Positions 1 through 64,000 of a stretch of 64,000 nt of DNA are shown piece after piece. Under the pieces are notes generated by a model. It was not told the origin of the DNA. It ran no database searches and was given only the letters and a program-made list of their open reading frames with translations. The position numbers were made by a program, and so were the translations under genes. This DNA is from Streptomyces sp. XD-27. Its GTDB lineage: Bacteria; Actinomycetota; Actinomycetes; Streptomycetales; Streptomycetaceae. The stretch is from the NCBI RefSeq assembly GCF_030553055.1, contig NZ_CP130713.1:6324001-6388000 (forward strand), given 5' to 3'. Numbering within the stretch: position 1 is the stretch's first letter; each line of letters begins with the position of its first letter.

Positions 1-441
<441 letters not shown>

Positions 442-486
442 GCGGCACCCCGCGGCTGGGCCGCTTGCGCACGCCTGGAGGTCCCG

Positions 487-1308
487 ATGACCCGGCAGAC
501 CTGGCAGCCCTGCCGGTCCGACGCAGGGCCGCGGGCCGCGGCCTCGCCGCCGCCCGAACCCGCTCCGGACCGGGAACCCCAGCCTCCGGTCGAGCCGGGC
601 GCGCCGTCCGAGCCGCAGCCTCCGGCCGAGCCGGGCAAGCGTCCCGAGCCGCGCCCCCACCCGGTGCCGGAGCCGGAGCGGCCACCCGGCCCCGAGCCGG
701 AGCCGCCGCCCAGCCCCGAGCCGGAGCCCCCGCCTCCGCCGCGTCCCGAGCCGCACCCGGTGCCGGGCCCGGAGCCCCCGCCCCGCCCCGAGCCGGTGCC
801 CCCGCCCGGCCCCGAACCACAGCCGCCGCCTCGCCCGGTGCCCACGCCACCGCCTTCACCCGGCCCGGTGCCCACTCCGCCGCCGCCCGGCCCGGTGCCG
901 GAGCCGCAGCCACTGCCGGGCCCGGCACCGCACCCGGTTCCCAGGCCCCCGGGCCCCGAACCCGTACCCGACCCGTCACCGCCACCCACCCCGCTCACGC
1001 ATCTCCCAGCGCGGACCGGACGTGTGCTACTAGGTAGCACACGATGGCACCAGTGGATATGGTGGACGGTATGGCAGCGCAGCCCGAAATCACCCAACGC
1101 GACCTGCGTACCAAGTCCAAAGAGATCATGGACGCCGTCCAGAGCGGCCAGAGTTTCACCGTCACCCGGGACGGCCACGAGATCGGCGAGCTGGTTCCAC
1201 TGCGCCGCCGCCGTCGCTTCGTCCCGCGCGCAGAGTTCGCCGCCATGTCCCGCACCGCCCCCGACATCTCCCCGGCCGCCTTCCGGGCAGATCAGGACGC
1301 CGCCGTAG
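487..1308 (+). CDS. proline/glutamate-rich low-complexity ORF, possibly truncated by the toxin-antitoxin module
   Basis: A GGAGG ribosome-binding site precedes the ATG at 487, and the frame has normal high-GC third positions as far as about 985. The product is almost entirely PEPEPPP, PGPEP and PPRPE units, like a cell-wall-spanning or linker segment. No catalytic domain, signal peptide or membrane segment is visible. From about 1010 the ORF reads out of frame through the palindromic operator and the antitoxin gene, so the annotated 273-residue length is unlikely to be the original one. One explanation is that the antitoxin/toxin cassette replaced its 3' end. It could also be a spurious ORF in repetitive DNA, because the other strand is equally open. 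Confidence 0.35.
   Translation: MTRQTWQPCRSDAGPRAAASPPPEPAPDREPQPPVEPGAPSEPQPPAEPGKRPEPRPHPVPEPERPPGPEPEPPPSPEPEPPPPPRPEPHPVPGPEPPPRPEPVPPPGPEPQPPPRPVPTPPPSPGPVPTPPPPGPVPEPQPLPGPAPHPVPRPPGPEPVPDPSPPPTPLTHLPARTGRVLLGSTRWHQWIWWTVWQRSPKSPNATCVPSPKRSWTPSRAARVSPSPGTATRSASWFHCAAAVASSRAQSSPPCPAPPPTSPRPPSGQIRTPP
1021..1043. promoter_or_regulatory. palindromic operator of the toxin-antitoxin operon
   Basis: CGTGTGCTAC-TAG-GTAGCACACG is a perfect 10-bp inverted repeat with a 3-nt centre. It lies directly before the first possible start codon (ATG 1044) of the antitoxin gene. Phd/YefM-type antitoxins autoregulate by binding such GTGCTAC-like palindromes over their own promoter. A site in this position makes ATG 1071 the better start unless the mRNA is leaderless from 1044. 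Confidence 0.7.
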
Positions 1309-1340
1309 AGCAGGAGCCGGACGACCCCTATGCCCGTTGA
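1071..1340 (+). CDS. Phd/YefM-type antitoxin
   Basis: About 89 residues. The protein contains the motif ITQRDLRTKSKEIMDAVQSG followed by FTVTRDGHEIGELVPL. This is the N-terminal DNA-binding fold of Phd/YefM antitoxins, with a helix carrying the R-x-x-S/K-x-x-I pattern and then a beta hairpin. The C-terminal half (FVPRAEFAAMSR onward) is the toxin-neutralising tail. The start at 1071 was chosen because ATG 1044 abuts the operator; starting at 1044 would add MAPVDMVDG. The stop overlaps the toxin gene by 11 nt, so the two are translationally coupled. The protein should mask the PIN toxin and, with it, repress the operon. Confidence 0.85.
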   Translation: MAAQPEITQRDLRTKSKEIMDAVQSGQSFTVTRDGHEIGELVPLRRRRRFVPRAEFAAMSRTAPDISPAAFRADQDAAVEQEPDDPYAR

Positions 1341-1788
1341 GTACGAACAGGGTCTGCTCGACACGAACATCGTGATCCTGCGCAAGTGGGTGGACCCTGA
1401 GGAGCTGCCCGCGGAGATGGCCATCTGCGCCATCACACTGGCCGAACTCTCCGCAGGACCCCACCAGGTACGCCGCAACGGCGAGCAGGACGACTACGAC
1501 GAGCACATGGAACGAGCGCGGCGCATGGATGTCCTCCAGCGTGCCGAGAACGAGTTCGATCCCATCCCCTTCGGCTCGGAGGCGGCCCGCCTGTATGGCA
1601 GAGTCTGTGCGGCCGTGATCAGCTCGGGCCGCACGCCTCGCCGCCGGGTGGCCGACCTGATGATCGCCTCTGTCGCCATCGCAGAGGAGTTGCCCCTCTT
1701 CACCACCAACCCGGACGACTACAAGGGGCTGGATGGCCTTCTCACCGTCGTCCCCGTCACCCGGCCCGAGCTGCTCCACGACCGATAG
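1330..1788 (+). CDS. VapC-type PIN-domain ribonuclease toxin
   Basis: 152 residues, usual VapC length being about 130-150. The PIN acidic residues are in place: D in LLDTNIVILR near residue 11, E in ITLAELSAG near residue 39, D in RRVADLMIASVA near residue 108, and a last acidic residue in TTNPDDY. PIN toxins are Mg-dependent endoribonucleases that cut tRNA or rRNA when the antitoxin is degraded. The gene overlaps the antitoxin by 11 nt and should be co-transcribed from the palindrome-controlled promoter. The pairing of a Phd/YefM-like antitoxin with a PIN toxin is common in actinomycetes. No catalytic residue appears to be missing. Confidence 0.87.
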   Translation: MPVEYEQGLLDTNIVILRKWVDPEELPAEMAICAITLAELSAGPHQVRRNGEQDDYDEHMERARRMDVLQRAENEFDPIPFGSEAARLYGRVCAAVISSGRTPRRRVADLMIASVAIAEELPLFTTNPDDYKGLDGLLTVVPVTRPELLHDR

Positions 1789-1874
1789 CCGACGTCACCG
1801 CGCCCGTGCCTCGATGTTTCGGTACGGCTTCGCCCGGCTACCCGGCGCTCCAGCGACGCGAAAGGGGTCCGGAC

Positions 1875-2366
1875 ATGTCCTCCACCGCAGACGCGGGCGG
1901 GTTCAACCCGATCACCACGGCGTGGAACACCGTCGCCCACTACGCGACCTACGAAGAGGCCCAGGAGGCGGTCGACCGGCTCTCCGACGAGGGGTTCCCC
2001 GTCGAGCACATCGATATCGTCGGATCCGACCTGCGCCTGGTCGAGCATGTGACCGGGCGGCTCACCAAGGGGCGGGCCGCGGCGGCCGGAGCGGCCAGCG
2101 GCGCCTGGTTCGGGCTCTTCATCGGCCTGCTGGTGGGACTGTTCACCACCGGGCCCGCCTGGCTCGGGCTGATCCTGGGCGGCCTGCTGATCGGCGCGTT
2201 CTGGGGGGCGGTCTTCGGCTACGTCACCCACGCGGCGACCGGTGGCCACCGGGACTTCTCCTCCACCCGCAGCCTGGTCGCGTCCCGCTACGACGTCGTC
2301 GCCCGCGGCGGCCACACCGAGGAGGCCAGGGTCATCCTGGAGCGCGCCGGTCTGATCCCGGCGTGA
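1875..2366 (+). CDS. membrane-associated general stress protein (YflT/GSP-17M-like domain)
   Basis: 163 residues from the ATG at 1875, which has a good AAAGGGG ribosome-binding site; the longer frame from 1806 lacks one. The N-terminus (ATYEEAQEAVDRLSDEGFP, then IDIVGSDLRLVEHVTGRL) matches the YflT-type domain found in stress-induced proteins. Two Gly/Leu-rich membrane segments follow at about residues 75-120, then a short polar tail (ASRYDVVARG, EEARVILERAG). The family has no known catalytic function. It is not obviously linked to its neighbours. An 11-bp direct repeat (TGATCCCGGC) spans its stop codon. Confidence 0.75.
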   Translation: MSSTADAGGFNPITTAWNTVAHYATYEEAQEAVDRLSDEGFPVEHIDIVGSDLRLVEHVTGRLTKGRAAAAGAASGAWFGLFIGLLVGLFTTGPAWLGLILGGLLIGAFWGAVFGYVTHAATGGHRDFSSTRSLVASRYDVVARGGHTEEARVILERAGLIPA

Positions 2367-2388
2367 TCCCGGCCCTGGCCCTGGCCTG

Positions 2389-2450
2389 CTCGGTGTGGCG
2401 TCCGGCCGGGATCGGCCGACTCGGTGCGGCGTCCGGCCGGGCTCAGCCGG
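2389..2450. repeat. 31-bp direct repeat spanning the kbl stop codon
   Basis: Two copies of a unit beginning CTCGGTGTGGCGTCCGGCCG start at 2389 and 2420. The second copy contains the TGA stop of the leftward kbl gene (2443-2445), so the end of the gene looks duplicated into the intergenic region. This is one of several such stop-codon repeats in the window. Confidence 0.7.
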
Positions 2451-3624
2451 CCAGTTCGTCCCGTACCTCCCGGAACGCCGCGACCGCGCGCAGCACGTCC
2501 TCCGTGGAGTGCGCGGCGGACAGCTGGACCCGGATCCGGGCCTTGCCCTGGGGGACGACCGGGTACGAGAAGGCGATCACGTAGATGCCGCGCTCCAGCA
2601 GGGCGGCGGCCATCCGGGCGGCGAGGGCGGCGTCGCCGATCATCACCGGGGTGATGGGGTGCTCCCCGGGCAGGACGTCGAAGCCCGCGTCCTCCATGCC
2701 GCGGCGGAACAGGGCGGTGTTCTCCGCCAGCCTGGCGCGGCGCTCGTCGGACTCCGCGAGCAGGTCGAGGATGCGCAGCGAGGCGCCGACGATGGCGGGG
2801 GCCAGCGAGTTGGAGAACAGGTACGGGCGGGAGCGCTGGCGGAGCAGCTCGACGATCTCGGCGCGGGCGGAGACGTAGCCGCCGCTGGCGCCGCCGAGCG
2901 CCTTGCCGAGGGTGCCGGTGACGATGTCCACCCGGTCGGTGACGCCGAAGAGCGCGGGCGTGCCGCGGCCGCCGTCGCCCGTGAAGCCCACCGCGTGTGA
3001 GTCGTCCACCATGACGAGGGCGCCGTAGCGGTCGGCGAGGTCGCAGATCTCGTCCAGCGGCGCGATGTAGCCGTCCATGGAGAACACGCCGTCGGTGACG
3101 ATCAGCTTGTGCCGGGCGTCCGCCGCCTCCTTCAGGCAGCGCTCCAGGTCGGCCATGTCCCGGTTGCGGTAGCGGAAGCGGGCGGCCTTCGACAGCCGGA
3201 TGCCGTCGATGATGCTGGCGTGGTTCAGCTCGTCGGAGATGACGGCGTCGGCGGCCGACAGCAGGGTCTCGAAGACGCCGCCGTTGGCGTCGAAGCAGGA
3301 GCTGTACAGGATGGTGTCCTCGGTGCCGAGGAAGTCCGACAGCCGGGCCTCCAGCTCCTTGTGCGGCTCCTGCGTGCCGCAGATGAAGCGGACCGACGCC
3401 ATGCCGAAGCCCCAGTCGTCGAGCGCCTGCTTGGCGGCGGCGATGACGTCGGGGTGGTCGGCCAGGTCGAGGTAGTTGTTGGAGCAGAAGTTGACGACCT
3501 GCCCGTCGCCGACCCGGATGCCCGACGACTGCGGGCTGGAGATCACTCGCTCGGACTTGTACAGCCCGGCCTCGCGGATCTCGTCGAGCTGGGTGCGCAG
3601 GTCCTCGCGCATGCTGTCGAACAC
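2443..3624 (-). CDS. kbl: glycine C-acetyltransferase (2-amino-3-ketobutyrate CoA ligase)
   Basis: 393 residues, full length for Kbl. This PLP enzyme of the alpha-oxoamine synthase group splits 2-amino-3-ketobutyrate with CoA to glycine and acetyl-CoA. It performs the second step of threonine breakdown after threonine dehydrogenase. Visible motifs are [14 protein letters not shown] (residues 45-58), [27 protein letters not shown] (206-221) and the PLP lysine K241 in [14 protein letters not shown]. The start is the GTG at 3624, with a GAGGAG ribosome-binding site. The tdh gene ends 51 nt upstream in the same direction, so tdh-kbl is an operon. The 3' end is overlaid by a 31-bp direct repeat. 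Confidence 0.95.
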
Positions 3625-3675
3625 GGGGTTACTCCTCGTCGGGGCGATGGTGGATGAACCGGTGGACCAGGGCGG

Positions 3676-4728
3676 TCAGGAGGCCCCGGCGGCGAGCGTG
3701 GGCCGGGTCCAGTCGATGACGACCTTGCCGCACCGCCCGGAGCGGGCGGCCGCGAACGCCTCGGCATGCTGCTCGTAGCCGAAGCGGTGCGTGATGACGG
3801 GGCTGATGTCCAGGCCGTTCTGGAGCAGGACGGACATCGCGTACCAGGTCTCGTACATCTCCCGGCCGTAGATGCCGCGCAGCGTCAGCATGCGGGTCAC
3901 GATGGCCGCCATGTCGAGGGCGACCTCGCCGGTCGGCAGGCCCAGGATGGCGATCCGGCCGCCCGGGCTCATGTGGGCGATCATGTCCTGGAGGGCGTCG
4001 GCGCGGCCCGACATCTCCATGCCGACGTCGAAGCCCTCGCTCATCCGCAGGCCGGGCATGACGTCGGCGATGGCGTCCTGGCTGACATCCACGGCGAGGG
4101 TGGCGCCCATCTTGCGGGCCAGCTCCAGCCGGTAGGGGCTGACGTCGGTGACGACGACGCTGCGGGCGCCGGCGTGCCCGGCCACCGCGGCGGCCATCAT
4201 GCCGATCGGCCCGGCCCCGGTGATCAGCACGTCCTCGCCCAGCACCGGGAAGGACAGGGCGGTGTGCACGGCGTTGCCGAACGGGTCGAAGATCGCGGCG
4301 ACGTCGAGGTCGATCGGGTGCCGGTGCACCCACACGTTGGACTCGGGCAGCACGACGTACTCGGCGAACGCGCCGTCGGTGTGCACGCCCAGGCCGATCG
4401 TACGGATGCACAGGTGGCGGCGGCCCGCCATGCAGTTGCGGCACTTGCCGCACACCAGGTGGCCCTCGCCGCTGACCAGGTCGCCGACCGTGACGTCCTG
4501 GACACCGGGGCCGGTCTCCACGACCTCGCCGACGAACTCGTGGCCCAGCACCAGCGGTGCGCGCACGGTGCGGGCGGCCCAGTCGTCCCAGCTGTCGATG
4601 TGCAGATCCGTCCCGCAGATCCCGGTGCGCAGCACCCGGATCAGCACCTGCCCGGTGCCTGCTTGCGGTGCGGTGACGTCGGTCAGCTCCAGGCCAGGAC
4701 CGGCGGCGGTTTTTACCAGTGCCCTCAT
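3676..4728 (-). CDS. tdh: L-threonine 3-dehydrogenase
   Basis: 350 residues from the ATG at 4728 ([12 protein letters not shown]); the 17 codons before it in the open frame are not conserved sequence. It is a zinc-dependent medium-chain dehydrogenase. The catalytic zinc site is in GICGTDLHI and [10 protein letters not shown]. The structural-zinc cysteines are in [15 protein letters not shown], and the NAD-binding glycines are in [13 protein letters not shown]. It oxidises L-threonine to 2-amino-3-ketobutyrate, the substrate of the following kbl product. The two genes form an operon diverging from a LysR-type regulator 95 nt away, which is the likely regulator. Confidence 0.94.
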
Positions 4729-4823
4729 GGGCGACCACTGTGCTGGGCGACCGCGTTTCAGTCCATCGGTAATTTCCACGACTGCTTGTGAAGCTCCACT
4801 TCACAGCATGAGAGACTGGCCGG

Positions 4824-5746
4824 GTGATCGACCCACGCAGGCTCAGGGTCCTGCGGGCCCTCGCCGACCACGGCACGGTGACCGCGGCGGCCCAGGCGCT
4901 CTACCTCTCCCCGTCCGCAGTCTCCCAGCAGCTGGCCGCTCTGGAGACGGAGGTGGGCCACGCCCTGCTGGAACGGCGCGGCCGCTCGGTGCGGCTCACG
5001 GCCACCGGCGCCGTACTCGCCCGGCACGCCCAGCAGGTTGCCACGCAGCTGGAGCGCGCGGAGGCCGACATGGCCGCCGTGTCGGCCGGGCTGGCGGGCG
5101 TGGTGACCGTCGCGGCCTTCTCGACCGCCATCACCGAGGTGGTCACCCCCGCCGTGGTGGCGATGCGCTCGTCGGCCCCCCAGGTGCGGGTACAGGTCAA
5201 GGACGCCGAGGGCCGCGCCAGCCTGCGGCTGCTCCTCGACGGAGACGTCGACGTCGCGGTCGCGGTGGCGCACCGGGACACCCTGGGCGCGGACGAGGAG
5301 GCGATCCTGCGCGAGCCGCTGTACGCCGAGCCCTTCGACGCCGTACTGCCGCCCGGCCACCCCCTGGCCCACCACCCGACCGTCCCCCTGGCCGACCTGT
5401 CCACCGACCCGTGGATCACCCCCTGGCCGGGCAACCCGGTGCACGACGTCGTCCTGCGCGCCTGCGAGGACGCCGGCTTCCAGCCGCGCGTGGAATGCCT
5501 GTCCGACGACTTCCGCGCCGTGTGCGCCCTCGTCGCCGCCGACGCGGGCGTGGCCCTGGTCCCCCGCTCCGCCCTGCACTCCATCGACCTGGCCGCCGCC
5601 ACGGTCCGCCCCTCACCGGCCGCCCCCCGACCCGCCGGGTCTTCACCGCCGTCCGCCGCGGCAGCGAGCACCACCCCCTGCTGGGGCTGGTCCTCGACGG
5701 CCTCAGGAAGAACGCCGGCCGACTGGGCACCTCCCAGGGCGGCTGA
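4824..5746 (+). pseudogene. LysR-family regulator, frameshifted near its 3' end
   Basis: The N-terminal 260 residues are a normal LysR regulator: winged helix (RLRVLRALADHGTVTAAAQA, LSPSAVSQQLAALE) and a LysR substrate-binding domain up to VALVPRSALHSIDLAAATVRP. At the four C's at 5609-5612 the frame is lost. Adding one C restores PLTGRPPTRRVFTAVRRG and then HHPLLGLVLDGLRKNAG, ending at TGA 5744-5746, the family's usual C-terminus and a length of about 307. Without it the literal ORF runs to 5879 in unconserved sequence antisense to the parA gene. The gene diverges from tdh-kbl and probably controls it. Either a sequencing error or a real mutation; the C-terminal effector domain would be damaged in the latter case. 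Confidence 0.8.
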
Positions 5747-5769
5747 CGGCGGGTCCCTTACGGCTCCGA

Positions 5770-6801
5770 CTATGCGACCTCGAGCCGCTCGGTCAGAGCA
5801 CGAGCGAGCGCGTGGAACTCCTGGTAGCAGGTCATCACGTTCTTCTGATGGCCTCCGAGCGCTCCGTCGGACGCCTTGAGATCGAACATCGGCTTGCGGG
5901 CGTCGTGGGCGAGCGGCATCAGACTGCGGTAGTTCCGCAAGGTGGTGATCTCGTAGGTGCGATCGTCGGCGGACCAGGTCGGATGGCCCAGAATCGCGGT
6001 GCCGTACACCCAGGGAATCCGGGCGAGCCAGCGCTCGTATGCGCGAACCGGCCTGTCGAGGCGCACTCCCGGCTGCATGATCACGTAACCCAGCGGCCGC
6101 ATGGCCCCTGCCGGAGCCGAGATGGAGGCGGGGATCTTCGGCATCACGACGGTCTGCCACTGGTCACGCCAGTCGCGCAGGGTCGGACCGAGGTTGAGCA
6201 GACCCTTGAGGGAGAAGAGATCCGCGGCCATGGGCATGAGCACGGTGTCCGCGGCGATCAGAGCCGCGCGGTTGATCGCGCCGAGGTTCGGGCCGACATC
6301 GACGAGCACGAGCTGGGCGTCGACGGCCTTGGCCGCATGGTCGATGATGCGGTGGAAGGCTGTGGTGGTGCGGATCGCCGCCGGGTCGCCGCCGTAACCG
6401 TTGAGCCAGGCAGCGGAGAGCTTGTCCTCGAACTTGCTCAGCTCGAGGTTCCCCGGGAGTAACCAGAGCCCCTCCGTGACGTTCACCGGGGTGACGGCGG
6501 CGATATCGCCGGTGCCCTCCAGGATCGGCCGCACAGCGTCGGCGACGGTGCGCTGCCCTTCGGCACGGTGGAACAGCTTGCGCTGTTCCGGGTGGTCGTC
6601 CTGCGCGAACAGCTCGGAGTCCTTGCCCCAAAGCTCTTCCAGCTCCTCCTCGTCCAGGATCGCCGCGGTGAGGTTCGACTGGGGGTCGAGATCCACGGCG
6701 AGGACGCGGAGCCCCTGGCGCTGCAGCATGTGAGCGAGGTGGTAGGCGAGCGTCGTCTTGCCGACACCGCCCTTGTTGTTGAACAGCGCAACTGAGATCA
6801 C
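5770..6801 (-). CDS. orphan ParA/MinD-type ATPase
   Basis: 343 residues from the GTG at 6801. The deviant Walker A motif KGGVGKTTL lies within the first 20 residues, as usual for ParA, and is followed by VLAVDLDPQSNLTAAIL (the ParA DxDPQ segment) and QLVLVDVGPNLGAINRAAL (Walker B region). ParA ATPases move plasmids, chromosomes or protein complexes using ATP and a ParB-like partner. No ParB gene and no Streptomyces parS (TGTTTCACGTGAAACA) is nearby. The start overlaps the stop of a 41-codon ORF by GTGA. An in-frame ATG at 7023 with a GAGAGGAA ribosome-binding site would add about 74 basic residues and cannot be excluded. The ATPase call is firm; its role is unknown, but the context suggests a mobile-element or conflict function. 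Confidence 0.85.
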   Translation of the reverse strand: MISVALFNNKGGVGKTTLAYHLAHMLQRQGLRVLAVDLDPQSNLTAAILDEEELEELWGKDSELFAQDDHPEQRKLFHRAEGQRTVADAVRPILEGTGDIAAVTPVNVTEGLWLLPGNLELSKFEDKLSAAWLNGYGGDPAAIRTTTAFHRIIDHAAKAVDAQLVLVDVGPNLGAINRAALIAADTVLMPMAADLFSLKGLLNLGPTLRDWRDQWQTVVMPKIPASISAPAGAMRPLGYVIMQPGVRLDRPVRAYERWLARIPWVYGTAILGHPTWSADDRTYEITTLRNYRSLMPLAHDARKPMFDLKASDGALGGHQKNVMTCYQEFHALARALTERLEVA

Positions 6802-6923
6802 TGGGCGACCCCCGCCCTGTGGACAGCTGCCTCGGGGAGCTCGGCCGTGCGTGGTAACCGCGAGGCGGCGGTTTGCCGCGTGATGCCGAGGAGTTCGGAA
6901 CGGTCGATCGTCATACGGCTCAT
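6798..6923 (-). CDS. small basic ORF coupled to the ParA gene
   Basis: 41 codons (MSRMTIDRSELLGITRQ then TAASRLPRTAELPEA). The TGA stop overlaps the GTG start of the ParA gene in GTGA. The segment ELLGITRQTAASRL looks like the second half of a helix-turn-helix. Small DNA-binding partners encoded beside ParA are usual in plasmid partition operons. The two ATG codons at its 5' end lie inside an inverted repeat, which could be its own operator. There is no clear ribosome-binding site, and it may be only a leader. No family is recognised. Confidence 0.35.
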   Translation of the reverse strand: MSRMTIDRSELLGITRQTAASRLPRTAELPEAAVHRAGVAQ

Positions 6924-6934
6924 ACTTCCGTATG
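6912..6934. promoter_or_regulatory. inverted repeat at the head of the ParA locus
   Basis: CATACGG-N9-CCGTATG is a perfect 7-bp inverted repeat, with a further CATAC/GTATG repeat within it. It overlaps the start of the 41-codon ORF upstream of parA. By position it could be the operator or centromere-like site of this ParA module; this is inference. Confidence 0.45.
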
Positions 6935-7054
6935 GGCGTGGCGGAGTTGCGGCGTTTCGGTCGGATTCCGCAGCGGCGACCGGCGAAGCCTCCAACGGCG
7001 CCCGGCCGTTGGAGGTCGCTCATGGGTGGTTCCTCTCGTGTGAAGCCTTTCGGG

Positions 7055-8128
7055 TCAGCCCGCGGTCGGCGGGGCGAGGCGGGAGAGATAGTTCTCGGAC
7101 CAGACGTCTTGGGACAGGGCATACAGTGCGCCGTCCGGGGTCGTGGCCAGCTGCGTGACCCTGGTGCCGTCGGTGAGCGAGGTGTCGGCCACCCACGAAG
7201 TGCCGCTCCAGCGCAGCAGCTTCGGGTCGCCGACCGTGCCGACCTGTACGCCGGCGTAGATCTGACCGCCGTAGTTGGCGAACGACGTGACGAGGCCGGA
7301 GGTGGGGAGGTCCCTGCTCGTCCAGGTCGCGCCGTCCCAGTGCCACACGTGGTCGTCGGAGGCGACCCACACGTCGTTCGGACCGTTGTTGAGCACCTTA
7401 CGCAGGATGTTCATCTTGCCCGGCGTTTCGGGAAGCCGCACCTCGCTCCACCCGGTGCCGTCGTAGTGCATGGCCAGCGGCTGGTAGTCGGCCACCTCGT
7501 CGCTCATGGAGCGATAACCGACGGCCCAGATGTCGTTCTCGGACCGCACGTCCACGGCCTCGAAGCTTCCGGGTATGTCGGTGTACGTCTTGGTGTTCCA
7601 CCCCTGGCCGTCCCAGTGGGTGACGGTCGGGTTGAATCTGCTGTTCCGGGTGTTGCCCGCGCCCCACAGGCTGGTTCTGCTGACCGCCTCGGCGTCGAGA
7701 ATCTCCACGCGCTTGGTGTCGGGGGCGAGGTCGGACGACCACTTGGTGCCGTCGTAGCGGTGAACGTGCCAGACCCTGTCGCCGATGTCCTTCCGGCCGA
7801 TCGCCCACAGGTCGTTGGGTCCGGTACCGGCCAGCGTTTCCAACGCGGCGTCGGAGGGCGGGTTCAGTGCCTTCCAGGTGCTGCCGGACCGCTGCCACAG
7901 CTTCGGCGCGGTGGGGCCGCACATCTCCCCGCACGTGCTCATCGTCGTGGCGTAGGCGTTCTGGCTGTCGAAAGGCAGCAGCGACATGTTCACGTACGTG
8001 GCGGGAACCGGCAGCGATTCCCAGGTCGTCGCGGCGTTCGCGGGCGACGCGACCAGACCGACGGCCAGGGAGGCGGCCGCGGCGAGGAGCATGGCGGTAC
8101 GCCGGCGCCGGGCGGTGCTCTGTGTCAT
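7055..8128 (-). CDS. secreted beta-propeller-like protein of unknown function
   Basis: 357 residues from the ATG at 8128, which has an AGGAG ribosome-binding site 7 nt upstream; the ATG 18 nt earlier lacks one. A Sec signal peptide is clear: basic TARRRRTA, an Ala/Leu core and an ANA-A cleavage site near residue 33. The mature protein repeats short units such as DLWAIGRKD, DIWAVGYRS and DVWVASDD alternating with HWDGxxW and RWSGTSW, about every 45-50 residues. This is the pattern of a 6- or 7-bladed propeller as in exported actinobacterial proteins. There is no enzymatic motif and no membrane anchor. Two cysteines (CGEMC) near residue 77 may pair. It stands alone between the ParA gene and the corA remnant. 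Confidence 0.7.
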   Translation of the reverse strand: MTQSTARRRRTAMLLAAAASLAVGLVASPANAATTWESLPVPATYVNMSLLPFDSQNAYATTMSTCGEMCGPTAPKLWQRSGSTWKALNPPSDAALETLAGTGPNDLWAIGRKDIGDRVWHVHRYDGTKWSSDLAPDTKRVEILDAEAVSRTSLWGAGNTRNSRFNPTVTHWDGQGWNTKTYTDIPGSFEAVDVRSENDIWAVGYRSMSDEVADYQPLAMHYDGTGWSEVRLPETPGKMNILRKVLNNGPNDVWVASDDHVWHWDGATWTSRDLPTSGLVTSFANYGGQIYAGVQVGTVGDPKLLRWSGTSWVADTSLTDGTRVTQLATTPDGALYALSQDVWSENYLSRLAPPTAG

Positions 8129-8235
8129 GTGATGCTCCTGAGTCATGTGAAAGGGCCCGTAGATCCTCCCCGGAGACGGTCACTTGACTCCCCTGTTTAC
8201 GGCCATCGTTCGCCCCACGGATGGCCGGATTGCCT

Positions 8236-8390
8236 CTACAGCCAGTCCCGCCGCTTGAAGATGAAGTACAGACTCACGCACACCACGCCCATCAGGTTCA
8301 GCTCCGGCATCGCGTCGAAGTTCATGCCGTAGATCGTCCCGACCAGCGTCGGCGCGAACAGAATGGCCGCCCACGACGAGATCTTCTTGA
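8236..8390 (-). pseudogene. corA: displaced 3' end of a corA gene (left attachment-like boundary)
   Basis: The reverse strand encodes the end of a CorA magnesium transporter: FKKISSWAAILFAPTL, then VGTIYGMNF, MPEL, LMGVVCVSLY and IFKRRDWL, with stop TAG at 8236-8238. Compared with the intact gene at 15467-16633 it lacks ten residues of the last loop (an in-frame 30-bp deletion) and differs at many third positions. It keeps the high-GC codon use of the host. Homology ends at GAGATCTTCTTGA (8378-8390), which is also present at 15639-15651. It is best read as the original host 3' end cut off by integration of the island to its right. Confidence 0.85.
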
Positions 8391-8712
8391 AGTTGTCGCC
8401 CTCAACGCGCTGACCTGCGCGGATCGCTGTGCGAGCCGTGCTGGCCTGCGACTTTGCGCCTTACCGATGCTTTCATCATGACGCCGTTTTGCGCGGTCGA
8501 TCCTCCCCAGCCACTCCCCAGAGCGGCTTTATTCTCCCCAGATTCTCCCCAGCCGAGGGCCTCGTGGCGTACGGATGTTGCCGGTCAGAGGCATGTTCGG
8601 ACACACGGACCCGCTACGCACAGTACGCGTAGGGCCGCCCGTCGGTGGCCAGTTAGCGGCTGGCCGGTTTCAACCACTTGAAGCGGAAACTTAGCTGAGG
8701 CACCCTTTCCCG
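8391..8712. other. gene-free left arm of the island with CTCCCCAG repeats and palindromes
   Basis: No gene is seen. Four copies of CTCCCCAG lie at 8503-8510, 8514-8521, 8534-8541 and 8545-8552, like arm-type integrase sites. Further right, GGCCAG-N7-CTGGCC (8647-8665) and the perfect palindrome TTCAA-CCAC-TTGAA (8669-8682) sit just before the first island gene and could regulate it. Confidence 0.6.
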
Positions 8713-9321
8713 GTGCCGGGTGAAGAAGCGCACCTCGTGGGTGCAGAGACCGTCCAGCGGGCGAAGAGATGGCTCGAGGGCACCATGCGCGTGGCCCAGT
8801 CGTACACCAACACGGACGGTGCCTGGGCGAAGAAGCTCACCCTCCACTGGCCGCACGGTAATGAGAAGCAGTTCTCTTATGACCTCGGCGGGGTCATGCG
8901 TGGCGGTGACTGGGATGGCCAGATGTTCTGTGCCGAGGTCAAGTGGCGCCGGAACTCAAGTGATCAGGGTACGGAGTACAAGAGCTTTCTGGCCAAGTGC
9001 TACGTCGCACTCAGCAAGGACTACATGCTCGGCGATCACTACATGTGGATCAGCTGGGCGCCGTTCCGTGCACGCGATTGGGACGTGCTCACAGCACCGG
9101 AGACTATCCGGGAAGCCGTTCTCGCCGAGGCGGTTCGCGCTTTGGGCACGGAAGATCTCGACGAAGCCCGGGAACTGATCAAGGACGAGATCGTTGATGA
9201 GCTGTCGGCGCGGCTCTGGATCGTGGTCATGTCGGAGAAGCAGGAGAAGCTCGTTCCACTCGACGACTGGCGTGGAGTCGTCGCCCGCTTCTACAACAGC
9301 CAGGGGAAGACGTCATGGTGA
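8713..9321 (+). CDS. PD-(D/E)xK nuclease-like protein
   Basis: 202 residues from the GTG at 8713; a GTG at 8737 is an alternative, and neither has a strong ribosome-binding site. I do not recognise a named family. An N-terminal helix (AETVQRAKRWLEG) is followed by strands with YDLGG (D57) and FCAEVKWRR (E75-V-K77), then a helix EYKSFLAKCYVAL. The D...ExK spacing and the following helix fit the restriction-endonuclease fold, the usual catalytic core of Mrr/HsdR-type nucleases. The C-terminal half is alpha-helical and acidic. The next gene overlaps by 7 nt, so the two should be made together. Lying inside the island, it may be the effector of a defence system; that is inference. Confidence 0.6.
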   Translation: MPGEEAHLVGAETVQRAKRWLEGTMRVAQSYTNTDGAWAKKLTLHWPHGNEKQFSYDLGGVMRGGDWDGQMFCAEVKWRRNSSDQGTEYKSFLAKCYVALSKDYMLGDHYMWISWAPFRARDWDVLTAPETIREAVLAEAVRALGTEDLDEARELIKDEIVDELSARLWIVVMSEKQEKLVPLDDWRGVVARFYNSQGKTSW

Positions 9322-10742
9322 CACCCGTCGCACCCGAGATCGATCGCGCGCTCGACCACCCTGACCCCCGCGAGGCGGTCGAACGGGTGAAGGACGTGGT
9401 GCAGCGTCGGCTGCTTGCGGTGCATCCCTCGGCCAAGATCGTCCGGACCACCTTCTTCAACCACACCTACGTTCCTGACCTGCTGATGACGTGGAAGAAC
9501 GGCAGCCGGGCGGCTGAACGGCGGGTCTATCTTCGGGCTTCCTCCGATCCGGTTCTCCTCGCCAACGACGTGATGCTGCTCGAACGAGAGCAGCAACCGC
9601 TCGTCGTGCCGCTGGGGCAGGTCGGGGAAGGCCCTTCGTGGACCCGACTGGACGACATCGCGGGGGAGCGGCAGACGCTCGTTCTGGATCCCTTCGGACT
9701 TGGGGCCCTGCCTCTCCACTCGGCGACCCGCTCGCCGGTTGCACTCGCTTCCGACGCGATCGTCGAAGGCGGTCGCGGGATCATGGGACAGGACCAGGTG
9801 GAGCAGTTCCTCGCCTCGGTGGACCTGGGAGTTGGTGCGGCCCGCGAGGGCCGGGAGGCCCCGACTCGTGCCGCCCTGACCACGCTCGGCCGGCGCACGA
9901 CCCCGGGCGTGGCGCATCGGCTTTCCACTTTCATGGCCGCGATGTGGCAAGGCAGCGGCCGGTCGATGACGGACTTCCCTGGCAAGGTGCCGCTGCGCTC
10001 GTCCCTCGACGCCACCTCTTTGAGCCTGCTGTTGTCCTCGGAGGAGATCGGCGACGAAGACTTCTGGCGGCGTATCCAGCCGCTTGTGGATATCAAGCCG
10101 CTGCTCGACAGCGGCATCACGGACACCGAGAATCTGCAACACCTCATGCGTAGCGCCGTCGGCGCCTGGAAGGCCCATGTCTGCATGGTCGTCGAAGGGC
10201 GCAGCGCGGGCACCGGCGCGGTTGGCAGTTGGCGCTGGATGGTGGACCGAGGACGACTGGCCTTGCAGGGGCCCGATTTCATCGCGTACATCGCCGGCAG
10301 CCGCAAGGATCTGGAGTTCCCCGAGGAGCACGAGGTTCCGTTGCTGGCGGAGGTACGTGAGCGGGCGAACAGACACGGCATCACGCTCACGTCGATTCGC
10401 ATGATGACGCCGAACCGGAGTATCGGATACGACTCGCCTGGCGAAGATGTCACCAACGACCCGCAGTTGGACGGCATCAGCGCGGCGCTGGGGCAGGAGG
10501 AGGGAGTCGTCGAGGCTCTGGCTATGACACCCGGGGGGTACGCCTTGAGGTGTAACTTCTCCACACAGACGGCTGGCCCGCCCGGCGCTCGGGCGTTGCT
10601 CGTCTACGCCGATCTCTTGGGGACGGCTCTCCGTCTTCTGCGGCCGTTCGGTGAGGAGAACGCGGTCGTGCTGCGCGACCTGCTGGGCGGAGGGCCGGTG
10701 CCGCCGGCACAGTGGTCGCAGCCGACCCTGCCAGAGACGTAA
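9315..10742 (+). CDS. unknown island protein coupled to the nuclease-like gene
   Basis: 475 residues; ATG at 9315 with AGGGGAAG upstream, overlapping the preceding gene by 7 nt. No family is recognised and there is no signal peptide or membrane segment. The N-terminal 120 residues contain IVRTTFFNHTYVPDLLMTW and then ERRVYLRASSDPVLLAND. That is a PD...E-rich strand pattern which could be a degenerate PD-(D/E)xK or a binding module for the partner. The middle (TTLGRRTTPGVAHRLSTFMA, RSSLDATSLSLLLSSEEIG) is helical, and a conserved-looking segment SWRWMVDRGRLALQGPDF lies near residues 302-319. It probably works with the preceding protein as sensor or specificity subunit, as judged only from the overlap. 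Confidence 0.55.
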   Translation: MVTPVAPEIDRALDHPDPREAVERVKDVVQRRLLAVHPSAKIVRTTFFNHTYVPDLLMTWKNGSRAAERRVYLRASSDPVLLANDVMLLEREQQPLVVPLGQVGEGPSWTRLDDIAGERQTLVLDPFGLGALPLHSATRSPVALASDAIVEGGRGIMGQDQVEQFLASVDLGVGAAREGREAPTRAALTTLGRRTTPGVAHRLSTFMAAMWQGSGRSMTDFPGKVPLRSSLDATSLSLLLSSEEIGDEDFWRRIQPLVDIKPLLDSGITDTENLQHLMRSAVGAWKAHVCMVVEGRSAGTGAVGSWRWMVDRGRLALQGPDFIAYIAGSRKDLEFPEEHEVPLLAEVRERANRHGITLTSIRMMTPNRSIGYDSPGEDVTNDPQLDGISAALGQEEGVVEALAMTPGGYALRCNFSTQTAGPPGARALLVYADLLGTALRLLRPFGEENAVVLRDLLGGGPVPPAQWSQPTLPET

Positions 10743-11038
10743 GCAGAGGACAGCGGGGAGGCCGATTTCCGTTGGTCGGCGGTCCGTGTTCCCGATCACG
10801 CCCTGGCACCGCCAATGGACTCGTCGTCTCCATTGCGAGCTACGCCGAGCTCCTGGACCCGCGAGGCAGGACTGAGACACAAAGGGTGTGAGCGCCCCGC
10901 AACGTAGCACGTCGTCCGGGCGAGGCGCGCTTCTGCGGGTCGTGCACTTCTTGTCGGAGGAGTGGGAGTGAGCGATAACGGATTGCATGCCGTGACCAGT
11001 GCTGTTGGCCTACCCTGAGCTCTTGGGAGGTCACGGGA

Positions 11039-11187
11039 TTGCGGGCTGCACTTCTCAGAGAACTTGGCGGCAGAATCCGGGACTTCCACAACGGGGAGGC
11101 TCCAGAGGCTGTGCTCGACGAGGCGGGGATCACGCGCGCCTCGGAAGTCATGACGATGGTGAGTGAAAGCTGGACGAACTTCAGGAG
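11039..11187 (+). pseudogene. probable frameshifted 5' end of the following large gene
   Basis: A TTG at 11039 with a GGGAGG ribosome-binding site opens a frame coding RAALLRELGGRIRDFHNG then EAVLDEAGITRASEVMTMVSE. At the AAA of 11166-11168 one extra A would join it to KLDELQEVDSEILHTVAAYY, the start region of the 756-residue ORF. The joined sequence reads as one continuous helical protein. The GTG at 11188 has AGGAG immediately against it, too close to work as a normal ribosome-binding site, which also argues that the true start is here. Confidence 0.55.
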
Positions 11188-13458
11188 GTGGACAGCGAGA
11201 TCCTGCACACGGTCGCCGCGTACTACTGGGCACAAAGAGCCCGGATCGTGTCGGAGGCCGAAGCCGTCCACCAGGTCATCGACCCGGCCTTCGCGCTCTC
11301 GCAGGAGGCTGTCGCCTCCGTCGTGACAGGTGCCATGCGCCTTGTCGAATCCGGAACGCCGCGGGACGCGGTACCTGTGCTCACCCTCGTGCTGGAGGCC
11401 GCATCCGTCCGTTGGGGGAGGGGGATCGGGAGTCCCTGGTGGTGGGCGGCCGACGCCTATGTCGAGGCCGTGCGGCTGAGTTTGGTCGAGCGCCCCGACG
11501 GACAGCTGTTCCAACGTGCCCATGACGCTGTGCGCGCCCAGATCGACGCACTGCGCGCGGCCTCCGAGGCAGCGGACACCAGCGAACTCGCTCGGACCCT
11601 CTTCGCTGCCGGACTGCTGCATCTCAGCCCGTGCTTCGGCGAATCGGCAGGGTTGGACTTCACCAGTGCGCTGAGCATCCGGGAGGAGCGTCGCAGGCGA
11701 CAGCAGTCCCTCCACCCGGACGATCCCGCCCACACCGCGGTCCCGGACAGGCCTCCGCCTCCGGACGCGGCCGTGGCCGCCGTCGCATACCTCCGGGAAT
11801 CCGCGGGCTTGGCGGCGGGACACGAACGGGGGCGGGTGCTCAAGGCCCTGGCCGAGGCACTCTCATTCCTTGCCGGGCTGCGGAACGAGTCGTACGACCG
11901 GGAGATTCTCTTCGCCGCCCGGGAGGCGTTCGACGTCATCGATCCGCGTCGCGAGCCGTTGGCCCATCTCTACCTCTTACGGATTCTGTACCGGTGCGGC
12001 GAACTGGCCCTGCCCGACGACCTTGCTGCCATGCTGCCCGTACCCCTCTCCGCGATCAGGCAACGGCAAGGGCTCCATGAGGCGTCATGCGTCTTTGCAG
12101 AGGCGCTCACCCTGGCCATGGAAGCCCATCGCCTCGATCTCCAGGCCCGTCTGCTCACGGCGGCCGACCGTGACCTGCCGTATCTGTCCATGGACTCCCC
12201 CCGTCGGCTCCGCTGGTCGAGCGAGGTGCACTGCCTCGCCGAAGACCATCTGATCTGCACACCGGAGCCGATGCCCGTGGGCCTGCTCGTCGACCAAGTG
12301 CGCTCCTCCGCGGAGGCAGGCGCGTGGCCCGCCGAGCAACGAGCGGCGACGCTCCCTCACCTCGCGGCACACGCGGATCCGGAGCAGGAGGGCGAGGCTG
12401 GACGCGAACTCGTCGACGAGGCGCGGAAGGTGTCACCCACCCTCTTCCAGCGCCACGTCGATGCGTTCGCCTACCGCGATGCCGTACTGGCACACGACAT
12501 GGGAGTGCATGCCCAGGCACAACGGCAGTTGGACACCGCCGCGGCGTCTTTCGCGTCCGCGGCCTTCGGCTTCGCCCTGTGCCGACAGTCCGACTTCGCT
12601 CTCGCAGCCCTCGACGCCGGCCTGGGGTGCGCAGAGGACTCCGAGGGGCCAGAGGCCGAACGTGCTGCGACCGCGCTGATCCCCGCGTCCGTGTTCCTGC
12701 GCCAGGTTCCGGACGAGACCGTGGACTGGAAGCTGTACAACCTCTACGGAAGCCACCGAATGACCTCTCTCGACCGGCTGACCGCAAAGGTAGCAACCTC
12801 CTACGACCTCACGCTCGTTCTGACCCTCTTCCTGCAGGCACCGACGCCTCAGCCCCCGCTGACGGGGCGGATCTCGCTGAGCGCACCGGTCGTGCGCCCG
12901 CTCACCGGCATGCAGGCTGCCGAAGGCGACGGCGATGCGGGGGATTTCCTGGAGTCGCAGTCCGCCCAGTACGACTACCTGCTCCTTAGCCTCGTCTGTT
13001 CCTTCCGCCCCTCGTCGGAGGGAGCTCCGTTTACGGACGCGGGCGTCGGCGTCCGACTGGAGGCTCCGGGCCAGCCGGCCGAACGGCAGCCCATCGCGTG
13101 GTCCATCTCTCCGAAGAAGCGGGCCGTCCCCGTCGTGCCCTCCGGCTCGCTGATGCTGACCGCCAATCTCATGCTCGTCGACGCAGGTGTCGAGTTCACG
13201 CCGCACCAGGGCGGACGCGAGGAACTGTTCGTGGTCGGCATGGGTGAACGCGACAGCGAGCCCGAGTGGAGGTCTACCGCCACCCCGGACACGCCCCTGG
13301 TTGGCGACGAATCACTCGCCCTGATCATCCGGACCCCAGCCGGTGTGCCGACGCAGGCCCACATCACAGTGGCCGCGACCGTCAAACAGCGCCGTCTCGG
13401 CCTGATCCCGTACCGTGCTGAGCTCCCTCCTGCCTTACGGACCATCGACCTTCGGTGA
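11188..13458 (+). CDS. large helical-repeat plus beta-domain protein of the island, unknown function
   Basis: 756 residues as written, about 805 if the 5' frameshift is repaired. No named family is recognised. Residues 1-520 are alpha-helical with TPR-like helix pairs (DAVPVLTLVLEAASVRWG, ERGRVLKALAEALSFLAG, AQRQLDTAAASFASAAFGFA). The last 220 residues (LTGRISLSAPVVRPLTG through VGVRLEAPGQPAERQP to HITVAATVKQ) are predicted beta strands, like a sandwich domain. There is no signal peptide or membrane segment. A hairpin terminator follows at 13465. TPR plus beta-sandwich proteins encoded beside nucleases are common in conflict systems, where they sense or scaffold; the link to the two preceding genes rests on position only. 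Confidence 0.6.
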   Translation: MDSEILHTVAAYYWAQRARIVSEAEAVHQVIDPAFALSQEAVASVVTGAMRLVESGTPRDAVPVLTLVLEAASVRWGRGIGSPWWWAADAYVEAVRLSLVERPDGQLFQRAHDAVRAQIDALRAASEAADTSELARTLFAAGLLHLSPCFGESAGLDFTSALSIREERRRRQQSLHPDDPAHTAVPDRPPPPDAAVAAVAYLRESAGLAAGHERGRVLKALAEALSFLAGLRNESYDREILFAAREAFDVIDPRREPLAHLYLLRILYRCGELALPDDLAAMLPVPLSAIRQRQGLHEASCVFAEALTLAMEAHRLDLQARLLTAADRDLPYLSMDSPRRLRWSSEVHCLAEDHLICTPEPMPVGLLVDQVRSSAEAGAWPAEQRAATLPHLAAHADPEQEGEAGRELVDEARKVSPTLFQRHVDAFAYRDAVLAHDMGVHAQAQRQLDTAAASFASAAFGFALCRQSDFALAALDAGLGCAEDSEGPEAERAATALIPASVFLRQVPDETVDWKLYNLYGSHRMTSLDRLTAKVATSYDLTLVLTLFLQAPTPQPPLTGRISLSAPVVRPLTGMQAAEGDGDAGDFLESQSAQYDYLLLSLVCSFRPSSEGAPFTDAGVGVRLEAPGQPAERQPIAWSISPKKRAVPVVPSGSLMLTANLMLVDAGVEFTPHQGGREELFVVGMGERDSEPEWRSTATPDTPLVGDESLALIIRTPAGVPTQAHITVAATVKQRRLGLIPYRAELPPALRTIDLR

Positions 13459-13464
13459 CCCAAC

Positions 13465-13484
13465 GACCCTCCCCAAGGAGGGTC
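13465..13484 (+). terminator. hairpin terminator after the 756-residue gene
   Basis: GACCCTCC-CCAA-GGAGGGTC is a perfect 8-bp stem with a 4-nt loop, 7 nt after the stop codon. There is no long T-run, as is usual in Streptomyces. Confidence 0.7.
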
Positions 13485-13867
13485 TTCCAGGGACTGCCCT
13501 CGGCAGGAAACGGAATCGGCGGCTAAATGCTTAGAGGGCACTTGGTGGGAGGGGATGAGGTGGTTCTGACCTGCGCGAACGCGCCCGCCCGCTGGCCGCT
13601 GGCGAAGACCGCGTGCGCTAGGTGTATTAAGCCGTAGCGTTGTTGACACGGCTGATTGGCGGGTGTCCGTCGAGCGCGGTGTGGCAGCGCTGGTGGTAGG
13701 TGTGGAGGAAGTCTGCCCGGCCTGGTCAGCCCGTCTCGGCACGTGACCACCCGGGCCACAAGCCGACAGCGCAGCACCCACCTGTCCAAGCAGCGCGCCG
13801 ATACCGAAGGCCACCGCCGCAGTCCTCACCGCGAAACGGTCGGTACCGTGATCATGACGCCGTGCGA
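13485..13867. other. gene-free stretch holding an IS remnant
   Basis: Apart from the transposase scrap at 13627-13713 (listed separately) nothing coding is supported. The short ORFs here lack start signals and have mixed codon use. Confidence 0.5.
13627..13713 (-). mobile_element. IS481-type transposase, C-terminal scrap
   Basis: The reverse strand reads DFLHTYHQRCHTALDG then HPPISRVNNATA and stops with TAA at 13627-13629. This is the typical end of the DDE integrase core of IS481-family transposases (helix with H-x-x-R/C-P/H-H-x-A-L-x-G-x-x-P). Only about 29 residues remain and no terminal inverted repeats are seen. It shows past insertion and deletion in the island. Confidence 0.7.
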
Positions 13868-14545
13868 TCAGTCGATGTCCTGGGCATCGGATTCTTCGAG
13901 TAGGCGGGCCGCGAGGTCGTCGGCCCACTTCACGGCCCAGATGCGGAGAGCGGTGATGGTGGCATCGTCGAGGCCGTAGGCGGCGAAGGCTTCGTCATCG
14001 GTCCACTCGGCGCCGGTGAGGTTCGCCTGGAGGTCCTCGCGCTCGAAGCGGCCGCGGGCGTGGCGGCGGCCGAACTCCTCGAGCTCGGAGTTTGTCCAGC
14101 GGCGGGAGGCAGCGAACGCGTCGATCAGGTCGCGGGGCGCTCCGCGGTCGGCAAGGGCGCGGACCTTGGTCCCGATCACGTCCTCCTCTGCGAGGACAGG
14201 CCCGTATGGGCTTTGGACGACGGGCCGCCAGAAGATCTCCTTGAGGATGTCGACTTCACAGTCGTCCCCGGTGACTGGGTCAGTCACGGTGAAGCGAGCG
14301 GACAGCGGGGCTGTCTCCAGCGCCTGCACTTTCCAGCCCCGAGTCTCGAGGCCGCTACAGAGTGAGGCCGCGATGTCGGCCATGGGCGCCGGGTTCTCGG
14401 TGGCGACATCGAGGTCCTGGCTGGGACGGTTCACGAGGCGGTGCGCCCTCACGGCATACCCACCGGTGAGGACCAAGGGATACGGCGAGCCAAGGGCAAG
14501 CACATCCGCCAGGAGTCGCGTGTGCAGCTCCGGCATGTCCGTCAC
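13868..14545 (-). CDS. AbiEii-type nucleotidyltransferase (toxin-like)
   Basis: 225 residues. The start is the GTG at 14545, whose GTGA overlaps the TGA of the preceding gene; a later in-frame ATG at 14536 is the alternative. The nucleotidyltransferase core is visible: LVLTGGYAVRAHRLVNRPSQ followed by DLDVAT, i.e. GG...(S/D)xD-x-D, then CEVDILKEIFWRP with the third acidic residue. Later LAEEDVIGTKVRALADRG and PRDLIDAFAA match the AbiEii/AbiGii substrate-binding helices. Such enzymes act as toxins in abortive-infection systems, modifying tRNA or proteins with NTPs. The 130-residue partner encoded upstream is the expected antitoxin or cofactor. It lies inside the corA-bounded island. Confidence 0.85.
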   Translation of the reverse strand: MTDMPELHTRLLADVLALGSPYPLVLTGGYAVRAHRLVNRPSQDLDVATENPAPMADIAASLCSGLETRGWKVQALETAPLSARFTVTDPVTGDDCEVDILKEIFWRPVVQSPYGPVLAEEDVIGTKVRALADRGAPRDLIDAFAASRRWTNSELEEFGRRHARGRFEREDLQANLTGAEWTDDEAFAAYGLDDATITALRIWAVKWADDLAARLLEESDAQDID

Positions 14546-14934
14546 GCGGCTGCCCGGGCGCGGGAGGCGAGCTGGGGGAAGGCGTCCTCCCATACGGTGC
14601 GCACGGTGCGACCGACTAGGGTGCGCAGCACGGGCCACAGCTGGAGGAGCAGACCCTGGTTGAGGTACCGGGGGAGGTCGTCGTGCAGGCCCTCGTGCAG
14701 GACGGTGCGGTACAGGCCCATGCGCTGGCGAGGTTTGCCCAGGTCGTACGAGGTCATCCCGGACCAGGCCAGGTGCAGCGGCAGCTCTACGACTCCGTGC
14801 GTCGGCCCATGCAGCTCGTCCAGCGACTCCGGCAAACGGCGCCGGAACTTCTCCCGGTACAGCGCGAGGTCCTCGGCGTCCGCGCCCGAGAGGTCCCTCG
14901 GCGCGGGTGCGGTGTGCTGCGGGCTGGAGGACAT
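14542..14934 (-). CDS. small partner protein of the AbiEii-type nucleotidyltransferase
   Basis: 130 residues from the ATG at 14934 with GGAGG nearly adjacent; the longer frame to 15177 has unconserved sequence. The protein is helical: LALYREKFRRRLPESLDELH, then VVELPLHLAWSG, a YDLGKPRQRMGLYRTVLHEG segment, and YLNQGLLLQLWPVLRTLVG. I know this as a hypothetical protein commonly paired with nucleotidyltransferases in Streptomyces but cannot name a family. The 4-nt stop/start overlap with the nucleotidyltransferase shows tight coupling, as for toxin-antitoxin pairs. It lacks an obvious winged helix of the AbiEi type. Confidence 0.7.
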   Translation of the reverse strand: MSSSPQHTAPAPRDLSGADAEDLALYREKFRRRLPESLDELHGPTHGVVELPLHLAWSGMTSYDLGKPRQRMGLYRTVLHEGLHDDLPRYLNQGLLLQLWPVLRTLVGRTVRTVWEDAFPQLASRARAAA

Positions 14935-15466
14935 GCCTCCATTATGGCGTCCGCAGAAGCGGTGCGGGCCATGATGCGCGGGCCCGCGCCCGGATTGAGC
15001 AGGGGTGGACCCCGGCGGTGCGCCGGCTGCCGCAGCCTGCTCTTGCCCTGAGTAGGAGGCACGGGCTGTCGGCCGTATGCGGGTGACGGGCCGATCCTGC
15101 GCATACTGACGTCGGCGACCTATTGGGAGTCCGCACAGAGCGGGAGGGCGTGTGCGCCGTTCAGAAGCTAACGTCACTGTCTGTGATCCGTTGCGGGTGC
15201 AGCAAGGGCTACGGTGAGACGTTGACCAGGAAGCGGGACAGCGCCGAAGCCGCAGACGCAGGACCCGGATCGTCAGCCGATTCTCCCCGGATTCTCCCCA
15301 GCGGCTGCAGGAGGAGAAAAGTCCTGGTCAGGGCCTCGCCGGAGGCAGGTAGACGAGATCCCTCTCATCACTTCTCCCCAGGGGCTCCCCAGAGCCTCAA
15401 ATGGGCGCGTGTGCGGGAGGTGCGGAAGCAAACCATGCGCGCCGCGTAAGCGGGGTCGATCGACCG
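14935..15466. other. gene-free right arm of the island with CTCCCCAG repeats
   Basis: No gene is supported. CTCCCCGG at 15283-15290 and CTCCCCAG at 15294-15301, 15374-15381 and 15385-15392 mirror the four copies in the left arm. The palindrome GGTCGATCGACC (15454-15465) sits just downstream of the corA stop. The ORF at 15123-15449 has poor codon bias and no ribosome-binding site. Confidence 0.55.
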
Positions 15467-16633
15467 CTAAAGCCAATCCCGCCGCTTGAAAATCACGTAC
15501 AAACTGACGCAAACAACCCCCATCAGGCCGACCGCGAAGGGGTATCCGAAGCTCCAACTCAGCTCAGGCATGGACTCGAAGTTCATGCCGTAGATGGTTC
15601 CAACAAGTGTGGGTGCAAAGAGAATTGCGGCCCAGGCAGAGATCTTCTTGATTTCCTCGTTCTGCTCGAACCCCGCCTCGGCCAGCGCCCGCATCTCCGC
15701 GTTCTGCTGCTGGGTGACCAGCGTCGCGTTGACCGCGAGGATGTCGGAGAGGGCCGAGCGGAAGCCGTCCACCCGTTCGCTGGTGGACGTGACGTGGTCG
15801 GCGACGTCGCGCAGGTAGCGCTGGAGCTCCTCGTCGGTGCCGTACTTGTCGAAACCGGCCATCAGCGCGTGCAGCATGACGACCAGGGGGCGGGTCGCGC
15901 GCTGGAACTCGACCATCTCGCGGGCGAGTTCGTAGATACGGCGGGAGACCTCGGGGTCGCCCCGGAAGACCTCGGTCTCGATCTCGTCGATGTCGTTCTG
16001 CACACCCGCGACCACGGGCCCGTAGCCGTCCACGACCGCGTCGAGGATCGCGTACAGCACGGCCTCCGGGCCCAGGGCCAGCAGCTCGGGGGCGGCCTCC
16101 ATCCGGCGGCGTACCGCCGACAGGTCGGGCGCCATGCCGTGCCGCACGGTGATGACGAAGTCGGGGCCGACGAAGAGGTGCAGTTCGTCGAACTCCACCT
16201 CTTCCGGCGCGTCGAGGTAGCGGGCGGCGCGCAGGACGACGAAGAGGGTGTCGCCGTAGCGCTCCAGCTTGGGCCGCTGATGCGCCTCCATCGCGTCCTC
16301 GATGGCCAGCTTGTGCAGGTCGAACTCCTCGGCGAGCGAGACCAGTTCGGCCTCGCTGGGCCGGTGCAGGCCGATCCACGCCATGCTGCCGTCGGCCTCC
16401 TCGCGCAGCCGCCGGTAGGTGGCCGCGAGCGTGCCGGGGGTGGCGACACGGTGCCCGTCGCGGTAGACCGCCGCCTCGACGACGGTGCGCGCCGGGGGAG
16501 TGCCGAGGGAGCCCGGCGCGGGCGCGGCCGGCGCGTGCGGCCCCGCGGCAGGCGGCGGCGAGGCACCGCCGTTCGCCCGGCCGCCTGCCGGGCGCAGCCA
16601 GGAGTAGTGCTTCTTCTGCTCACCGCTTGTCAC
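15467..16633 (-). CDS. corA: CorA-type magnesium/cobalt transporter
   Basis: 388 residues from the GTG at 16633 with a GAGGAGG ribosome-binding site 9 nt upstream; the 550 extra codons of the open frame to 18283 are antisense to alkZ. The cytoplasmic domain (WIGLHRPSEAELVSLAEEF, FVGPDFVITVRHG, YAILDAVVDGYGPVVAGVQ) is followed by two C-terminal membrane segments with the YGMNF selectivity loop near residue 350 and the end FKRRDWL. It forms pentameric Mg channels. From codon IKKIS to the stop (about 15467-15651) codon use changes abruptly to A/T-ending codons (GCA ATT CTC TTT GCA, CTT GTT GGA). That segment was apparently supplied by the integrated island, restoring the gene. Confidence 0.93.
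   Translation of the reverse strand: MTSGEQKKHYSWLRPAGGRANGGASPPPAAGPHAPAAPAPGSLGTPPARTVVEAAVYRDGHRVATPGTLAATYRRLREEADGSMAWIGLHRPSEAELVSLAEEFDLHKLAIEDAMEAHQRPKLERYGDTLFVVLRAARYLDAPEEVEFDELHLFVGPDFVITVRHGMAPDLSAVRRRMEAAPELLALGPEAVLYAILDAVVDGYGPVVAGVQNDIDEIETEVFRGDPEVSRRIYELAREMVEFQRATRPLVVMLHALMAGFDKYGTDEELQRYLRDVADHVTSTSERVDGFRSALSDILAVNATLVTQQQNAEMRALAEAGFEQNEEIKKISAWAAILFAPTLVGTIYGMNFESMPELSWSFGYPFAVGLMGVVCVSLYVIFKRRDWL
15639..15651. other. right attachment-like core shared with 8378-8390
   Basis: GAGATCTTCTTGA is identical to the sequence at 8378-8390. To its right corA has host-like high GC; to its left the 3' end is divergent and AT-richer. This marks the likely crossover point of island integration. 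Confidence 0.65.
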
Positions 16634-16789
16634 GGACTCACACCTCCTCGCCGTACGCATCGCCACGTGGCCCACGCCGCTGTCCAGGGCCGACGCAACC
16701 CCGAGCAGGATATACGTCCGATTTGACCCGGTCGGCCAGACCGGATTTGCGGACCGAACCTGTCCGCGTCGCCCCCTACCGTGGATCTC

Positions 16790-17896
16790 ATGACAACGAC
16801 CGGGACGGTGCTGACCCGCCGCGACCTCAACCGCGCCACCCTGGAGCGGCAGCTCCTCCTGCGCCGCGCCCGGATGACGGCCCTCGACGCGGTGGAGCAT
16901 CTCGTCGGCCTCCAGGCGCAGGCCGTCAGGCCGCCGTACCACGCGCTGGCCGCGCGGCTCGCGGACTTCCGGCCCGAGGAACTGTCCGGGCTGCTCGACG
17001 ACCGGCGGGTCGTGCGCATCGCGCTCATGCGCTCGACGATCCACCTGGTGAGCGCCGCCGACTGCCTGGCGCTGCGGCCCCTCGTCCAGCCGGTGCACGA
17101 CCGCGTCTTCCAGGGGAACCACGGCAAGCGGCTCGGCGGCGTGGACCTGGAGCGTCTCGCCGCCCTCGCGCGCGAGCTCGTCGAGGAGCGGCCGCTGACC
17201 TTCAAGGCGCTCGGCGAGCAGCTGCGCGCCCACTGGCCCGACCGCGACGGCCAGGACCTGGCCATGGCCGCCCGGACCGTGCTGCCGCTGGTGCAGGTCA
17301 CGCCGCGCGGCCTGTGGGGCCGCAGCGGGCCCGTCGCGCATACGACGGCGGAGCACTGGCTGGGCGCGGCGCTCGACCCCGCCCCGGACCTGCCCGGCAC
17401 CCTGCTGCGCTATCTGGCGGCGTTCGGCCCGGCCTCGGCCAAGGACATGCAGACCTGGTGCGGGCTGACCCGGCTGCGCGAGGTGATGGACGGGCTGCGG
17501 GCGCGGCTGCGGACGTTCCGCGACGAGCGGGGCGTGGAGCTCTTCGACCTCCCGGACGCGCCCCGCCCCGCCCCGGACACCCCCGCCCCGCCGCGCTTCC
17601 TGCCGGAGTACGACAACCTCCTGCTGTCGCACGCCGACCGGAGCCGGGTGATCAGCGACGCGCACCGCCCCAGGATCTGGCAGGGGAACCAGGCCTACAG
17701 CGCTTTCCTGGTGGACGGATTCGTCCGCGGCGTGTGGCGGCTGGAGCAGGCCGGAGGAACCGCCGCGCTGGTGCTCGAGCCGTTCACCCGGCTGACCCCG
17801 GCGGAGCGGGCCGCGCTGGAACCGGAGGCGGCGGCCGTCCTGGCGATGACCGCACCGGAGGCCACCGCCCATGACGTGCGCTTCCTGCCGGCGTGA
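16790..17896 (+). CDS. AlkZ-family winged-helix DNA glycosylase
   Basis: 368 residues from the ATG at 16790; a GTG 9 nt earlier is possible. The family (HTH_42, AlkZ/YcaQ) is recognised from RATLERQLLLRRARM, then VEHLVGLQAQAVRPPYHA, which contains the QxQ motif (Q42-A-Q44) that in AlkZ contacts alkylated DNA, and from winged-helix segments FLPEYDNLLLSHADRSRV and FLVDGFVRGVWRLE. Streptomyces AlkZ unhooks DNA interstrand crosslinks made by azinomycin-type agents. This copy is probably a housekeeping paralogue, as no biosynthetic genes are near. TACCGT 7 nt before the ATG suggests a leaderless transcript. Confidence 0.85.
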   Translation: MTTTGTVLTRRDLNRATLERQLLLRRARMTALDAVEHLVGLQAQAVRPPYHALAARLADFRPEELSGLLDDRRVVRIALMRSTIHLVSAADCLALRPLVQPVHDRVFQGNHGKRLGGVDLERLAALARELVEERPLTFKALGEQLRAHWPDRDGQDLAMAARTVLPLVQVTPRGLWGRSGPVAHTTAEHWLGAALDPAPDLPGTLLRYLAAFGPASAKDMQTWCGLTRLREVMDGLRARLRTFRDERGVELFDLPDAPRPAPDTPAPPRFLPEYDNLLLSHADRSRVISDAHRPRIWQGNQAYSAFLVDGFVRGVWRLEQAGGTAALVLEPFTRLTPAERAALEPEAAAVLAMTAPEATAHDVRFLPA

Positions 17897-18295
17897 GCCG
17901 GGCCCTCGGGCGGGCGGCATGACGGGCGAGCCGCGCCCCGACCGCACAGCGGGCGACGGCAGCGCCCTGCCGCGTACCCGAGGCGGTGCCCACGTGGTGG
18001 GACCGATCACGAGAAGCACCAGACCCGAACGGCACCATCGACGGACGCGGACCGCAACCCGCGACGGACGCGGACGGCAACCGACCACGAGGGACACCAG
18101 CCCACCCAGGGAAGCCGCGGCGGACACGGGCCCGCGGCCGACGACGGGAGGTGGCGGGGCCGCAGGGGCGGGTCCTGGAGGCCACGTGTATTTGTGGCGT
18201 AATCGCCCAGAAGCCGACCGCTCCGCGTACGCGCCGTAAATAGACGCTCCAGGACCCGTCCCGGAGGCCCCAGCCGCCGGCACCCGACAACGGCG
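17897..18295. other. gene-free stretch with a long inverted repeat
   Basis: Between alkZ and the luxR gene no coding sequence is supported. It contains a 16-bp inverted repeat (18165-18180 and 18247-18262, one mismatch, core CGGGTCCTGGAG) around a 66-bp AT-richer centre. This could be a cruciform, a promoter island or a small MITE. Confidence 0.5.
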
Positions 18296-19228
18296 CTACG
18301 GCAGCAGCCCCGCCCGCCGCGCCTCGACCACCGCCTGCAACCGCGTACGCGCCCCCAGCTTCCGCATCGCGGACCGCAGATAGCTCTTCACCGTCTCCGG
18401 CCGCAGCCCCAGCCGCTCCGCCGCCGCCGCGTTCGTCGCCCCCGAGGCCACGCACGCCAGGACGTCCACCTCGCGCGGCGACAGCTCCACCGCCCGCCCC
18501 GCCCCCGACTCCCGCGCAACCGACTCCCGCACCCCGGACTCCCGCACCCCGGACCCCCGCACCCCGGACCCCCGCGCCCCCGACTCCCGCCCGACCGACT
18601 CCCGCGCCCTGGCCAGCCGCCCGCACGCCGCCAGTATCTCCTCCCGCAGCAGCGCGTCCGGCACCCGCTGCGCCAGCGCCCGCAGGTCCGCGTGCGCCGC
18701 GCGCACCTCCTCCCAAGCCGCGGGGCCCAAACCTTCCGCCCGCCATTCCACCGGCCGCCGCGCCACCGCCAGCAACCGCTCCGCCTCGTCGTACACCGCG
18801 AGCGACTGCTCCAGCTCCCGCGCGGCCTCCACCGCCGCCGTCAGCGACCGGTCGCCCAGCGCCGCCGGCTGCCGCAGCGCGCCGTACAGCACCCCGCGCA
18901 CCCGGCGGCGCACCACCACCGGGACCGCCAGCACCGACCGCAGCCCTTCCACCGCCACCGCCGCGTCGTACTCATGGCTGATGGCCCGTGACGTCCGGTA
19001 GTCCGCCACCGACATCGGGCGGGCCATCGTCACGCACTTGCCGCCCAGCCCGTTCCCCGGGGAGACCGCGAACCCCTGGAGCGCCAGCGTCTCCGTACCG
19101 CTCAGTTCGGTGATACGGAACTGCCGCCCCCCGGCGAACAGTCCGCCGAACGCGACGGGCAGCCCGCCGCCGCGCCGCATCCGTGAGAGCGCCGCCCGCA
19201 ACTCGACGGCCCTGTCCGGCTCCGCCAC
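18296..19228 (-). CDS. GAF-LuxR family transcriptional regulator
   Basis: 310 residues from the GTG at 19228, 5 nt after GGGAGG; 8 more codons lie upstream without a ribosome-binding site. Residues 20-150 form a GAF-like sensor (GGLFAGGRQFRITELSG, LGGKCVTMARPMSVADYRTS, VLAVPVVVRRRVRGVLYGAL). A helical linker leads to a C-terminal LuxR helix-turn-helix (ELSPREVDVLACVASGATN, AAERLGLRPETVKSYLRSA). The linker contains an expanded repeat of RESG/VRGSG units at about residues 205-235. It diverges from an acyl-CoA synthetase operon 98 nt away. Regulators of this type adjoin benzoate/acyl-CoA ligase genes in Streptomyces, so it probably controls that operon in response to an aromatic or fatty acid. 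Confidence 0.85.
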   Translation of the reverse strand: MAEPDRAVELRAALSRMRRGGGLPVAFGGLFAGGRQFRITELSGTETLALQGFAVSPGNGLGGKCVTMARPMSVADYRTSRAISHEYDAAVAVEGLRSVLAVPVVVRRRVRGVLYGALRQPAALGDRSLTAAVEAARELEQSLAVYDEAERLLAVARRPVEWRAEGLGPAAWEEVRAAHADLRALAQRVPDALLREEILAACGRLARARESVGRESGARGSGVRGSGVRESGVRESVARESGAGRAVELSPREVDVLACVASGATNAAAAERLGLRPETVKSYLRSAMRKLGARTRLQAVVEARRAGLLP

Positions 19229-19326
19229 GGCCACCTCCCGACACGCCGCCACCCCCGTCCGGGGGTGGTGAGACTCAGATCACCCGGCCACGATGCTATC
19301 GAGCGGCACGGCAATGAGGAGGACAC

Positions 19327-20997
19327 GTGGAAGCAACGAATCCGACCGGCGCCTTCCGCGCGGCCCGGGACTTCCTGCTCCGGCACCGCGAGGACTACGC
19401 GGCGGCGTACGAGGGATTCAGCTGGCCGCGCCCGGAGACGTTCAACTGGGCCCTGGACTGGTTCGACGCCATCGCCCACGGCAACGCCCGCACCGCCCTC
19501 CACATCGTCGAGGAGGACGGGCGCGAGACCCGGCTGTCGTACGGCGAGCTGTCCGTGCGCTCCGACCAGGCGGCCAACTGGCTGAGGCAGCAGGGCGTAC
19601 GGGCCGGCGACCGGATCGTCGTCATGCTCGGCAACCAGCGGGAGCTGTGGGAGGTCGCGCTCGCCGCGATGAAGCTGCGCGCCGTCGTCATCCCCGCCAC
19701 CCCGCTGCTGGGGCCGCTCGACCTCGCCGACCGGATCCACCGCGGCAGGGCCCGGCATGTGATCGTACGGTCCGCGGACACGGGCAAGTTCGCCGACGTG
19801 CCGGGCGACTACACCCGGATCGCCGTCGGCGAGGCGGTCGCCGGCTGGCTGGATTACGACGACGTCTACAACGCCCCCGCCGACTTCGCGCCCGACGGGC
19901 CGACCCGTGCCACCGACCCCCTGATGCTCTACTTCACCTCCGGCACCACCGCCCAGCCCAAACTCGTCCAGCACACCCACACTTCGTACCCCGTCGGCCA
20001 CCTGGCCACGATGTACTGGATCGGACTGAAACCGGGCGACGTCCACCTCAACATCTCCTCGCCCGGCTGGGCCAAGCACGCCTGGTCCAACCTGTTCGCG
20101 CCCTGGAACGCCGAGGCCACCGTCTTCGTCTGCAACTACACCCGCTTCGACGCGGCCCGCCTCATGGCCGAGATGGACCGGGCGGGTGTCACCACCTTCT
20201 GCGCCCCGCCCACCGTCTGGCGCATGCTCATCCAGGCCGACCTGGGCCTGCTGCGCACCCCGCCCCGGGAGGCCGTCGCCGCCGGCGAGCCGCTCAACCC
20301 CGAGGTCATCGAGACCGTCCGGCGCGCCTGGGGCGTCACCATCCGGGACGGCTTCGGCCAGACCGAGACCGCCGTCCAGGTCGCCAACACCCCCGGCCAG
20401 CCGCTCAAGACCGGCTCCATGGGCCGCCCCACCCCCGGTTTCACCGTCGCCCTGCTGGACCCCGTGACGGGCAAGCCCGCCGACGAGGGCGAGATCTGCC
20501 TGGACCTGTCCACCCGGCCCGTCGGCCTGATGACCGGCTACGAGGGCGATGAGGAGCGCACCGCCGAGGCGATGGCGGACGGGTACTACCGCACCGGCGA
20601 CATCGGCGCACGGGACGAGGACGGCCACATCACCTACATCGGCCGCTCCGACGACGTGTTCAAGGCGTCCGACTACAAGATCTCCCCGTTCGAGCTGGAG
20701 AGCGCGCTGCTGGAGCACGAGGCGGTCGCCGAGGCCGCCGTCGTGCCCGCGCCCGACCCGCTCCGGCTCGCCGTCCCCAAGGCGTACGTCGTCCTGGCCG
20801 CAGGATGGGAGCCGGGCCCGGAGACCGCCAGAGCCCTCTTCGCCCACTCCCGGGCCGTCCTTGCCCCGTACAAGCGCGTCCGCCGCCTGGAGTTCGCCGA
20901 GCTGCCCAAGACCGTGTCCGGCAAGATCCGCCGCATCGAACTGCGGGAGCGCACCGCGCGCGGCGACGGCGCCGAGTACCACGAGGAGACCGTATGA
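19327..20997 (+). CDS. AMP-forming acyl-CoA synthetase (medium-chain/aryl type)
   Basis: 556 residues from a GTG with the strong site GAGGAGGACAC. An ANL-superfamily ligase with the AMP-binding loop [17 protein letters not shown], the segment [16 protein letters not shown], the hinge [20 protein letters not shown] and the C-terminal catalytic lysine in [13 protein letters not shown]. The N-terminal [17 protein letters not shown] resembles ACSM-type medium-chain/benzoate synthetases. It activates an acid to acyl-AMP and then acyl-CoA. The next synthetase starts in its stop codon (ATGA), so both are made together, under likely control of the divergent GAF-LuxR regulator. The substrate cannot be read from the sequence. 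Confidence 0.9.
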
Positions 20998-22646
20998 CCA
21001 CCGCCACCGCCCTCGCCCCGGGGCAGCAGCAGCCGTCGTACGCGAGCGGCACCGGCGACGTACCGCTCCTCGGCGACACCATCGGCGGCAACCTGGCCCG
21101 CACCGTCGAGCGGTTCGGCGACCGCGACGCGCTGGTGGACGTCCCCGGCGGCCGCCGCTGGACGTACGCCGAGTTCGGCCAGGCCGTCGAGGCGGTGGCG
21201 CTCGGGCTGCTGGCCAAGGGCATCGGCAAGGGCGACCGCGTCGGCATATGGGCCGTCAACTGCCCCGAGTGGGTGCTGACCCAGTACGCGACGGCGCGGA
21301 TCGGCGCCGTCATGGTCACCATCAATCCCGCCTACCGCGTCCACGAGCTGGCGTACGTGCTCAAGCAGGCCGGGATCCGCCTGCTCGTCGCCTCCACCGA
21401 GCACAAGACCAGCGACTACCGGCGGATGGTGGAACAGGTCCGCGGCGACTGCCCCGACCTGCGCGACGTCGTCTACATCGACGACCCGACCTGGGACCTG
21501 CTCGTCGCCGCGGGCGTCGAGGTGCCCCAGGACCGGCTCGCGGCTCGCGAGGCCGGCCTGAGCTGCGACGACCCGGTCAACATCCAGTACACCTCGGGCA
21601 CCACCGGCTTCCCCAAGGGCGCCACCCTCTCCCACCACAACATCCTCAACAACGGCTACTTCGTGGGGGAGACGCTCGGCTACACCGAGTCCGACCGGGT
21701 CTGCGTGCCGGTGCCCTTCTACCACTGCTTCGGCATGGTGATGGGCAACCTCGCCGCCACCAGCCACGGCGCCTGCGTCGTCATCCCGGGCCCCTCCTTC
21801 GACCCGGCCGCCACCCTCCGCGCCGTCGAACGCGAGCGGTGCACCTCGCTGTACGGCGTCCCCACGATGTTCATCGCCGAACTCGACCTGCCGGACTTCG
21901 CCGCCCACGACCTCACCTCGCTGCGCACCGGCATCATGGCCGGATCGCCGTGCCCGGTGGAGGTGATGAAGCGGGTCGTCGCCGAGATGCACATGGCCGA
22001 GGTGTCCATCTGCTACGGCATGACCGAGACCTCGCCGGTGTCCACCCAGACCCGCCGGGACGACGACCTCGAACGCCGCACCGGGACCGTCGGTCGCGTC
22101 CTGCCGCACATCGAGGTCAAGGTCGTGGACCCGGTCACCGGCGTGACCGTGCCGCGCGGCACCAGCGGCGAACTGCGCACCCGCGGCTACTCGGTGATGC
22201 TCGGCTACTGGGACCAGCCGGACCGCACCGCCGAGGCGATCGACGCCGCCCGGTGGATGCACACCGGCGACCTCGCCGTCATGGACGAGGACGGATACGT
22301 CCGGATCGTCGGCCGGATCAAGGACGTGATCATCAGGGGCGGCGAGAACGTCTATCCGCGCGAGATAGAGGAGTTCCTGTACACCCACCCCAAGATCGCC
22401 GATGTGCAGGTGGTGGGCGTCCCGGACGAGAAGTACGGCGAGGAGGTGCTGGCCTGCGTCATCCTCCGCGACCCGGCCCAGCCCCTCACCCGCGACGAAC
22501 TCGCCCGGTTCTGCCGCGGCCGCCTCGCGCACTACAAGGTGCCGCGCTATCTGCGCATCATGACCGAGTTCCCGATGACGGTGAGCGGCAAGGTGCGCAA
22601 GGTCGAACTGCGGGAGGAGGGCGCGCGGGCACTGGGGCCGGCGTGA
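20994..22646 (+). CDS. AMP-forming fatty-acyl-CoA synthetase (FadD-like)
   Basis: 550 residues; the ATG at 20994 overlaps the previous stop in ATGA, with CGAGGAG upstream. ANL-superfamily motifs: [69 protein letters not shown] and [13 protein letters not shown]. The N-terminal [20 protein letters not shown] is typical of the widespread actinobacterial 'AMP-binding protein' group acting on fatty acids. Two different acyl-CoA ligases in one operon suggest activation of a range of acids, or of a substrate and a degradation product. It converges with the kinase gene, leaving 6 nt between stops. Confidence 0.9.
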
Positions 22647-22652
22647 CGACGG

Positions 22653-24749
22653 TCAGCCGCCCTGGAGGATCGTCGTGCACAGCAGGGTGCTGCCGTCGTC
22701 CACCGTCCACGCCCAGTACCGTGTCCGGTCGCCCTGCCCGCGTACGCAGTGGCTCGCGTTGGCGCCCGCCGGGGCCCGGTAGACCCCGGTGATGTGCATG
22801 ATCTGGTTGTACGGGACGGGTACCCTCTGACTCCTGCTGCAGTCCACGGCCGTCATCGGCCCCACCGAGATCCGGTCGCCCGACTGCCGCCCGAGCAGGC
22901 AGTAGCTCGTGTGGAAGACGCGGGAGAGGCACAGGCTCCTGACCTCACCGGTGCTGACGGCCCGGTAGCTCCAGGACGCCTTGCCCACACCGCTGGGGCA
23001 CTGGGCGCCGGTGGTCCCGGTGACGCGGACCAGCGCCCGCCCGCTGCCGCACGACACCGGGTCCGGCGGCAGCTCGGCGCTCCACTTGACGGTGCGCTCG
23101 CCGCCGAAGCCGGTGTCGTGGACCGGGAGGCAGTCGCCGGTCGAGACGGCTTCGAACGCCTCCTCGGTGGGGTCGGGGGCCGGTGGCGTGGTCGGCGACT
23201 CGGTCTCGTCGTCGGCGTGGCTCGCGCTCCCGCTCGAACCGCTGTCTGAGCCGCTGCTCGAACCGCCCCCGCTCGTGCTGTCGTCCGAGCCGCTGCTCGG
23301 ATACGTGTCGCGTGTGGGCAGGGAGCCGGTCCCGCCGCCCGACGAACTGCTCGCCGTGGTCCCGCCCGTCGATCCGGAGGTGGTGTCGTCCTTCCAGGGC
23401 TGCCAGATGAAGACCGCGACCGCGACGAGCGCGAACACGAGCCAGGAGAAGCCGCCGGCCGAGGAGTTGGCGGTCCGCGGGGTGGACGACGGCCGGGCCC
23501 CGGATGACCGCCCGGACGCGGACGACCGCCGGGCCCCGGATGGCTGCCCGGACGCAGACGACGGGCGGGACGGAGCTGGGGCGCCGGTCCGGGCTGAGGG
23601 CCGCGCCTGCCGTGCGTTCCCCTGCGACCTGGCGCGCGCCCGCCTACGGGCCTCCTCCTCCCTGCGCTGCCGGGCCGCTTCCGCCCTGCGGTCCCGGGCG
23701 TCGCGCTCCCGCAGGGCGCGGGCCATCCGCTCCCGCTCCCGGCGCGCGGCCCGCTCCCGGGTGTCGACACGTGTGGGCCCCGGCGGCGGTACCGGCCGCG
23801 TCCGCGCGTCGAGCGTGGCGGCCTCCGCGCCCCCGTCCTCGTTCAGCGCCCGCCCTTGGGCCTCGTACTCCTGGATCAGCGCCGTCCACCGCGGCGGCAG
23901 CCAGCGCTCGCCGCGCTTCGACGTGCCCGTCCGGTCGAGCTCCTCCAGGAAGCCCCGCAGGATGTCGGCGGGGCCGGGCCGCCCGCCGGGATCGGCGGCC
24001 AGGCACGGGCGGACCAGCGGGGACAGCTCCTTGGGCAGCCCCGTCAGGTCGAGTTCGCCGCGCTGTACGAGGGTCAGCAGCCGGATCGTGTCGTCCGTGT
24101 CGGGGTAGGGCGGGCGGCCGACGGCGAGGTGGAAGAGCGTCGCGCCCAGCGAGTACACGTCGGACGCCGTCGTGGACGGTTCGGCGCGCGCCTGCTCCGG
24201 CGACGTGAACGCGATGGTGCCCAGCGTCAGCGACGTCCGCGTGATGTCGAAGGCGTGCGAGATACCGAAGTCGATGAGGCGTGGCCCGGCCAGGGGCAGC
24301 AGGATGTTCTGGGGTTTGACGTCCCGGTGGACGATGCCCTGCGCGTGCAGGGCCACCAGGGCCTGCGCGGTGCCCGCCGCGATCCAGCGCACCGCCGAAC
24401 CGGGCAGCCGGCCCGCGCTCCGGACGAGTTCGGACAGCGCGGGCGCCGGTATGTAGTCGATCGCCATCCAGGGCCGCTCGGCGTCCGGGTCGGCGTCCCG
24501 CACCCGGGCCGTGTACGCGCTGTCGACCCGCCGGGCCAGCGCCACCTCGCGCGCGAACCGCCGCCGATCGGTGTCGCTGACCGCGCCCTCGGCGAGCAGG
24601 GTCTTGACCGCGACGAGCGAACCGTCCGCCGCGGAACGCGCCAGATAGATCCGCCCCATACCCCCGGAGCCGAGCCGCCCCACCAACCGGTAGGCGCCCA
24701 GCCGCCGCGGATCGTCGCCGCCGAGCGGCCGCACCCCCATACCGGCCAT
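22653..24749 (-). CDS. membrane Ser/Thr protein kinase with extracytoplasmic domain
   Basis: 698 residues. The kinase domain occupies about 15-275: GRLGSGGMGRIYLA (Gly loop 27-32), K49, HRDVKPQN (141-148, catalytic D143), DFG (160-162) and the SPEQA activation-segment end, all intact. Next come an Arg/Glu-rich coiled region (RREEEARRRARARSQG), a Ser/Gly linker, one membrane helix (FSWLVFALVAVAVFIWQPW, about 440-458), a low-complexity Ser/Gly stalk and an extracytoplasmic domain of about 150 residues with eight cysteines. This is a PknB-like receptor kinase with a private sensor. It follows the 91-residue protein by 6 nt and the STAND NTPase gene in the same direction, so the three form an operon and probably one signalling unit. 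Confidence 0.92.
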   Translation of the reverse strand: MAGMGVRPLGGDDPRRLGAYRLVGRLGSGGMGRIYLARSAADGSLVAVKTLLAEGAVSDTDRRRFAREVALARRVDSAYTARVRDADPDAERPWMAIDYIPAPALSELVRSAGRLPGSAVRWIAAGTAQALVALHAQGIVHRDVKPQNILLPLAGPRLIDFGISHAFDITRTSLTLGTIAFTSPEQARAEPSTTASDVYSLGATLFHLAVGRPPYPDTDDTIRLLTLVQRGELDLTGLPKELSPLVRPCLAADPGGRPGPADILRGFLEELDRTGTSKRGERWLPPRWTALIQEYEAQGRALNEDGGAEAATLDARTRPVPPPGPTRVDTRERAARRERERMARALRERDARDRRAEAARQRREEEARRRARARSQGNARQARPSARTGAPAPSRPSSASGQPSGARRSSASGRSSGARPSSTPRTANSSAGGFSWLVFALVAVAVFIWQPWKDDTTSGSTGGTTASSSSGGGTGSLPTRDTYPSSGSDDSTSGGGSSSGSDSGSSGSASHADDETESPTTPPAPDPTEEAFEAVSTGDCLPVHDTGFGGERTVKWSAELPPDPVSCGSGRALVRVTGTTGAQCPSGVGKASWSYRAVSTGEVRSLCLSRVFHTSYCLLGRQSGDRISVGPMTAVDCSRSQRVPVPYNQIMHITGVYRAPAGANASHCVRGQGDRTRYWAWTVDDGSTLLCTTILQGG

Positions 24750-24755
24750 GCCGGG

Positions 24756-25031
24756 TTATTCCTCGGAGCCTTCGCCGTGGTGGATGTGCATCTCCCCGTT
24801 CATGACGGTGAAGACGCTGCCGTGGTCGTTCGCGGTGTTGGTCTGGACCGGGCCGGGGGCCTGGCTCTCGTCCCCCGGTGTGCTCTCGGGCTCGGCGCCG
24901 GATGGGGCGCCGGATGGGGTGCCGGGCGGGGTCTGGCGCACGTCGACGCGGTTGCCGCGCCCGGCCACGACGGGGCCGGACGCGTCGCCGCCGATGCGGA
25001 TCGTGTACTGGTCGCCTGATGCGGGTGCCAT
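24756..25031 (-). CDS. 91-residue protein with amyloid-motif-like segments
   Basis: ATG at 25031 with AAGGAG 8 nt upstream. The N-terminus YTIRIGGDASGPVVAGRGNR (residues 9-28) closely resembles the N-terminal segment of the neighbouring NTPase (IDVGGNAAGPVIAGDHNVVV). The middle is a Pro/Gly/Thr linker. The C-terminus (NDHGSVFTVMNGEMHIHHGE) resembles the tail of the cyclase-like protein 3.5 kb away. There is no enzyme domain, signal peptide or membrane segment. Short Gly/Asn/Val beta motifs of this kind pair with like motifs in bacterial amyloid-type signalling (RHIM/BASS), so it could be a two-ended adaptor bridging NTPase and kinase. The assignment is inference from pattern and operon position. 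Confidence 0.75.
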   Translation of the reverse strand: MAPASGDQYTIRIGGDASGPVVAGRGNRVDVRQTPPGTPSGAPSGAEPESTPGDESQAPGPVQTNTANDHGSVFTVMNGEMHIHHGEGSEE

Positions 25032-25061
25032 GAGGGAGCTCCTTGGGTGAGGTCGCTTCTA

Positions 25062-27629
25062 TCAGGAGGATTCCCGGGTCCACGTCTCCGACCCGCAGCC
25101 TTCGCACTCCACCGAACCGTCCGACGGTCCGGTCTCCTCGACCTGGGCGGTGGCTCCGTCGGGTGCGACGTCGATCGTGATCGTGCCGTATGCGCGCAGT
25201 GTTGTGCACGAGTCGGGAAAGTCCTCCCAGATCGGCAGCCTGCCGCGGTAATTGCCGTTACTGCCGGTGAGTTGGACGGTGGAGGGATTGCATCCCGGGT
25301 TCTCCGCGGTGTACGAGCCGGGTCCCGACGAGACGATCCTGACCGAGCCCGTGCTGGTACTCCATACGCCCGCGAGGTCGGTGCTCGCGGATGAGGCCGA
25401 CGGCTGATCGTTCGACTCCTGATGCTCCTTGACGGCGATGCCGCCGATGACGACGGCTGTGACGACGGCGATCACGGCGAGAGCCGAGCTGAGCGCGGAG
25501 GCGCCCGCGGCGGCCGTCGCGGCCGACGCGGCCCCGGCGCTCGCGGCACCCGAGGCGGCGGTGGCGCCCGCCGGTGCCGCGGCCGCGCTGGCCGCGGTAC
25601 CGCCCGCGTCTCCCACGCGCAACAGATGCGACAGGTCACCGTGCCCCGACAGCGCGCCTGTTGGATCGGGCCCCGCCAGCGTGCCTGTCGGGTCGGGTCC
25701 CGCCAGCGTGCCCGTGGGGTCCGGTCCGGCGAGGGCCTGGCCCGTCGGGTCGGGTCCGGCGAGAGTCTGGCCCGTGGGGTCGGGTCCGGCCAGGGTCTGC
25801 CCCGTCGGATCCGGCCCGGCCAGACTCTGCCCCGTCGGATCGGGCCCGGCCAGACTCTGCCCCGTCGGATCGGGCCCGGCCAGCGTGCCCGTGGGGTCGG
25901 GTCCGGCCAGGGTGCCCGTCGGGTCGGGCCCCGCCAGGCTCTGCCCGGTCGGATCGTTCCCGAGCTCGGCCATATGGTCCGTCGCCGCGTCGGGTGGTGT
26001 GCTCTGCGGGGCGACGCCGTCGCCGGATACGTCGGGCGGCCCGGCCGCATCCGGTGACGGCGACGGCGATGGTGACGGTGACGGTGACGGTGACGGAGAC
26101 GGGGCCGGTGACGGCGGCGGCGTGTACTGCTGGGCATTGAGCGCGGCGTCGGCGCCGTGGCCGTCACCCAGCTGCCGCCACAGCACCACCGCCTCGGCCA
26201 GGAGCACCGCGGAGACCACACGCCGGCCGGTCAGCAGGCTCCGGATGCCCTCCTCGTGGGTGAAGTAGGCCATGGCGTTCCTGTCGCCCGCCTGTCGGGC
26301 GGCGACCCAGCCGCGGCCGAGCAGTCGGCCCCACACACCGAACCGCAGCGAGCGGGCCAACGTGGGCGACACGGCCCGGGCGACCATCACCGCGAGGTCC
26401 GGCCGTCCGGCCAGCTCGGCCAGCCGGGCCGCCATCTCCAGCGCCCGGCCGTGGGCGGCGACCTCGGCCGGTGTCGTCGCCGGCTCGGCCGCCCATCGGG
26501 CGAGGTACTCGCACAGCCGGTCGGCGGGGAAGGGGGCGGTGCGCCGCTGCCGCAGCGCGGGAACGACGTCCGGCGCGCAGCGGTACCCGTGCTCCGCGGC
26601 CAGGGCCAGGCCGAGGTCGACCAGGCGGCCGCAGACCGCGGCCGGGTCCGTCACGTCGGCCAGGGTGCCGATGTGCGCCGGGGCCAACTCGGCGTCGCCC
26701 AGCGTCGCCAGCAGCCGCAGGGCGCCCATCGCCGCCGCGTCGAGCTGGTCGAACAGCAGGGGGAGCAGGTCCGCGATCGCGCCGGGGCGCGGCAGCGCCA
26801 CCGCGCCGGACGCGTCGGACCGGGCCAGCCCTGCCGCGCGGAGCAGCAGCAGGGGCCGACCGGCCGCGGCCTGCCACAGCTCGTCGGCACCGGCGCGTTC
26901 GCTCTCGGGTAGGGGCCGGTGCAGCTCCCGGGCGAGCAGCTCCCGACCCGCCGCGCGGTCCAGCCCCTGCACCTCCAGCACCGTGCCGTCGCCGAACAGC
27001 GATCGGTCGTGGCCGGCGAAGACGAACGTCGCGTCCGGGGCCGCGTCCATGAGCTCCCGCAACTGCTCCAGGGACAGGTCGGCGTTGTCGACGTACACGA
27101 CGACCCGCACTCCGGTCATGAGTCGCCGCAGCTCGGCGCCCGACGGGGCGTACCCCGCGGCCTCGTAGCAGGCTTCGAACACCTCCTGGGCCAGGTCCCC
27201 GACGTCCCGGTGGGCCGCGCTCAGGAACACCACGCCGTCCGGCCCCGGTTCCAGGCGCCGCGCCACGTATCGCAGGAGCGTGCTCTTGCCGACCCCCGGC
27301 GGGCCCCACAGCTGGACCGGGCCGCCCGCCCGGACGGCGTCGGCCAGCGCCGCGGCCTCGGCGTCCCGGCCCAGCGGGTCGCGCTCCCGCCGCGGCAGCA
27401 GCTCGACCCGCCCCCGGCGCTCCGGCCGGGGGCGCTCCCCGCCCACCAGCAGGGTCACGGTGGAACCGTGCTGCGCGTCGACCACCACATTGTGATCGCC
27501 CGCGATCACGGGCCCCGCCGCGTTCCCGCCGACGTCTATCCGGTGCACGGTTCGCGCGCTCCCGTCCGGAGCCTCCCCGTCGGGGCCGTTCGCCGCTCCG
27601 ACTGCATCGTCCGCGTCTTCCATCGCCAC
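25062..27629 (-). CDS. membrane-anchored STAND NTPase with N-terminal amyloid-like motif
   Basis: 855 residues. Order: a short motif (VHRIDVGGNAAGPVIAGDHN, about 29-48, then VVVDAQHGSTVTLL); a STAND/AAA NTPase with P-loop GPPGVGKS (109-116), Walker B-like VVVYVDNAD and FVFAGHD; an arm of helical repeats to about residue 490; a Pro-Ser run; about eleven AGPDPTG-type repeats (near 560-680); an Ala-rich stretch; one membrane helix (ALAVIAVVTAVVIGGIAV); and a C-terminal extracytoplasmic beta domain with two cysteine pairs (PGCNP/DSCTT, VECEGCG). STAND proteins are ATP-driven switches that oligomerise on ligand sensing. It is first in the operon with the adaptor (30-nt gap) and kinase. GTG 27629 or ATG 27623 may be the start. 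Confidence 0.82.
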   Translation of the reverse strand: MAMEDADDAVGAANGPDGEAPDGSARTVHRIDVGGNAAGPVIAGDHNVVVDAQHGSTVTLLVGGERPRPERRGRVELLPRRERDPLGRDAEAAALADAVRAGGPVQLWGPPGVGKSTLLRYVARRLEPGPDGVVFLSAAHRDVGDLAQEVFEACYEAAGYAPSGAELRRLMTGVRVVVYVDNADLSLEQLRELMDAAPDATFVFAGHDRSLFGDGTVLEVQGLDRAAGRELLARELHRPLPESERAGADELWQAAAGRPLLLLRAAGLARSDASGAVALPRPGAIADLLPLLFDQLDAAAMGALRLLATLGDAELAPAHIGTLADVTDPAAVCGRLVDLGLALAAEHGYRCAPDVVPALRQRRTAPFPADRLCEYLARWAAEPATTPAEVAAHGRALEMAARLAELAGRPDLAVMVARAVSPTLARSLRFGVWGRLLGRGWVAARQAGDRNAMAYFTHEEGIRSLLTGRRVVSAVLLAEAVVLWRQLGDGHGADAALNAQQYTPPPSPAPSPSPSPSPSPSPSPSPDAAGPPDVSGDGVAPQSTPPDAATDHMAELGNDPTGQSLAGPDPTGTLAGPDPTGTLAGPDPTGQSLAGPDPTGQSLAGPDPTGQTLAGPDPTGQTLAGPDPTGQALAGPDPTGTLAGPDPTGTLAGPDPTGALSGHGDLSHLLRVGDAGGTAASAAAAPAGATAASGAASAGAASAATAAAGASALSSALAVIAVVTAVVIGGIAVKEHQESNDQPSASSASTDLAGVWSTSTGSVRIVSSGPGSYTAENPGCNPSTVQLTGSNGNYRGRLPIWEDFPDSCTTLRAYGTITIDVAPDGATAQVEETGPSDGSVECEGCGSETWTRESS
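25650..25965 (-). repeat. in-frame 30/33-bp tandem repeats coding AGPDPTG(QSL/TL)
   Basis: About eleven head-to-tail units alternate between 30 and 33 bp, coding AGPDPTGTL or AGPDPTGQSL within the STAND protein. Units are nearly identical at DNA level, so the array is recently expanded and likely variable in number. It lies just cytoplasmic of the membrane helix and acts as a spacer or interaction stalk. Confidence 0.8.
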
Positions 27630-27737
27630 ACCACTCTCCCCGTCGCGGAGCAGGTGACCGCCCCCTGGCGGCCCAGCGCCACGCTAATGACCGCCACTGG
27701 CGGCAATACCGTCACACGACTGTTTTCCGCTCACTTC

Positions 27738-27793
27738 CTCGCTGGGCGAAGGACTTCCTCGCCGGGCGACTTCCTCGCTAGGCGAAGGCGATG
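27738..27793. repeat. tandem repeat spanning the stop codon of the Crp-type gene
   Basis: Three units of CTTCCTCGCTGGGCGA (spacing about 20 and 16 bp) run from the intergenic region into the 3' end of the leftward Crp gene. The third unit carries its TAG stop (27778-27780). Confidence 0.7.
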
Positions 27794-28506
27794 CTGCTCA
27801 ACAGGGCGAGGTCGTCCACCCTGATGCTGCGGTAGCCCGTGGAGACCACGCCCGTCTGCCGGAGCCTGCGCAGCGCCTTGTGCACGGTCGGCTCCGCCGC
27901 GCCGGACAGCGCGGCCAACTCCGGCTGCGTGATCGGCCAGTGGATCACCGCTCCCTCGCCGGCCCGCTCCCCGTACGTCATCGCGATCTGGTGCAGCACC
28001 CGGGCCAGCCGGGTGGCGGCGTCGCATCCGGTGAAGTCGATGCGATGGGCGTTCGCGACGCGGAGTTTGGACACGATGGACGCGTTGACCGCGTGCGCGA
28101 TCGCGGGGTCGCGCCGCATGCAGTCCAGGAAGTCGCCGCGCGTGACGACCCGGGCGACGACGGGCCCGCAGGTGGCGACCGTCGCCGACCGGGGCCGGCC
28201 GTCCACGGCGGCGAGTTCGCCGACCAGGTCCCCGCCCATCCGGACCGCCAGCAGGGCGTCCCGGCCGTCGTCGGTGCGACCCGTCGCCTTGACCACTCCG
28301 TCCAGCAGGATCAGGACGAAGGTCGTCCGCTCGGACTCCCGTATGAGCACGCGGTCGGCCGGGTACCGCGCCTGGGCGCCCAGGGCCAGCAGCCGGTCGC
28401 GCGCGGCCGGGGCGACCCCGCCCAGCAGGCTCGACCGCGGCCAGCTCCACCCCTCGCGGGGCCGCTGCCCGGCCGCGCCCCGGTCCGGATCTCTTCCACC
28501 CGTCAT
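27778..28506 (-). CDS. Crp/Fnr-type cyclic-nucleotide-binding regulator
   Basis: 242 residues. The cNMP-binding barrel shows an intact phosphate-binding cassette: GGDLVGELAAVDGRPRSATV (92-110) with E97 and R106, the residues that hold ribose and phosphate in CRP. A long helix and a C-terminal winged helix follow (ITQPELAALSGAAEPTVHK, then LRRLRQTGVVS). It is divergent from the nucleotidyl-cyclase-like gene (168 nt apart) and in line with the STAND-adaptor-kinase operon, whose first gene begins 148 nt downstream. A cyclase beside its receptor suggests a local second-messenger circuit. The Crp binding site may be the palindrome at 28617. Confidence 0.88.
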   Translation of the reverse strand: MTGGRDPDRGAAGQRPREGWSWPRSSLLGGVAPAARDRLLALGAQARYPADRVLIRESERTTFVLILLDGVVKATGRTDDGRDALLAVRMGGDLVGELAAVDGRPRSATVATCGPVVARVVTRGDFLDCMRRDPAIAHAVNASIVSKLRVANAHRIDFTGCDAATRLARVLHQIAMTYGERAGEGAVIHWPITQPELAALSGAAEPTVHKALRRLRQTGVVSTGYRSIRVDDLALLSSIAFA

Positions 28507-28616
28507 CCCGAGTCCCCCGTCTACGAGATGGCCCCGCGGCCGGATCCAGTATTGCGACGGGATCTCCAGCCTTCAATCGGGGTGACATGGGAATTCGGGC
28601 GCGAGGAGCCCTTGCC

Positions 28617-28627
28617 GTGACCGTCAC
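28617..28627. promoter_or_regulatory. GTGAC-C-GTCAC palindrome between crp-type and cyclase-type genes
   Basis: A perfect 5-bp inverted repeat lies 47 nt before the cyclase-like start codon. Its GTGA half-site matches the consensus half of Crp operators, although the spacing is much shorter than classic TGTGA-N6-TCACA. Candidate operator only. Confidence 0.35.
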
Positions 28628-28674
28628 CGACGGATAGGGGAATACGAGTCCGGCCACCGCACCAGGAGGACCGT

Positions 28675-29403
28675 ATGGGACAAGAGTTGGAATACCGGGC
28701 CTTGTTGGCCGTCGACATCGAGCATTCCGCGGGACGCGGCAACGTCGCGTTCCAGCAGATCCGCGGCGTCCTTTCGGCGGCGCTGCGCGAGTCGTTCGAA
28801 GAGAGCGGGATCGACTGGGAGGCATGCCTGCGCGACAGTCTGGGCGACGGCATACGGGTGGCCGCGCCGGCCGGAGTGCGCAAGACCCGGCTGATCCACC
28901 CGCTGGTACACGAGCTCGAGGTCCGCCTCCGCGCCCACAACCGCAACGCGGGGCCGGCGACCCGGATCCGCGTCCGGATCGCCCTGCACGCGGGCGACGT
29001 CTGCCTCGGCCCGGGCGGCGAGTTCACCGGCCGGCCGCTCGAGGTCCTCGCCCGGCTCCTCGACGCGGCTCCGCTGCGCGACGCCCTGGCGGCGGCTCCG
29101 GAGACCGTGCCCGCCGCGCTCCTCGTCTCGCGGCACTTCTACGACGAGACGGTTCGACACGGTTATCCCGGAATCGATCCGGACACCTTTCGCAAAATCA
29201 CCGTCACCGAGAAGGAATACACCGCGGACGCCTGGCTCCACCTGACGGGATACGCGGCGGTTCCGCCGGCGCCCGCACCCGGCGGCGATCCCGGCCAACG
29301 AGCCCCGGGGCACTCGAAGATGGTCAACAAAGCCTCGGGGAACGGTGTCGTCTACGCGACGCAGAACGGCACCCAGAACATCACCATCAACGGAAAGGCA
29401 TGA
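28675..29403 (+). CDS. class III nucleotidyl-cyclase-like protein with C-terminal amyloid-like tail
   Basis: 242 residues, ATG with CAGGAGGACC upstream. The cyclase fold is recognised by LLAVDIEHSAGRG (metal Asp D14), LRDSLGDGIRVAAP (second metal Asp D58 in GDG), RIRVRIALHAGDVCLG and FTGRPLEVLARLLDAA. In the last the transition-state Arg (R127) is kept but the usual Asn is replaced by Glu, so activity or substrate may differ from adenylate cyclase. After a Pro/Gly linker the protein ends with SKMVNKASGNGVVYATQNGT then QNITINGKA, a Gly/Asn-rich beta motif like those of the adaptor and STAND proteins. It is divergent from the Crp-type receptor gene. It probably belongs to NTPase-linked conflict signalling; this is inference. 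Confidence 0.75.
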   Translation: MGQELEYRALLAVDIEHSAGRGNVAFQQIRGVLSAALRESFEESGIDWEACLRDSLGDGIRVAAPAGVRKTRLIHPLVHELEVRLRAHNRNAGPATRIRVRIALHAGDVCLGPGGEFTGRPLEVLARLLDAAPLRDALAAAPETVPAALLVSRHFYDETVRHGYPGIDPDTFRKITVTEKEYTADAWLHLTGYAAVPPAPAPGGDPGQRAPGHSKMVNKASGNGVVYATQNGTQNITINGKA

Positions 29404-29413
29404 AGGAGCGCTC

Positions 29414-29482
29414 GTGAACGACGAGCTGGCCGTGCCGGCGGAAGCGGGTGCCGCGGCTCCCGGGAGCCGTGACCCGCCGCCG
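29414..29482 (+). pseudogene. start of a truncated gene behind the cyclase-like gene
   Basis: AAGGAG lies 5 nt before a GTG at 29414, 10 nt after the cyclase stop. The frame (MNDELAVPAEAGAAAPGSRD) has good codon bias but soon runs antisense into the 3' end of the metallopeptidase gene. It looks like the beginning of a lost second operon gene. A perfect 16-bp palindrome (CGGCTCCCGGGAGCCG, 29454-29469) at the junction may end both transcripts. Confidence 0.4.
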
Positions 29483-30202
29483 TCAGCGGACGACGTCCGG
29501 GAGGCAGGCCCGCACGCCCGACTCCGCGCCCCGGCTGAACGACGCGATGCGCTCGGACGCGTCTCCGTGGTCCGTGGTGTCGGTCCACGGCGTCGCGTCC
29601 GCCAGCGCGGCCAGCGCCTGCGCCAGCTCCCGCGTGTCGCCCTCCTCGATGCGGAGGGTGCCGTCCCGCGCGGCCCCGAAGAGCGCCGCCCCCGCCAGGC
29701 AGTCCGCCTGCAACTCGCCCGCCAGGCTGACCAGTTCCTCGTTGAGTCGGCTCTGGATGGCGTGCCCCCACTCGTGGGCGATCACCAGATAGACCCATGC
29801 GTCGCCCATCCGGTGCCCCTGCCGCATCAGGTCCAGGTCCCAGGCGACGTAGTCCCCGGCGGGGCAGTAGACGGCGTTGTCGTCGGGCAGCGGCTCGTCG
29901 CCGCACAGGGGGACGTCCGGGGCGGCGCCGTCGTACGCGCCCGACACCTGGGGCGAGCGGTACCCGCCGGTGAACAGCTCGGTCCAGTGGGCCGACCAGA
30001 AGCCGTCGGTCGCCCGTACCGCCGCGTCGATGTCGTCCTCGACCGTCTCGTCGCCGCCCGGCGGGGACGGCGGCGCCGGGCTGGTGGTGCCGCCGGGGGA
30101 GCGCGGGGTCCCGCCACCGCCGCCGTCGCCGCAGCCGGTCAGCAGCAGCGCGAGGGCGGCGACGAGCGCGGTCGGCACCGTCACATACCAGCGAGCAGCC
30201 AT
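29483..30202 (-). CDS. neutral zinc metallopeptidase lipoprotein
   Basis: 239 residues from the ATG at 30202 with GGAGG 6 nt upstream; upstream codons of the open frame are ignored. It has a lipoprotein signal with LLTGC (lipidated C24), then a Gly/Pro/Thr linker. The catalytic domain belongs to the YpfJ/neutral zinc metallopeptidase group: DDNAVYCPAGDYVAWD, then YLVIAHEWGHAIQSRL with HExxH zinc ligands near residue 143, and LQADCLAGAALFGA, whose D/E downstream is the usual third ligand region. It should be anchored outside the membrane. It is convergent with the cyclase-like gene and may be an independent gene or the end point of a rearrangement. Confidence 0.85.
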   Translation of the reverse strand: MAARWYVTVPTALVAALALLLTGCGDGGGGGTPRSPGGTTSPAPPSPPGGDETVEDDIDAAVRATDGFWSAHWTELFTGGYRSPQVSGAYDGAAPDVPLCGDEPLPDDNAVYCPAGDYVAWDLDLMRQGHRMGDAWVYLVIAHEWGHAIQSRLNEELVSLAGELQADCLAGAALFGAARDGTLRIEEGDTRELAQALAALADATPWTDTTDHGDASERIASFSRGAESGVRACLPDVVR

Positions 30203-30316
30203 GGCGGCCTCCGGGACGGCGCGGATGGGCGGCACTGCTCCCACAGAACCCGCGAGCCGTCATGATCGCAACGCCTGACCGCCGAGATCCACACGGACGA
30301 GCGCGGCGCCCTGGGC

Positions 30317-31051
30317 TCAGAGCTCCGGCGGGCCGTTGCGGATCAGGTCGTCCGCCGGGTCGTTGACCGGCTGCGGCGTCCCGGTGAGGTCCATGACGAA
30401 CAGCGGCACCAGCAACTGGTCGGCGCGGTCGCGGGCGTCCTTCGCGTAGCCCGCCAGGGAGAAGAACACCGCGACGGCGGAGTCGTTGAGCCCGTTCAGC
30501 CACAGGCACTCGATCGCGCGGACCGCCGTGGGGCGGGTCGTCGGGTCGACCCGGGCGACCAGCCCGGGACCGCGCAGATCGACGCCGGTGGCCGCGTGGT
30601 CCGCGGTCCGGCGCGCACCGTCGAAGCCGAGCCAGCGCAGATAGAGCGCGGCGCCCGTGACCGCGTCCCGTGCCGTACGGATCGTCACCGGGCGGAAGGC
30701 GGGGCGCAGCACGCCGGTGCCGGCCGCCGGCCCCGCCGCCGGGAGCCCGCCTCCCGCGCCTGCCGGGTCCTCGTCGGACGCGGGCTCGGGGGCGGGAGCC
30801 ACCGGCACCCGGACGACCGTGCCGCAGGGGCAGCCCACCTCGGGTTGGGGCCAGTCGTCCCGCCGTCCGCAGCCGGTGCAGCGGACGGTTACCCAGCAGT
30901 TGTCCCAGGTGCGGTGGTCCACGACCTCGGGCGCGCCGTCGCGCAGGACGGGCAGGGTCAGCGGGGCGCCGCACGCGCACGGGAACGTGGGCGGCGTGAA
31001 CGACTGCTCGCGGCGGCACCGGGGGCAGCGCACCGGCACACTGTCTGTCAT
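30317..31051 (-). CDS. Zn-ribbon protein with degenerate Mrr-like restriction-endonuclease fold
   Basis: 244 residues from the ATG at 31051 with GGAG 7 nt upstream. Two zinc ribbons lie at the N-terminus: VRCPRC...CACG (residues 7-28) and VRCTGCGRR...GCPCG (about 55-80). The C-terminal domain (ALYLRWLGFDGARRTADHAA, TGVDLRGPGLVARVDP, AVAVFFSLAGYAKDARDRA) follows the Mrr/PD-(D/E)xK layout: D before the second strand, then the strand that should carry QxK. Here it reads VARVD, so the catalytic lysine is missing. It may bind nucleic acid without cutting, or be an inactive subunit. It is transcribed toward the metallopeptidase, 115 nt away. Confidence 0.65.
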   Translation of the reverse strand: MTDSVPVRCPRCRREQSFTPPTFPCACGAPLTLPVLRDGAPEVVDHRTWDNCWVTVRCTGCGRRDDWPQPEVGCPCGTVVRVPVAPAPEPASDEDPAGAGGGLPAAGPAAGTGVLRPAFRPVTIRTARDAVTGAALYLRWLGFDGARRTADHAATGVDLRGPGLVARVDPTTRPTAVRAIECLWLNGLNDSAVAVFFSLAGYAKDARDRADQLLVPLFVMDLTGTPQPVNDPADDLIRNGPPEL

Positions 31052-31250
31052 CTGCGGCTCCAGGACGGCTCCATGGACGGGGAAGGTGCTTCCCATGCTC
31101 CCGGATGCACGACGCCACGGAAGGGGGTTCGTCCCAATCCGTGGCGGCAGGGTGGCGCTGCGTGAAGCGGTGCGGAGCGGCCGTGGTAGCCGTCCGACGG
31201 CGCGAGGCTGCGTGCGACAGGACGTTCGCGCCGCCGGACGGATCTTGAGC

Positions 31251-31274
31251 GGGACCGGTGAGGGAGCCGGTCCC
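31251..31274 (-). terminator. hairpin downstream of catalase
   Basis: GGGACCGG-N8-CCGGTCCC is a perfect 8-bp stem, 32 nt beyond the catalase stop. Confidence 0.65.
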
Positions 31275-31306
31275 TGGCTGGTGGTGTGAGTCCTCGTCTT
31301 GTGGCG

Positions 31307-32764
31307 TCAGTCCTCGCGGAGTTCGCGGACGGCGGCGTCCACGCGCTTGCCGTAGTCGGCGTCGGCGGCGTGGAAGTGGGCGAGGTTCTTCTCGATCACG
31401 TCGTCCCGGGTGACCTGGGAGAGGCTGCCCGCGATGTTGGCGACCAGGCGCTGCTTCTCCTCTTCCGACATCAGCCGGTACAGCTCGCCCGCCTGGAAGA
31501 AGTCGTCGTCCTTGGTGTGGGCGGGTGCGGCGTGGGTGCCGGTCCAGCCGGAGACGGCGAGCGGGGCGGACAGCGGCTGGTCCGTCTGGGCGGGGCCGTC
31601 GTAGGAGTTGGGCTCGTAGTTCTTGGCGTGGCGGCCCTGGCCGTTGGTCGCCATGAAGCCGTCCCGGCCGTAGTTGTCGGCGGTGGTCGCCTTGGGCGCG
31701 TTGACCGGCAGCTGGGTGTGGTTGACGCCCAGGCGGTAGCGGTGCGCGTCGGCGTAGGCGAAGAGGCGGCCCTGGAGCATCTTGTCGGGGGAGGGGCCGA
31801 TGCCGGGCACGAAGTTGTTCGGCGAGAACGCGGCCTGCTCGACCTCGGCGAAGACGTTGTCCGGGTTGCGGTCCAGGACCAGGCGGCCGACCCGGCGCAG
31901 CGGGTAGTCCGCGTGCGGCCACACCTTGGTGAGGTCGAACGGGTTGAAGCGGTAGTCCGCCGCCTCGGCCGCGGGCATCACCTGCACGTACACCGTCCAC
32001 GACGGGTACACCCCGCGCTCGATGGACTGGACGAGGTCCCGCTGGTGGCTGTTGGCGTCCCGGCCGACCGTCTCGGCGGCCTGCTCGGCGGACAGGCAGC
32101 GGATGCCCTGGTTGGTCTTGAAGTGGTACTTGACGAAGAAGGCCTCACCCTCGGCGTTCGTCCACTGGTAGGTGTGCGAGCCGTAGCCGTTCATGTGCCG
32201 GTACGAGGCCGGTATGCCGCGGTCGCCGAAGAGCCAGGTGATCTGGTGGGTGGCCTCCGGGGCGTGGGCCCAGAAGTCCCAGACGTTGTCCGGCTCCTGC
32301 ACGCCCGTGAACGGGTCGCGCTTCTGGGAGTGGATGAAGTCCGGGAACTTGATCGGGTCCTTGATGAAGAAGACCGGGGTGTTGTTGCCGACGAGGTCGT
32401 AGTTGCCCTCTTCGGTGTAGAACTTGACCGCGAAGCCGCGCGGGTCGCGTACGGCGTCGGCGCCGCCGAGGTTGTCCGCGACGGTGGAGAAGCGCAGGAA
32501 CACCTCGGTGCGCTTGCCGACGGTGCCGAGGAAGGCGGCGCGGGTGACGTCGGTGACGTCGTCGGTCACCTCGAAGTGGCCGTACGCGCCGGAGCCGCGG
32601 GCGTGCACGACGCGCTCCGGGATGCGCTCGCGGTTGAAGCGGGCGAGCTTCTCCAGAAGGTGCTGGTCCTGGAGGAGGAGCGGGCCGCCGAGGCCGGCGG
32701 TGGCGGAGTTCTGATTGTCGGCGACGGGGGCGCCCGACTCAGTTGTCAGCGTGTGCTTTGGCAT
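31307..32764 (-). CDS. katA: monofunctional haem catalase
   Basis: 485 residues, the length of small-subunit clade 3 catalases. The active-site His (H54) is in [14 protein letters not shown], the distal Asn in [15 protein letters not shown], and the haem-ligand Tyr in [15 protein letters not shown]. The start ATG has GGAAGG upstream. It removes hydrogen peroxide. Its position beside Gcl/GlxR/Hyi and the urate genes fits detoxification of the peroxide made by uricase. The promoter (TTGACA-N18-TAGTGT on the minus strand) is followed by a TTCC-N7-GGA(A) operator like those of the allantoin genes, so AllR-type control is likely, unlike the usual PerR/CatR control. Confidence 0.95.
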
Positions 32765-32802
32765 GGCGGACCTTCCGTGACTACTGCCCTGCGGTAGCGC
32801 GT

Positions 32803-32846
32803 TTCCGTATCGCGGACACTAGGGATTACTTCAACAAAATGTCAAT
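32803..32846 (-). promoter_or_regulatory. catalase promoter with AllR-type operator
   Basis: On the minus strand TTGACA and TAGTGT lie 18 nt apart. Directly downstream is TTCCGTATCGCGGAC (32803-32817 on the plus strand), sharing 14 of 15 bases with the hyi operator at 36466. Confidence 0.65.
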
Positions 32847-32953
32847 GGTCGAGGGTGCCGCCCGGCGGCACTTTGGGCGCGACGGGACAGGTCAGCGCCG
32901 CCGGGCGGAACTCGGGGGAGGGCCCGCCGTCGAGGGCGGCCCTCAGGGGGCGG

Positions 32954-34675
32954 TCAGGCCCCGGGGAGCGGCTCGAACTCCTTGACGGCGTCGATGGCCG
33001 GGCCGTGCGGCGTGTTGGCCTCGCGCTCGATCATGATCTCCACGAGCACCGGGCGCCGCGTGGTCTGCGCCTCCTTGCGGGCCCACTCCAGGCTGGACCG
33101 GATGTCCTTCGGGTCGTAGACCCGGGTGCCGGAGCAGCCGTACGCCTCCATGATCTTGACGTTGTCGGAGCCGTACTCGTCGTAGTGGATGTCGACCTGG
33201 TAGTTCATGTCGAACGGGATCGACGCCTGGCGGATCAGGCCCAGGTACTCGTTGTTCAGCATGATGATGACGTACGGGACGTTGTACTGGGCCGCGACCG
33301 CGAGCTCCTCGACCATGTACTGGAAGCCGTAGTCACCGACGATGCCGACGACCTCGTTGTCCTTGCCCTCGTTCTCCAGGGCCTTCTTCACGCCGATCGC
33401 CGCCGGGATCTCCCAGCCGAGCGGGCCCGCCTGGCCGCAGATCTGGTAGTGGCGCGGCTTGTACGCCTTCTGGTGCTGGCCGCCCCAGATCTGGTACAGG
33501 CCGATCGCGGTGACGAAGTAGGTGTCCTCGTCGAAGACCTCGTTGATCTCCTTGTAGGCCCTCGGGGCCTTGATCGGGACGTCGTCGAAGTCCTCGCGCC
33601 GGGTCAGGGTCTGCCGCAGCTCCTGGACCCGGGCCACCCACGCGCCGTCCGTACGCGTCAGCTTCCTCGCCTTGGCGGCGTCGATCAGCGCGCGCAGGAA
33701 CAGCCTGGCGTCCGAGACGATGCCCAGGTCCGGCTCGAAGACCTTGCCGAGCTGGGTGGCCTCGATGTCGACGTGGATGAACTTCCGCGTCCCCCGGTAG
33801 GTGTCCAGCTGCCCGGTGTGGCGGTCGCCGAAGCGGGCGCCGACCGCCAGCACGGTGTCGGACTCCAGGAACGACTGGTTGCCGTACCGCTGCGAGGTCT
33901 GCACCCCCGTCATGCCGGAGTACAGCGCGTGGTCCTCATCGATGGCGCCCTTGCCCATCAAGGTCACCTGGACCGGTATCCGCAGCAGCTCCGCCAGCTC
34001 GCGCACCTCGTCTGCGGCCTCGGCGATGATCACGCCGCCGCCCGCCAGGATCAGCGGCTTCTCGGCCGCCAGCAGCAGGTCGAGGGCGGCCTCGACGCGC
34101 GGCAGGTGCGGCTTGACCGCCTCGACGGCCAGCGGGGCGTCGATCTCCGGGTCGTACCAGATCTCGCGCTGGGCGACGTCGACCGGGATGTCGATCAGGA
34201 CCGGACCCGGACGGCCGGAGCGGGCGATCCGGAACGCCTCGCGGAAGATCCACGGGGCCTGTGCGGCCTCCTTGATCTGCACCGCCCACTTCGTCACCGG
34301 CTTGGCGATGTCGACGATGTCGACCGCCTGGAACGCCTCCTGGTGCAGCTTGGTGGAGGCGGCCTGGCCGGTGATGCAGATGATCGGGATCGAGTCCGCG
34401 ATGGTGGTGTACAGACCGGTGATCATGTTGGTGCCGGCCGGCCCCGAGGTGCCGATGGCCACGCCCACCTTGCCGGTCGTACGGGCCCACCCGTCCGCCA
34501 TGTGGGTGGCGCCCTCCTCGTGGCGGACCGTCAGGTGGTCGATGCCGCCGACCGTCTCCATCGCCTTGTACAGCGGGAGGATCGCGGCGCCGGGGCAGCC
34601 GTACGCGATGTCGACACCCTCGGACCTCAGGACGTGGACGACCGCCTCCATGGCGGGCATCTTGCGCAGAGCCAT
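32954..34675 (-). CDS. gcl: glyoxylate carboligase (tartronate-semialdehyde synthase)
   Basis: 573 residues. A ThDP enzyme of the acetolactate-synthase fold that joins two glyoxylates to tartronate semialdehyde plus CO2. Visible: IAYGCPGAAILPLYKAM, RHEEGATHMADGWARTTGK, and the ThDP motif GDYGFQYMVEELAVAAQYN with NNEYLG. The usual catalytic Glu of the fold is replaced in Gcl by Val; VDIAYGCPGA is consistent with that subgroup. The FAD region lies around VQTSQRYGNQSFLESD. The start ATG is 3 nt after the glxR stop, so hyi-glxR-gcl is one operon. It uses glyoxylate released from allantoate/ureidoglycolate. Confidence 0.94.
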   Translation of the reverse strand: MALRKMPAMEAVVHVLRSEGVDIAYGCPGAAILPLYKAMETVGGIDHLTVRHEEGATHMADGWARTTGKVGVAIGTSGPAGTNMITGLYTTIADSIPIICITGQAASTKLHQEAFQAVDIVDIAKPVTKWAVQIKEAAQAPWIFREAFRIARSGRPGPVLIDIPVDVAQREIWYDPEIDAPLAVEAVKPHLPRVEAALDLLLAAEKPLILAGGGVIIAEAADEVRELAELLRIPVQVTLMGKGAIDEDHALYSGMTGVQTSQRYGNQSFLESDTVLAVGARFGDRHTGQLDTYRGTRKFIHVDIEATQLGKVFEPDLGIVSDARLFLRALIDAAKARKLTRTDGAWVARVQELRQTLTRREDFDDVPIKAPRAYKEINEVFDEDTYFVTAIGLYQIWGGQHQKAYKPRHYQICGQAGPLGWEIPAAIGVKKALENEGKDNEVVGIVGDYGFQYMVEELAVAAQYNVPYVIIMLNNEYLGLIRQASIPFDMNYQVDIHYDEYGSDNVKIMEAYGCSGTRVYDPKDIRSSLEWARKEAQTTRRPVLVEIMIEREANTPHGPAIDAVKEFEPLPGA

Positions 34676-34678
34676 GGC

Positions 34679-35575
34679 TCAGCCCTCGACCTTCTGGCCC
34701 GAGAGCCGCTCGACGCCGCGCAGCAGCGCGGAGTGGTCCAGGCCGCCGTCGCCCTGGGCGCGCAGCGAGGCGACCAGGTTCGCGACCACGGCGCCGACCG
34801 GCAGGGCGGCGCCGACGTTCCGGGCGGCGTCGGTGACGATGCCCATGTCCTTGTGGTGCAGGTCGATCCGGAAGCCGGGCTTGAAGTCCCGGTTCAGGAA
34901 GTTGCCCGTCTTGCGGGCCAGGACGGTGGAGCCGGCCAGCCCGCCGCCCAGGACGTCGAGGGCGGCGGCCAGGTCCACGCCGGACTTCTCCAGGAAGACC
35001 ACGGCCTCGGCGCACGCCTGGATGTTGACCGCGACGATCAGCTGGTTGGCGGCCTTCACCGTCTGGCCGGAGCCGTGCGGGCCGCACAGCACGATGGTCT
35101 TGCCGAGCACGTCGAGGATCGGCTTGGCCGCGTCGAAGTCGTCCTGGGTGCCGCCGACCATGATGGACAGCACGGCCTCGATCGCGCCCGCCTCGCCGCC
35201 GGAGACCGGGGCGTCCAGCACCCGCACGCCCTTCTCGGCCGCGGCCGCGGCCAGGTCGACCGAGGTCTGCGGGGTGATGGAGGACATGTCGATCAGGAGG
35301 GCGCCGCGCCTGGCGTTGGCCAGGATGCCGTCCTCGCCGTAGGCGATGGCCTCGACCTGCGGGGAGGCCGGGACCATGGTGATGATGACGTCGGCGTCCC
35401 GGACGGCCTCGGCGATCGAGCCGGCGGCGGTGCCGCCGGCGGCGGCGAGCCGGTCGAGCTTGTCCTGCTCGAGGGTGTAGCCGGTGACGGAGTAGCCCGC
35501 CTTGATCAGGTTCTCGGACATGGGGGAGCCCATGATCCCGAGACCGATCCAGGCGATGTGGGGCAGATTGCTCAT
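34679..35575 (-). CDS. glxR: 2-hydroxy-3-oxopropionate (tartronate semialdehyde) reductase
   Basis: 298 residues. A beta-hydroxyacid dehydrogenase that reduces tartronate semialdehyde to D-glycerate. Rossmann start IAWIGLGIMGSPMSENLIKA (the GLGxMGxxMxxN motif), substrate signature DAPVSGGEAGA near residue 120, and the catalytic lysine in GQTVKAANQL (about 172). It lies between hyi and gcl in one operon, so glyoxylate is carried through to glycerate by successive products. Full length, no anomalies. The start ATG is at 35575 with AGAGGCACCCTC upstream. Confidence 0.94.
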   Translation of the reverse strand: MSNLPHIAWIGLGIMGSPMSENLIKAGYSVTGYTLEQDKLDRLAAAGGTAAGSIAEAVRDADVIITMVPASPQVEAIAYGEDGILANARRGALLIDMSSITPQTSVDLAAAAAEKGVRVLDAPVSGGEAGAIEAVLSIMVGGTQDDFDAAKPILDVLGKTIVLCGPHGSGQTVKAANQLIVAVNIQACAEAVVFLEKSGVDLAAALDVLGGGLAGSTVLARKTGNFLNRDFKPGFRIDLHHKDMGIVTDAARNVGAALPVGAVVANLVASLRAQGDGGLDHSALLRGVERLSGQKVEG

Positions 35576-35629
35576 GAGGGTGCCTCTTTCAAAGCTTCGG
35601 TACGAAAACGGCGGCGCGCGGCGCGGGGG

Positions 35630-36451
35630 TCAGGCCGGCAGCCAGCCGAAGGAGTCGGCGCTCGGGCGGTCGCCCGCCTTGTACTCCAGGCCCACCCAGC
35701 CGTCGTAGCCCGCCTTGCGGAGCTGGTCGAGCAGCTCCTCCAGCGGCAGGGAGCCGGTGCCGGGGGCGCCGCGGCCGGGGTTGTCCGCGATCTGTACGTG
35801 GCCGGTCTTGGCGGCGTGGGCGTCGATGACCTCGGGCAGGTTCTCGCCGTTCATCGACAGGTGGTACAGGTCCATCAGGAACCTGGCGTTGCCGAGGCCG
35901 GTGGCGGCGTTGACCTTGTCCACGACCTCGATGGCGGCGGGTGCGCTCACCAGCGGGTAGAGCGGGGACTCCGGCGCGTTCAGCGCCTCGATCAGCAGCG
36001 TCGCGCCCACCCGGTCGGCGGCGCGGGCCGCCAGGACCAGGTTCTCCAGCGCGAGGCTGTCCTGGATCTGCGGGTCGACGCCCGCGATCCGGTTGCCGTA
36101 GAGCGCGTTCAGCGCGGTGCACCCCACCGACCGGGCGAAGTCGGCCGCCACGTCGATGTTGGCGCGGAAGCGGTCCGACTCCTCACCGGGGAGGGACAGG
36201 GCGCCGCGGTCGGGGCCCGGGAGCTGCCCGGCGTAGAAGTTCAGGCCCACGAGCTGCGTCCCGGCGGCGTCCAACGCCACGGCAAGGGCGTCGAGTTCGG
36301 CCTGCGGAGGCGTGGGCGAGTCGACCCAGGGCCACCACAGCTCCACCGCGCGGAAGCCCGCCGCGGCGGCGGCCGCCGGGCGCTCCAGCAGCGGAAGCTC
36401 CGTGAAGAGGATCGAGAGGTTCACATCGAAGCGCTGGTCCTGGAATCCCAC
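35630..36451 (-). CDS. hyi: hydroxypyruvate isomerase
   Basis: 273 residues from a GTG, with AAGGAG about 11 nt upstream. A TIM-barrel of the xylose-isomerase-like group: RFDVNLSILFTELPLLER, then AVELWWPW, GLNFYAGQLPGPDRG, metal-ligand Glu in TLLIEALNAPESP, FLMDLYHLSMNGEN (Asp/His ligands) and HVQIADNPGRGAPGTG. It interconverts hydroxypyruvate and tartronate semialdehyde. First gene of the hyi-glxR-gcl operon. Its promoter region carries the operator TTCCGTATCGCGGAA that overlaps the ribosome-binding site, so regulation is probably by AllR. Confidence 0.93.
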   Translation of the reverse strand: MGFQDQRFDVNLSILFTELPLLERPAAAAAAGFRAVELWWPWVDSPTPPQAELDALAVALDAAGTQLVGLNFYAGQLPGPDRGALSLPGEESDRFRANIDVAADFARSVGCTALNALYGNRIAGVDPQIQDSLALENLVLAARAADRVGATLLIEALNAPESPLYPLVSAPAAIEVVDKVNAATGLGNARFLMDLYHLSMNGENLPEVIDAHAAKTGHVQIADNPGRGAPGTGSLPLEELLDQLRKAGYDGWVGLEYKAGDRPSADSFGWLPA

Positions 36452-36465
36452 TGGCGCTGCGCTCC

Positions 36466-36480
36466 TTCCGTATCGCGGAA
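36466..36480. promoter_or_regulatory. AllR-type operator before hyi
   Basis: TTCCGTATCGCGGAA, an imperfect palindrome TTCCGy-N3-rCGGAA, lies between a minus-strand TTGACA box (36527-36532) and the hyi start and touches its AGGAG site. It is nearly identical to the site before the catalase gene. Confidence 0.7.
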
Positions 36481-36573
36481 GTTGGTTTCTGTCTGACGGA
36501 AGAGTGCAGCGGACTTCGGCGGGCTGTCAAGTGGGGCTGCCGGATCCGCGGCCGGGCGCAGTAGGTTGGCCGG

Positions 36574-36825
36574 GTGAGATTGAAGGTGGAGTTCACGACC
36601 GAGCCGTTCGACCTCGACGAGGCGCCGCCGCACGCGGTGGCGGCCCGCGAGGTGCTGCAGTCCGCCCAGCTGGACGCCGTCGACGTGGGTCCCTTCGGCA
36701 ACACCGCCGAGGGCCGGGCGGAACAGGTGCTCAGCGCCGTGGACGAACTGCTGCGCAAGTCCCTGGCCGCCGGTGCCACCCGGGTGTCGTTGCAGGTCAA
36801 CGTGGTAGGGGAGGGCGAGGCGTGA
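36574..36825 (+). CDS. small conserved protein of unknown function in the purine locus
   Basis: 83 residues, from a GTG that lies 6 nt after TAGGTT, the layout of a leaderless promoter. Strand-helix-strand pattern: LKVEFTTEPFDLDEAPP, then AVAAREVLQSAQLDAVDVGP, HxxL-type helix AEQVLSAVDELLRKSLAAGA, strand VSLQVNVVGE. It resembles a small ferredoxin-like ligand-binding fold, but I cannot name a family. Its TGA overlaps the GTG of the next gene, so it is coupled to a helix-turn-helix protein and is probably regulatory. Confidence 0.75.
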   Translation: MRLKVEFTTEPFDLDEAPPHAVAAREVLQSAQLDAVDVGPFGNTAEGRAEQVLSAVDELLRKSLAAGATRVSLQVNVVGEGEA

Positions 36826-37223
36826 TCGATTCCGCCGACCACCCGTCCGTCGCCGCCGACCACCCGTTCGTGGCCGCGGTCAAGCCGCTCGTCGACGCCA
36901 TGGGCGGCGAGATGGTCGCGCCGGACCGCGCCGAGGGCGACGACGTCGTGCTCTCCTGGGAGGGTCGGGAGCTGGTGGCCGTCCGGCTGCCGCACCTGTC
37001 CGACTCGCTGGACCACATCCTCGCCGAGCTCCAGCGCCGCCACGGCATGCCGCTGGCGGAGCTGGACCGCAAGACCAAGCAGTCGGTCGTGCGCATCCTG
37101 GAGCAGCGCGGCGCGTTCTCGGTGCGACACGGCGTGGAGACCGTGGCCGCCGCGCTCGGCGTCAGCCGCTTCACGGTTTACAACTACCTGAACCGGGAGA
37201 GTGCGGCGAAGGCCGGGGAGTGA
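36822..37223 (+). CDS. helix-turn-helix protein, likely regulator in the purine locus
   Basis: 133 residues; GTG at 36822 overlapping the previous stop as GTGA. The middle (VVLSWEGRELVAVRLPHL, LDHILAELQRRHGMPLAELD) is a small alpha/beta domain. The C-terminus (RHGVETVAAALGVSRFTVYN then YLNR) is a clear Fis/PucR-like helix-turn-helix. It precedes uraD on the same strand and, with the small protein before it, may sense a purine breakdown product. The family is not named with certainty. Direct repeats with TAA/TGA-containing units follow its stop. Confidence 0.75.
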   Translation: MIDSADHPSVAADHPFVAAVKPLVDAMGGEMVAPDRAEGDDVVLSWEGRELVAVRLPHLSDSLDHILAELQRRHGMPLAELDRKTKQSVVRILEQRGAFSVRHGVETVAAALGVSRFTVYNYLNRESAAKAGE

Positions 37224-37312
37224 CGGCGAGCCCGGCGCGTAACGGCGAGTAATGGCGCGACCGGCGGGTAACCTCGCGGCAACGTCTGTTACCAGAAGTT
37301 TTCAACAAAGTG

Positions 37313-37349
37313 TTGACGGGTTGTACCGGCGGCTCCTAGCTTGCCGGTG
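37313..37349 (+). promoter_or_regulatory. leaderless promoter of uraD
   Basis: TTGACG (37313-37318), 18-nt spacer, TAGCTT (37337-37342), then GTG at 37349. The inverted repeat CAACA-AAG-TGTTG (37303-37315) overlaps the -35 box and could be an operator distinct from the TTCC-N7-GGAA sites. Confidence 0.65.
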
Positions 37350-37852
37350 TGACTTCCAGCGCGACGCCGGGCCTCACCCGGCTCAACTCAAGCGACGAGC
37401 CGCAGGCGGCCGAGCTGCTGCGCGAGGTGTGCGCCAGCCGGTCGTGGAGCGCGGCGGTGGCGGGCGGCCGCCCGTACGCCGACGCGGAGGCCCTCTACGC
37501 CGCGAGTGACGCCGCCATGGCGGCCCTCACCCCCGCCGACCTCGCCGAGGCGATGGCGGGCCACCCGCCCATCGGGCGCCCCAAGCCGGGCGACCCGACC
37601 TCGGCGCGGGAGCAGAGCGGGGTACAGGAGTCCGTGCGCGAGGAACTGCTCGAACTCAACCTCGCGTACCAGGACCGGCACGGCCACGTCTTCCTGATCT
37701 GCGCCACCGGCCGCACCGGCGACCAGATGCTCGCCGCCCTCAAGGAGCGGATCGGCAACGACCCGAACACCGAGCGCGAGATCGTCCGCACCGAACTGGG
37801 GAAGATCAACCGCATCCGGCTGACCCGGCTCGTAGAGGGAGAGAGCGCATGA
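37349..37852 (+). CDS. uraD: OHCU decarboxylase
   Basis: 167 residues, leaderless GTG start. It decarboxylates 2-oxo-4-hydroxy-4-carboxy-5-ureidoimidazoline to S-allantoin, the last step of urate oxidation. The family motif with catalytic His is GHPPIGRPKPGD (H72; usual form HPRIG), followed by AREQSGV, then LNLAYQDRHGHVFLICATGR (helix and strand lining the site) and the C-terminal GKINRIRLTRLV with the conserved Arg. Overlaps the next gene by 4 nt (ATGA). First gene of uraD-uraH-uricase, in reverse order of the pathway. Confidence 0.93.
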   Translation: MTSSATPGLTRLNSSDEPQAAELLREVCASRSWSAAVAGGRPYADAEALYAASDAAMAALTPADLAEAMAGHPPIGRPKPGDPTSAREQSGVQESVREELLELNLAYQDRHGHVFLICATGRTGDQMLAALKERIGNDPNTEREIVRTELGKINRIRLTRLVEGESA

Positions 37853-38238
37853 GCACGGACACCACCGCCTCCGTCTCCACCCACATCCTGGACACCAGTG
37901 CCGGCCGCCCCGCCGAGGGCGTCGCCGTGCGGCTCTCCGCCCGCGCGGGCCGCGAGGCGGACTGGCAGCCGCTCGGTGGCTCCGCGACCGACGCGGACGG
38001 CCGGTGCAAGGACCTTCCGGCCCTGCCGGAGGGGACGACCCACGTGCGGCTCGACTTCGCCGTCGAGCCGTACTTCGAGAAGAAGCAAGCCGATGCGCAG
38101 CAGGACGCCCCCGCGAATCGGGACAGCGGCGCGTTCTTCCCCGAGGTGGCGATCACCTTCGCCGTCACGCCCGGAGAGCACTACCACGTACCGCTGCTGC
38201 TCAACCCGTTCGGCTACTCCGTTTACCGAGGGAGCTAG
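37849..38238 (+). CDS. uraH: 5-hydroxyisourate hydrolase (transthyretin-like)
   Basis: 129 residues. Signature motifs: VSTHILDTSAGRPAEGVAVRL (His in STHILD), the inner DGRCKDLP with conserved Arg, and the invariant C-terminal tetrapeptide YRGS. It hydrolyses 5-hydroxyisourate made by uricase to OHCU. The start ATG overlaps the uraD stop (ATGA), so the two are translationally coupled. Uricase starts 6 nt after its stop. Full length and normal. Confidence 0.94.
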   Translation: MSTDTTASVSTHILDTSAGRPAEGVAVRLSARAGREADWQPLGGSATDADGRCKDLPALPEGTTHVRLDFAVEPYFEKKQADAQQDAPANRDSGAFFPEVAITFAVTPGEHYHVPLLLNPFGYSVYRGS

Positions 38239-38244
38239 CAGACA

Positions 38245-39168
38245 ATGCCCACGATTCTCGGCCAGAACCAGTACGGCAAAGCAGAGAACCGCGTCGTCAA
38301 GATCACGCGGGACGGCGCCACGCACCACATCAAGGACCTCAACGTCTCCGTCGCGCTCTCCGGCGACATGGACGAGGTCCACCTCTCCGGCTCCAACGCC
38401 AGCGTCCTGCCGACCGACACCACCAAGAACACGGTGTACGCGTTCGCCAAGGAGCACGGCATCGAGTCGGCCGAGCAGTTCGGCATCCACCTGGCCCGGC
38501 ATTTCGTGACCAGCCAGGAGCCGATCCACCGCGCCCGGATCCGGATCGAGGAGTACGCCTGGGAGCGCATCGAGACCTCCGACGGCAACTCCCGCTTCAT
38601 CGGCGCCGACGAGGTCAAGCACTCCTTCGTCCGCAAGGGCCAGGAGACCCGCACCACCCAGATCACCTTCGACGGCGAGCGCTGGCAGGTGATATCCGGG
38701 CTGAAGGACCTGGTGGTGATGAACTCCACCAACTCGGAGTTCTGGGGCTACATCAAGGACAAGTACACGACGCTCCAGGAGGCGTACGACCGCATCCTCG
38801 CCACCCAGGTGTCGTCCCAGTGGCGCTACGGCTGGTCCACTGACGAGGAGCGCATGCCGAACTGGGACAAGTCCTACGCCCAGGCCAAGAAGCACATGCT
38901 CCAGGCCTTCGCGGAGAGCTACTCCCTCTCGCTCCAGCAGACCCTGTACCAAATGGGCGCACGGGTCATCAACAGCCGCAGCGAGATCGACGAGATCCGC
39001 TTCTCGCTGCCGAACAAGCACCACTTCCTGGTCGATCTCGAACCGTTCGGCCTGAAGAACGACAATGAGGTCTACTTCGCCGCCGACCGCCCGTACGGCC
39101 TCATCGAGGCCACCATCCTGCGGGACGGCGTCGAGCCGCAGATCCCGGTCGACCTGACCAACCTGTAG
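38245..39168 (+). CDS. uox: urate oxidase (uricase)
   Basis: 307 residues, cofactor-free uricase with tandem T-fold domains. Seen: LGQNQYGKAENRVVKITRDG at the N-terminus with the catalytic Lys region, then LPTDTTKNTVYAFAKEHGI (the catalytic Thr loop of uricases), RHFVTSQEPIHRARIRIEEY, FIGADEVKHSFVRKG, DLVVMNSTNSEFWGYIKDKY and LPNKHHFLVDLEPFG. It oxidises urate with O2 to 5-hydroxyisourate and H2O2; the product feeds UraH and UraD encoded just upstream. No peroxisome-type tail, as expected in bacteria. The ribosome-binding site GAGGGAG lies within the end of uraH. Confidence 0.96.
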   Translation: MPTILGQNQYGKAENRVVKITRDGATHHIKDLNVSVALSGDMDEVHLSGSNASVLPTDTTKNTVYAFAKEHGIESAEQFGIHLARHFVTSQEPIHRARIRIEEYAWERIETSDGNSRFIGADEVKHSFVRKGQETRTTQITFDGERWQVISGLKDLVVMNSTNSEFWGYIKDKYTTLQEAYDRILATQVSSQWRYGWSTDEERMPNWDKSYAQAKKHMLQAFAESYSLSLQQTLYQMGARVINSRSEIDEIRFSLPNKHHFLVDLEPFGLKNDNEVYFAADRPYGLIEATILRDGVEPQIPVDLTNL

Positions 39169-39327
39169 GGCGGCTGTCCTGCAGGGCCATCCCCCGACGC
39201 GCGCGCCGGCGTCGCTCCCAGGGGAGAGCGGGGGCATCTGCGCACACTGAGCAGTACCGCGGGCCCGGTCGTCACCCCGCTCGACCCCCGGGCCCGCGCA
39301 TTCCACAGGGAAGAACGAGGAACCCCC

Positions 39328-40707
39328 ATGGCAGCTTCGCGCATCGTCATCGAGAACTGCGCCATCGCGACCGTGGACGCGCACGACACCGAGTACGCCT
39401 CCGGCCACGTCGTGATCGCCGACAACCGCATCGAATCCGTGGGGGCGGGCGCGGCCCCCGGCCGGCTGGAGAACGTGGTCCGCCGGATCGACGGCACCGG
39501 CCACCTGGCCACCCCCGGCCTGGTCAACACCCATCACCACTTCTACCAGTGGATCACCCGGGGCCTGGCCCAGGACTGCAACCTCTTCAACTGGCTGGTC
39601 GCGCTCTACCCGACCTGGGCCCGCATCGACGAGCAGATGGTGCACGCGGCCGCCCAGGGCTCGCTGGCCATGATGGCCCGCGGCGGCGTGACCACCGCCA
39701 TGGACCACCACTACGTCTTCCCGCGCGGCTCCGGCGACCTGTCCGGCACCATCGTCCGCGCCGCCGCCGACATGGGGGTCCGGTTCACCCTGGCCCGCGG
39801 CTCCATGGACCGCGGCGAGTCCGACGGCGGGCTGCCGCCGGACTTCGCCGTCGAGACCCTCGACGGGGCGCTGGCCGCCACCGAGGAGACCATCGACCGG
39901 CACCACGACGCCTCGTTCGACGCCATGACGCAGATCGCGGTGGCACCCTGCTCGCCGTTCTCCGTCTCCACCGAGCTGATGCGCCAGGGCGCCGAACTGG
40001 CCCGCGCCAAGGGCGTACGGCTCCACACCCACGGCTCGGAGACCGTGGAGGAGGAGAAGTTCTGCCACGAGCTGTTCGGCATGGGCCCCACCGACTACTT
40101 CGAGTCCACCGGCTGGCTCGGCGAGGACGTGTGGATGGCGCACTGCGTCCACATGACCGACTCCGACATCGCCGCCTTCGCCCGTACCAGGACCGGCGTC
40201 GCCCACTGCCCCTCCTCCAACGCCCGGCTGGCCGCCGGCATCGCCCGCGTCCCCGACATGCTCGCCGCGGGCGTCCCCGTAGGCCTCGGCGTGGACGGCA
40301 CCGCCTCCAACGAGTCCGGCGAACTGCACACCGAACTGCGCAACGCGCTGCTCATCAACCGCCTCGGCGGCCACCGGGAGCAGGCGCTGAACGCCCGCCA
40401 GGCGCTGCGTCTGGGCACCTACGGCGGCGCCCAGGTGCTCGGCCGCGCGGACCAGATCGGCTCACTGGAGGCCGGCAAGCTCGCCGACCTGGTGCTGTGG
40501 AAGCTCGACGGCATCGGCCACGCGTCGATCGCCGACCCGGTGGCGGCACTGGTCTTCGGCGCGGCCGCCCCGGTGACCCTCTCCCTCGTCAACGGCAGGC
40601 CCGTCGTCGAGGCGGGCCGCCTCACCACCGCCGACGAGGACGCCATCGCCCGCAGCACGCGGGAGGAGGCCCGGCGCCTCGCCCGCATCGCCGCCGCCGC
40701 GGGCTGA
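39328..40707 (+). CDS. 8-oxoguanine deaminase-type amidohydrolase
   Basis: 459 residues. Amidohydrolase superfamily with metal ligands TPGLVNTHHHFYQWITRG (HxH), RLHTHGSETVEEE, AHCVHMTDSDIAAFARTRTG and the Asp in GLGVDGTASNESGELHTE. The VNTHHHFYQ start matches the 8-oxoguanine deaminase/hydroxydechloroatrazine ethylaminohydrolase group. In this setting it probably deaminates 8-oxoguanine or a related purine to urate, feeding the uricase encoded 160 nt upstream. GAAGAACGAGGA precedes the ATG. A strong hairpin terminator follows at 40888. Confidence 0.88.
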   Translation: MAASRIVIENCAIATVDAHDTEYASGHVVIADNRIESVGAGAAPGRLENVVRRIDGTGHLATPGLVNTHHHFYQWITRGLAQDCNLFNWLVALYPTWARIDEQMVHAAAQGSLAMMARGGVTTAMDHHYVFPRGSGDLSGTIVRAAADMGVRFTLARGSMDRGESDGGLPPDFAVETLDGALAATEETIDRHHDASFDAMTQIAVAPCSPFSVSTELMRQGAELARAKGVRLHTHGSETVEEEKFCHELFGMGPTDYFESTGWLGEDVWMAHCVHMTDSDIAAFARTRTGVAHCPSSNARLAAGIARVPDMLAAGVPVGLGVDGTASNESGELHTELRNALLINRLGGHREQALNARQALRLGTYGGAQVLGRADQIGSLEAGKLADLVLWKLDGIGHASIADPVAALVFGAAAPVTLSLVNGRPVVEAGRLTTADEDAIARSTREEARRLARIAAAAG

Positions 40708-41053
40708 CCCCCGCGCCACGGCGCACACCGCCGCACAGCACAACATCAGCGGCACAGCACAACACCACAGGAACTCGGCCGGGAGGGACGGCTCCCGGCC
40801 GGGCTCGTGGACCTCTTCGGCCACGAGCGCCGCGCCCGGGGGCGGGGGCCCGTAACCCACGTCCCCGGGCGCGGTGGAAGTCTTCCGAAGGGAGCCCCAC
40901 CGGGCTCCCTTCTGCCGTACGCGCACCCGTACCCGTAGCCGTGCGCTCCCCGTACGCGCACCCGCACGCGTCTGAGCACCACCAGCACACCCCCCACAGC
41001 ACCTCCCTGAAACCCGCGTCCGCCGTGGCGTGTTACCCGACAGGAGGATCGGC
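40708..41053. other. gene-free stretch between deaminase and permease
   Basis: Only the hairpin terminator at 40888-40911 and a set of CGTACGCGCACCCGTA-like short repeats (about 40916-40967) are seen. No coding sequence is supported. Confidence 0.5.
40888..40911 (+). terminator. hairpin terminator after the uricase-deaminase genes
   Basis: AAGGGAGCCC-CACC-GGGCTCCCTT is a perfect 10-bp stem with a 4-nt loop, ending the rightward purine genes before the permease. Confidence 0.8.
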
Positions 41054-42444
41054 GTGCATCCGGTCGATCAGACTCTTCCCCCTTCAAGATGTTCACCAGC
41101 GGGCTGCAGCACGTGGCCGCGATGTACGCGGGCGTGGTGGCCCCGCCCATGATCATCGGCCCGGCGGTCGGGCTCTCGCCCACCGAGACCACCTTCCTCA
41201 TGGGGGCCAGCCTGTTCACGGCGGGCATCGCCACCCTCCTCCAGACCCTCGGGTTCTGGCGGGTCGGCGCCCGGTTGCCGTTCGTCAACGGCGTCTCCTT
41301 CGCGGGCGTGACCCCGATGATCGCCATCGGCAACGGCGCCGGGCCGCACGACGCCCTGCCCGTCATCTTCGGTGCCACGATCGTCGCCGGAGTCCTCGGC
41401 TTTCTCCTCGCGCCCTACTTCTGTCGGCTGGTGCGCTTCTTCCCGCCGCTGGTCACCGGCACCGTCATCACCCTCATCGGCATCTCCCTGCTGCCCGTGG
41501 CCTTCAACTGGGCCCAGGGCGGCGACCGGCACGCCGACGACTACGGAGACCCGAAACTCCTCGGCCTGGCCGCCGCCACCCTCCTCCTCGTCCTCGTCCT
41601 GCGCCGGGTGCTGCGCGGCTTCCTCCAGCAGATCGCGATCCTGCTCGGCCTCATCGGCGGCACGCTGATCGCCATACCCTTCGGGGTCACCCACACCGAC
41701 GCGATCCGCGACGCCGACATCGTCGGCTTCCCGACGCCCTTCCACTTCGGCGCCCCGCAGTTCGACATCGCGGCGATCGTCTCGATGTGCGTGGTGATGC
41801 TGGTCTGCATGACCGAATCGACGGCGGACATGCTCGCGCTGGGCCAGATCGTCGACCGGCCGGCGGACGAGCGGACCCTGGAGGGCGGCCTGCGCGCGGA
41901 CACCCTGGGCACCGCCGTGAGTCCGCTGTTCAACGGCTTCGCCACCAGCGCCTTCGCCCAGAACATCGGCCTGGTCGCGATGACGAAGGTACGCAGCCGC
42001 TTCGTCGTGGCGACCGGCGGCGCGATCCTCGTCGTGCTCGGCCTGTGCCCGGTCGCCGCCTCGGTGATCTCCCTGGTGCCGCTGCCGGTGCTCGGCGGCG
42101 CGGGCATCGTCCTCTTCGGCTCGGTGGCCGCCAGCGGGGTCCAGACCCTGGCCGGCGCGGCGCTGGAGAAGGGCGACAACGCGCTGATCGTGGCCGCGGC
42201 GCTGGGTATCGGGCTGATCCCCATCGCCGCACCGGACTTCTACCACGCCTTCCCCGACGACCTGCTGGTCGTGCTGGACTCGGGCATCAGCACGGGCTGC
42301 CTGGTCGCTGTCGCGCTGAACCTGGCCTTCAACCACGTGGGACGAAAGACGCCGGGCGGGCCGCAGGAGTCGGCCCGCCCGGCAGTGGAGGAAGCGGTTC
42401 AGCCCAGCAGCTCGTACGCGGGCAAGGTCAGGAAGTCCGCGTAG
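41054..42444 (+). CDS. NCS2-family purine (xanthine/urate) permease, frameshifted at codon 9-10
   Basis: The good ribosome-binding site AGGAGG precedes a GTG at 41054 coding HPVDQTLPP, but the five C's at 41078-41082 put it out of frame. One more C joins it to [20 protein letters not shown], exactly the N-terminus of this family. As written the longest ORF begins at ATG 41089 with no ribosome-binding site. The rest is a complete 12-14-helix nucleobase:cation symporter: [39 protein letters not shown] (the family's Glu motif), [20 protein letters not shown]. It imports xanthine or urate for the catabolic genes around it. Its 3' end overlaps the convergent malate synthase gene by 46 nt. Confidence 0.87.
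42352..42382. terminator. hairpin in the convergent permease/malate synthase junction
   Basis: CCGGGCGGGCC-N9-GGCCCGCCCGG is a perfect 11-bp stem, 17 nt past the malate synthase stop and inside the permease's 3' coding end. It may stop transcription from both sides. Confidence 0.65.
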
Positions 42445-44023
42445 TCCTCGTCCAGCGCCACCTTCAGCAGCAGGTCGTGCGCCTGCTGCCAGCGGCCCGC
42501 GGCGAACGCCTCCTCGCCGATCTCCTCGCGGATGGCGGCCAGTTCCGTGGCCGCCACCTCGCGGGCCAGTTCCGCCGTGGCGCGCACGGTCCGGCCGTCG
42601 TGCTCGAACTCGACGCCCGCGTTGATCCACTGCCAGATCTGCGAGCGGGAGATCTCGGCGGTGGCGGCGTCCTCCATCAGGTTGAAGATGGCGACCGCGC
42701 CGAGCCCGCGCAGCCACGCCTCGATGTAGCGGATGCCGACCTGGACGGCGTTGCGCAGCCCCTCGTACGTCGGCGCGGCCTCCAGCGAGGCGATGTCGAT
42801 CAGCTCGGCGCCGGTGACGTGGACGTCCTCCCGCAGGCGGTCCTTCTGGTTCGGGCGGTCGCCCAGCACCGCGTCGAAGGAGGCCAGGGCGATCGGCACC
42901 AGGTCGGGGTGCGCCACCCAGGAGCCGTCGAAGCCGTCTGCGGCCTCCCGGTCCTTGTCGGCGCGGACCTTCTGATACGCCACCTTGTTGACCTCGGGGT
43001 CCTTGCGGGAGGGGATGAAGGCCGCCATGCCGCCGATGGCGTGGGCCCCGCGCTTGTGGCAGGTGCGCACCAGGAGTTCGGTGTACGCGCGCATGAACGG
43101 GGCCGTCATCGTCACCGCGTTGCGGTCGGGGAGGACGAACTTCGGCCCGCCGTCGCGGAAGTTCTTCACGATCGAGAACAGGTAGTCCCAGCGGCCCGCG
43201 TTGAGCCCGGCGGCGTGGTCGCGCAGCTCGTAGAGGATCTCCTCCATCTCGTACGCGGCGGTGATGGTCTCGATCAGGACGGTGGCGCGGACGGTCCCTT
43301 GCGGGATGCCCACGTACGTCTGGGCGAAGACGAAGATGTCGTTCCACAGCCGCGCCTCGAGGTGCGACTCGGTCTTGGGCAGGTAGAAGTACGGGCCCTT
43401 GCCCAGGTCGATCAGGCGCTGGGCGTTGTGGAAGAAGTACAGCCCGAAGTCGACGAGGGCGCCGGGCAGGGCCCGCCCGTCGACCTGGAGGTGGCGCTCG
43501 TCCAGGTGCCAGCCGCGCGGCCGCATGACGACGGTCGCCAACTCGTCGGCGGGCCGCAGCGCGTAGGTCTTCCCCTCGGGGCTGGTGAAGTCGATCCGGC
43601 GCTCGTAGGCGTCGATCAGGTTGAGCTGGCCGAGGATGACGTTCTCCCAGGTGGGGCGGAGGCGTCCTCGAAGTCGGCGAGCCAGACCCGTGCGCCCGAG
43701 TTGAGTGCGTTGATGGTCATCTTGCGGTCCGTCGGGCCGGTGATCTCCACCCGGCGGTCGTTCAGCGCGGGCGGGGCCGGGGCGACCCGCCAGGTCTCGT
43801 CCTCGCGGATGTGCGCGGTCTCCGGCAGGAAGTCCAGCGTGCTCGTGCGGGCGATCTCGGCGCGGCGCTCGGCGCGGCGGGCCAGCAACTCGTCGCGGCG
43901 CGGGGTGAAGCGGTGGTGGAGTTCGGCGAGGAAGGCGAGGGCCTCGCCGGTCAGCACCTCGCCCTGACGTGCCAGGGGGCTTGCGTCGACGATGGCCGGC
44001 TGGGACGGCGCTGGTGCGGACAT
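42399..44023 (-). pseudogene. aceB: malate synthase A, frameshifted near codon 123
   Basis: Two abutting frames together give a full-length (about 541 residues) malate synthase A, which condenses glyoxylate and acetyl-CoA to malate. Frame one (44023 to about 43656) has the N-terminus with [20 protein letters not shown] and [12 protein letters not shown]. At the G-run 43653-43656 (CCCC on the coding strand) one base is missing, and frame two continues [19 protein letters not shown]. Later signatures: [56 protein letters not shown] and the end [11 protein letters not shown]. If the sequence is right the enzyme is inactive; a sequencing error is as likely. The promoter holds a TTCC-N7-GGAA operator in its spacer. 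Confidence 0.88.
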
Positions 44024-44129
44024 GGGCTGTCACTCCTTTTGCGATGGCACGGGGTGCCGCAGCTCATCAGGCGCGGCGGCCGACGGCATCGGACGGTTCG
44101 GCGATGCTCAAAGCGCTTCTGACCAGTGG

Positions 44130-44158
44130 AGAATAATTTCCTCATGGTGGAAGTTCAA
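44130..44158 (-). promoter_or_regulatory. malate synthase promoter with operator in the spacer
   Basis: On the minus strand TTGAAC and TATTCT lie 17 nt apart. The spacer holds TTCCACCATGAGGAA (plus strand TTCCTCATGGTGGAA, 44138-44152), the same TTCC-N7-GGAA pattern as before allB, hyi and catalase. A repressor here would block the polymerase. Confidence 0.7.
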
Positions 44159-44172
44159 TGGTTTGTTGATGT

Positions 44173-44291
44173 CGAGAGATTTTTTCTCGCCGGGGCGCCC
44201 CGCGAGGTGGCTCAGAGTGCCACCTCGTTCACACAGATTCACCCGGCCCGGCGGGGCCGGGCAAAGGCGAACGTGTGTGCCCGCGTTCGCC
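44173..44291. other. run of four hairpins at the left end of the IS605-type remnant
   Basis: CGAGA-N7-TCTCG (44173-44189), CGAGGTGGC-N7-GCCACCTCG (44203-44227), CCCGGCCC-GGCG-GGGCCGGG (44242-44261) and GGCGAACG-N10-CGTTCGCC (44266-44291) follow each other. The second resembles a terminator. The third starts beside GATTCA and could be the left-end hairpin of the IS200/IS605-type element whose tnpB fragment follows. Confidence 0.5.
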
Positions 44292-44326
44292 GATTGAGGT
44301 GATCACGGCGGGACAGGGGCGCGGGT

Positions 44327-44887
44327 ATGCGGATCTCGCACGCGAGGGCCAAGGCGAAGCTGACCTGGTACGACCGGATGATGGCTCGCCGCAAGCCGAA
44401 GAAGGGGCAGGCTGGATCGAAGGGCTACCGCGAAGCGAAGCGACTGCGCGCCAAGCTGCACAAGAAGGTCGCATGCCAGCGCCAGGACGCCGGCCGTAAA
44501 TGGGCCAAGAAGGTTGTGACCGACCATGACGTGCTGGCCGTCGAGGACTTCAAGCCGAAGTTCCTCGCCAGGACCACCATGGCCCGAAAGGCTGCCGACG
44601 CCGCCATCGGCGCCACCAAACAGGCCCTGATCGAGATGGGCCGCAAGCACGGACGCACCGTGCGCCTGGTACACCCCGCGCACACCACGATGGACTGCGG
44701 ACACTGCGGAGCGAGAGCCAAGCACGCACTACCGCTAGGAGAGCGCACCTACACCTGCACCGCATGCGGAACCGTGTCCCCCAGGGACAAGAACTCCGCA
44801 CGTGTGATGCTCATCCGGGCTGGTCTCAACCCGGCTGGTGCTGAGGGCGTAAGACCGCCTGGGGCGCTGCCCCAGGCGGCTGCCTGA
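44327..44887 (+). pseudogene. tnpB: TnpB (IS200/IS605 family), C-terminal half
   Basis: 186 residues of a protein normally about 370-400 long. Present: the basic helix KGYREAKRLRAKLHKKVACQ, the second RuvC segment HDVLAVEDFKPKF with Glu, the helix TTMARKAADAAIGATKQAL, the zinc finger (MDCGHCG...YTCTACG) and RuvC-III SPRDKNSARVM with the last Asp. The N-terminus and RuvC-I with the first catalytic Asp are missing, so it cannot be an active RNA-guided nuclease. No tnpA transposase is nearby. Its 3' end and the element's right end are intact. The insertion lies between aceB and the MobA-like gene. Confidence 0.85.
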
Positions 44888-44892
44888 GCCAG

Positions 44893-44925
44893 GAATCCCC
44901 TCCCGTCAGAGAGGGGAGGATTCAA
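44893..44925 (+). ncRNA. right end / omega-RNA 3' hairpin of the TnpB element
   Basis: GAAT-CCCCTC-N8-GAGGGG-AGGATTCAA follows the tnpB stop by 5 nt. A hairpin ending in GGATTCAA is the usual right end and scaffold end of TnpB-associated RNAs in Streptomyces as I recall them. The guide would begin at 44926 (TCCAGGAGTGCG), antisense-overlapping the end of the MobA-like gene, whose TGA stop (44922-44924) lies inside the element end. Confidence 0.55.
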
Positions 44926-45554
44926 TCCAGGAGTGCGAGGTCCTCGGGTGTGTCGATGTCGTCGGGCGCGGCGATGTCCCCGCACTCGACGCGGGTGAGT
45001 TCCGCCTCGTGCGCGCGCAGGAAGTCGCGGGCGCCGCGGTCCCCGGCGGCCGCCGCCGCGACCCCCGCCCAGTGCTCGCGCGCGAAGAGCACCGGATGGC
45101 CGCGCTCCCCGCCATACGTCGCCGCCACCAGGGCCGCCCCCGAGCGGTGGGCGGCCACCAGCCGGGCCACCACCTCCGGGCCGATCCGCGGCTGGTCCAC
45201 GAGCATCACCAGCGCCGCCGACGCCTCGGTCCCGGCCAGCGCCGCCAGCCCGGTGCGCAGCGAGGAACCCATGCCCGACGCCCAGTCGGGGTTCTCCGCC
45301 AGCAGGCAGCCGGACAGTTCGGCCCGCCGCCGCACCTCCTCGGCGGCCGCGCCCAGCACGACCTGGACCGGCCCGCAGCCGCCCGCACGCAGCGCCGCGA
45401 CGGCCCGCTCCACCAGCGGCCGACCCCGGTACGGCAGCAGCGCCTTGGGCCGCCCGCCCAACCGCCGCCCGCCGCCCGCCGCCAGCAGCAGCCCGGCCAC
45501 GGGGCCCGCGCCTGCCGCCTCGTGTGAGGCGGCGTCACCTTTCGTACGCGTCAT
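44922..45554 (-). CDS. MobA-like NTP transferase (molybdenum cofactor cytidylyltransferase type)
   Basis: 210 residues from the ATG at 45554. The nucleotide-binding signature is GLLLAAGGGRRLGGRPKALL near residue 20, then VERAVAALRAGGCGPVQVVLG, metal Asp in LVMLVDQPRIGPE, and GGERGHPVLFAREHW. This MocA/MobA-like group attaches CMP to molybdopterin for xanthine-dehydrogenase-type enzymes. That fits a purine-breakdown locus, although no xdh genes lie in this window. Its last codons and stop are formed by, or overlap, the right end of the TnpB remnant (D-L-A-L-L-D-stop), so the natural C-terminus may have been altered. Confidence 0.85.
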   Translation of the reverse strand: MTRTKGDAASHEAAGAGPVAGLLLAAGGGRRLGGRPKALLPYRGRPLVERAVAALRAGGCGPVQVVLGAAAEEVRRRAELSGCLLAENPDWASGMGSSLRTGLAALAGTEASAALVMLVDQPRIGPEVVARLVAAHRSGAALVAATYGGERGHPVLFAREHWAGVAAAAAGDRGARDFLRAHEAELTRVECGDIAAPDDIDTPEDLALLD

Positions 45555-45771
45555 GGCCTCTGCATACCGCATCCGTCCGAGCCGCGCCCGAACCAGCCCG
45601 TTCCGAGGGAAGCCGGAAGAAATCGGGGACCTGAATTTCGCCCTCCGTGTGGCGCGCTGTGCGGAGAGTGGCGTTAACTGATCCGGGCCACGCGCGTTCG
45701 GTCATCCGCGGACGGGCGCGGCCGGTGTGGGCGATGTGTCTCGCGCGACGGCGCGCGAGGGGGAGAGGCGA

Positions 45772-46167
45772 GTGTTGTCCGACAATCGTGCGGGGCGTGG
45801 GCGGCTGTCCGGCGCTCCGGCCATGAAGGGCGCCGCAGTCGTGGAGCACATGCGGGTGGTCGGCACCGGTGAGGACCCGAGAACGGCGGAGCTGCTGCGG
45901 GCGGTGACCCGGCTGCGCCGCGAACTCGCCGCGTACCGGGCGGACTTGCCGGACCGGGACATAGCCGAGGACGAGCTGGCGGCGCTGGACGCCATGGCGC
46001 GCGCGGGCGCGCCGCCCGAGCTGTCCCGGCTCTTCCGCTCGCTGCTGCTGGTCGCGGGCGCGCTCGGCTCGGTCAGCGCGCTGGCCCCCGCGCTGAGCGC
46101 GGTGCGGACGGCGGTCGACCTGTTCGGCGACGTACCGCGCTCCCGGGCCGGTACGGAACGGGGCTGA
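45772..46167 (+). CDS. small Streptomyces protein of unknown function (DUF5955-like)
   Basis: 131 residues from the GTG at 45772 (GGGAGAGG three nt upstream). The conserved-looking core is DPRTAELLRAVTRLRRELAAY, then DIAEDELAALDAMARAG and LFRSLLLVAGALGSVSALA. I associate this with the DUF5955 family of Streptomyces, from memory and unverified. It is mostly helical, with no signal peptide and one hydrophobic helix too short to be certain as a membrane span. Its function is unknown. The 3' end is repeated in the tandem array that follows. Confidence 0.65.
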   Translation: MLSDNRAGRGRLSGAPAMKGAAVVEHMRVVGTGEDPRTAELLRAVTRLRRELAAYRADLPDRDIAEDELAALDAMARAGAPPELSRLFRSLLLVAGALGSVSALAPALSAVRTAVDLFGDVPRSRAGTERG

Positions 46168-46317
46168 CCGGGCACGGGGCTGGACCGGCGGCGGCCGGTG
46201 CGGAGCGGGCCGACGCGTGTCGGTGCGGAGTGGGCCGACGCGTGTCGGTACGGAGCTGGGTCGACTCGTGCCGGTACCGAACGGGCTGACGCGTGCCGAT
46301 ACGGAGCGGGGCTGACC
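46145..46317. repeat. degenerate ~25-bp tandem repeats from the DUF5955-like stop codon
   Basis: About five units of CGGTGCGGAGCGGGCCGACG plus CGTGT (25-26 bp each) fill 46195-46317. A related copy (GGTACGGAACGGGGCTGACC) contains the stop codon of the preceding gene. Non-coding. Confidence 0.65.
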
Positions 46318-46414
46318 AGGGTCGCGGCAGGTCACCCGGCACGGCACGGGCCCGCGCTCCGGGCCGCGACGGCCGCCCCGGTGCGCAGCCGCGGACCCGG
46401 GCGCGCGGCCGTCG

Positions 46415-46460
46415 GTTACGCGCTCCCGCGCGTGCCCGTTACGCGTTCCCGTTCGTGTCG
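46415..46460. repeat. 23-bp direct repeat spanning the allR stop
   Basis: GTTACGCGCTCCCGCGCGTG at 46415 is repeated with changes at 46438, where its TTA is the allR stop codon on the minus strand. Confidence 0.6.
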
Positions 46461-47230
46461 GTGAGCGCCACCGACAGCTGGGCCGCGACCGCCTTGAGGA
46501 TCGGCACGATCTCCTCCGTGGCCTCCTCCGTCACCCGCCCGGCCGGGCCGGAGATCGAGATGGCCGCCGCCGTGGGGGAGTCGGGCACGGAGACCGCCAG
46601 ACAGCGCACGCCCATCTCCTGCTCGTTGTCGTCGACCGCGTACCCCGCCTCGCGCACCTGCTCCAGCGCGGCGAGGAAGTCGTCCGGCGAGGTGATGGTC
46701 TTCTGTGTCGCGGCGGGCATCCCGGTGCGGGCGAGCAGGGCCCGTACCTCCTCGGGCGGGGTGTGCGCGAGCAGCGCCTTGCCCACGCCCGTCGAGTGCG
46801 GCAGCACCCGCCGCCCCACCTCGGTGAACATCCGCATCGAGTGGCGCGAGGGCACCTGCGCCACGTAGACCACCTCGTCGCCGTCGAGCAGCGCCATGTT
46901 CGCCGTCTCGCCGGTCTCCTCCACCAACTGCGCCAGGTAGGGGCGGGCCCAGGTGCCCAGCAGCCGGGACGCGCTCTCGCCGAGCCGGATCAGCCGCGGG
47001 CCCAGCGCGTAGCGCCGGTTCGGCTGCTGGCGTACGTACCCGCAGGCCACCAGCGTCCGCATCAGCCGGTGGATGGTGGGCAGGGGCAGTCCGCTGCTGC
47101 CGGACAGCTCGCTCAGCCCGACCTCGCCCCCGGCGTCGGCCATCCGCTCCAGCAGGTCGAAGGCGCGCTCAAGGGACTGGACGCCGCCAGAGCTGTTGCT
47201 GGCGGTCTTGGGCTCGGCGGACGGCGGCAC
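46439..47230 (-). CDS. allR: IclR-family regulator of allantoin/glyoxylate genes
   Basis: 263 residues, GTG start with AAAGGAACGCGAC upstream. N-terminal winged helix (VQSLERAFDLLERMADAGGE, LSELSGSSGLPLPTIHRLM, LVACGYVRQQPNRRYALG) and IclR effector domain (ETANMALLDGDEVVYVAQVP, PHSTGVGKALLAHT, YAVDDNEQEMGVRCLAVSV). It is divergent from allB. In S. coelicolor the homologue AllR represses the allantoin genes and is released by allantoin-type intermediates. The TTCC-N7-GGAA palindromes before allB, aceB, hyi and catalase are its likely targets. A 23-bp repeat spans its stop codon. Confidence 0.92.
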   Translation of the reverse strand: MPPSAEPKTASNSSGGVQSLERAFDLLERMADAGGEVGLSELSGSSGLPLPTIHRLMRTLVACGYVRQQPNRRYALGPRLIRLGESASRLLGTWARPYLAQLVEETGETANMALLDGDEVVYVAQVPSRHSMRMFTEVGRRVLPHSTGVGKALLAHTPPEEVRALLARTGMPAATQKTITSPDDFLAALEQVREAGYAVDDNEQEMGVRCLAVSVPDSPTAAAISISGPAGRVTEEATEEIVPILKAVAAQLSVALTDTNGNA

Positions 47231-47618
47231 GTCGCGTTCCTTTCGGGACGGGTGGGGTCGATCGTCGCGCGGTGACGGGCGCCGCGGTGCCGACCGGCAA
47301 CGGGCAGCCTACCCGCCCCCGGCGATCTCCACAGCGCCTTGGGCGTGCGGTTATCGCCGGTCACGGGCTGTTTGCGGCGGAGCTCGCCCGGCCGGGCACG
47401 GGGTGGTCGGCCGCACCAGTGGACGGAACCACATTCTACTTCGCGGAAAGGCTCTTCCATTTTGTGGAATCCTCCGAGTCGCGGCCGGATTGGCGGCGCC
47501 GCGCCCCATCGGTGGGTGGGCGGGTCTTGACTCCGTGGCGAGCCGGAGGGAAAACTCTCAACAGAACGTTGAATTCCGCAATGCGGAAACATGGCGGTAA
47601 CTTTATTGGGAGGGATAG
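47231..47618. promoter_or_regulatory. allR-allB divergent control region with two AllR-type operators
   Basis: TTCCATTTTGTGGAA (47455-47469) and the perfect palindrome TTCCGC-AAT-GCGGAA (47574-47588) lie between the divergent genes, plus a half-site CGCGGAA at 47442. TTGACT (47528-47533) could be the -35 box of allB. The second operator lies 30 nt before the allB start. The remainder of the region has no other clear signal. Confidence 0.75.
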
Positions 47619-48962
47619 GTGTCCGACGTGGAGCTGGTGCTGCGCTCGACGCGCGTCATGACCCCGGAAGGCACGCGCGCCGCTGCCGTCGCCGTCGCCG
47701 ACGGGAAGATCACCGCTGTCCTGCCGTACGACGCCGAGATCCCCGCCGGGGCCCGGACCGAGGACCTCGGCGACGACGTCCTCCTCCCCGGCCTCGTCGA
47801 CACCCACGTCCACGTCAACGACCCTGGGCGCACCGAGTGGGAGGGATTCGCCTCCGCCACCCGCGCGGCCGCCGCGGGCGGCGTCACCACGCTGATCGAC
47901 ATGCCGCTCAACAGCATCCCGCCGACCACCACCCTCGACGGGCTGGAGGTCAAGCGGGCCGTCGCCCGCGCCCAGGCCCACATCGACGTCGGCTTCTGGG
48001 GCGGCGCCGTCCCCGGCAACGTCCCCGACCTGCGCCCGCTGCACGACGCCGGGGTCTTCGGCTTCAAGTGCTTCCTGCTCCACTCCGGCGTCGACGAGTT
48101 CCCGCCGCTGGGCCCGCCCGAGCTGGAGGCCGCCCTCGCCGAGATCGCCGGCTTCGGCGGGCTGCTCATCGTGCACGCCGAGGACCCGCAGCTCATCGGT
48201 GGCGCCCCGGAGCCCCAGGGTCCGCGCTACGCCGACTTCCTCGCCTCCCGCCCGCGCGCCGCCGAGGACCGGGCCATCGCCGGACTGATCGACCTGGCCC
48301 GCAAACTGGACGCGCGCGTACACGTGTTGCACCTGTCCTCCGGCGACGCCCTGCCGCTGATCGCCGACGCCCGCCGCGAGGGCGTCCGCGTCACCGTCGA
48401 GACCTGCCCGCACTTCCTGACCCTGACCGCCGAGGAAGTGCCCGACGGCGCCACCGAGTTCAAGTGCTGCCCGCCCATCCGGGAGGCCGCCAACCAGGAC
48501 GCCCTGTGGGCGGGCCTGGCCGACGGCACCATCGACTGCGTCGTCTCCGACCACTCCCCGTGCACCGCGGACCTCAAGGTCGGCGACTTCGGCCAGGCGT
48601 GGGGTGGCATCGCCTCCCTCCAGCTCGGCCTGCCCGCCGTATGGACCGAGGCCCGGCGGCGCGGCCGCTCCCTGGAGGACGTGGTCCGCTGGATGGCGAC
48701 CGCCCCGGCCGACCTCGTCGGCCTGGGCGCCAAGGGCGCGATCGAGGCCGGCCGGGACGCCGACTTCGCCGTCCTCGCGCCCGACGAGACCTTCACCGTG
48801 GACGCCGAAACGCTTCTGCACCGCAACCCCGTCACCGCGTACGCCGGGAAGACCCTGTACGGAGTCGTACGGTCCACCTGGCTGCGCGGCCGCAAGATCG
48901 CCGATCACGGCGTCACCACCGAACCCACCGGCCGACTCCTCGAAAGGCAGCCCCAGGCATGA
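47619..48962 (+). CDS. allB: allantoinase
   Basis: 447 residues, GTG start with GGGAGGGATAG upstream. A dihydroorotase-like amidohydrolase: metal ligands in [20 protein letters not shown], the carboxylated Lys in [43 protein letters not shown] and [14 protein letters not shown]. It hydrolyses allantoin to allantoate. Allantoicase follows with an ATGA overlap, forming the allB-alc operon under AllR control. Full length, all ligands present. Confidence 0.96.
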
Positions 48963-50077
48963 CCGCCGCGATACCTTCCTTCACCGGAGACGCCAACCCG
49001 TACGGCGGGGGCGACCCGTACGCCGACTACCGCACCGCCGACTTCCCCTTCGCCCACCTCGTGGACCTCGCCGACCGCCGACTCGGCGCGGGCGTCATCG
49101 CCGCCAACGACGAGTTCTTCGCCCAGCGGGAGAACCTCCTGCTGCCCGAGCCCGCCCACTTCGACCCGGAGTCCTTCGGGCACAAGGGCAAGATCATGGA
49201 CGGTTGGGAGACCCGGCGGCGGCGCGGCGCCGACGCCGACCACCCGCACCCCACCGACGAGGACCACGACTGGGCACTGGTCCGCCTCGGCGCGCCCGGC
49301 GTCATCCGCGGCATCGTGGTGGACACCGCCCACTTCCGCGGCAACTACCCGCAGGCGATCAGCGTCGAGGCCGCCTCCGTCCCCGGCTCGCCGTCCCCGG
49401 AGGAACTGCTGGCCCCGGACGTGAAGTGGACGACGCTGGTGCCGCGCACGGCGGTCGGCGGCCACGCGGCCAACGGCTTCGCCGTCGACGCCGAGCAGCG
49501 CTTCACCCACCTGCGGCTCAACCAGCACCCCGACGGCGGTGTCGCCCGGCTGCGGGTGTACGGGGAGGTCGCACCGGACCCGGCGTGGCTCGCCGCCCTC
49601 GGCACCTTCGACGTGGCCGCCCTGGAGAACGGCGGCCAGGTCGAGGACGCCTCCAACCTCTTCTACTCGCCGGCCACCAACACCATCCAGCCGGGCCGCT
49701 CCCGGAAGATGGACGACGGCTGGGAGACCCGGCGGCGCCGCGACAAGGGCAACGACTGGATCCGCTACCGGCTGGCCGCGCGATCCGAGATCCACGCCGT
49801 CGAGATCGACACCGCCTACCTCAAGGGCAACGCGGCGGGCTGGGCGGCGCTGTCCGTCCGCGACGGCGACGGCGGCGAGTGGGCCGAGGTCCTGCCCCGC
49901 ACCCGCCTCCAGCCGGACACCAACCACCGCTTCGTCCTCGCCTCGCCCGCCGTCGGCACGCACGTGCGGATCGACATCTTCCCGGACGGCGGCATCTCCC
50001 GGCTGCGGCTGCACGGCGCCCTGACCCCCGACGGCGCGGCACATCTCGCCGCCCGCCACCGGGAACTCGGCGGCTGA
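48959..50077 (+). CDS. alc: allantoicase
   Basis: 372 residues, built from two related beta-sandwich halves. The repeated family motif is visible twice: [13 protein letters not shown] (about residues 76-88) and [13 protein letters not shown] (about 249-261), each followed by [19 protein letters not shown] or [23 protein letters not shown] strands. It splits allantoate to ureidoglycolate and urea. Ureidoglycolate then yields glyoxylate, the substrate of Gcl and malate synthase in this region. The ATG overlaps the allB stop. A ureidoglycolate lyase/hydrolase gene is not seen in the window. A hairpin terminator follows at 50168. Confidence 0.95.
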
Positions 50078-50497
50078 CGGACCGTAAAGCCCGGCCTCTC
50101 CCGAGGACCGCGCGGAACCGGCTGACGGCCGACAAGGCCCCGCCCCCCCCAGAACGGCTGACGGAAGGGCCGCCGACCGCTCCCACGCCAGGTCGGCGGC
50201 CTGCCTTCGCGGTGGCGCCCGTCAGTTCGGCCGCGGCGCGGGCTCCGGAATACCCATGGAGTTTCGGGATACCGGAGCACCGCGCCGCAGGCGCGCGCCG
50301 GCGGGCACGAACACCTCCGCCCGCCATGGGCGGCGACGAACGCCCCCACCCACGCCGCACGCGAGGCCCGCGCGGTCAACGAGCGGTAAACACTCCGTCA
50401 CTTCGTGGACGTGATCGGTCGGATCTTGTGAACTCCCGGGAAACAATGCCCCCTTGGCGTTGACATGTCACCGTCTACGCGCGTCATGCTGGTGGGC
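50078..50497. other. gene-free stretch after the allantoin operon
   Basis: It holds the terminator at 50168-50201, a run of eight or nine C's near 50143-50151 and a few short hairpins. No coding sequence is supported. Confidence 0.5.
50168..50201 (+). terminator. terminator of allB-alc
   Basis: GGCCGCCGACC-N12-GGTCGGCGGCC, a perfect 11-bp stem about 90 nt beyond the alc stop. Confidence 0.75.
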
Positions 50498-50938
50498 ATG
50501 AGAATCCCCCCACGGATCGCCCGTATCGGCGCCCTCGGTGCCCTCGCCTCGACCCTGCTCCTCGCCGGACCCGCCGTCGCGGCAACCCCCGGGCCGCAGC
50601 AGGCCGCGTGGCAGACGACCGCCACGGTCGCCGCGCCGTTCCAGGCCAAGGCCGTCGGCGACATCTGCTACTCCGACCTGCCGTCCCAGGCCCACGACAC
50701 CCTCGACCTGATCGCGTCCGGCGGTCCGTTCCCGTACCCGCAGGACGGGACGGTCTTCCAGAACCGGGAGGGCGTCCTCGCGTCACAGAGCAGCGGCTAC
50801 TACCACGAGTACACCGTGATCACGCCCGGCTCCGACAACCGCGGCGCCCGCCGGATCGTCACCGGTGAGCGTACGAACGAGGACTACTACACCGCCGACC
50901 ACTACAGGACCTTCGACCTGGTCGACCGCTCCTGCTGA
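50498..50938 (+). CDS. secreted guanyl-specific ribonuclease (RNase Sa type)
   Basis: 146 residues from the ATG at 50498, with a Sec signal peptide (basic start, GALGALASTLLLAGPAVA core, cut near residue 28). The mature enzyme is a microbial RNase of the Sa/barnase group: LIASGGPFPYPQDGTVFQNR, YYHEYTVITPGS with catalytic Glu (E104), GARRIVTGE with Arg (R119) and YYTADHY with His (H135). Cysteines 58 and 146 match the Sa disulphide. It cuts RNA after G outside the cell. No barstar-like inhibitor gene is adjacent, although one may lie elsewhere. 15-bp repeats follow the stop codon. Confidence 0.93.
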   Translation: MRIPPRIARIGALGALASTLLLAGPAVAATPGPQQAAWQTTATVAAPFQAKAVGDICYSDLPSQAHDTLDLIASGGPFPYPQDGTVFQNREGVLASQSSGYYHEYTVITPGSDNRGARRIVTGERTNEDYYTADHYRTFDLVDRSC

Positions 50939-51099
50939 CGGATCGCCACCGAACGGACTGCCATGAAGCGGACTGCCCTGGAGCGGACCGCTGCTGACGG
51001 GCCGCCACCCCCCTACACTGCGGCCGCTGCCTCCGCCCGGCAGCGGCCGCAGTCCTGCGGCCGTGTCGCCGGGCTCCGTCCGCCAGCCAAGGAGATGCC

Positions 51100-51921
51100 G
51101 TGAAACGTGCCGTCACGCTGTCCGCCCTCGCCGCCGTGCTCGCCGCGACCGCCGCCGGCTCGGCCCTGGCGTCCGGCGCCGGAGCGCCCCGTACCGCGGC
51201 GCACAAGAAGGACGCCACGCTGCTGGACGCGGTGCCCGCGCGCGGTGTGCTGCGGGTGTGCACCACCGGGGACTACCGGCCCTTCACCCATCGCGACCCC
51301 GCGACCGGCAGGTACCGCGGCATCGACATCGACATGGCGGCCGACCTGGCGAAGAGCCTGGACGCCAGGCCCGCGTTCACGGCCACCACCTGGGCGAAGC
51401 TGGTGGACGACCTCGCCGCGGGCCGGTGCGACATCGCCATGGGTGGGGTGTCGGTGACCCTGCCGCGGGCCCGCAAGGCGTACTTCAGCGAGCCCTACCT
51501 CACCGACGGCAAGACGCCGATCGTCCGGTGCGAGGACCAGGAGAAGTACCGCACGCTGGAGCAGATCGACCGGCCGGGCGTGCGGGTGGTCGTCAATCCC
51601 GGCGGCACCAACGAGCAGTTCGCCCGTGCCCACATCAAGCGGGCCACCCTGACCGTCCACCCCGACAACACCACGATCTTCGAGGAGATCATCGCGGGCC
51701 GCGCCGACGTGATGATGACGGACGCCGGCGAGACCCGCTACCAGTCCAAGATCCACCCGGAGCTGTGCGCGGTCCACCCGGACCGGCCGTTCACCTTCTC
51801 GGAGAAGGCCTACGCCCTGCCGCGCGGCGACGAGGAGTTCAGGGCTTACGTCGACCAGTGGGTGCACCTCGCCACCCATGACGGCACGTATGCCAAATAC
51901 CAGGACGAGTGGATGAAGTGA
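51100..51921 (+). CDS. secreted family-3 solute-binding protein, cyclohexadienyl-dehydratase-like
   Basis: 273 residues, GTG start with AAGGAG. Sec signal peptide (LAAVLAATAAGSALASGAGA) without lipobox. The SBP_bac_3 fold is shown by LLDAVPARGVLRVCTTGDYR, YRGIDIDMAADLAKSLDA, DIAMGGVSVTLPRARKAYFS, GVRVVVNPGGTNEQFAR and ADVMMTDAGETRYQS. The TTGDYRPFTH and GGTN segments are those of periplasmic cyclohexadienyl/arogenate dehydratases (PheC), so it may be an enzyme rather than a transporter subunit. No permease or ATPase genes are attached. Short GTGACCCGT repeats span its stop codon. Confidence 0.8.
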   Translation: MKRAVTLSALAAVLAATAAGSALASGAGAPRTAAHKKDATLLDAVPARGVLRVCTTGDYRPFTHRDPATGRYRGIDIDMAADLAKSLDARPAFTATTWAKLVDDLAAGRCDIAMGGVSVTLPRARKAYFSEPYLTDGKTPIVRCEDQEKYRTLEQIDRPGVRVVVNPGGTNEQFARAHIKRATLTVHPDNTTIFEEIIAGRADVMMTDAGETRYQSKIHPELCAVHPDRPFTFSEKAYALPRGDEEFRAYVDQWVHLATHDGTYAKYQDEWMK

Positions 51922-51996
51922 CCCGTCAGTGCCCCGTCGGTGACCCGTAGGTGATCCGCCCCCGCGGGCCCGCCCGTGGCGCTGAACCCGCGTATG

Positions 51997-52059
51997 TTGT
52001 CAGGACAACCTGACGTCACGGCTTTGCGTCATGTACGCGGCCGGTTACGCTCACCTCCG
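51997..52059 (+). promoter_or_regulatory. gntR promoter and palindromic operator
   Basis: GTCAGG-ACAA-CCTGAC (51999-52014), overlapping TTGTC-AG-GACAA (51997-52008), lies upstream of TTGCGT (52024-52029)-N16-TACGCT (52046-52051). GTG 52059 follows 7 nt later, so the transcript is leaderless. The palindrome is a likely autoregulatory site of the GntR protein. Confidence 0.6.
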
Positions 52060-52835
52060 TGGCAGCAACGCAGGGAACCGACTCACCGGCGGCACCGGAA
52101 CCGGTCCAGTTCAGCGTGGACCGCAGCAGCCCCGTTCCGCTCTACTTCCAGCTCTCCCAGCAGCTCGAGGCGGCGATCGAGCAGGGGCGGCTGGCCCCCG
52201 GCAGCCTGCTCGGGAACGAGATCGAGCTGGCCGGACGGCTCGGGCTGTCCCGCCCCACCGTCCGCCAGGCGATCCAGACGCTCGTCGACAAGGGCCTGCT
52301 GGTGCGCCGCCGAGGCGTCGGTACGCAGGTGGTGCACAGCCAGGTCAAGCGCCCGCTGGAGCTCAGCAGCCTCTACGACGACCTCGAATCCGCAGGTCAG
52401 CGCCCTGCCACCCGCGTCCTGACCAACACCACCGAGCCCGCCTCCGCCGAGGTCGCCGCCGCGCTCGGCGTCGCCGAGGGGGCCGAGGTCGTCCTCATCG
52501 AGCGGCTGCGGCTCGCCCACGGGGAGCCCGTGGCCCATCTGCGGAACCACCTGCCGGCCGGGTTGCTCAAGCTGGACGGCCCGGCCCTGGAGGAGACCGG
52601 CCTGTACCGGCTGATGCGCGCGGCCGGGATCACCCTGCACAGCGCCCGGCAGACCGTCGGGGCGCGCGCCGCGACCGCCGAGGAGGGCGAGCGGCTCGGC
52701 GAGCCGGCGGGCGCGCCGCTGCTGACCATGGAGCGGACGACCTTCGACGACACCGGGCGGGCCGTCGAGTTCGGCTCGCACATCTACCGCGCCTCGCGCT
52801 ACGCCTTCGAGTTCCAGCTGCTCGTACGACCCTGA
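52059..52835 (+). CDS. GntR-family (HutC-type) regulator of the sugar ABC operon
   Basis: 258 residues. GntR winged helix (VPLYFQLSQQLEAAIEQGRL, LGNEIELAGRLGLSRPTVRQ, LVDKGLLVRRRGVGTQVV) and a C-terminal UTRA ligand domain (LGVAEGAEVVLIERLRLAHG, RLMRAAGITLHSARQTVGA, FGSHIYRASRYAFEFQ). UTRA domains bind sugars or sugar phosphates. It stands upstream of and in line with a sugar-binding protein, permease, ATPase and ROK kinase, which it probably represses. Four 20-bp repeats run from its stop codon toward the next gene. Confidence 0.88.
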   Translation: MAATQGTDSPAAPEPVQFSVDRSSPVPLYFQLSQQLEAAIEQGRLAPGSLLGNEIELAGRLGLSRPTVRQAIQTLVDKGLLVRRRGVGTQVVHSQVKRPLELSSLYDDLESAGQRPATRVLTNTTEPASAEVAAALGVAEGAEVVLIERLRLAHGEPVAHLRNHLPAGLLKLDGPALEETGLYRLMRAAGITLHSARQTVGARAATAEEGERLGEPAGAPLLTMERTTFDDTGRAVEFGSHIYRASRYAFEFQLLVRP

Positions 52836-52902
52836 GGCCGCCCGTACGCTCGCGAAGCCGCCCGTACGCTCCTGAAGCCGCTCGTACGGCCCTGAGGCCG
52901 CC
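52823..52902. repeat. 20-bp tandem repeat x4 spanning the gntR stop
   Basis: Units beginning CGTACGACCCTGAGGCCGCC start at 52823, 52843, 52863 and 52883 with few changes. The first contains the TGA stop (52833-52835). Confidence 0.8.
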
Positions 52903-53035
52903 CGGATCCCGCCTGTCCGGTACCTGCCAGGGGACCCGCTGGGCGTCGCCGGACGCGGTGACGGATACTTGGGCGCCGTGTGCCGCTCGTCGGCACCGAC
53001 CGCACCCTGGTGATCACTGAGAAGGGCGAGACTTC

Positions 53036-54046
53036 GTGGCAAAGCTTCGGACAGGTGTACGAGCGATAACCGCCGTGATGGCAGCGGTGCTCGGCGCGAC
53101 CGCCCTGGCGGGGTGCAGCAGCACCGGCGGCAAGCGCGCGGAGGAGCGGGCGGCCGAGGCCAACGGCAAGGCGGCGGTCTCCACCCCCCGCTGGACCGTC
53201 GCCATGGTCACGCACTCCGGTGACGGCGACACCTTCTGGGACATCGTCCAGAACGGCGCCGAGGAAGCGGCCCGCAAGGACAACATCAAGTTCGTCTACG
53301 GCCACCACGAGGAGGGCCAGCAGCAGGCCCAGCTCGTGCAGTCCTACATTGACCAGCACGTCGACGGGCTGATCGTCTCGCTCGCCAAGCCCGAGGCCAT
53401 GAAGGACGTGCTCAAGAAGGCCCGCAAGGCGGGCATCCCCGTGATCACGGTCAACTCCGGGTCCGACCAGTCCAAGGAGTTCGGCGCCCTCGCCCACATC
53501 GGCCAGGACGAGTCCATCGCGGGCGAGGCGGTCGGCGAGGAGCTCAACAAGCGGGGCAAGAAGAAGGCCCTGTGCGTCCTGCACGAGCAGGGCAACGTCG
53601 GCCACGAGCAGCGCTGCGACGGCACCGAGAAGACCTTCACCGGCAAGCTGGAGAAGCTCTACGTCGAAGGCACCAACATGCCCGACGTCCAGTCCTCCAT
53701 CGAGGCCAAGCTCCAGGCCGACAAGGACATCGACGCCGTCGTCACCCTCGGCGCGCCCTTCGCCGACACCGCCGCCAAGGCCGCCGACCAGGCGGGCAGC
53801 GACGCGGAGATCGACACCTTCGACCTCAACGCCAAGGTCGCCTCCTCCCTCCAGGACGGCTCGCTCGGCTTCGCCGTCGACCAGCAGCCGTACCTCCAGG
53901 GCTACGAGGCCGTCGACCTGCTGTGGCTGTACCGCTACAACGCCGACGTCCTCGGCGGCGGCCGCCCGGTGCTCACCGGACCGCAGATCATCACCAAGGA
54001 CGACGCCGCCGACCTCGCCGCCTACACCAAGCGGGGCACCCGATGA
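53036..54046 (+). CDS. sugar-binding lipoprotein of an ABC transporter
   Basis: 336 residues, GTG start with GAAGGGCGAG upstream. Lipobox LAGC near residue 27. Periplasmic-binding-protein type 1 (ribose/xylose-like) fold: WTVAMVTHSGDGDTFWDIVQ, GAEEAARKDNIKFVYG, LVQSYIDQHVDGLIVSLAKP, GIPVITVNSG, and DIDAVVTLGAPFADTAAKAA. It captures a monosaccharide or polyol outside the cell for the permease and ATPase encoded next, with which it overlaps (ATGA). The ligand cannot be named from the sequence; the SDQSK...GQDES loop is typical of ribose/inositol-type binders. Confidence 0.92.
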   Translation: MAKLRTGVRAITAVMAAVLGATALAGCSSTGGKRAEERAAEANGKAAVSTPRWTVAMVTHSGDGDTFWDIVQNGAEEAARKDNIKFVYGHHEEGQQQAQLVQSYIDQHVDGLIVSLAKPEAMKDVLKKARKAGIPVITVNSGSDQSKEFGALAHIGQDESIAGEAVGEELNKRGKKKALCVLHEQGNVGHEQRCDGTEKTFTGKLEKLYVEGTNMPDVQSSIEAKLQADKDIDAVVTLGAPFADTAAKAADQAGSDAEIDTFDLNAKVASSLQDGSLGFAVDQQPYLQGYEAVDLLWLYRYNADVLGGGRPVLTGPQIITKDDAADLAAYTKRGTR

Positions 54047-55101
54047 GCGCCGCGACCGCCCCGTCCGCGGCCCCGGAGAAGACCGAGGATGAGCGGCTGG
54101 CGCCCCGGTCGGCGGTCCGCCGGCTGCTCGGCCGTCCGGAGCTGGGCGCCGTCGTCGGCGCCGGCGCCGTCTTCGTCTTCTTCTCCATCGTTGCCGAGAC
54201 GTTCCTGCAGTGGTCCAGCTTCAGCACGGTGCTGTACGCGTCCTCGACCATCGGCATCATGGCGGTGCCGGTGGCGTTGCTGATGATCGGCGGCGAGTTC
54301 GACCTGTCGGCGGGCGTCATGGTCGCCTCGTCCGCGCTGATCGCGTCGATGTTCTCGTACCAGATGACGGCCAACGTCTGGGTCGGTGTCGGGGTGTCCC
54401 TCGTGGCCACCCTCGCCATCGGCTTCTTCAACGGCTTCCTGCTCACCCGCACCAAGCTGCCCAGCTTCATCATCACGCTGGGCACCTTCCTGATGCTGAC
54501 CGGTGCCAACCTCGGCTTCACCAAGCTGATCAGCGGCACCGTCTCCACCAAGACCATCGGCGACATGGAGGGCTTCCCCTCCGCCCGCAAGGTCTTCGCC
54601 TCGCACCTGACGATCGGCGACGTCGACCTCAACGTCACCATCCTGTGGTGGTTCGGCCTGGTCGCGGTGGCCACCTGGGTCCTGCTGCGCACCCGGATGG
54701 GCAACTGGATCTTCGCGGCGGGCGGCGGCGCGGACGCGGCCCGCGCGGTCGGTGTCCCGGTCAACCGCACCAAGATCGGCCTGTACATGGCGGTGGCGTT
54801 CGGCGCGTGGATCTCCGGGATGCACCTGCTGATGTCGTACGACGTGGTGCAGTCCAGCGAGGGCGTCGGCAACGAGTTCCTGTACATCATCGCGGCCGTC
54901 ATCGGCGGCTGTCTGATGACCGGCGGGTACGGCTCGGCCGTCGGCGCCGCCGTCGGGGCGTTCATCTTCGGCATGACGAACAAGGGCATCGTGTACGCCC
55001 AGTGGAGCGCGGACTGGTTCAAGCTGTTCCTCGGGGCGATGCTGCTGTTCGCGGTGCTGCTGAACGCATGGGTCCGCAAGCGGTCGGAGGCCGGCAAGTG
55101 A
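54043..55101 (+). CDS. sugar ABC transporter permease (RbsC type)
   Basis: 352 residues, ATG overlapping the previous stop. About ten membrane helices of the BPD_transp_2 family: [40 protein letters not shown] (the conserved GGEFDLSxG motif), [37 protein letters not shown] and [17 protein letters not shown]. It forms the membrane channel for the sugar brought by the lipoprotein. Overlaps the ATPase gene by GTGA. Complete and normal. Confidence 0.93.
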
Positions 55102-56000
55102 GCACAGAGCACGTGAGCACAGAGCACGAGACCGCGGAGCACGAGACCACAGAGCAGGTGACCGCCGAACGGACCCCGCTGGTCGAGCTGGCCGAGGTCA
55201 GCAAGACCTACGGCAACGTCAAGGCGCTCCAGGACGTCTCCCTCGAGGTGCACGCCGGGGAGATCACCTGCGTGCTCGGCGACAACGGCGCCGGCAAGTC
55301 CACCCTCATCAAGATCATCGCCGGGCTGCACCGGCACGACGCGGGCACCTTCACCGTCGAGGGCGAGGAGGCCCGGCTCGGCTCGCCCCGCGAGGCCCTG
55401 GACCGCGGGATCGCCACCGTCTACCAGGACCTCGCCGTCGTCCCGCTGATGCCGGTGTGGCGCAACTTCTTCCTCGGCTCCGAGCCCACCAAGGGCCGCG
55501 GGCCCTTCAAGCGGCTCGACGTGGCGCGGATGCGCGAGACCACGCGCAGCGAGCTGCTGCGCATGGGCATCGACCTGCGCGACGTCGACCAGCCGATCGG
55601 CACCCTGTCCGGCGGCGAGCGGCAGTGCGTGGCCATCGCCCGCGCCGTCTACTTCGGCGCCAAGGTGCTGGTCCTGGACGAGCCGACCGCCGCGCTGGGC
55701 GTCAAGCAGTCCGGTGTGGTGCTCAAGTACGTCGCCGCCGCCCGCGACGCGGGCCTGGGCGTCGTCCTGATCACCCACAACCCGCACCACGCCTACCTGG
55801 TCGGCGACCGCTTCGTCCTGCTCAAGCGCGGCACCATGGCCGGCAGCCACGCGAAGTCGGAGATCGCCCTGGAGGAACTGACCCGCCAGATGGCGGGCGG
55901 CAGCGAGCTGGAGCAGCTCAGCCACGAGCTGGCCCGCACGCCCGCCCCCGACCTGTCGGGCAGCCCGGCCGCCAAGGCCGACGTCCCCGTCAAGGAGTGA
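55098..56000 (+). CDS. sugar ABC transporter ATPase, single-domain
   Basis: 300 residues, GTG overlapping the permease stop. Walker [13 protein letters not shown] near residue 65, signature [19 protein letters not shown], Walker [17 protein letters not shown]-loop [12 protein letters not shown]. It has only one ABC domain, whereas RbsA/XylG proteins have two, so it must act as a homodimer. The N-terminus has a repeated [13 protein letters not shown] stretch (residues 2-20) of no known function. It energises sugar uptake. Four 20-bp repeats run across its stop codon. Confidence 0.92.
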
Positions 56001-56068
56001 CGCCCCCCGTCAGGGAGTGACGCCCCCCGTGAGGAAGTGACGCACCCCGTCTGGGAATGACGCACCCC
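55989..56068. repeat. 20-bp tandem repeat x4 spanning the ABC ATPase stop
   Basis: GTCAAGGAGTGACGCCCCCC and three variants start at 55989, 56009, 56029 and 56049. The first contains the TGA stop codon (55998-56000). Confidence 0.8.
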
Positions 56069-56305
56069 GGCAGGGGCTGAGGCACTGCCGGGGTCCGAGC
56101 CCCGCCGGGGGACCGCGCCCCCGCCGGGGCCGTTATGCGCCGCGTACCGCCGGTGAGGCACAATCGGCCACGGCGGGCCGCGCCCGCAGCCAACCGTGAC
56201 CAGAGGCTCCGGCCTCCCGAGACCTCCGCAGGGACGACGACTCTTGCGAGCACGCACCCGCAGCGAACGCGACCCAGACACCGCCCCCGCGAAGGGGTGC
56301 AGCCG
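56001..56305. other. gene-free stretch before the ROK gene
   Basis: After the stop-codon repeats there are two further degenerate GCCGGGG-rich units and no supported coding sequence. TTATGCGCC near 56132 may belong to the ROK promoter. Confidence 0.4.
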
Positions 56306-57427
56306 ATGAGCATGTATCGCGAACGCGTGCACCGGGGCTCGGCCCGGGCCACCGTGCTGCGCACCGTCGGCACCCGCGAGCGGCGCTCCCACCTGACCGC
56401 CCCCCGGGTGCCGACCGTCGGCATCGACATCGGCGGCACCAAGGTCGCCGCCGGCGTCGTCGACGCCGACGGCAACATCCTGGAGAAGGTCCGCACCGAG
56501 ACCCCCGACAAGTCCAAGAGCCCCAAGGTCGTCGAGGACGTCATCGTCGACCTGGTGCTGGACCTGTCCGACCGGCACGACGTGCATGCCGTCGGCATCG
56601 GCGCGGCCGGCTGGGTCGACGCCGACCGCAACCGCATCCTGTTCGCGCCGCACCTGTCCTGGCGCAACGAACCGCTGCGGGACCGGATCGCCCAGCGCCT
56701 CGCCGTCCCGGTCATGGTCGACAACGACGCCAACACCGCCGCCTGGGCGGAGTGGCGGTTCGGCGCCGGACGCGGCGAGGACCACCTCGTCATGATCACC
56801 CTCGGCACCGGCATCGGCGGCGCCATCCTGGAGGACGGCCAGGTCAAGCGCGGCAAGTACGGCGTCGCCGGCGAGTTCGGCCACATGCAGGTCGTCCCCG
56901 GCGGCCACCGCTGCCCGTGCGGCAACCGCGGCTGCTGGGAGCAGTACAGCTCCGGCAACGCCCTGGTCCGCGAGGCCCGCGAGCTGGCCGCCGCCGAGTC
57001 GCCCGTCGCGTACGGCATCATCGACCGCGTCGGCGGCCACATCCCGGACATCACCGGCCCGCTCATCACCGAGCTGGCCCGCGAGGGCGACGCCATGTGC
57101 GTCGAGCTCCTCCAGGACATCGGCGAGTGGCTCGGCGTCGGCATCGCCAACCTCGCCGCCGCCCTCGACCCGTCCTGCTTCGTCATCGGCGGCGGCGTCA
57201 GCGCCGCCGACGACCTGCTGATCGGCCCCGCCCGCAACGCCTTCCGGCGCACCCTCACCGGCCGCGGCTACCGGCCCGAGGCCCGCATCGTCAAGGCCCA
57301 GCTCGGCCCGGAGGCCGGCATGGTCGGCGCCGCCGACCTCGCCCGGCTCGTCGCCCGCCGCTTCCGGCGCGCCACCCGGCGCCGCGTCGAGCGGTACGAG
57401 CGCTACGCACAGGCGGGCCGCGGATGA
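56306..57427 (+). CDS. ROK-family sugar kinase (glucokinase-like)
   Basis: 373 residues from the ATG at 56306 with AAGGGG upstream; the longer frame from 56135 has no such site. A ROK kinase without an N-terminal DNA-binding domain. ATP motif VGIDIGGTKVAAGVVDADG (about 38-56), the catalytic Asp in VMVDNDANTAAWAEW, MITLGTGIGGAILEDG, and the ROK zinc motif HRCPCGNRGCWEQY. It phosphorylates a hexose, probably the one imported by the preceding ABC transporter. The last residues are Arg-rich (ARRFRRATRRRVERYERY). The next gene overlaps by ATGA. Confidence 0.92.
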   Translation: MSMYRERVHRGSARATVLRTVGTRERRSHLTAPRVPTVGIDIGGTKVAAGVVDADGNILEKVRTETPDKSKSPKVVEDVIVDLVLDLSDRHDVHAVGIGAAGWVDADRNRILFAPHLSWRNEPLRDRIAQRLAVPVMVDNDANTAAWAEWRFGAGRGEDHLVMITLGTGIGGAILEDGQVKRGKYGVAGEFGHMQVVPGGHRCPCGNRGCWEQYSSGNALVREARELAAAESPVAYGIIDRVGGHIPDITGPLITELAREGDAMCVELLQDIGEWLGVGIANLAAALDPSCFVIGGGVSAADDLLIGPARNAFRRTLTGRGYRPEARIVKAQLGPEAGMVGAADLARLVARRFRRATRRRVERYERYAQAGRG

Positions 57428-58044
57428 GTGGCGCCAACGACCACGAGCGGTCCTCCGACCCCGAGCGGCCGGAGGAGCCCGGCCAGGCCCAGCAGCCCGG
57501 CCGCGCCGGCGCGGCGCCAGGGGACCGCCCCGGCCGTCGGCACCCCTGGCTCACCGCGATCGTCGTCTTCCTGCTGATCACCATCCCGGCGGGCTACCTC
57601 GTCATCTCCGCGCTCCAGAGCCGGGACAGCGGCGAGGAGAAGCAGGAGAACGCCTCCGCCACCGGCCTGACCGAGGACTGGCCGAGCAAGGTTCAGCGGC
57701 GCATCTACGACGTGTGGATCCCGCCGTGGTCGCGGGAAGTGGCGTACTACGAGACCAACAGCTGGAAGACCAGCACCATGTACGTCCAGTTCCTCACCTC
57801 CCCCGAGGGCGTCGACCGGTACCTGAAGGACACCCTGCACACCGACTCGCGGGCGCTGGTCGACGGCAAGGTCCCCGTCAACGAGGCCGAGGAGAAGGCC
57901 GCGGGGTGGCGCCTGGACCGCGGCGAGGGCTGGTCCGGCCTCACCGTCGACCAGAAGGACCCGGAGCCCACGGTGGACGTCGCCGTCCAATGGGTCGACG
58001 CCCGCCACCGCATGGTGTACATCGTCTCCACCATCACCCCCTGA
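57424..58044 (+). CDS. single-pass membrane protein of unknown function in the ROK operon
   Basis: 206 residues. A polar Pro/Gln/Arg N-terminus (about 42 residues) precedes one membrane helix (LTAIVVFLLITIPAGYLVIS), and an outside domain follows: GLTEDWPSKVQRRIYDVWIP, TSTMYVQFLTSPEGVDRYL, GWRLDRGEGWSGLTVDQ, HRMVYIVSTITP. The outer part looks like a small alpha/beta sensory or chaperone-like domain; no family is recognised. It overlaps the ROK kinase stop by 4 nt. The tail after the stop is duplicated into the next gene's start. Confidence 0.75.
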   Translation: MSGANDHERSSDPERPEEPGQAQQPGRAGAAPGDRPGRRHPWLTAIVVFLLITIPAGYLVISALQSRDSGEEKQENASATGLTEDWPSKVQRRIYDVWIPPWSREVAYYETNSWKTSTMYVQFLTSPEGVDRYLKDTLHTDSRALVDGKVPVNEAEEKAAGWRLDRGEGWSGLTVDQKDPEPTVDVAVQWVDARHRMVYIVSTITP

Positions 58045-58076
58045 TCGGGGTGCCGGGCGGCAGCGGATAGCGTGAG

Positions 58077-58152
58077 CGGCGTGAGCATGACGAAGACCCT
58101 GCGGATGGCGTGAACGGCGTGAGCGAGACGAAGACCCTGCAGTACCGGACTG
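58077..58152. repeat. 38-bp direct duplication at the start of the PcaL gene
   Basis: GCGGCGTGAGCATGACGAAG... at 58077 is repeated at about 58115 as GGCGTGAGCGAGACGAAGAC. The second copy contains the start codon and first codons of the PcaL gene, so its 5' end was duplicated upstream. Confidence 0.65.
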
Positions 58153-59423
58153 ACGGCCCCGAGGACGGGCCCGCCCTCATCCTCGGCCCGTCCCTGGGCA
58201 CCACCTGGCACATGTGGGACCGGCAGATCCCCGAGCTGTCCCGGCACTGGCGCGTCATCCGCTTCGACCTGCCCGGCCACGGCGGCTCGCCCGCCCACCC
58301 CGCCACCGCCGTCTCCGAGCTCGCCGACCGGCTGCTGGCCACCCTCGACGAGCTCGGCGTGGACCGCTTCGGCTACGCGGGCTGCTCGCTCGGCGCCGCC
58401 ATCGGCGCCGACCTCGCGCTGCGCCACCCGCACCGGCTCGGCTCCCTCGCCCTGGTCTCCGCCTCCGCGCGCCACGGGACCGCCGACGCCTGGCGGCAGC
58501 GCGGTGTCGTCGTCCGCACCAACGGACTGGACCCGATCGCCCGCACCACCCCCGAGCGCTGGTTCACCCCCGCCTTCTCCGCCGCCCAGCCCGCCATCGT
58601 CGACTGGTCCGTCCAGATGGTGCGCACCACCGACCCCGGCTGCTACATCGCCGCCTGCGAGGCCCTGGCCGCCTTCGACATCCGCGCCGGACTCGGCAGC
58701 GTCGGCGTCCCGACGCTGGTCCTCGTCGGCGCCGACGACCAGGTCACCCCCGCCGCCGACGCCCGGACCCTGGTGGCCGGGATACCGGACGCCCGCCTCG
58801 CCCTGGTCCCCGGCGCCTCCCACCTCGCCCCGATCGAGCAGCCTGCCGCCGTCACCGACCTGCTCGTCCGGCACTTCTCCGGCTCCTGGCAGAACCCGGA
58901 CCACACGACGGGGATGACGGCCATCCCCGCGCCCCCCGTCAAGCCGCAGCTCGCGCCCGCGCCGCCCGCCGCCCCCACCGCTCCGGCTGCTCCGGCCGCC
59001 GAGCCCGCCGCCACCCGGCCGGACCCGGTCGCCGACGCCCGCGCCGACGCGTACGACCACGGCATCAAGGTCCGCCGCGAGGTGCTCGGCGACGCCCACG
59101 TGGACCGGGCCGCCGCGAACACCGACGACTTCACCGAGGACTTCCAGGACTTCGTCACCCGCTACGCCTGGGGCGAGGTGTGGTCCCGGCCCGGCCTCGA
59201 CCGGCGGACCCGCAGCGTCATCACGCTCACCGCCCTCGCCGCCCGCGGCCACTTCGACGAACTGGCCTTCCACACCCGCGCCGCGCTGCGCAACGGACTC
59301 ACCCCCGCCGAGATCAAGGAGGTGCTGCTGCACACGGGCGTCTACTGCGGGGTGCCGGCCGCGAACTCCGCCTTCGCCGTGGCCCAGCGGATCATCCGGG
59401 AGGAGACCTGCCCGGAGGAGTGA
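58110..59423 (+). CDS. pcaL: 3-oxoadipate enol-lactonase / 4-carboxymuconolactone decarboxylase fusion
   Basis: 437 residues; GTG 58110 (or 58119, four codons into the same frame). N-terminal alpha/beta hydrolase (about 1-265): LGPSLGTTWHMWDRQIPELS, FDLPGHGGSP, nucleophile Ser in GYAGCSLGAAIG, Asp in LVGADDQVTP and His in PGASHLAPIEQP. A Pro/Ala linker (about 280-310) leads to a CMD domain: RREVLGDAHVDRAAAN, FTEDFQDFVTRYAWGEVWSR, and HTGVYCGVPAANSAFA. It does two successive steps of the protocatechuate branch of the beta-ketoadipate pathway. The fused form is typical of Streptomyces. No other pca gene is in the window. Confidence 0.93.
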   Translation: MNGVSETKTLQYRTDGPEDGPALILGPSLGTTWHMWDRQIPELSRHWRVIRFDLPGHGGSPAHPATAVSELADRLLATLDELGVDRFGYAGCSLGAAIGADLALRHPHRLGSLALVSASARHGTADAWRQRGVVVRTNGLDPIARTTPERWFTPAFSAAQPAIVDWSVQMVRTTDPGCYIAACEALAAFDIRAGLGSVGVPTLVLVGADDQVTPAADARTLVAGIPDARLALVPGASHLAPIEQPAAVTDLLVRHFSGSWQNPDHTTGMTAIPAPPVKPQLAPAPPAAPTAPAAPAAEPAATRPDPVADARADAYDHGIKVRREVLGDAHVDRAAANTDDFTEDFQDFVTRYAWGEVWSRPGLDRRTRSVITLTALAARGHFDELAFHTRAALRNGLTPAEIKEVLLHTGVYCGVPAANSAFAVAQRIIREETCPEE

Positions 59424-59489
59424 GCCGGGGTGCCACCGCCACCCGGCTGAGCGCCCCTGTACCGGGCCGCGGCAGGGCAGGATGGGATC

Positions 59490-60134
59490 ATGAAGCTCAC
59501 CAAGAAGGGCCACGCCTGCGTCCGGCTCGAACGGGACGGGCAGGTGCTCGTCATCGACCCGGGCGCGTTCACCGAGGCCGACGCCGCCGTCGGCGCCGAC
59601 GCGATCCTGGTCACCCACGAGCACCTCGACCACTTCGACGAGGGACGGCTGCGCGCGGCCATGGAGGCCAACCCGGCGGCCGAGATCTGGACCCTGGCCG
59701 GCGTCGCCGAGCGGATCTCCGCCGCCTTCCCCGGCCGGGTGCACACCGTCGGCCACGGCGACGCCTTCACCGCCGCGGGCTTCGACATCGAGGTCCACGG
59801 CGAGCTGCACGCGGTCATCCACCCCGACATCCCGCGGATCACCAACGTCGGCTACGTGGTGGACGGCTCGGTCTTCCACCCCGGCGACGCCCTCACCGTG
59901 CCCGACCGGCCGGTGGAGACCCTGCTGCTGCCCGTACAGGCCCCGTGGAGCAAGCTGTCGGAGGTCGTCGACTACATCCGCGAGGTCCGCCCGCGCCGCG
60001 CCTACGACATCCACGACGCGCTGCTCACGGACATCGCGCACCAGGTCTACGGCCGGATGCTGGGCCCCGAGGGCCCCGGCATCGCCGGCGCCGAGCACAC
60101 CCGCCTGGCCCCCGGCGACAGCGTCACTCTGTGA
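59490..60134 (+). CDS. metallo-beta-lactamase-fold hydrolase (UlaG-like)
   Basis: 214 residues. MBL metal motif ILVTHEHLDHFDEGRL (HxHxDH) near residue 42, His in GELHAVIHPDIPRITNVGYV, Asp in SVFHPGDALTVPD and the last His in AYDIHDALLTD. The N-terminus KLTKKGHACVRLERDG is that of the UlaG-like group of cytoplasmic metal-dependent hydrolases, whose substrate is unknown. The ATG follows AGGATGGGATC. It lies upstream of and in line with xthA, but 30 nt away with its own likely promoter for the latter. Confidence 0.88.
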   Translation: MKLTKKGHACVRLERDGQVLVIDPGAFTEADAAVGADAILVTHEHLDHFDEGRLRAAMEANPAAEIWTLAGVAERISAAFPGRVHTVGHGDAFTAAGFDIEVHGELHAVIHPDIPRITNVGYVVDGSVFHPGDALTVPDRPVETLLLPVQAPWSKLSEVVDYIREVRPRRAYDIHDALLTDIAHQVYGRMLGPEGPGIAGAEHTRLAPGDSVTL

Positions 60135-60164
60135 CTGTCAGACCCGGCCTGTAGGTTTGACGGC

Positions 60165-60962
60165 ATGCGCATCGCCACGTGGAACGTCAACTCGATCACC
60201 GCCCGGCTGCCCCGGCTGCTGGCCTGGCTGGAGACCACCGGCACGGACGTCCTGTGCATACAGGAGACCAAGTGCGGCGACGACGCCTTCCCCTACGAGC
60301 CGCTGCGCGCCCTGGGGTACGAGGCGGCGGTCAACGCCGACGGCCGGTGGAACGGGGTCGCGGTGATCTCCAAGGTCGGCCTGGAGGACGTGGTGACCGG
60401 CCTGCCCGGCGGCCCCGCCTACGAGGGCGTGCAGGAGCCGCGCGCCATCAGCGCCACCTGCGGCCCGGCCCGCGTCTGGTCGGTGTACGTGCCCAACGGC
60501 CGCGAGATCGGCCACCCGCACTACGCGTACAAGCTGGACTGGTTCCAGGCGCTGAGGTCGGCGGTCGCCGAGGACGCGGCCGGAGAGCGCCCGTTCGCCG
60601 TCCTCGGCGACTACAACGTGGCGCCCGCGGACGAGGACGTGTGGGACCGTGCCTTCTTCGAGGGCTCCACGCACGTGACCGACCTGGAGCGCGAGGCTCT
60701 GGCCGGGCTGCGCGAGGCCGGGCTCTCCGACGTGGTGCCGCGCCCGCTGAAGTACGACCACCCCTTCACCTACTGGGACTACCGCCAGCTGTGCTTCCCC
60801 AAGAACCGGGGCATGCGCATCGACCTGGTCTACGGCAACGCCCCGTTCGCCAAGGCCGTCACCGACGCGTACGTGGACCGCGAGGAGCGCAAGGGCAAGG
60901 GCGCCTCGGACCATGCCCCGGTCGTGGTCGACCTCGCTCTGGAGACGGAGCAGTTCAGCTGA
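60165..60962 (+). CDS. xthA: exodeoxyribonuclease III
   Basis: 265 residues, ATG 7 nt after TAGGTT (60152-60157), which suggests a leaderless mRNA. Endonuclease/exonuclease/phosphatase fold: MRIATWNVNSITARLPRLL (Asn), LCIQETKCGDDAFP (Glu metal ligand), WSVYVPNGREIGHPHYAYK (Tyr/Asn), VLGDYNVAPADEDVWD (Asp, Asn), RGMRIDLVYGN and the catalytic His in KGASDHAPVVVDL. It repairs abasic sites and removes 3'-blocked ends. All active-site residues are present. Confidence 0.95.
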   Translation: MRIATWNVNSITARLPRLLAWLETTGTDVLCIQETKCGDDAFPYEPLRALGYEAAVNADGRWNGVAVISKVGLEDVVTGLPGGPAYEGVQEPRAISATCGPARVWSVYVPNGREIGHPHYAYKLDWFQALRSAVAEDAAGERPFAVLGDYNVAPADEDVWDRAFFEGSTHVTDLEREALAGLREAGLSDVVPRPLKYDHPFTYWDYRQLCFPKNRGMRIDLVYGNAPFAKAVTDAYVDREERKGKGASDHAPVVVDLALETEQFS

Positions 60963-61044
60963 CCGGGGACCGGGCGTCAGGCCCGGCGACCGGAATCCGC
61001 GCGCCCTGTGGTATGTACGCCGCCGCGGTGCGACCCTGAACCGT

Positions 61045-61494
61045 ATGAACATCTCTTTCCTGGGCAACTGGCGCAAGAGGCACAGTGCGGCGCGGGGCAC
61101 GGCGCTGGCGGTGGCCCAGGAGAGCGACCCGGAGGGCGTGGCCCAGCTGCTGTCGGAGTGCGAACTGCTGCGCGCCCGCGCCGCGTCCGCCGGTGTGGAA
61201 CTCGACGACACACCGGCCTCCTTGGAAGCCCTGGACCAGCTCCAGCCGCGCTGGCGCGACCACCCCGACGACCCCGACGAGCTGACCTGGCTGGGCAACG
61301 ACGCGGGCCTGTACCTGGGCACGGTCGTGGTCCGCACCGTGCCCGGCGCCCGCTGGCAGCTGTGGCCCGACGAGCGGCCGGTGGTCCGGCTCGGCTCCGG
61401 GCGCGAGGTCGACGTGGTGGAGGCCGGCCTCCAGTGGGCGGCCGTCGGCGTTCCCGAGCTGTCCCAGCTCTACGCGGAGGTCGCCGAGGGCTGA
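61045..61494 (+). CDS. Streptomyces protein of unknown function (DUF6278-like)
   Basis: 149 residues; ATG at 61045 with no ribosome-binding site but a GACCCT box 7 nt upstream, so probably leaderless. Recognisable segments: ISFLGNWRKRHSAARG, SLEALDQLQPRWRDHPDDPD, WLGNDAGLYLGTVVVRTVPG, ARWQLWPDERPVVRLGSG and VGVPELSQLYAEVAEG. I recall this as DUF6278, unverified. A cytoplasmic alpha/beta protein with no catalytic motif. It stands between xthA and gluA without operon linkage. Confidence 0.7.
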   Translation: MNISFLGNWRKRHSAARGTALAVAQESDPEGVAQLLSECELLRARAASAGVELDDTPASLEALDQLQPRWRDHPDDPDELTWLGNDAGLYLGTVVVRTVPGARWQLWPDERPVVRLGSGREVDVVEAGLQWAAVGVPELSQLYAEVAEG

Positions 61495-61658
61495 CGCGCG
61501 GCCGCCCCGGGCCGGACCGCCCGTCGTGGTGGTTCTCCGCGCCCGGATGCGTGTCGCCCGGAAAGTCCCGCTTCGCTGCGGATAGTTTGCGCTGACCGCG
61601 AGAGAGCCGCGAGGGACCGCGAGAGCCGCGAGACAGCGACGAGTGGGTAGGGCTGCGT

Positions 61659-62402
61659 ATGGCCGTCGATCCGTTGATCGAACTGCGAGGCGTCAACAAG
61701 TACTTCGGCAGGCTGCACGTCCTGCGGGACATCGACCTCGCCGTCGACCGCGGCGAGGTCGTGGTGGTGATCGGCCCCTCGGGCTCGGGGAAGTCGACCC
61801 TGTGCCGGGCGATCAACCGGCTGGAGACCATCCAGTCCGGCAGCATCGCCGTCGACGGCAAGCCGCTGCCCGAGGAGGGCAAGGAGCTCGCGCGGCTCCG
61901 TGCCGACGTCGGCATGGTCTTCCAGTCCTTCAACCTCTTCGCGCACAAGACCGTGCTGGAGAACGTGGTCCTCGCCCAGATGAAGGTCCGCAAGCGCAAG
62001 CGGGAGGAGGCCGAGGCGCACTCCCGCGAGCTGCTGGACCGCGTCGGGCTCGCCGACCAGGCGCCCAAGTACCCGGCCCAGCTCTCCGGCGGCCAGCAGC
62101 AGCGGGTCGCGATCGCCCGCGCGCTGGCCATGAAGCCCAAGGTGATGCTCTTCGACGAGCCGACGTCCGCGCTCGACCCGGAGATGATCAACGAGGTCCT
62201 GGAGGTCATGCGGCAGCTGGCCCGGGAGGGGATGACGATGGTCGTCGTCACCCACGAGATGGGCTTCGCCCGGTCCGCCGCGAACCGGGTCGTGTTCATG
62301 GCCGACGGCGCCGTCGTGGAGGACCGCACCCCGGAGGAGTTCTTCACCGCGCCCCGCAGCGAACGCGCCAAGGACTTCCTCTCCAAGATCCTCAAGCACT
62401 GA
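61659..62402 (+). CDS. gluA: glutamate ABC transporter ATP-binding protein
   Basis: 247 residues. A polar-amino-acid ATPase: Walker [20 protein letters not shown] (about 37-55), Q-loop [20 protein letters not shown], signature [16 protein letters not shown], Walker [16 protein letters not shown] and H-loop [13 protein letters not shown]. It is first in a gluABC operon; the binding protein begins 16 nt downstream and the permease follows. It energises glutamate uptake as in Corynebacterium/Streptomyces GluABCD. The 5' leader (61600-61640) has a repeated CCGCGAGAG element of unknown role. Confidence 0.93.
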
Positions 62403-62418
62403 CCGGGCGGTGACAGCG

Positions 62419-63357
62419 ATGAGACCTCTCAGGCCGCTGAGGCCGTGCCGCCCGGCACGCACCCGCCGTACGGTCGCCGCCCTGCTCCTCGCCCTCCTCG
62501 CCGCCGCCTGCGGCAAAGAGGGCAGCCCGCCGGTCAAGGGCCCGGAGATCGACAAGCTGCCCGTCTACAAGGTGGACACCGGTTTCCGGCTGCCGGAATC
62601 CGGCACCTGGCGCAAGGCCAAGAGCCGCGGCCACCTGGTCGTCGGGGCCAAGGAGGACCAGCCGTACCTGGGCGAGAAGGACCCCGCCACGGGCCGCTAC
62701 TCCGGCTTCGACATCGAGATCGCCAGGATGATGTCCGCCTCCCTCGGCTTCGACCCGAAGACCATCCGGTTCCGCACCATCGCCTCCGCCAACCGCGAGA
62801 CCGCGCTGCAGAACGGCCAGATCGACTACTACGTGGGCACCTACACCATCAACGACCTGCGCAAACGACAGGTCGGCTTCGCCGGGCCCTACTATCTGGC
62901 GGGCCAGTCCCTGCTGGTGCGCAAGGACGAGAAGAACATCCACGGACCGGACGATCTGGCCGGCAAGAAGGTCTGCTCCGCCGCCGGCTCCACGCCGCTG
63001 CAGCGCATCCAGAACGACTACCCCGACGCCGACCCCGTCGCGTACGACACCTACTCGGTCTGCGTCGACAACCTCCTCACCCTCCAGGTGGCCGCCGTCA
63101 CCACGGACGACACCATCCTCCTCGGCTACGCGGCCAAGGTCCCCGAAGACCTCAAGATCGTCGGCAGGCCGTTCTCCGAGGAGCCGTACGGCATCGGCGT
63201 CCCCAAGGGGGACAACGCGCTGCGCTTCGCCCTCGACGACGCCATCGCGGCCCACGAGAAGAACGGCGACTGGAAGCGGGCGTACGAGGCCACCCTCGGC
63301 CTGTCCGGGGTGCCCGCCCCGAAACCGCCGCCCATCGACCGCTACCCGGCCGACTGA
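62419..63357 (+). CDS. gluB: glutamate-binding lipoprotein
   Basis: 312 residues from the ATG at 62419; a GTG 9 nt earlier is possible. A run of RPLRP units precedes a lipoprotein signal with LLALLAAAC lipobox (Cys near residue 32). Family-3 solute-binding fold: SRGHLVVGAKEDQPYLGEKD, SGFDIEIARMMSASLGF, ETALQNGQIDYYVGTYTIND, GKKVCSAAGSTPLQRI and EEPYGIGVPKGDNALR. It binds glutamate outside the membrane and delivers it to GluC/GluD. Lies between gluA and gluC with short gaps. Confidence 0.92.
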   Translation: MRPLRPLRPCRPARTRRTVAALLLALLAAACGKEGSPPVKGPEIDKLPVYKVDTGFRLPESGTWRKAKSRGHLVVGAKEDQPYLGEKDPATGRYSGFDIEIARMMSASLGFDPKTIRFRTIASANRETALQNGQIDYYVGTYTINDLRKRQVGFAGPYYLAGQSLLVRKDEKNIHGPDDLAGKKVCSAAGSTPLQRIQNDYPDADPVAYDTYSVCVDNLLTLQVAAVTTDDTILLGYAAKVPEDLKIVGRPFSEEPYGIGVPKGDNALRFALDDAIAAHEKNGDWKRAYEATLGLSGVPAPKPPPIDRYPAD

Positions 63358-63374
63358 GGAGGAAGACCGCCGCC

Positions 63375-64000
63375 ATGGACGTACTCACCGAGAACTGGTC
63401 GCTCTACGGCGACGGCCTGCTGGGCACCGTGGAGCTGACAGGCTACGCGTCCCTGCTCGCGCTCGGCCTCGGCATCCTCATGGCCGCCTTCCGCGTCGCG
63501 CCGGTCGGCTCGCTGCGGGTGATCGGCGCCACCTGGGTGAACGTACTGCGCAACACCCCACTCACCCTGCTGTTCTTCGCCGTCCTGCTGGGCATGCCGC
63601 GCTTCGGCGTCCAGCTGCCCTTCACCACCTTCGCCGTGCTGGCGCTGGGCTGCTACACCTCCGCGTTCATCTGCGAGGCGGTGCGCTCCGGCATCAACAC
63701 GGTGCCGGTCGGGCAGGGCGAGGCGGCCCGCAGCCTCGGGATGACCTTCGAGCAGACGCTCGGCACGGTCGTCCTCCCGCAGGCGTTCCGCTCCGTCATC
63801 CCGCCCATCGGCTCGACGCTGATCGCGCTGGCCAAGAACTCCGCCATCGCCGGGTCCTTCAGCGTCACCGAGCTGCTGGGCGTCTACCGGCCGCTCAACG
63901 AGCTCGGCTACAGCATCATCTGGTCCTTCGTCTGGATCGCCGCCGGCTATCTGATCGTCACCCTCACCATCAGCCTGATCTTCAACCTCCTGGAGAAGTA
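63375..64000 (+). CDS. gluC: glutamate ABC transporter permease GluC, 3' end outside window
   Basis: ATG at 63375 with GAGGAGGAAG 11 nt upstream, 17 nt after gluB. The frame stays open to the end of the window (about 208 residues visible of usually about 215-220). Membrane helices of the HisM family: YASLLALGLGILMAAF, VNVLRNTPLTLLFFAVLLG, the EAA loop GQGEAARSLGMTFEQTLGTV then LPQAFRSVIPPIGSTLIAL with K-N-S-A, and YSIIWSFVWIAAGYLIVTL. It forms half of the membrane channel; gluD should follow outside the window. The gene is easy to miss because it has no stop codon here. Confidence 0.92.
   Translation, partial: MDVLTENWSLYGDGLLGTVELTGYASLLALGLGILMAAFRVAPVGSLRVIGATWVNVLRNTPLTLLFFAVLLGMPRFGVQLPFTTFAVLALGCYTSAFICEAVRSGINTVPVGQGEAARSLGMTFEQTLGTVVLPQAFRSVIPPIGSTLIALAKNSAIAGSFSVTELLGVYRPLNELGYSIIWSFVWIAAGYLIVTLTISLIFNLLEK

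Follow-up and report, generated by a model that had tools for sequence, protein, structure and literature searches.

Results

The stretch of DNA analyzed here (the window) comprises 64,000 nt of contig NZ_CP130713.1 from Streptomyces sp. XD-27, and the feature under study occupies positions 22653-29403. The five open reading frames (ORFs) that a preliminary description had placed in this region were found at the positions claimed, and all four segments quoted from them are present in their proteins. The reverse strand encodes a Ser/Thr kinase with one transmembrane (TM) segment and a Cys-containing ectodomain (22653-24749; assigned from its ORF and a Pfam Pkinase match of 2.3e-38), a 91-aa protein (24756-25031; ORF and comparison of 10 sequences), an 855-aa STAND-type NTPase (25062-27629) and a Crp-type regulator (27778-28506; cNMP_binding 6e-16, HTH_Crp_2 5e-13). 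On the forward strand lie a cyclase-like protein (28675-29403) and a remnant of about 15 codons (29414-29458) that resembles, in a by-eye comparison, the start of hp152, a small helical protein of relatives; the window thus holds no intact hp152 gene. Pfam returned no match for the 91-aa protein, the cyclase-like protein or hp152.

The STAND protein has the makings of a membrane receptor. Its NTPase core is recognized by AAA_16 and AAA_22 above the Pfam cut-off and by nSTAND_NTPase5 below it, and together with an orthologue alignment and hydropathy analysis these matches define an order of N-terminal motif, AAA/NTPase domain, helical region, low-complexity linker, TM segment and ectodomain. 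The predicted TM segment (residues 715-733; 25431-25487, reverse strand, coordinates derived from the ORF) has a mean Kyte-Doolittle value of 2.59, and a weaker peak at residues 465-483 sits within the helical region. The ectodomain (25062-25391, reverse strand) contains four Cys residues and is modeled as an eight-strand barrel. The earlier claim that NTPase and kinase are both single-pass proteins agrees with the one strong TM segment that hydropathy gives in each (residues 430-448 in the kinase). STAND is thus predicted to cross the membrane once, and its ectodomains are exchangeable.

The preliminary description had also proposed that similar short segments recur in three of these proteins. 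Within loci, similarity did exceed chance: the N-termini of STAND and of the 91-aa protein matched above all 200 shuffles in 39/41 loci, as did the C-termini of the 91-aa and cyclase-like proteins in 31/39, and in the window alone the respective scores were reached by 0/1000 and 1/1000 shuffles. However, the segments belong to two unrelated families. Cross comparisons were at chance (median z of 0.55 for STAND-N/small-C, 0.09 for small-N/cyclase-C and 0.62 for STAND-N/cyclase-C) and the profiles of the two families cross-score at ∼0, ruling out a single motif common to all segments; the comparison of the two ends of the 91-aa protein was left out as an artefact, the two stretches compared sharing 10 residues. 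Motif A is found at the N-terminus of STAND (residues 33-50; 27480-27533, reverse strand; profile score 65) and of the 91-aa protein (residues 13-31; 24939-24995, reverse strand; score 60, with shuffles reaching at most −2.4). Three C-termini carry motif B: that of the 91-aa protein (residues 64-85; 24777-24842, reverse strand; score 52, with shuffles reaching at most 0.4), that of the cyclase-like protein (residues 218-238; 29326-29388, forward strand; score 53) and, in relatives, that of hp152. Judged from its sequence, therefore, the 91-aa protein is bivalent, with motif A at one end, a Pro-rich linker, and the unrelated motif B at the other, and we refer to it as the adaptor. Among the 10 sequences compared, both of its ends are conserved and the linker is variable.

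Motif A fits the pattern h-[AV]-G-x-x-N-x-[VIL] in 48/54 STANDs and 35/41 adaptors, and, in the locus survey, some STANDs scored as lacking motif A (e.g., at loci L062, L094 and L097-L099) reflect start-call errors, with motif A lying within the open frame. In partial Mantel analyses, covariation was not partner specific (partial r of 0.50 for A-A and 0.54 for STAND-N/cyclase-C) and was set aside. The matching segments might be no more than DNA copied between neighboring genes by duplication or gene conversion, without a function of their own, and some paralogous cyclase loci (L118, L136 and L128), where the DNA of the two matching motifs is 97-100% identical, would fit such an origin. We consider it very improbable. 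The two A copies of the window share 10 of 18 residues and use the same codon at only 3 of those 10, so neither is a recent copy of the other's DNA; moreover, the two motifs are retained from genus to genus although the linker of the adaptor varies, and, as described below, cyclases that gained A are found where the adaptor and B are absent.

A neighborhood survey showed that four of the genes co-occur. Crp, the divergent cyclase, STAND and the adaptor are found together in conserved order at 34 of 50 STAND loci, and hp152 is also present at 33 of these 34. The motif carried by the cyclase follows the adaptor: at 33 adaptor-bearing loci, the window included, the cyclase carries motif B, whereas at five loci lacking the adaptor, motif A is on the cyclase itself and B is missing. 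Because these adaptor-less cyclases have A in place of B, the data support a bridging role for the adaptor. The rewired loci form a single clade, which indicates few independent rewiring events. Three further loci pair a motif B cyclase with no adaptor (L058, L076 and L080), each with a contig edge just after STAND; at L057, L065 and L096, STAND carries motif A with no adaptor or cyclase found nearby, and the cyclase at L077 has neither motif. At two loci (L008 and L010) another NTPase, of NACHT type, takes the place of STAND as receptor, and the adaptor N-terminus matches the changed N-terminus of that receptor (0/1000 shuffles each).

The adaptor had been proposed to bridge NTPase and kinase. 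A bridge is supported, but the motifs would have it lead from STAND through A to the cyclase and hp152 through B; its kinase end is not, as profile scoring found neither motif A nor motif B in the kinase. The view that the adaptor couples STAND to the receptor kinase, which would then serve as the output, draws on the kinase gene of the window, which starts 6 bp past the adaptor, and on 13 loci (L082-L091 and L093-L095) where another kinase gene lies downstream in the same orientation. In those 13 loci, however, other genes separate the kinase from the adaptor, and elsewhere the adaptor is followed by unrelated genes that differ between loci. The ectodomain of the window kinase, present in 31/150 genomes of the genus Streptomyces, is likewise unlinked to the module: in three module-bearing genomes (G061, G139 and G145) it lies on contigs other than that of the module. 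We therefore give a kinase output very little credence and rejected the kinase as a conserved module member; by these comparisons it is a local neighbor.

Searching the cyclase profile against PDB sequences yielded no match, and a fold comparison was therefore needed; it gave the cyclase-like protein a predicted fold of the class III cyclases. Its motif B tail lies outside the globular domain, with pLDDT values of about 44-54. We take the catalytic residues expected of class III enzymes to be two metal-binding Asp, an Asn and an Arg. D14, D58 and R127 are present in 37/37 cyclase-like proteins, and the position expected for Asn holds Glu in 32/37 and Val in 5/37, so the protein may be inactive; paralogues at L048-L050 have Asn at this position. 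The family is large, occurring in 89/150 Streptomyces-genus genomes, with a Crp gene at 52 of the 65 loci read. In related cyclases, the tail pairs directly with the N-terminus of the next protein, a correspondence reached by 0/10000 re-pairings of 13 representatives.

With its cNMP-binding domain and Crp-type HTH, the adjacent regulator qualifies as a Crp/Fnr protein, and it matches PycTIR and Pycsar models; PADLOC had no match for the cyclase-like protein. The suggestion that Crp controls the operon found no backing in the canonical GTGA-N-TCAC palindrome, which occurs in only 1 of 35 divergent intergenic regions, that of the window itself. Other palindromes are frequent, GAGG-N3-CCTC appearing in 10/35 regions against 0.4 expected when the relatedness of the regions is ignored. 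Bell domains combine a helical bundle, a hydrophobic TM helix and a C-terminal motif. In hp152, a hydrophobic N-terminal stretch precedes the C-terminal motif B; with a median best 19-residue hydropathy of 1.33, the protein stays under the TM threshold of 1.6.

Discussion

We consider it somewhat probable, from comparative sequence evidence, that these genes encode a receptor-adaptor-cyclase/Crp signalosome, a variant of bacterial NLR amyloid-motif systems with a membrane-anchored NLR-type receptor. STAND would sense an outside signal through its exchangeable C-terminal ectodomain, assemble through its NTPase and then present its N-terminal motif A, which would recruit or template its counterpart on the adaptor. 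At the far end of the adaptor, motif B would in turn act in this way on motif B of the cyclase and, where present, of hp152. The clustered cyclase would change a cyclic-nucleotide (or other nucleotide) signal to be read by the adjacent Crp, and clustered hp152 may damage the membrane, by analogy with what is proposed for Bell domains. Homotypic binding, amyloid-type assembly, catalysis, the Crp ligand, the trigger and the phenotype are all steps that we infer. 

The motifs bear at most a limited likeness to known amyloid motifs. Motif A may share its pattern with RHIM/BASS3-type motifs, and its profile matches two printed BASS3-type peptides weakly and not decisively (26 and 36 of 1000 shuffles reach them); motif B is unrelated, its profile showing no resemblance to either peptide (537 and 385 of 1000 shuffles). 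Pairwise matches to a Frankia BASS3-type peptide at p ≤ 0.05 were likewise weak (7/54 STANDs and 9/41 adaptors). The RHIM tetrad carries a core glutamine, which is absent from most motif A copies. Such a likeness, weak in motif A and lacking in motif B, would suit motifs that are ordinary short beta-pairing or oligomerization tags holding together a finite, constitutive receptor-adaptor-cyclase complex with no amyloid or templating, and the comparative evidence for such a complex is the same as for a signalosome. We nevertheless regard simple tags as unlikely, if a serious contender: the motifs are terminal, on low-confidence tails outside globular domains, they follow a Gly/Asn/Val-rich pattern, and their NLR/effector gene setting is that described for amyloid signalosomes (PMC7889193).

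The proposed signalosome resembles NLR/Bell BASS systems, as reported (PMC7889193, PMC8086366, PMC9815663, PMC12261475), in its NTPase receptor with a short N-terminal motif, its neighboring small proteins with a C-terminal motif and its clustered genes in filamentous actinobacteria. In those systems, one motif is common to receptor and effector; here, in contrast, two unrelated motifs are connected through a bivalent adaptor, the partner is a cyclase with Crp, and the receptor is predicted to span the membrane and bear an ectodomain. Rather than the same motif on the NLR N-terminus and the adjacent effector C-terminus, STAND has A, and the cyclase and hp152 have B. The published bacterial search is reported to have sought motifs recurring in neighboring Bell and NLR genes (PMC9815663), and a motif-exchanging adaptor system would therefore escape it. 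NTP-dependent conflict systems (PMC7159879, PMC8195603) offer the same homotypic adaptor principle, STAND NTPases and cNMP cyclase domains, with CRP-like regulators linked to some; unlike the ∼20-residue tags found here, their adaptors are mostly alpha-helical domains. As in Pycsar, a class III-fold protein adjoins a cNMP-binding protein. In Pycsar the partner of the cyclase is a cyclic-nucleotide effector of the TM or TIR kind; here, instead, the cNMP-binding neighbor carries HTH_Crp_2, making it a DNA-binding Crp, and the cyclase-like protein is the one that PADLOC does not match. Among the matches listed in searches of open-licence literature, none dealt with a bivalent adaptor or with a cyclase-Crp pair linked to an NLR through such motifs.

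A bolder form of the proposal, which we advance only tentatively from the same sequence comparisons, is a two-code amyloid relay. The adaptor would convert the amyloid signaling motif of a transmembrane NLR-type receptor, itself fitted with an exchangeable ectodomain, into an unrelated one that recruits a killer protein as well as a cyclase. A single receptor would in this way drive two outputs, one transcriptional (through Crp) and one lethal. If this is true, the relay would amount to an amyloid-motif adaptor in prokaryotes and to a class of transmembrane NLRs, and we came across no description of either. Bacterial NLR signaling would then have adaptors, could branch to two outputs and could change its wiring when a tag of ∼20 residues moves, and the two motifs, possibly orthogonal, would make a compact pair. 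The cyclase family of the genus Streptomyces is suggested to be a frequent partner of such receptors.

Two motif families in an accessory module

The five ORFs of the preliminary description, encoding a kinase, a 91-residue protein, a STAND NTPase, a Crp-type regulator and a cyclase-like protein, are present as described in the window (G000:C1:6324001-6388000), which sits in a one-contig genome of 7.5 Mb. Pfam, NCBIfam and PADLOC annotate the kinase, an AAA/STAND-like domain and the Crp-type regulator; the 91-residue protein (the adaptor) and the cyclase-like protein have no match in the three.

Of 150 same-genus genomes searched with the cyclase, 89 have the broad family and seven, counting the window's genome, a close orthologue (at least 46% identity). 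The other six close-orthologue loci (L007 and L041-L045) keep the window's order of cyclase, divergent Crp, STAND and small protein, and five, all but L044, encode the small helical protein hp152 after the cyclase. Searching named genomes with a STAND profile yielded 52 loci, with the STAND itself present at 50, an upstream Crp at 43, a cyclase at 45 (38 divergent), hp152 at 36 and a downstream protein detected by the adaptor model at 37 (35 bivalent); at L051, L058, L076 and L080 the contig edge is reached just past the STAND. Crp, divergent cyclase, STAND and adaptor occur together at 34 loci, 33 of them with hp152, and this neighbourhood survey supports an association of these four genes. 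Among 245 genomes of the order, 10 encode near-full-length adaptors, at 12 places in all, and 21 have an adaptor match of any extent. The module is accessory and patchy.

The short segments earlier described as similar across these proteins resolve into two families: motif A, at the STAND and adaptor N-termini, and motif B, at the adaptor, cyclase and hp152 C-termini. Across 56 sources (the window, L042, L008, L010 and L051-L102; 200 shuffles each), the STAND and adaptor N-termini scored above all shuffles at 39 of 41 loci, and the adaptor C-terminus did so with the cyclase at 31 of 39 and with hp152 at 35 of 37, whereas A-B cross comparisons gave median z values of 0.09 to 0.62. Profiles built from 85 A and 108 B segments gave z of about 16 on their own segments and about 0 on the other motif's. 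Both adaptor ends are conserved and its Pro-rich linker is variable.

In the window, the cyclase is followed by a stretch of about 15 codons that resembles the hp152 start, and then the likeness stops. An unlinked hp152 relative (45% identity) with a B-like C-terminus lies at G000:C1:973392-973778 (also L173, 1462-1953, about 973.4 kb) and could act in trans. Genes beyond hp152 follow a similar order in L009 (5916-9277) and L045 (6277-9235) and include, by eye, a vWA-like protein and, in L009, a PP2C-type phosphatase gene. Near the module in L041, a 712-residue protein (3741-5879) has a further motif of this general kind, VTGPVVQAGTIH, at its N-terminus.

Motif rewiring and a probable bridging adaptor

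Both profiles were scanned over 1012 called genes. An adaptor accompanies B on the cyclase at 33 loci, the window included. At five loci (L062, L074, L075, L078 and L079) the adaptor is absent and motif A opens the cyclase itself, which lacks B; these come from Goodfellowiella, of the Pseudonocardiales, and from Saccharothrix and Lentzea, genera of the same order. Cyclases with B and no adaptor occur at three loci (L058, L076 and L080), all contig-truncated. At L090 an adaptor is present and the cyclase tail falls short of the B threshold; at L054 and L081, both with adaptors, the cyclase had no gene call in this tally; the L077 cyclase carries neither motif; and L057, L065 and L096 have an A-bearing STAND with neither adaptor nor cyclase found nearby. 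A 2x2 table of these counts gives a Fisher p of 7e-5 which, because the five A-cyclase loci are one clade, is no count of independent events.

At L008 and L010 the receptor is a NACHT NTPase; the adaptor's changed N-terminus matches that of the NTPase (0/1000 shuffles each), and motif B is retained. The strongest evidence that A faces the receptor and B the outputs comes from these two loci together with the A-cyclase loci. The two adaptor-model proteins that are not bivalent, at L098 (12277-12711) and L099 (12287-12715), carry motif A, matching the adjoining STAND (0/1000 shuffles), followed by a helical-looking C-terminal domain in place of B; the L098 protein has no Pfam match above the cut-off.

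The preliminary description had the small protein bridging NTPase and kinase. The kinase gene starts 6 bp past the adaptor in the window; however, the profile scan found neither A nor B in the kinase, other genes occupy this position at other loci, and the kinase ectodomain occurs in 31 of 150 genomes. These findings argue against the adaptor joining the kinase, which is best seen as a local neighbor. A different Ser/Thr kinase, in the same orientation as the adaptor and separated from it by intervening genes, is encoded downstream at 13 loci (L082-L091 and L093-L095).

Probable direct cyclase-partner pairing

Among 65 cyclase loci drawn from the genus search matches (L046-L050 and L103-L162), the next gene is co-directional at 59 and a Crp gene is present at 52. 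With one short cyclase dropped, 58 usable pairs gave a mean score of cyclase tail against next-protein N-terminus of 79 for own and 45 for other partners. For 13 representatives (<50% identity), the observed score sum was reached by 0/10000 re-pairings; the own partner ranked first for six, five pairs exceeded all 200 shuffles and the signal was absent in five. This matching suggests that direct cyclase-partner pairing is a common design, with the adaptor seemingly an elaboration on top. A caveat to this pairing is that at L118, L136 and L128 the two motifs share 97-100% of their DNA sequence, pointing to gene conversion or a recent copy from one gene to the other there. A second cyclase-Crp pair in the window's genome (L050, G000:C1:4775600-4795500; cyclase at 9501-10301) adjoins ribosomal and elongation-factor genes, as does that of L049, and its cyclase tail matches the next protein's N-terminus (0/1000 shuffles).

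The bridging role of the small protein is retained, with the kinase removed as partner: comparison across loci gives good support for a bivalent adaptor that bridges receptor and outputs. From placement, composition and known systems, amyloid chemistry of the motifs is plausible at most. The output may be a cyclic nucleotide acting on Crp, and the module may serve in defence rather than in stress or developmental signalling.
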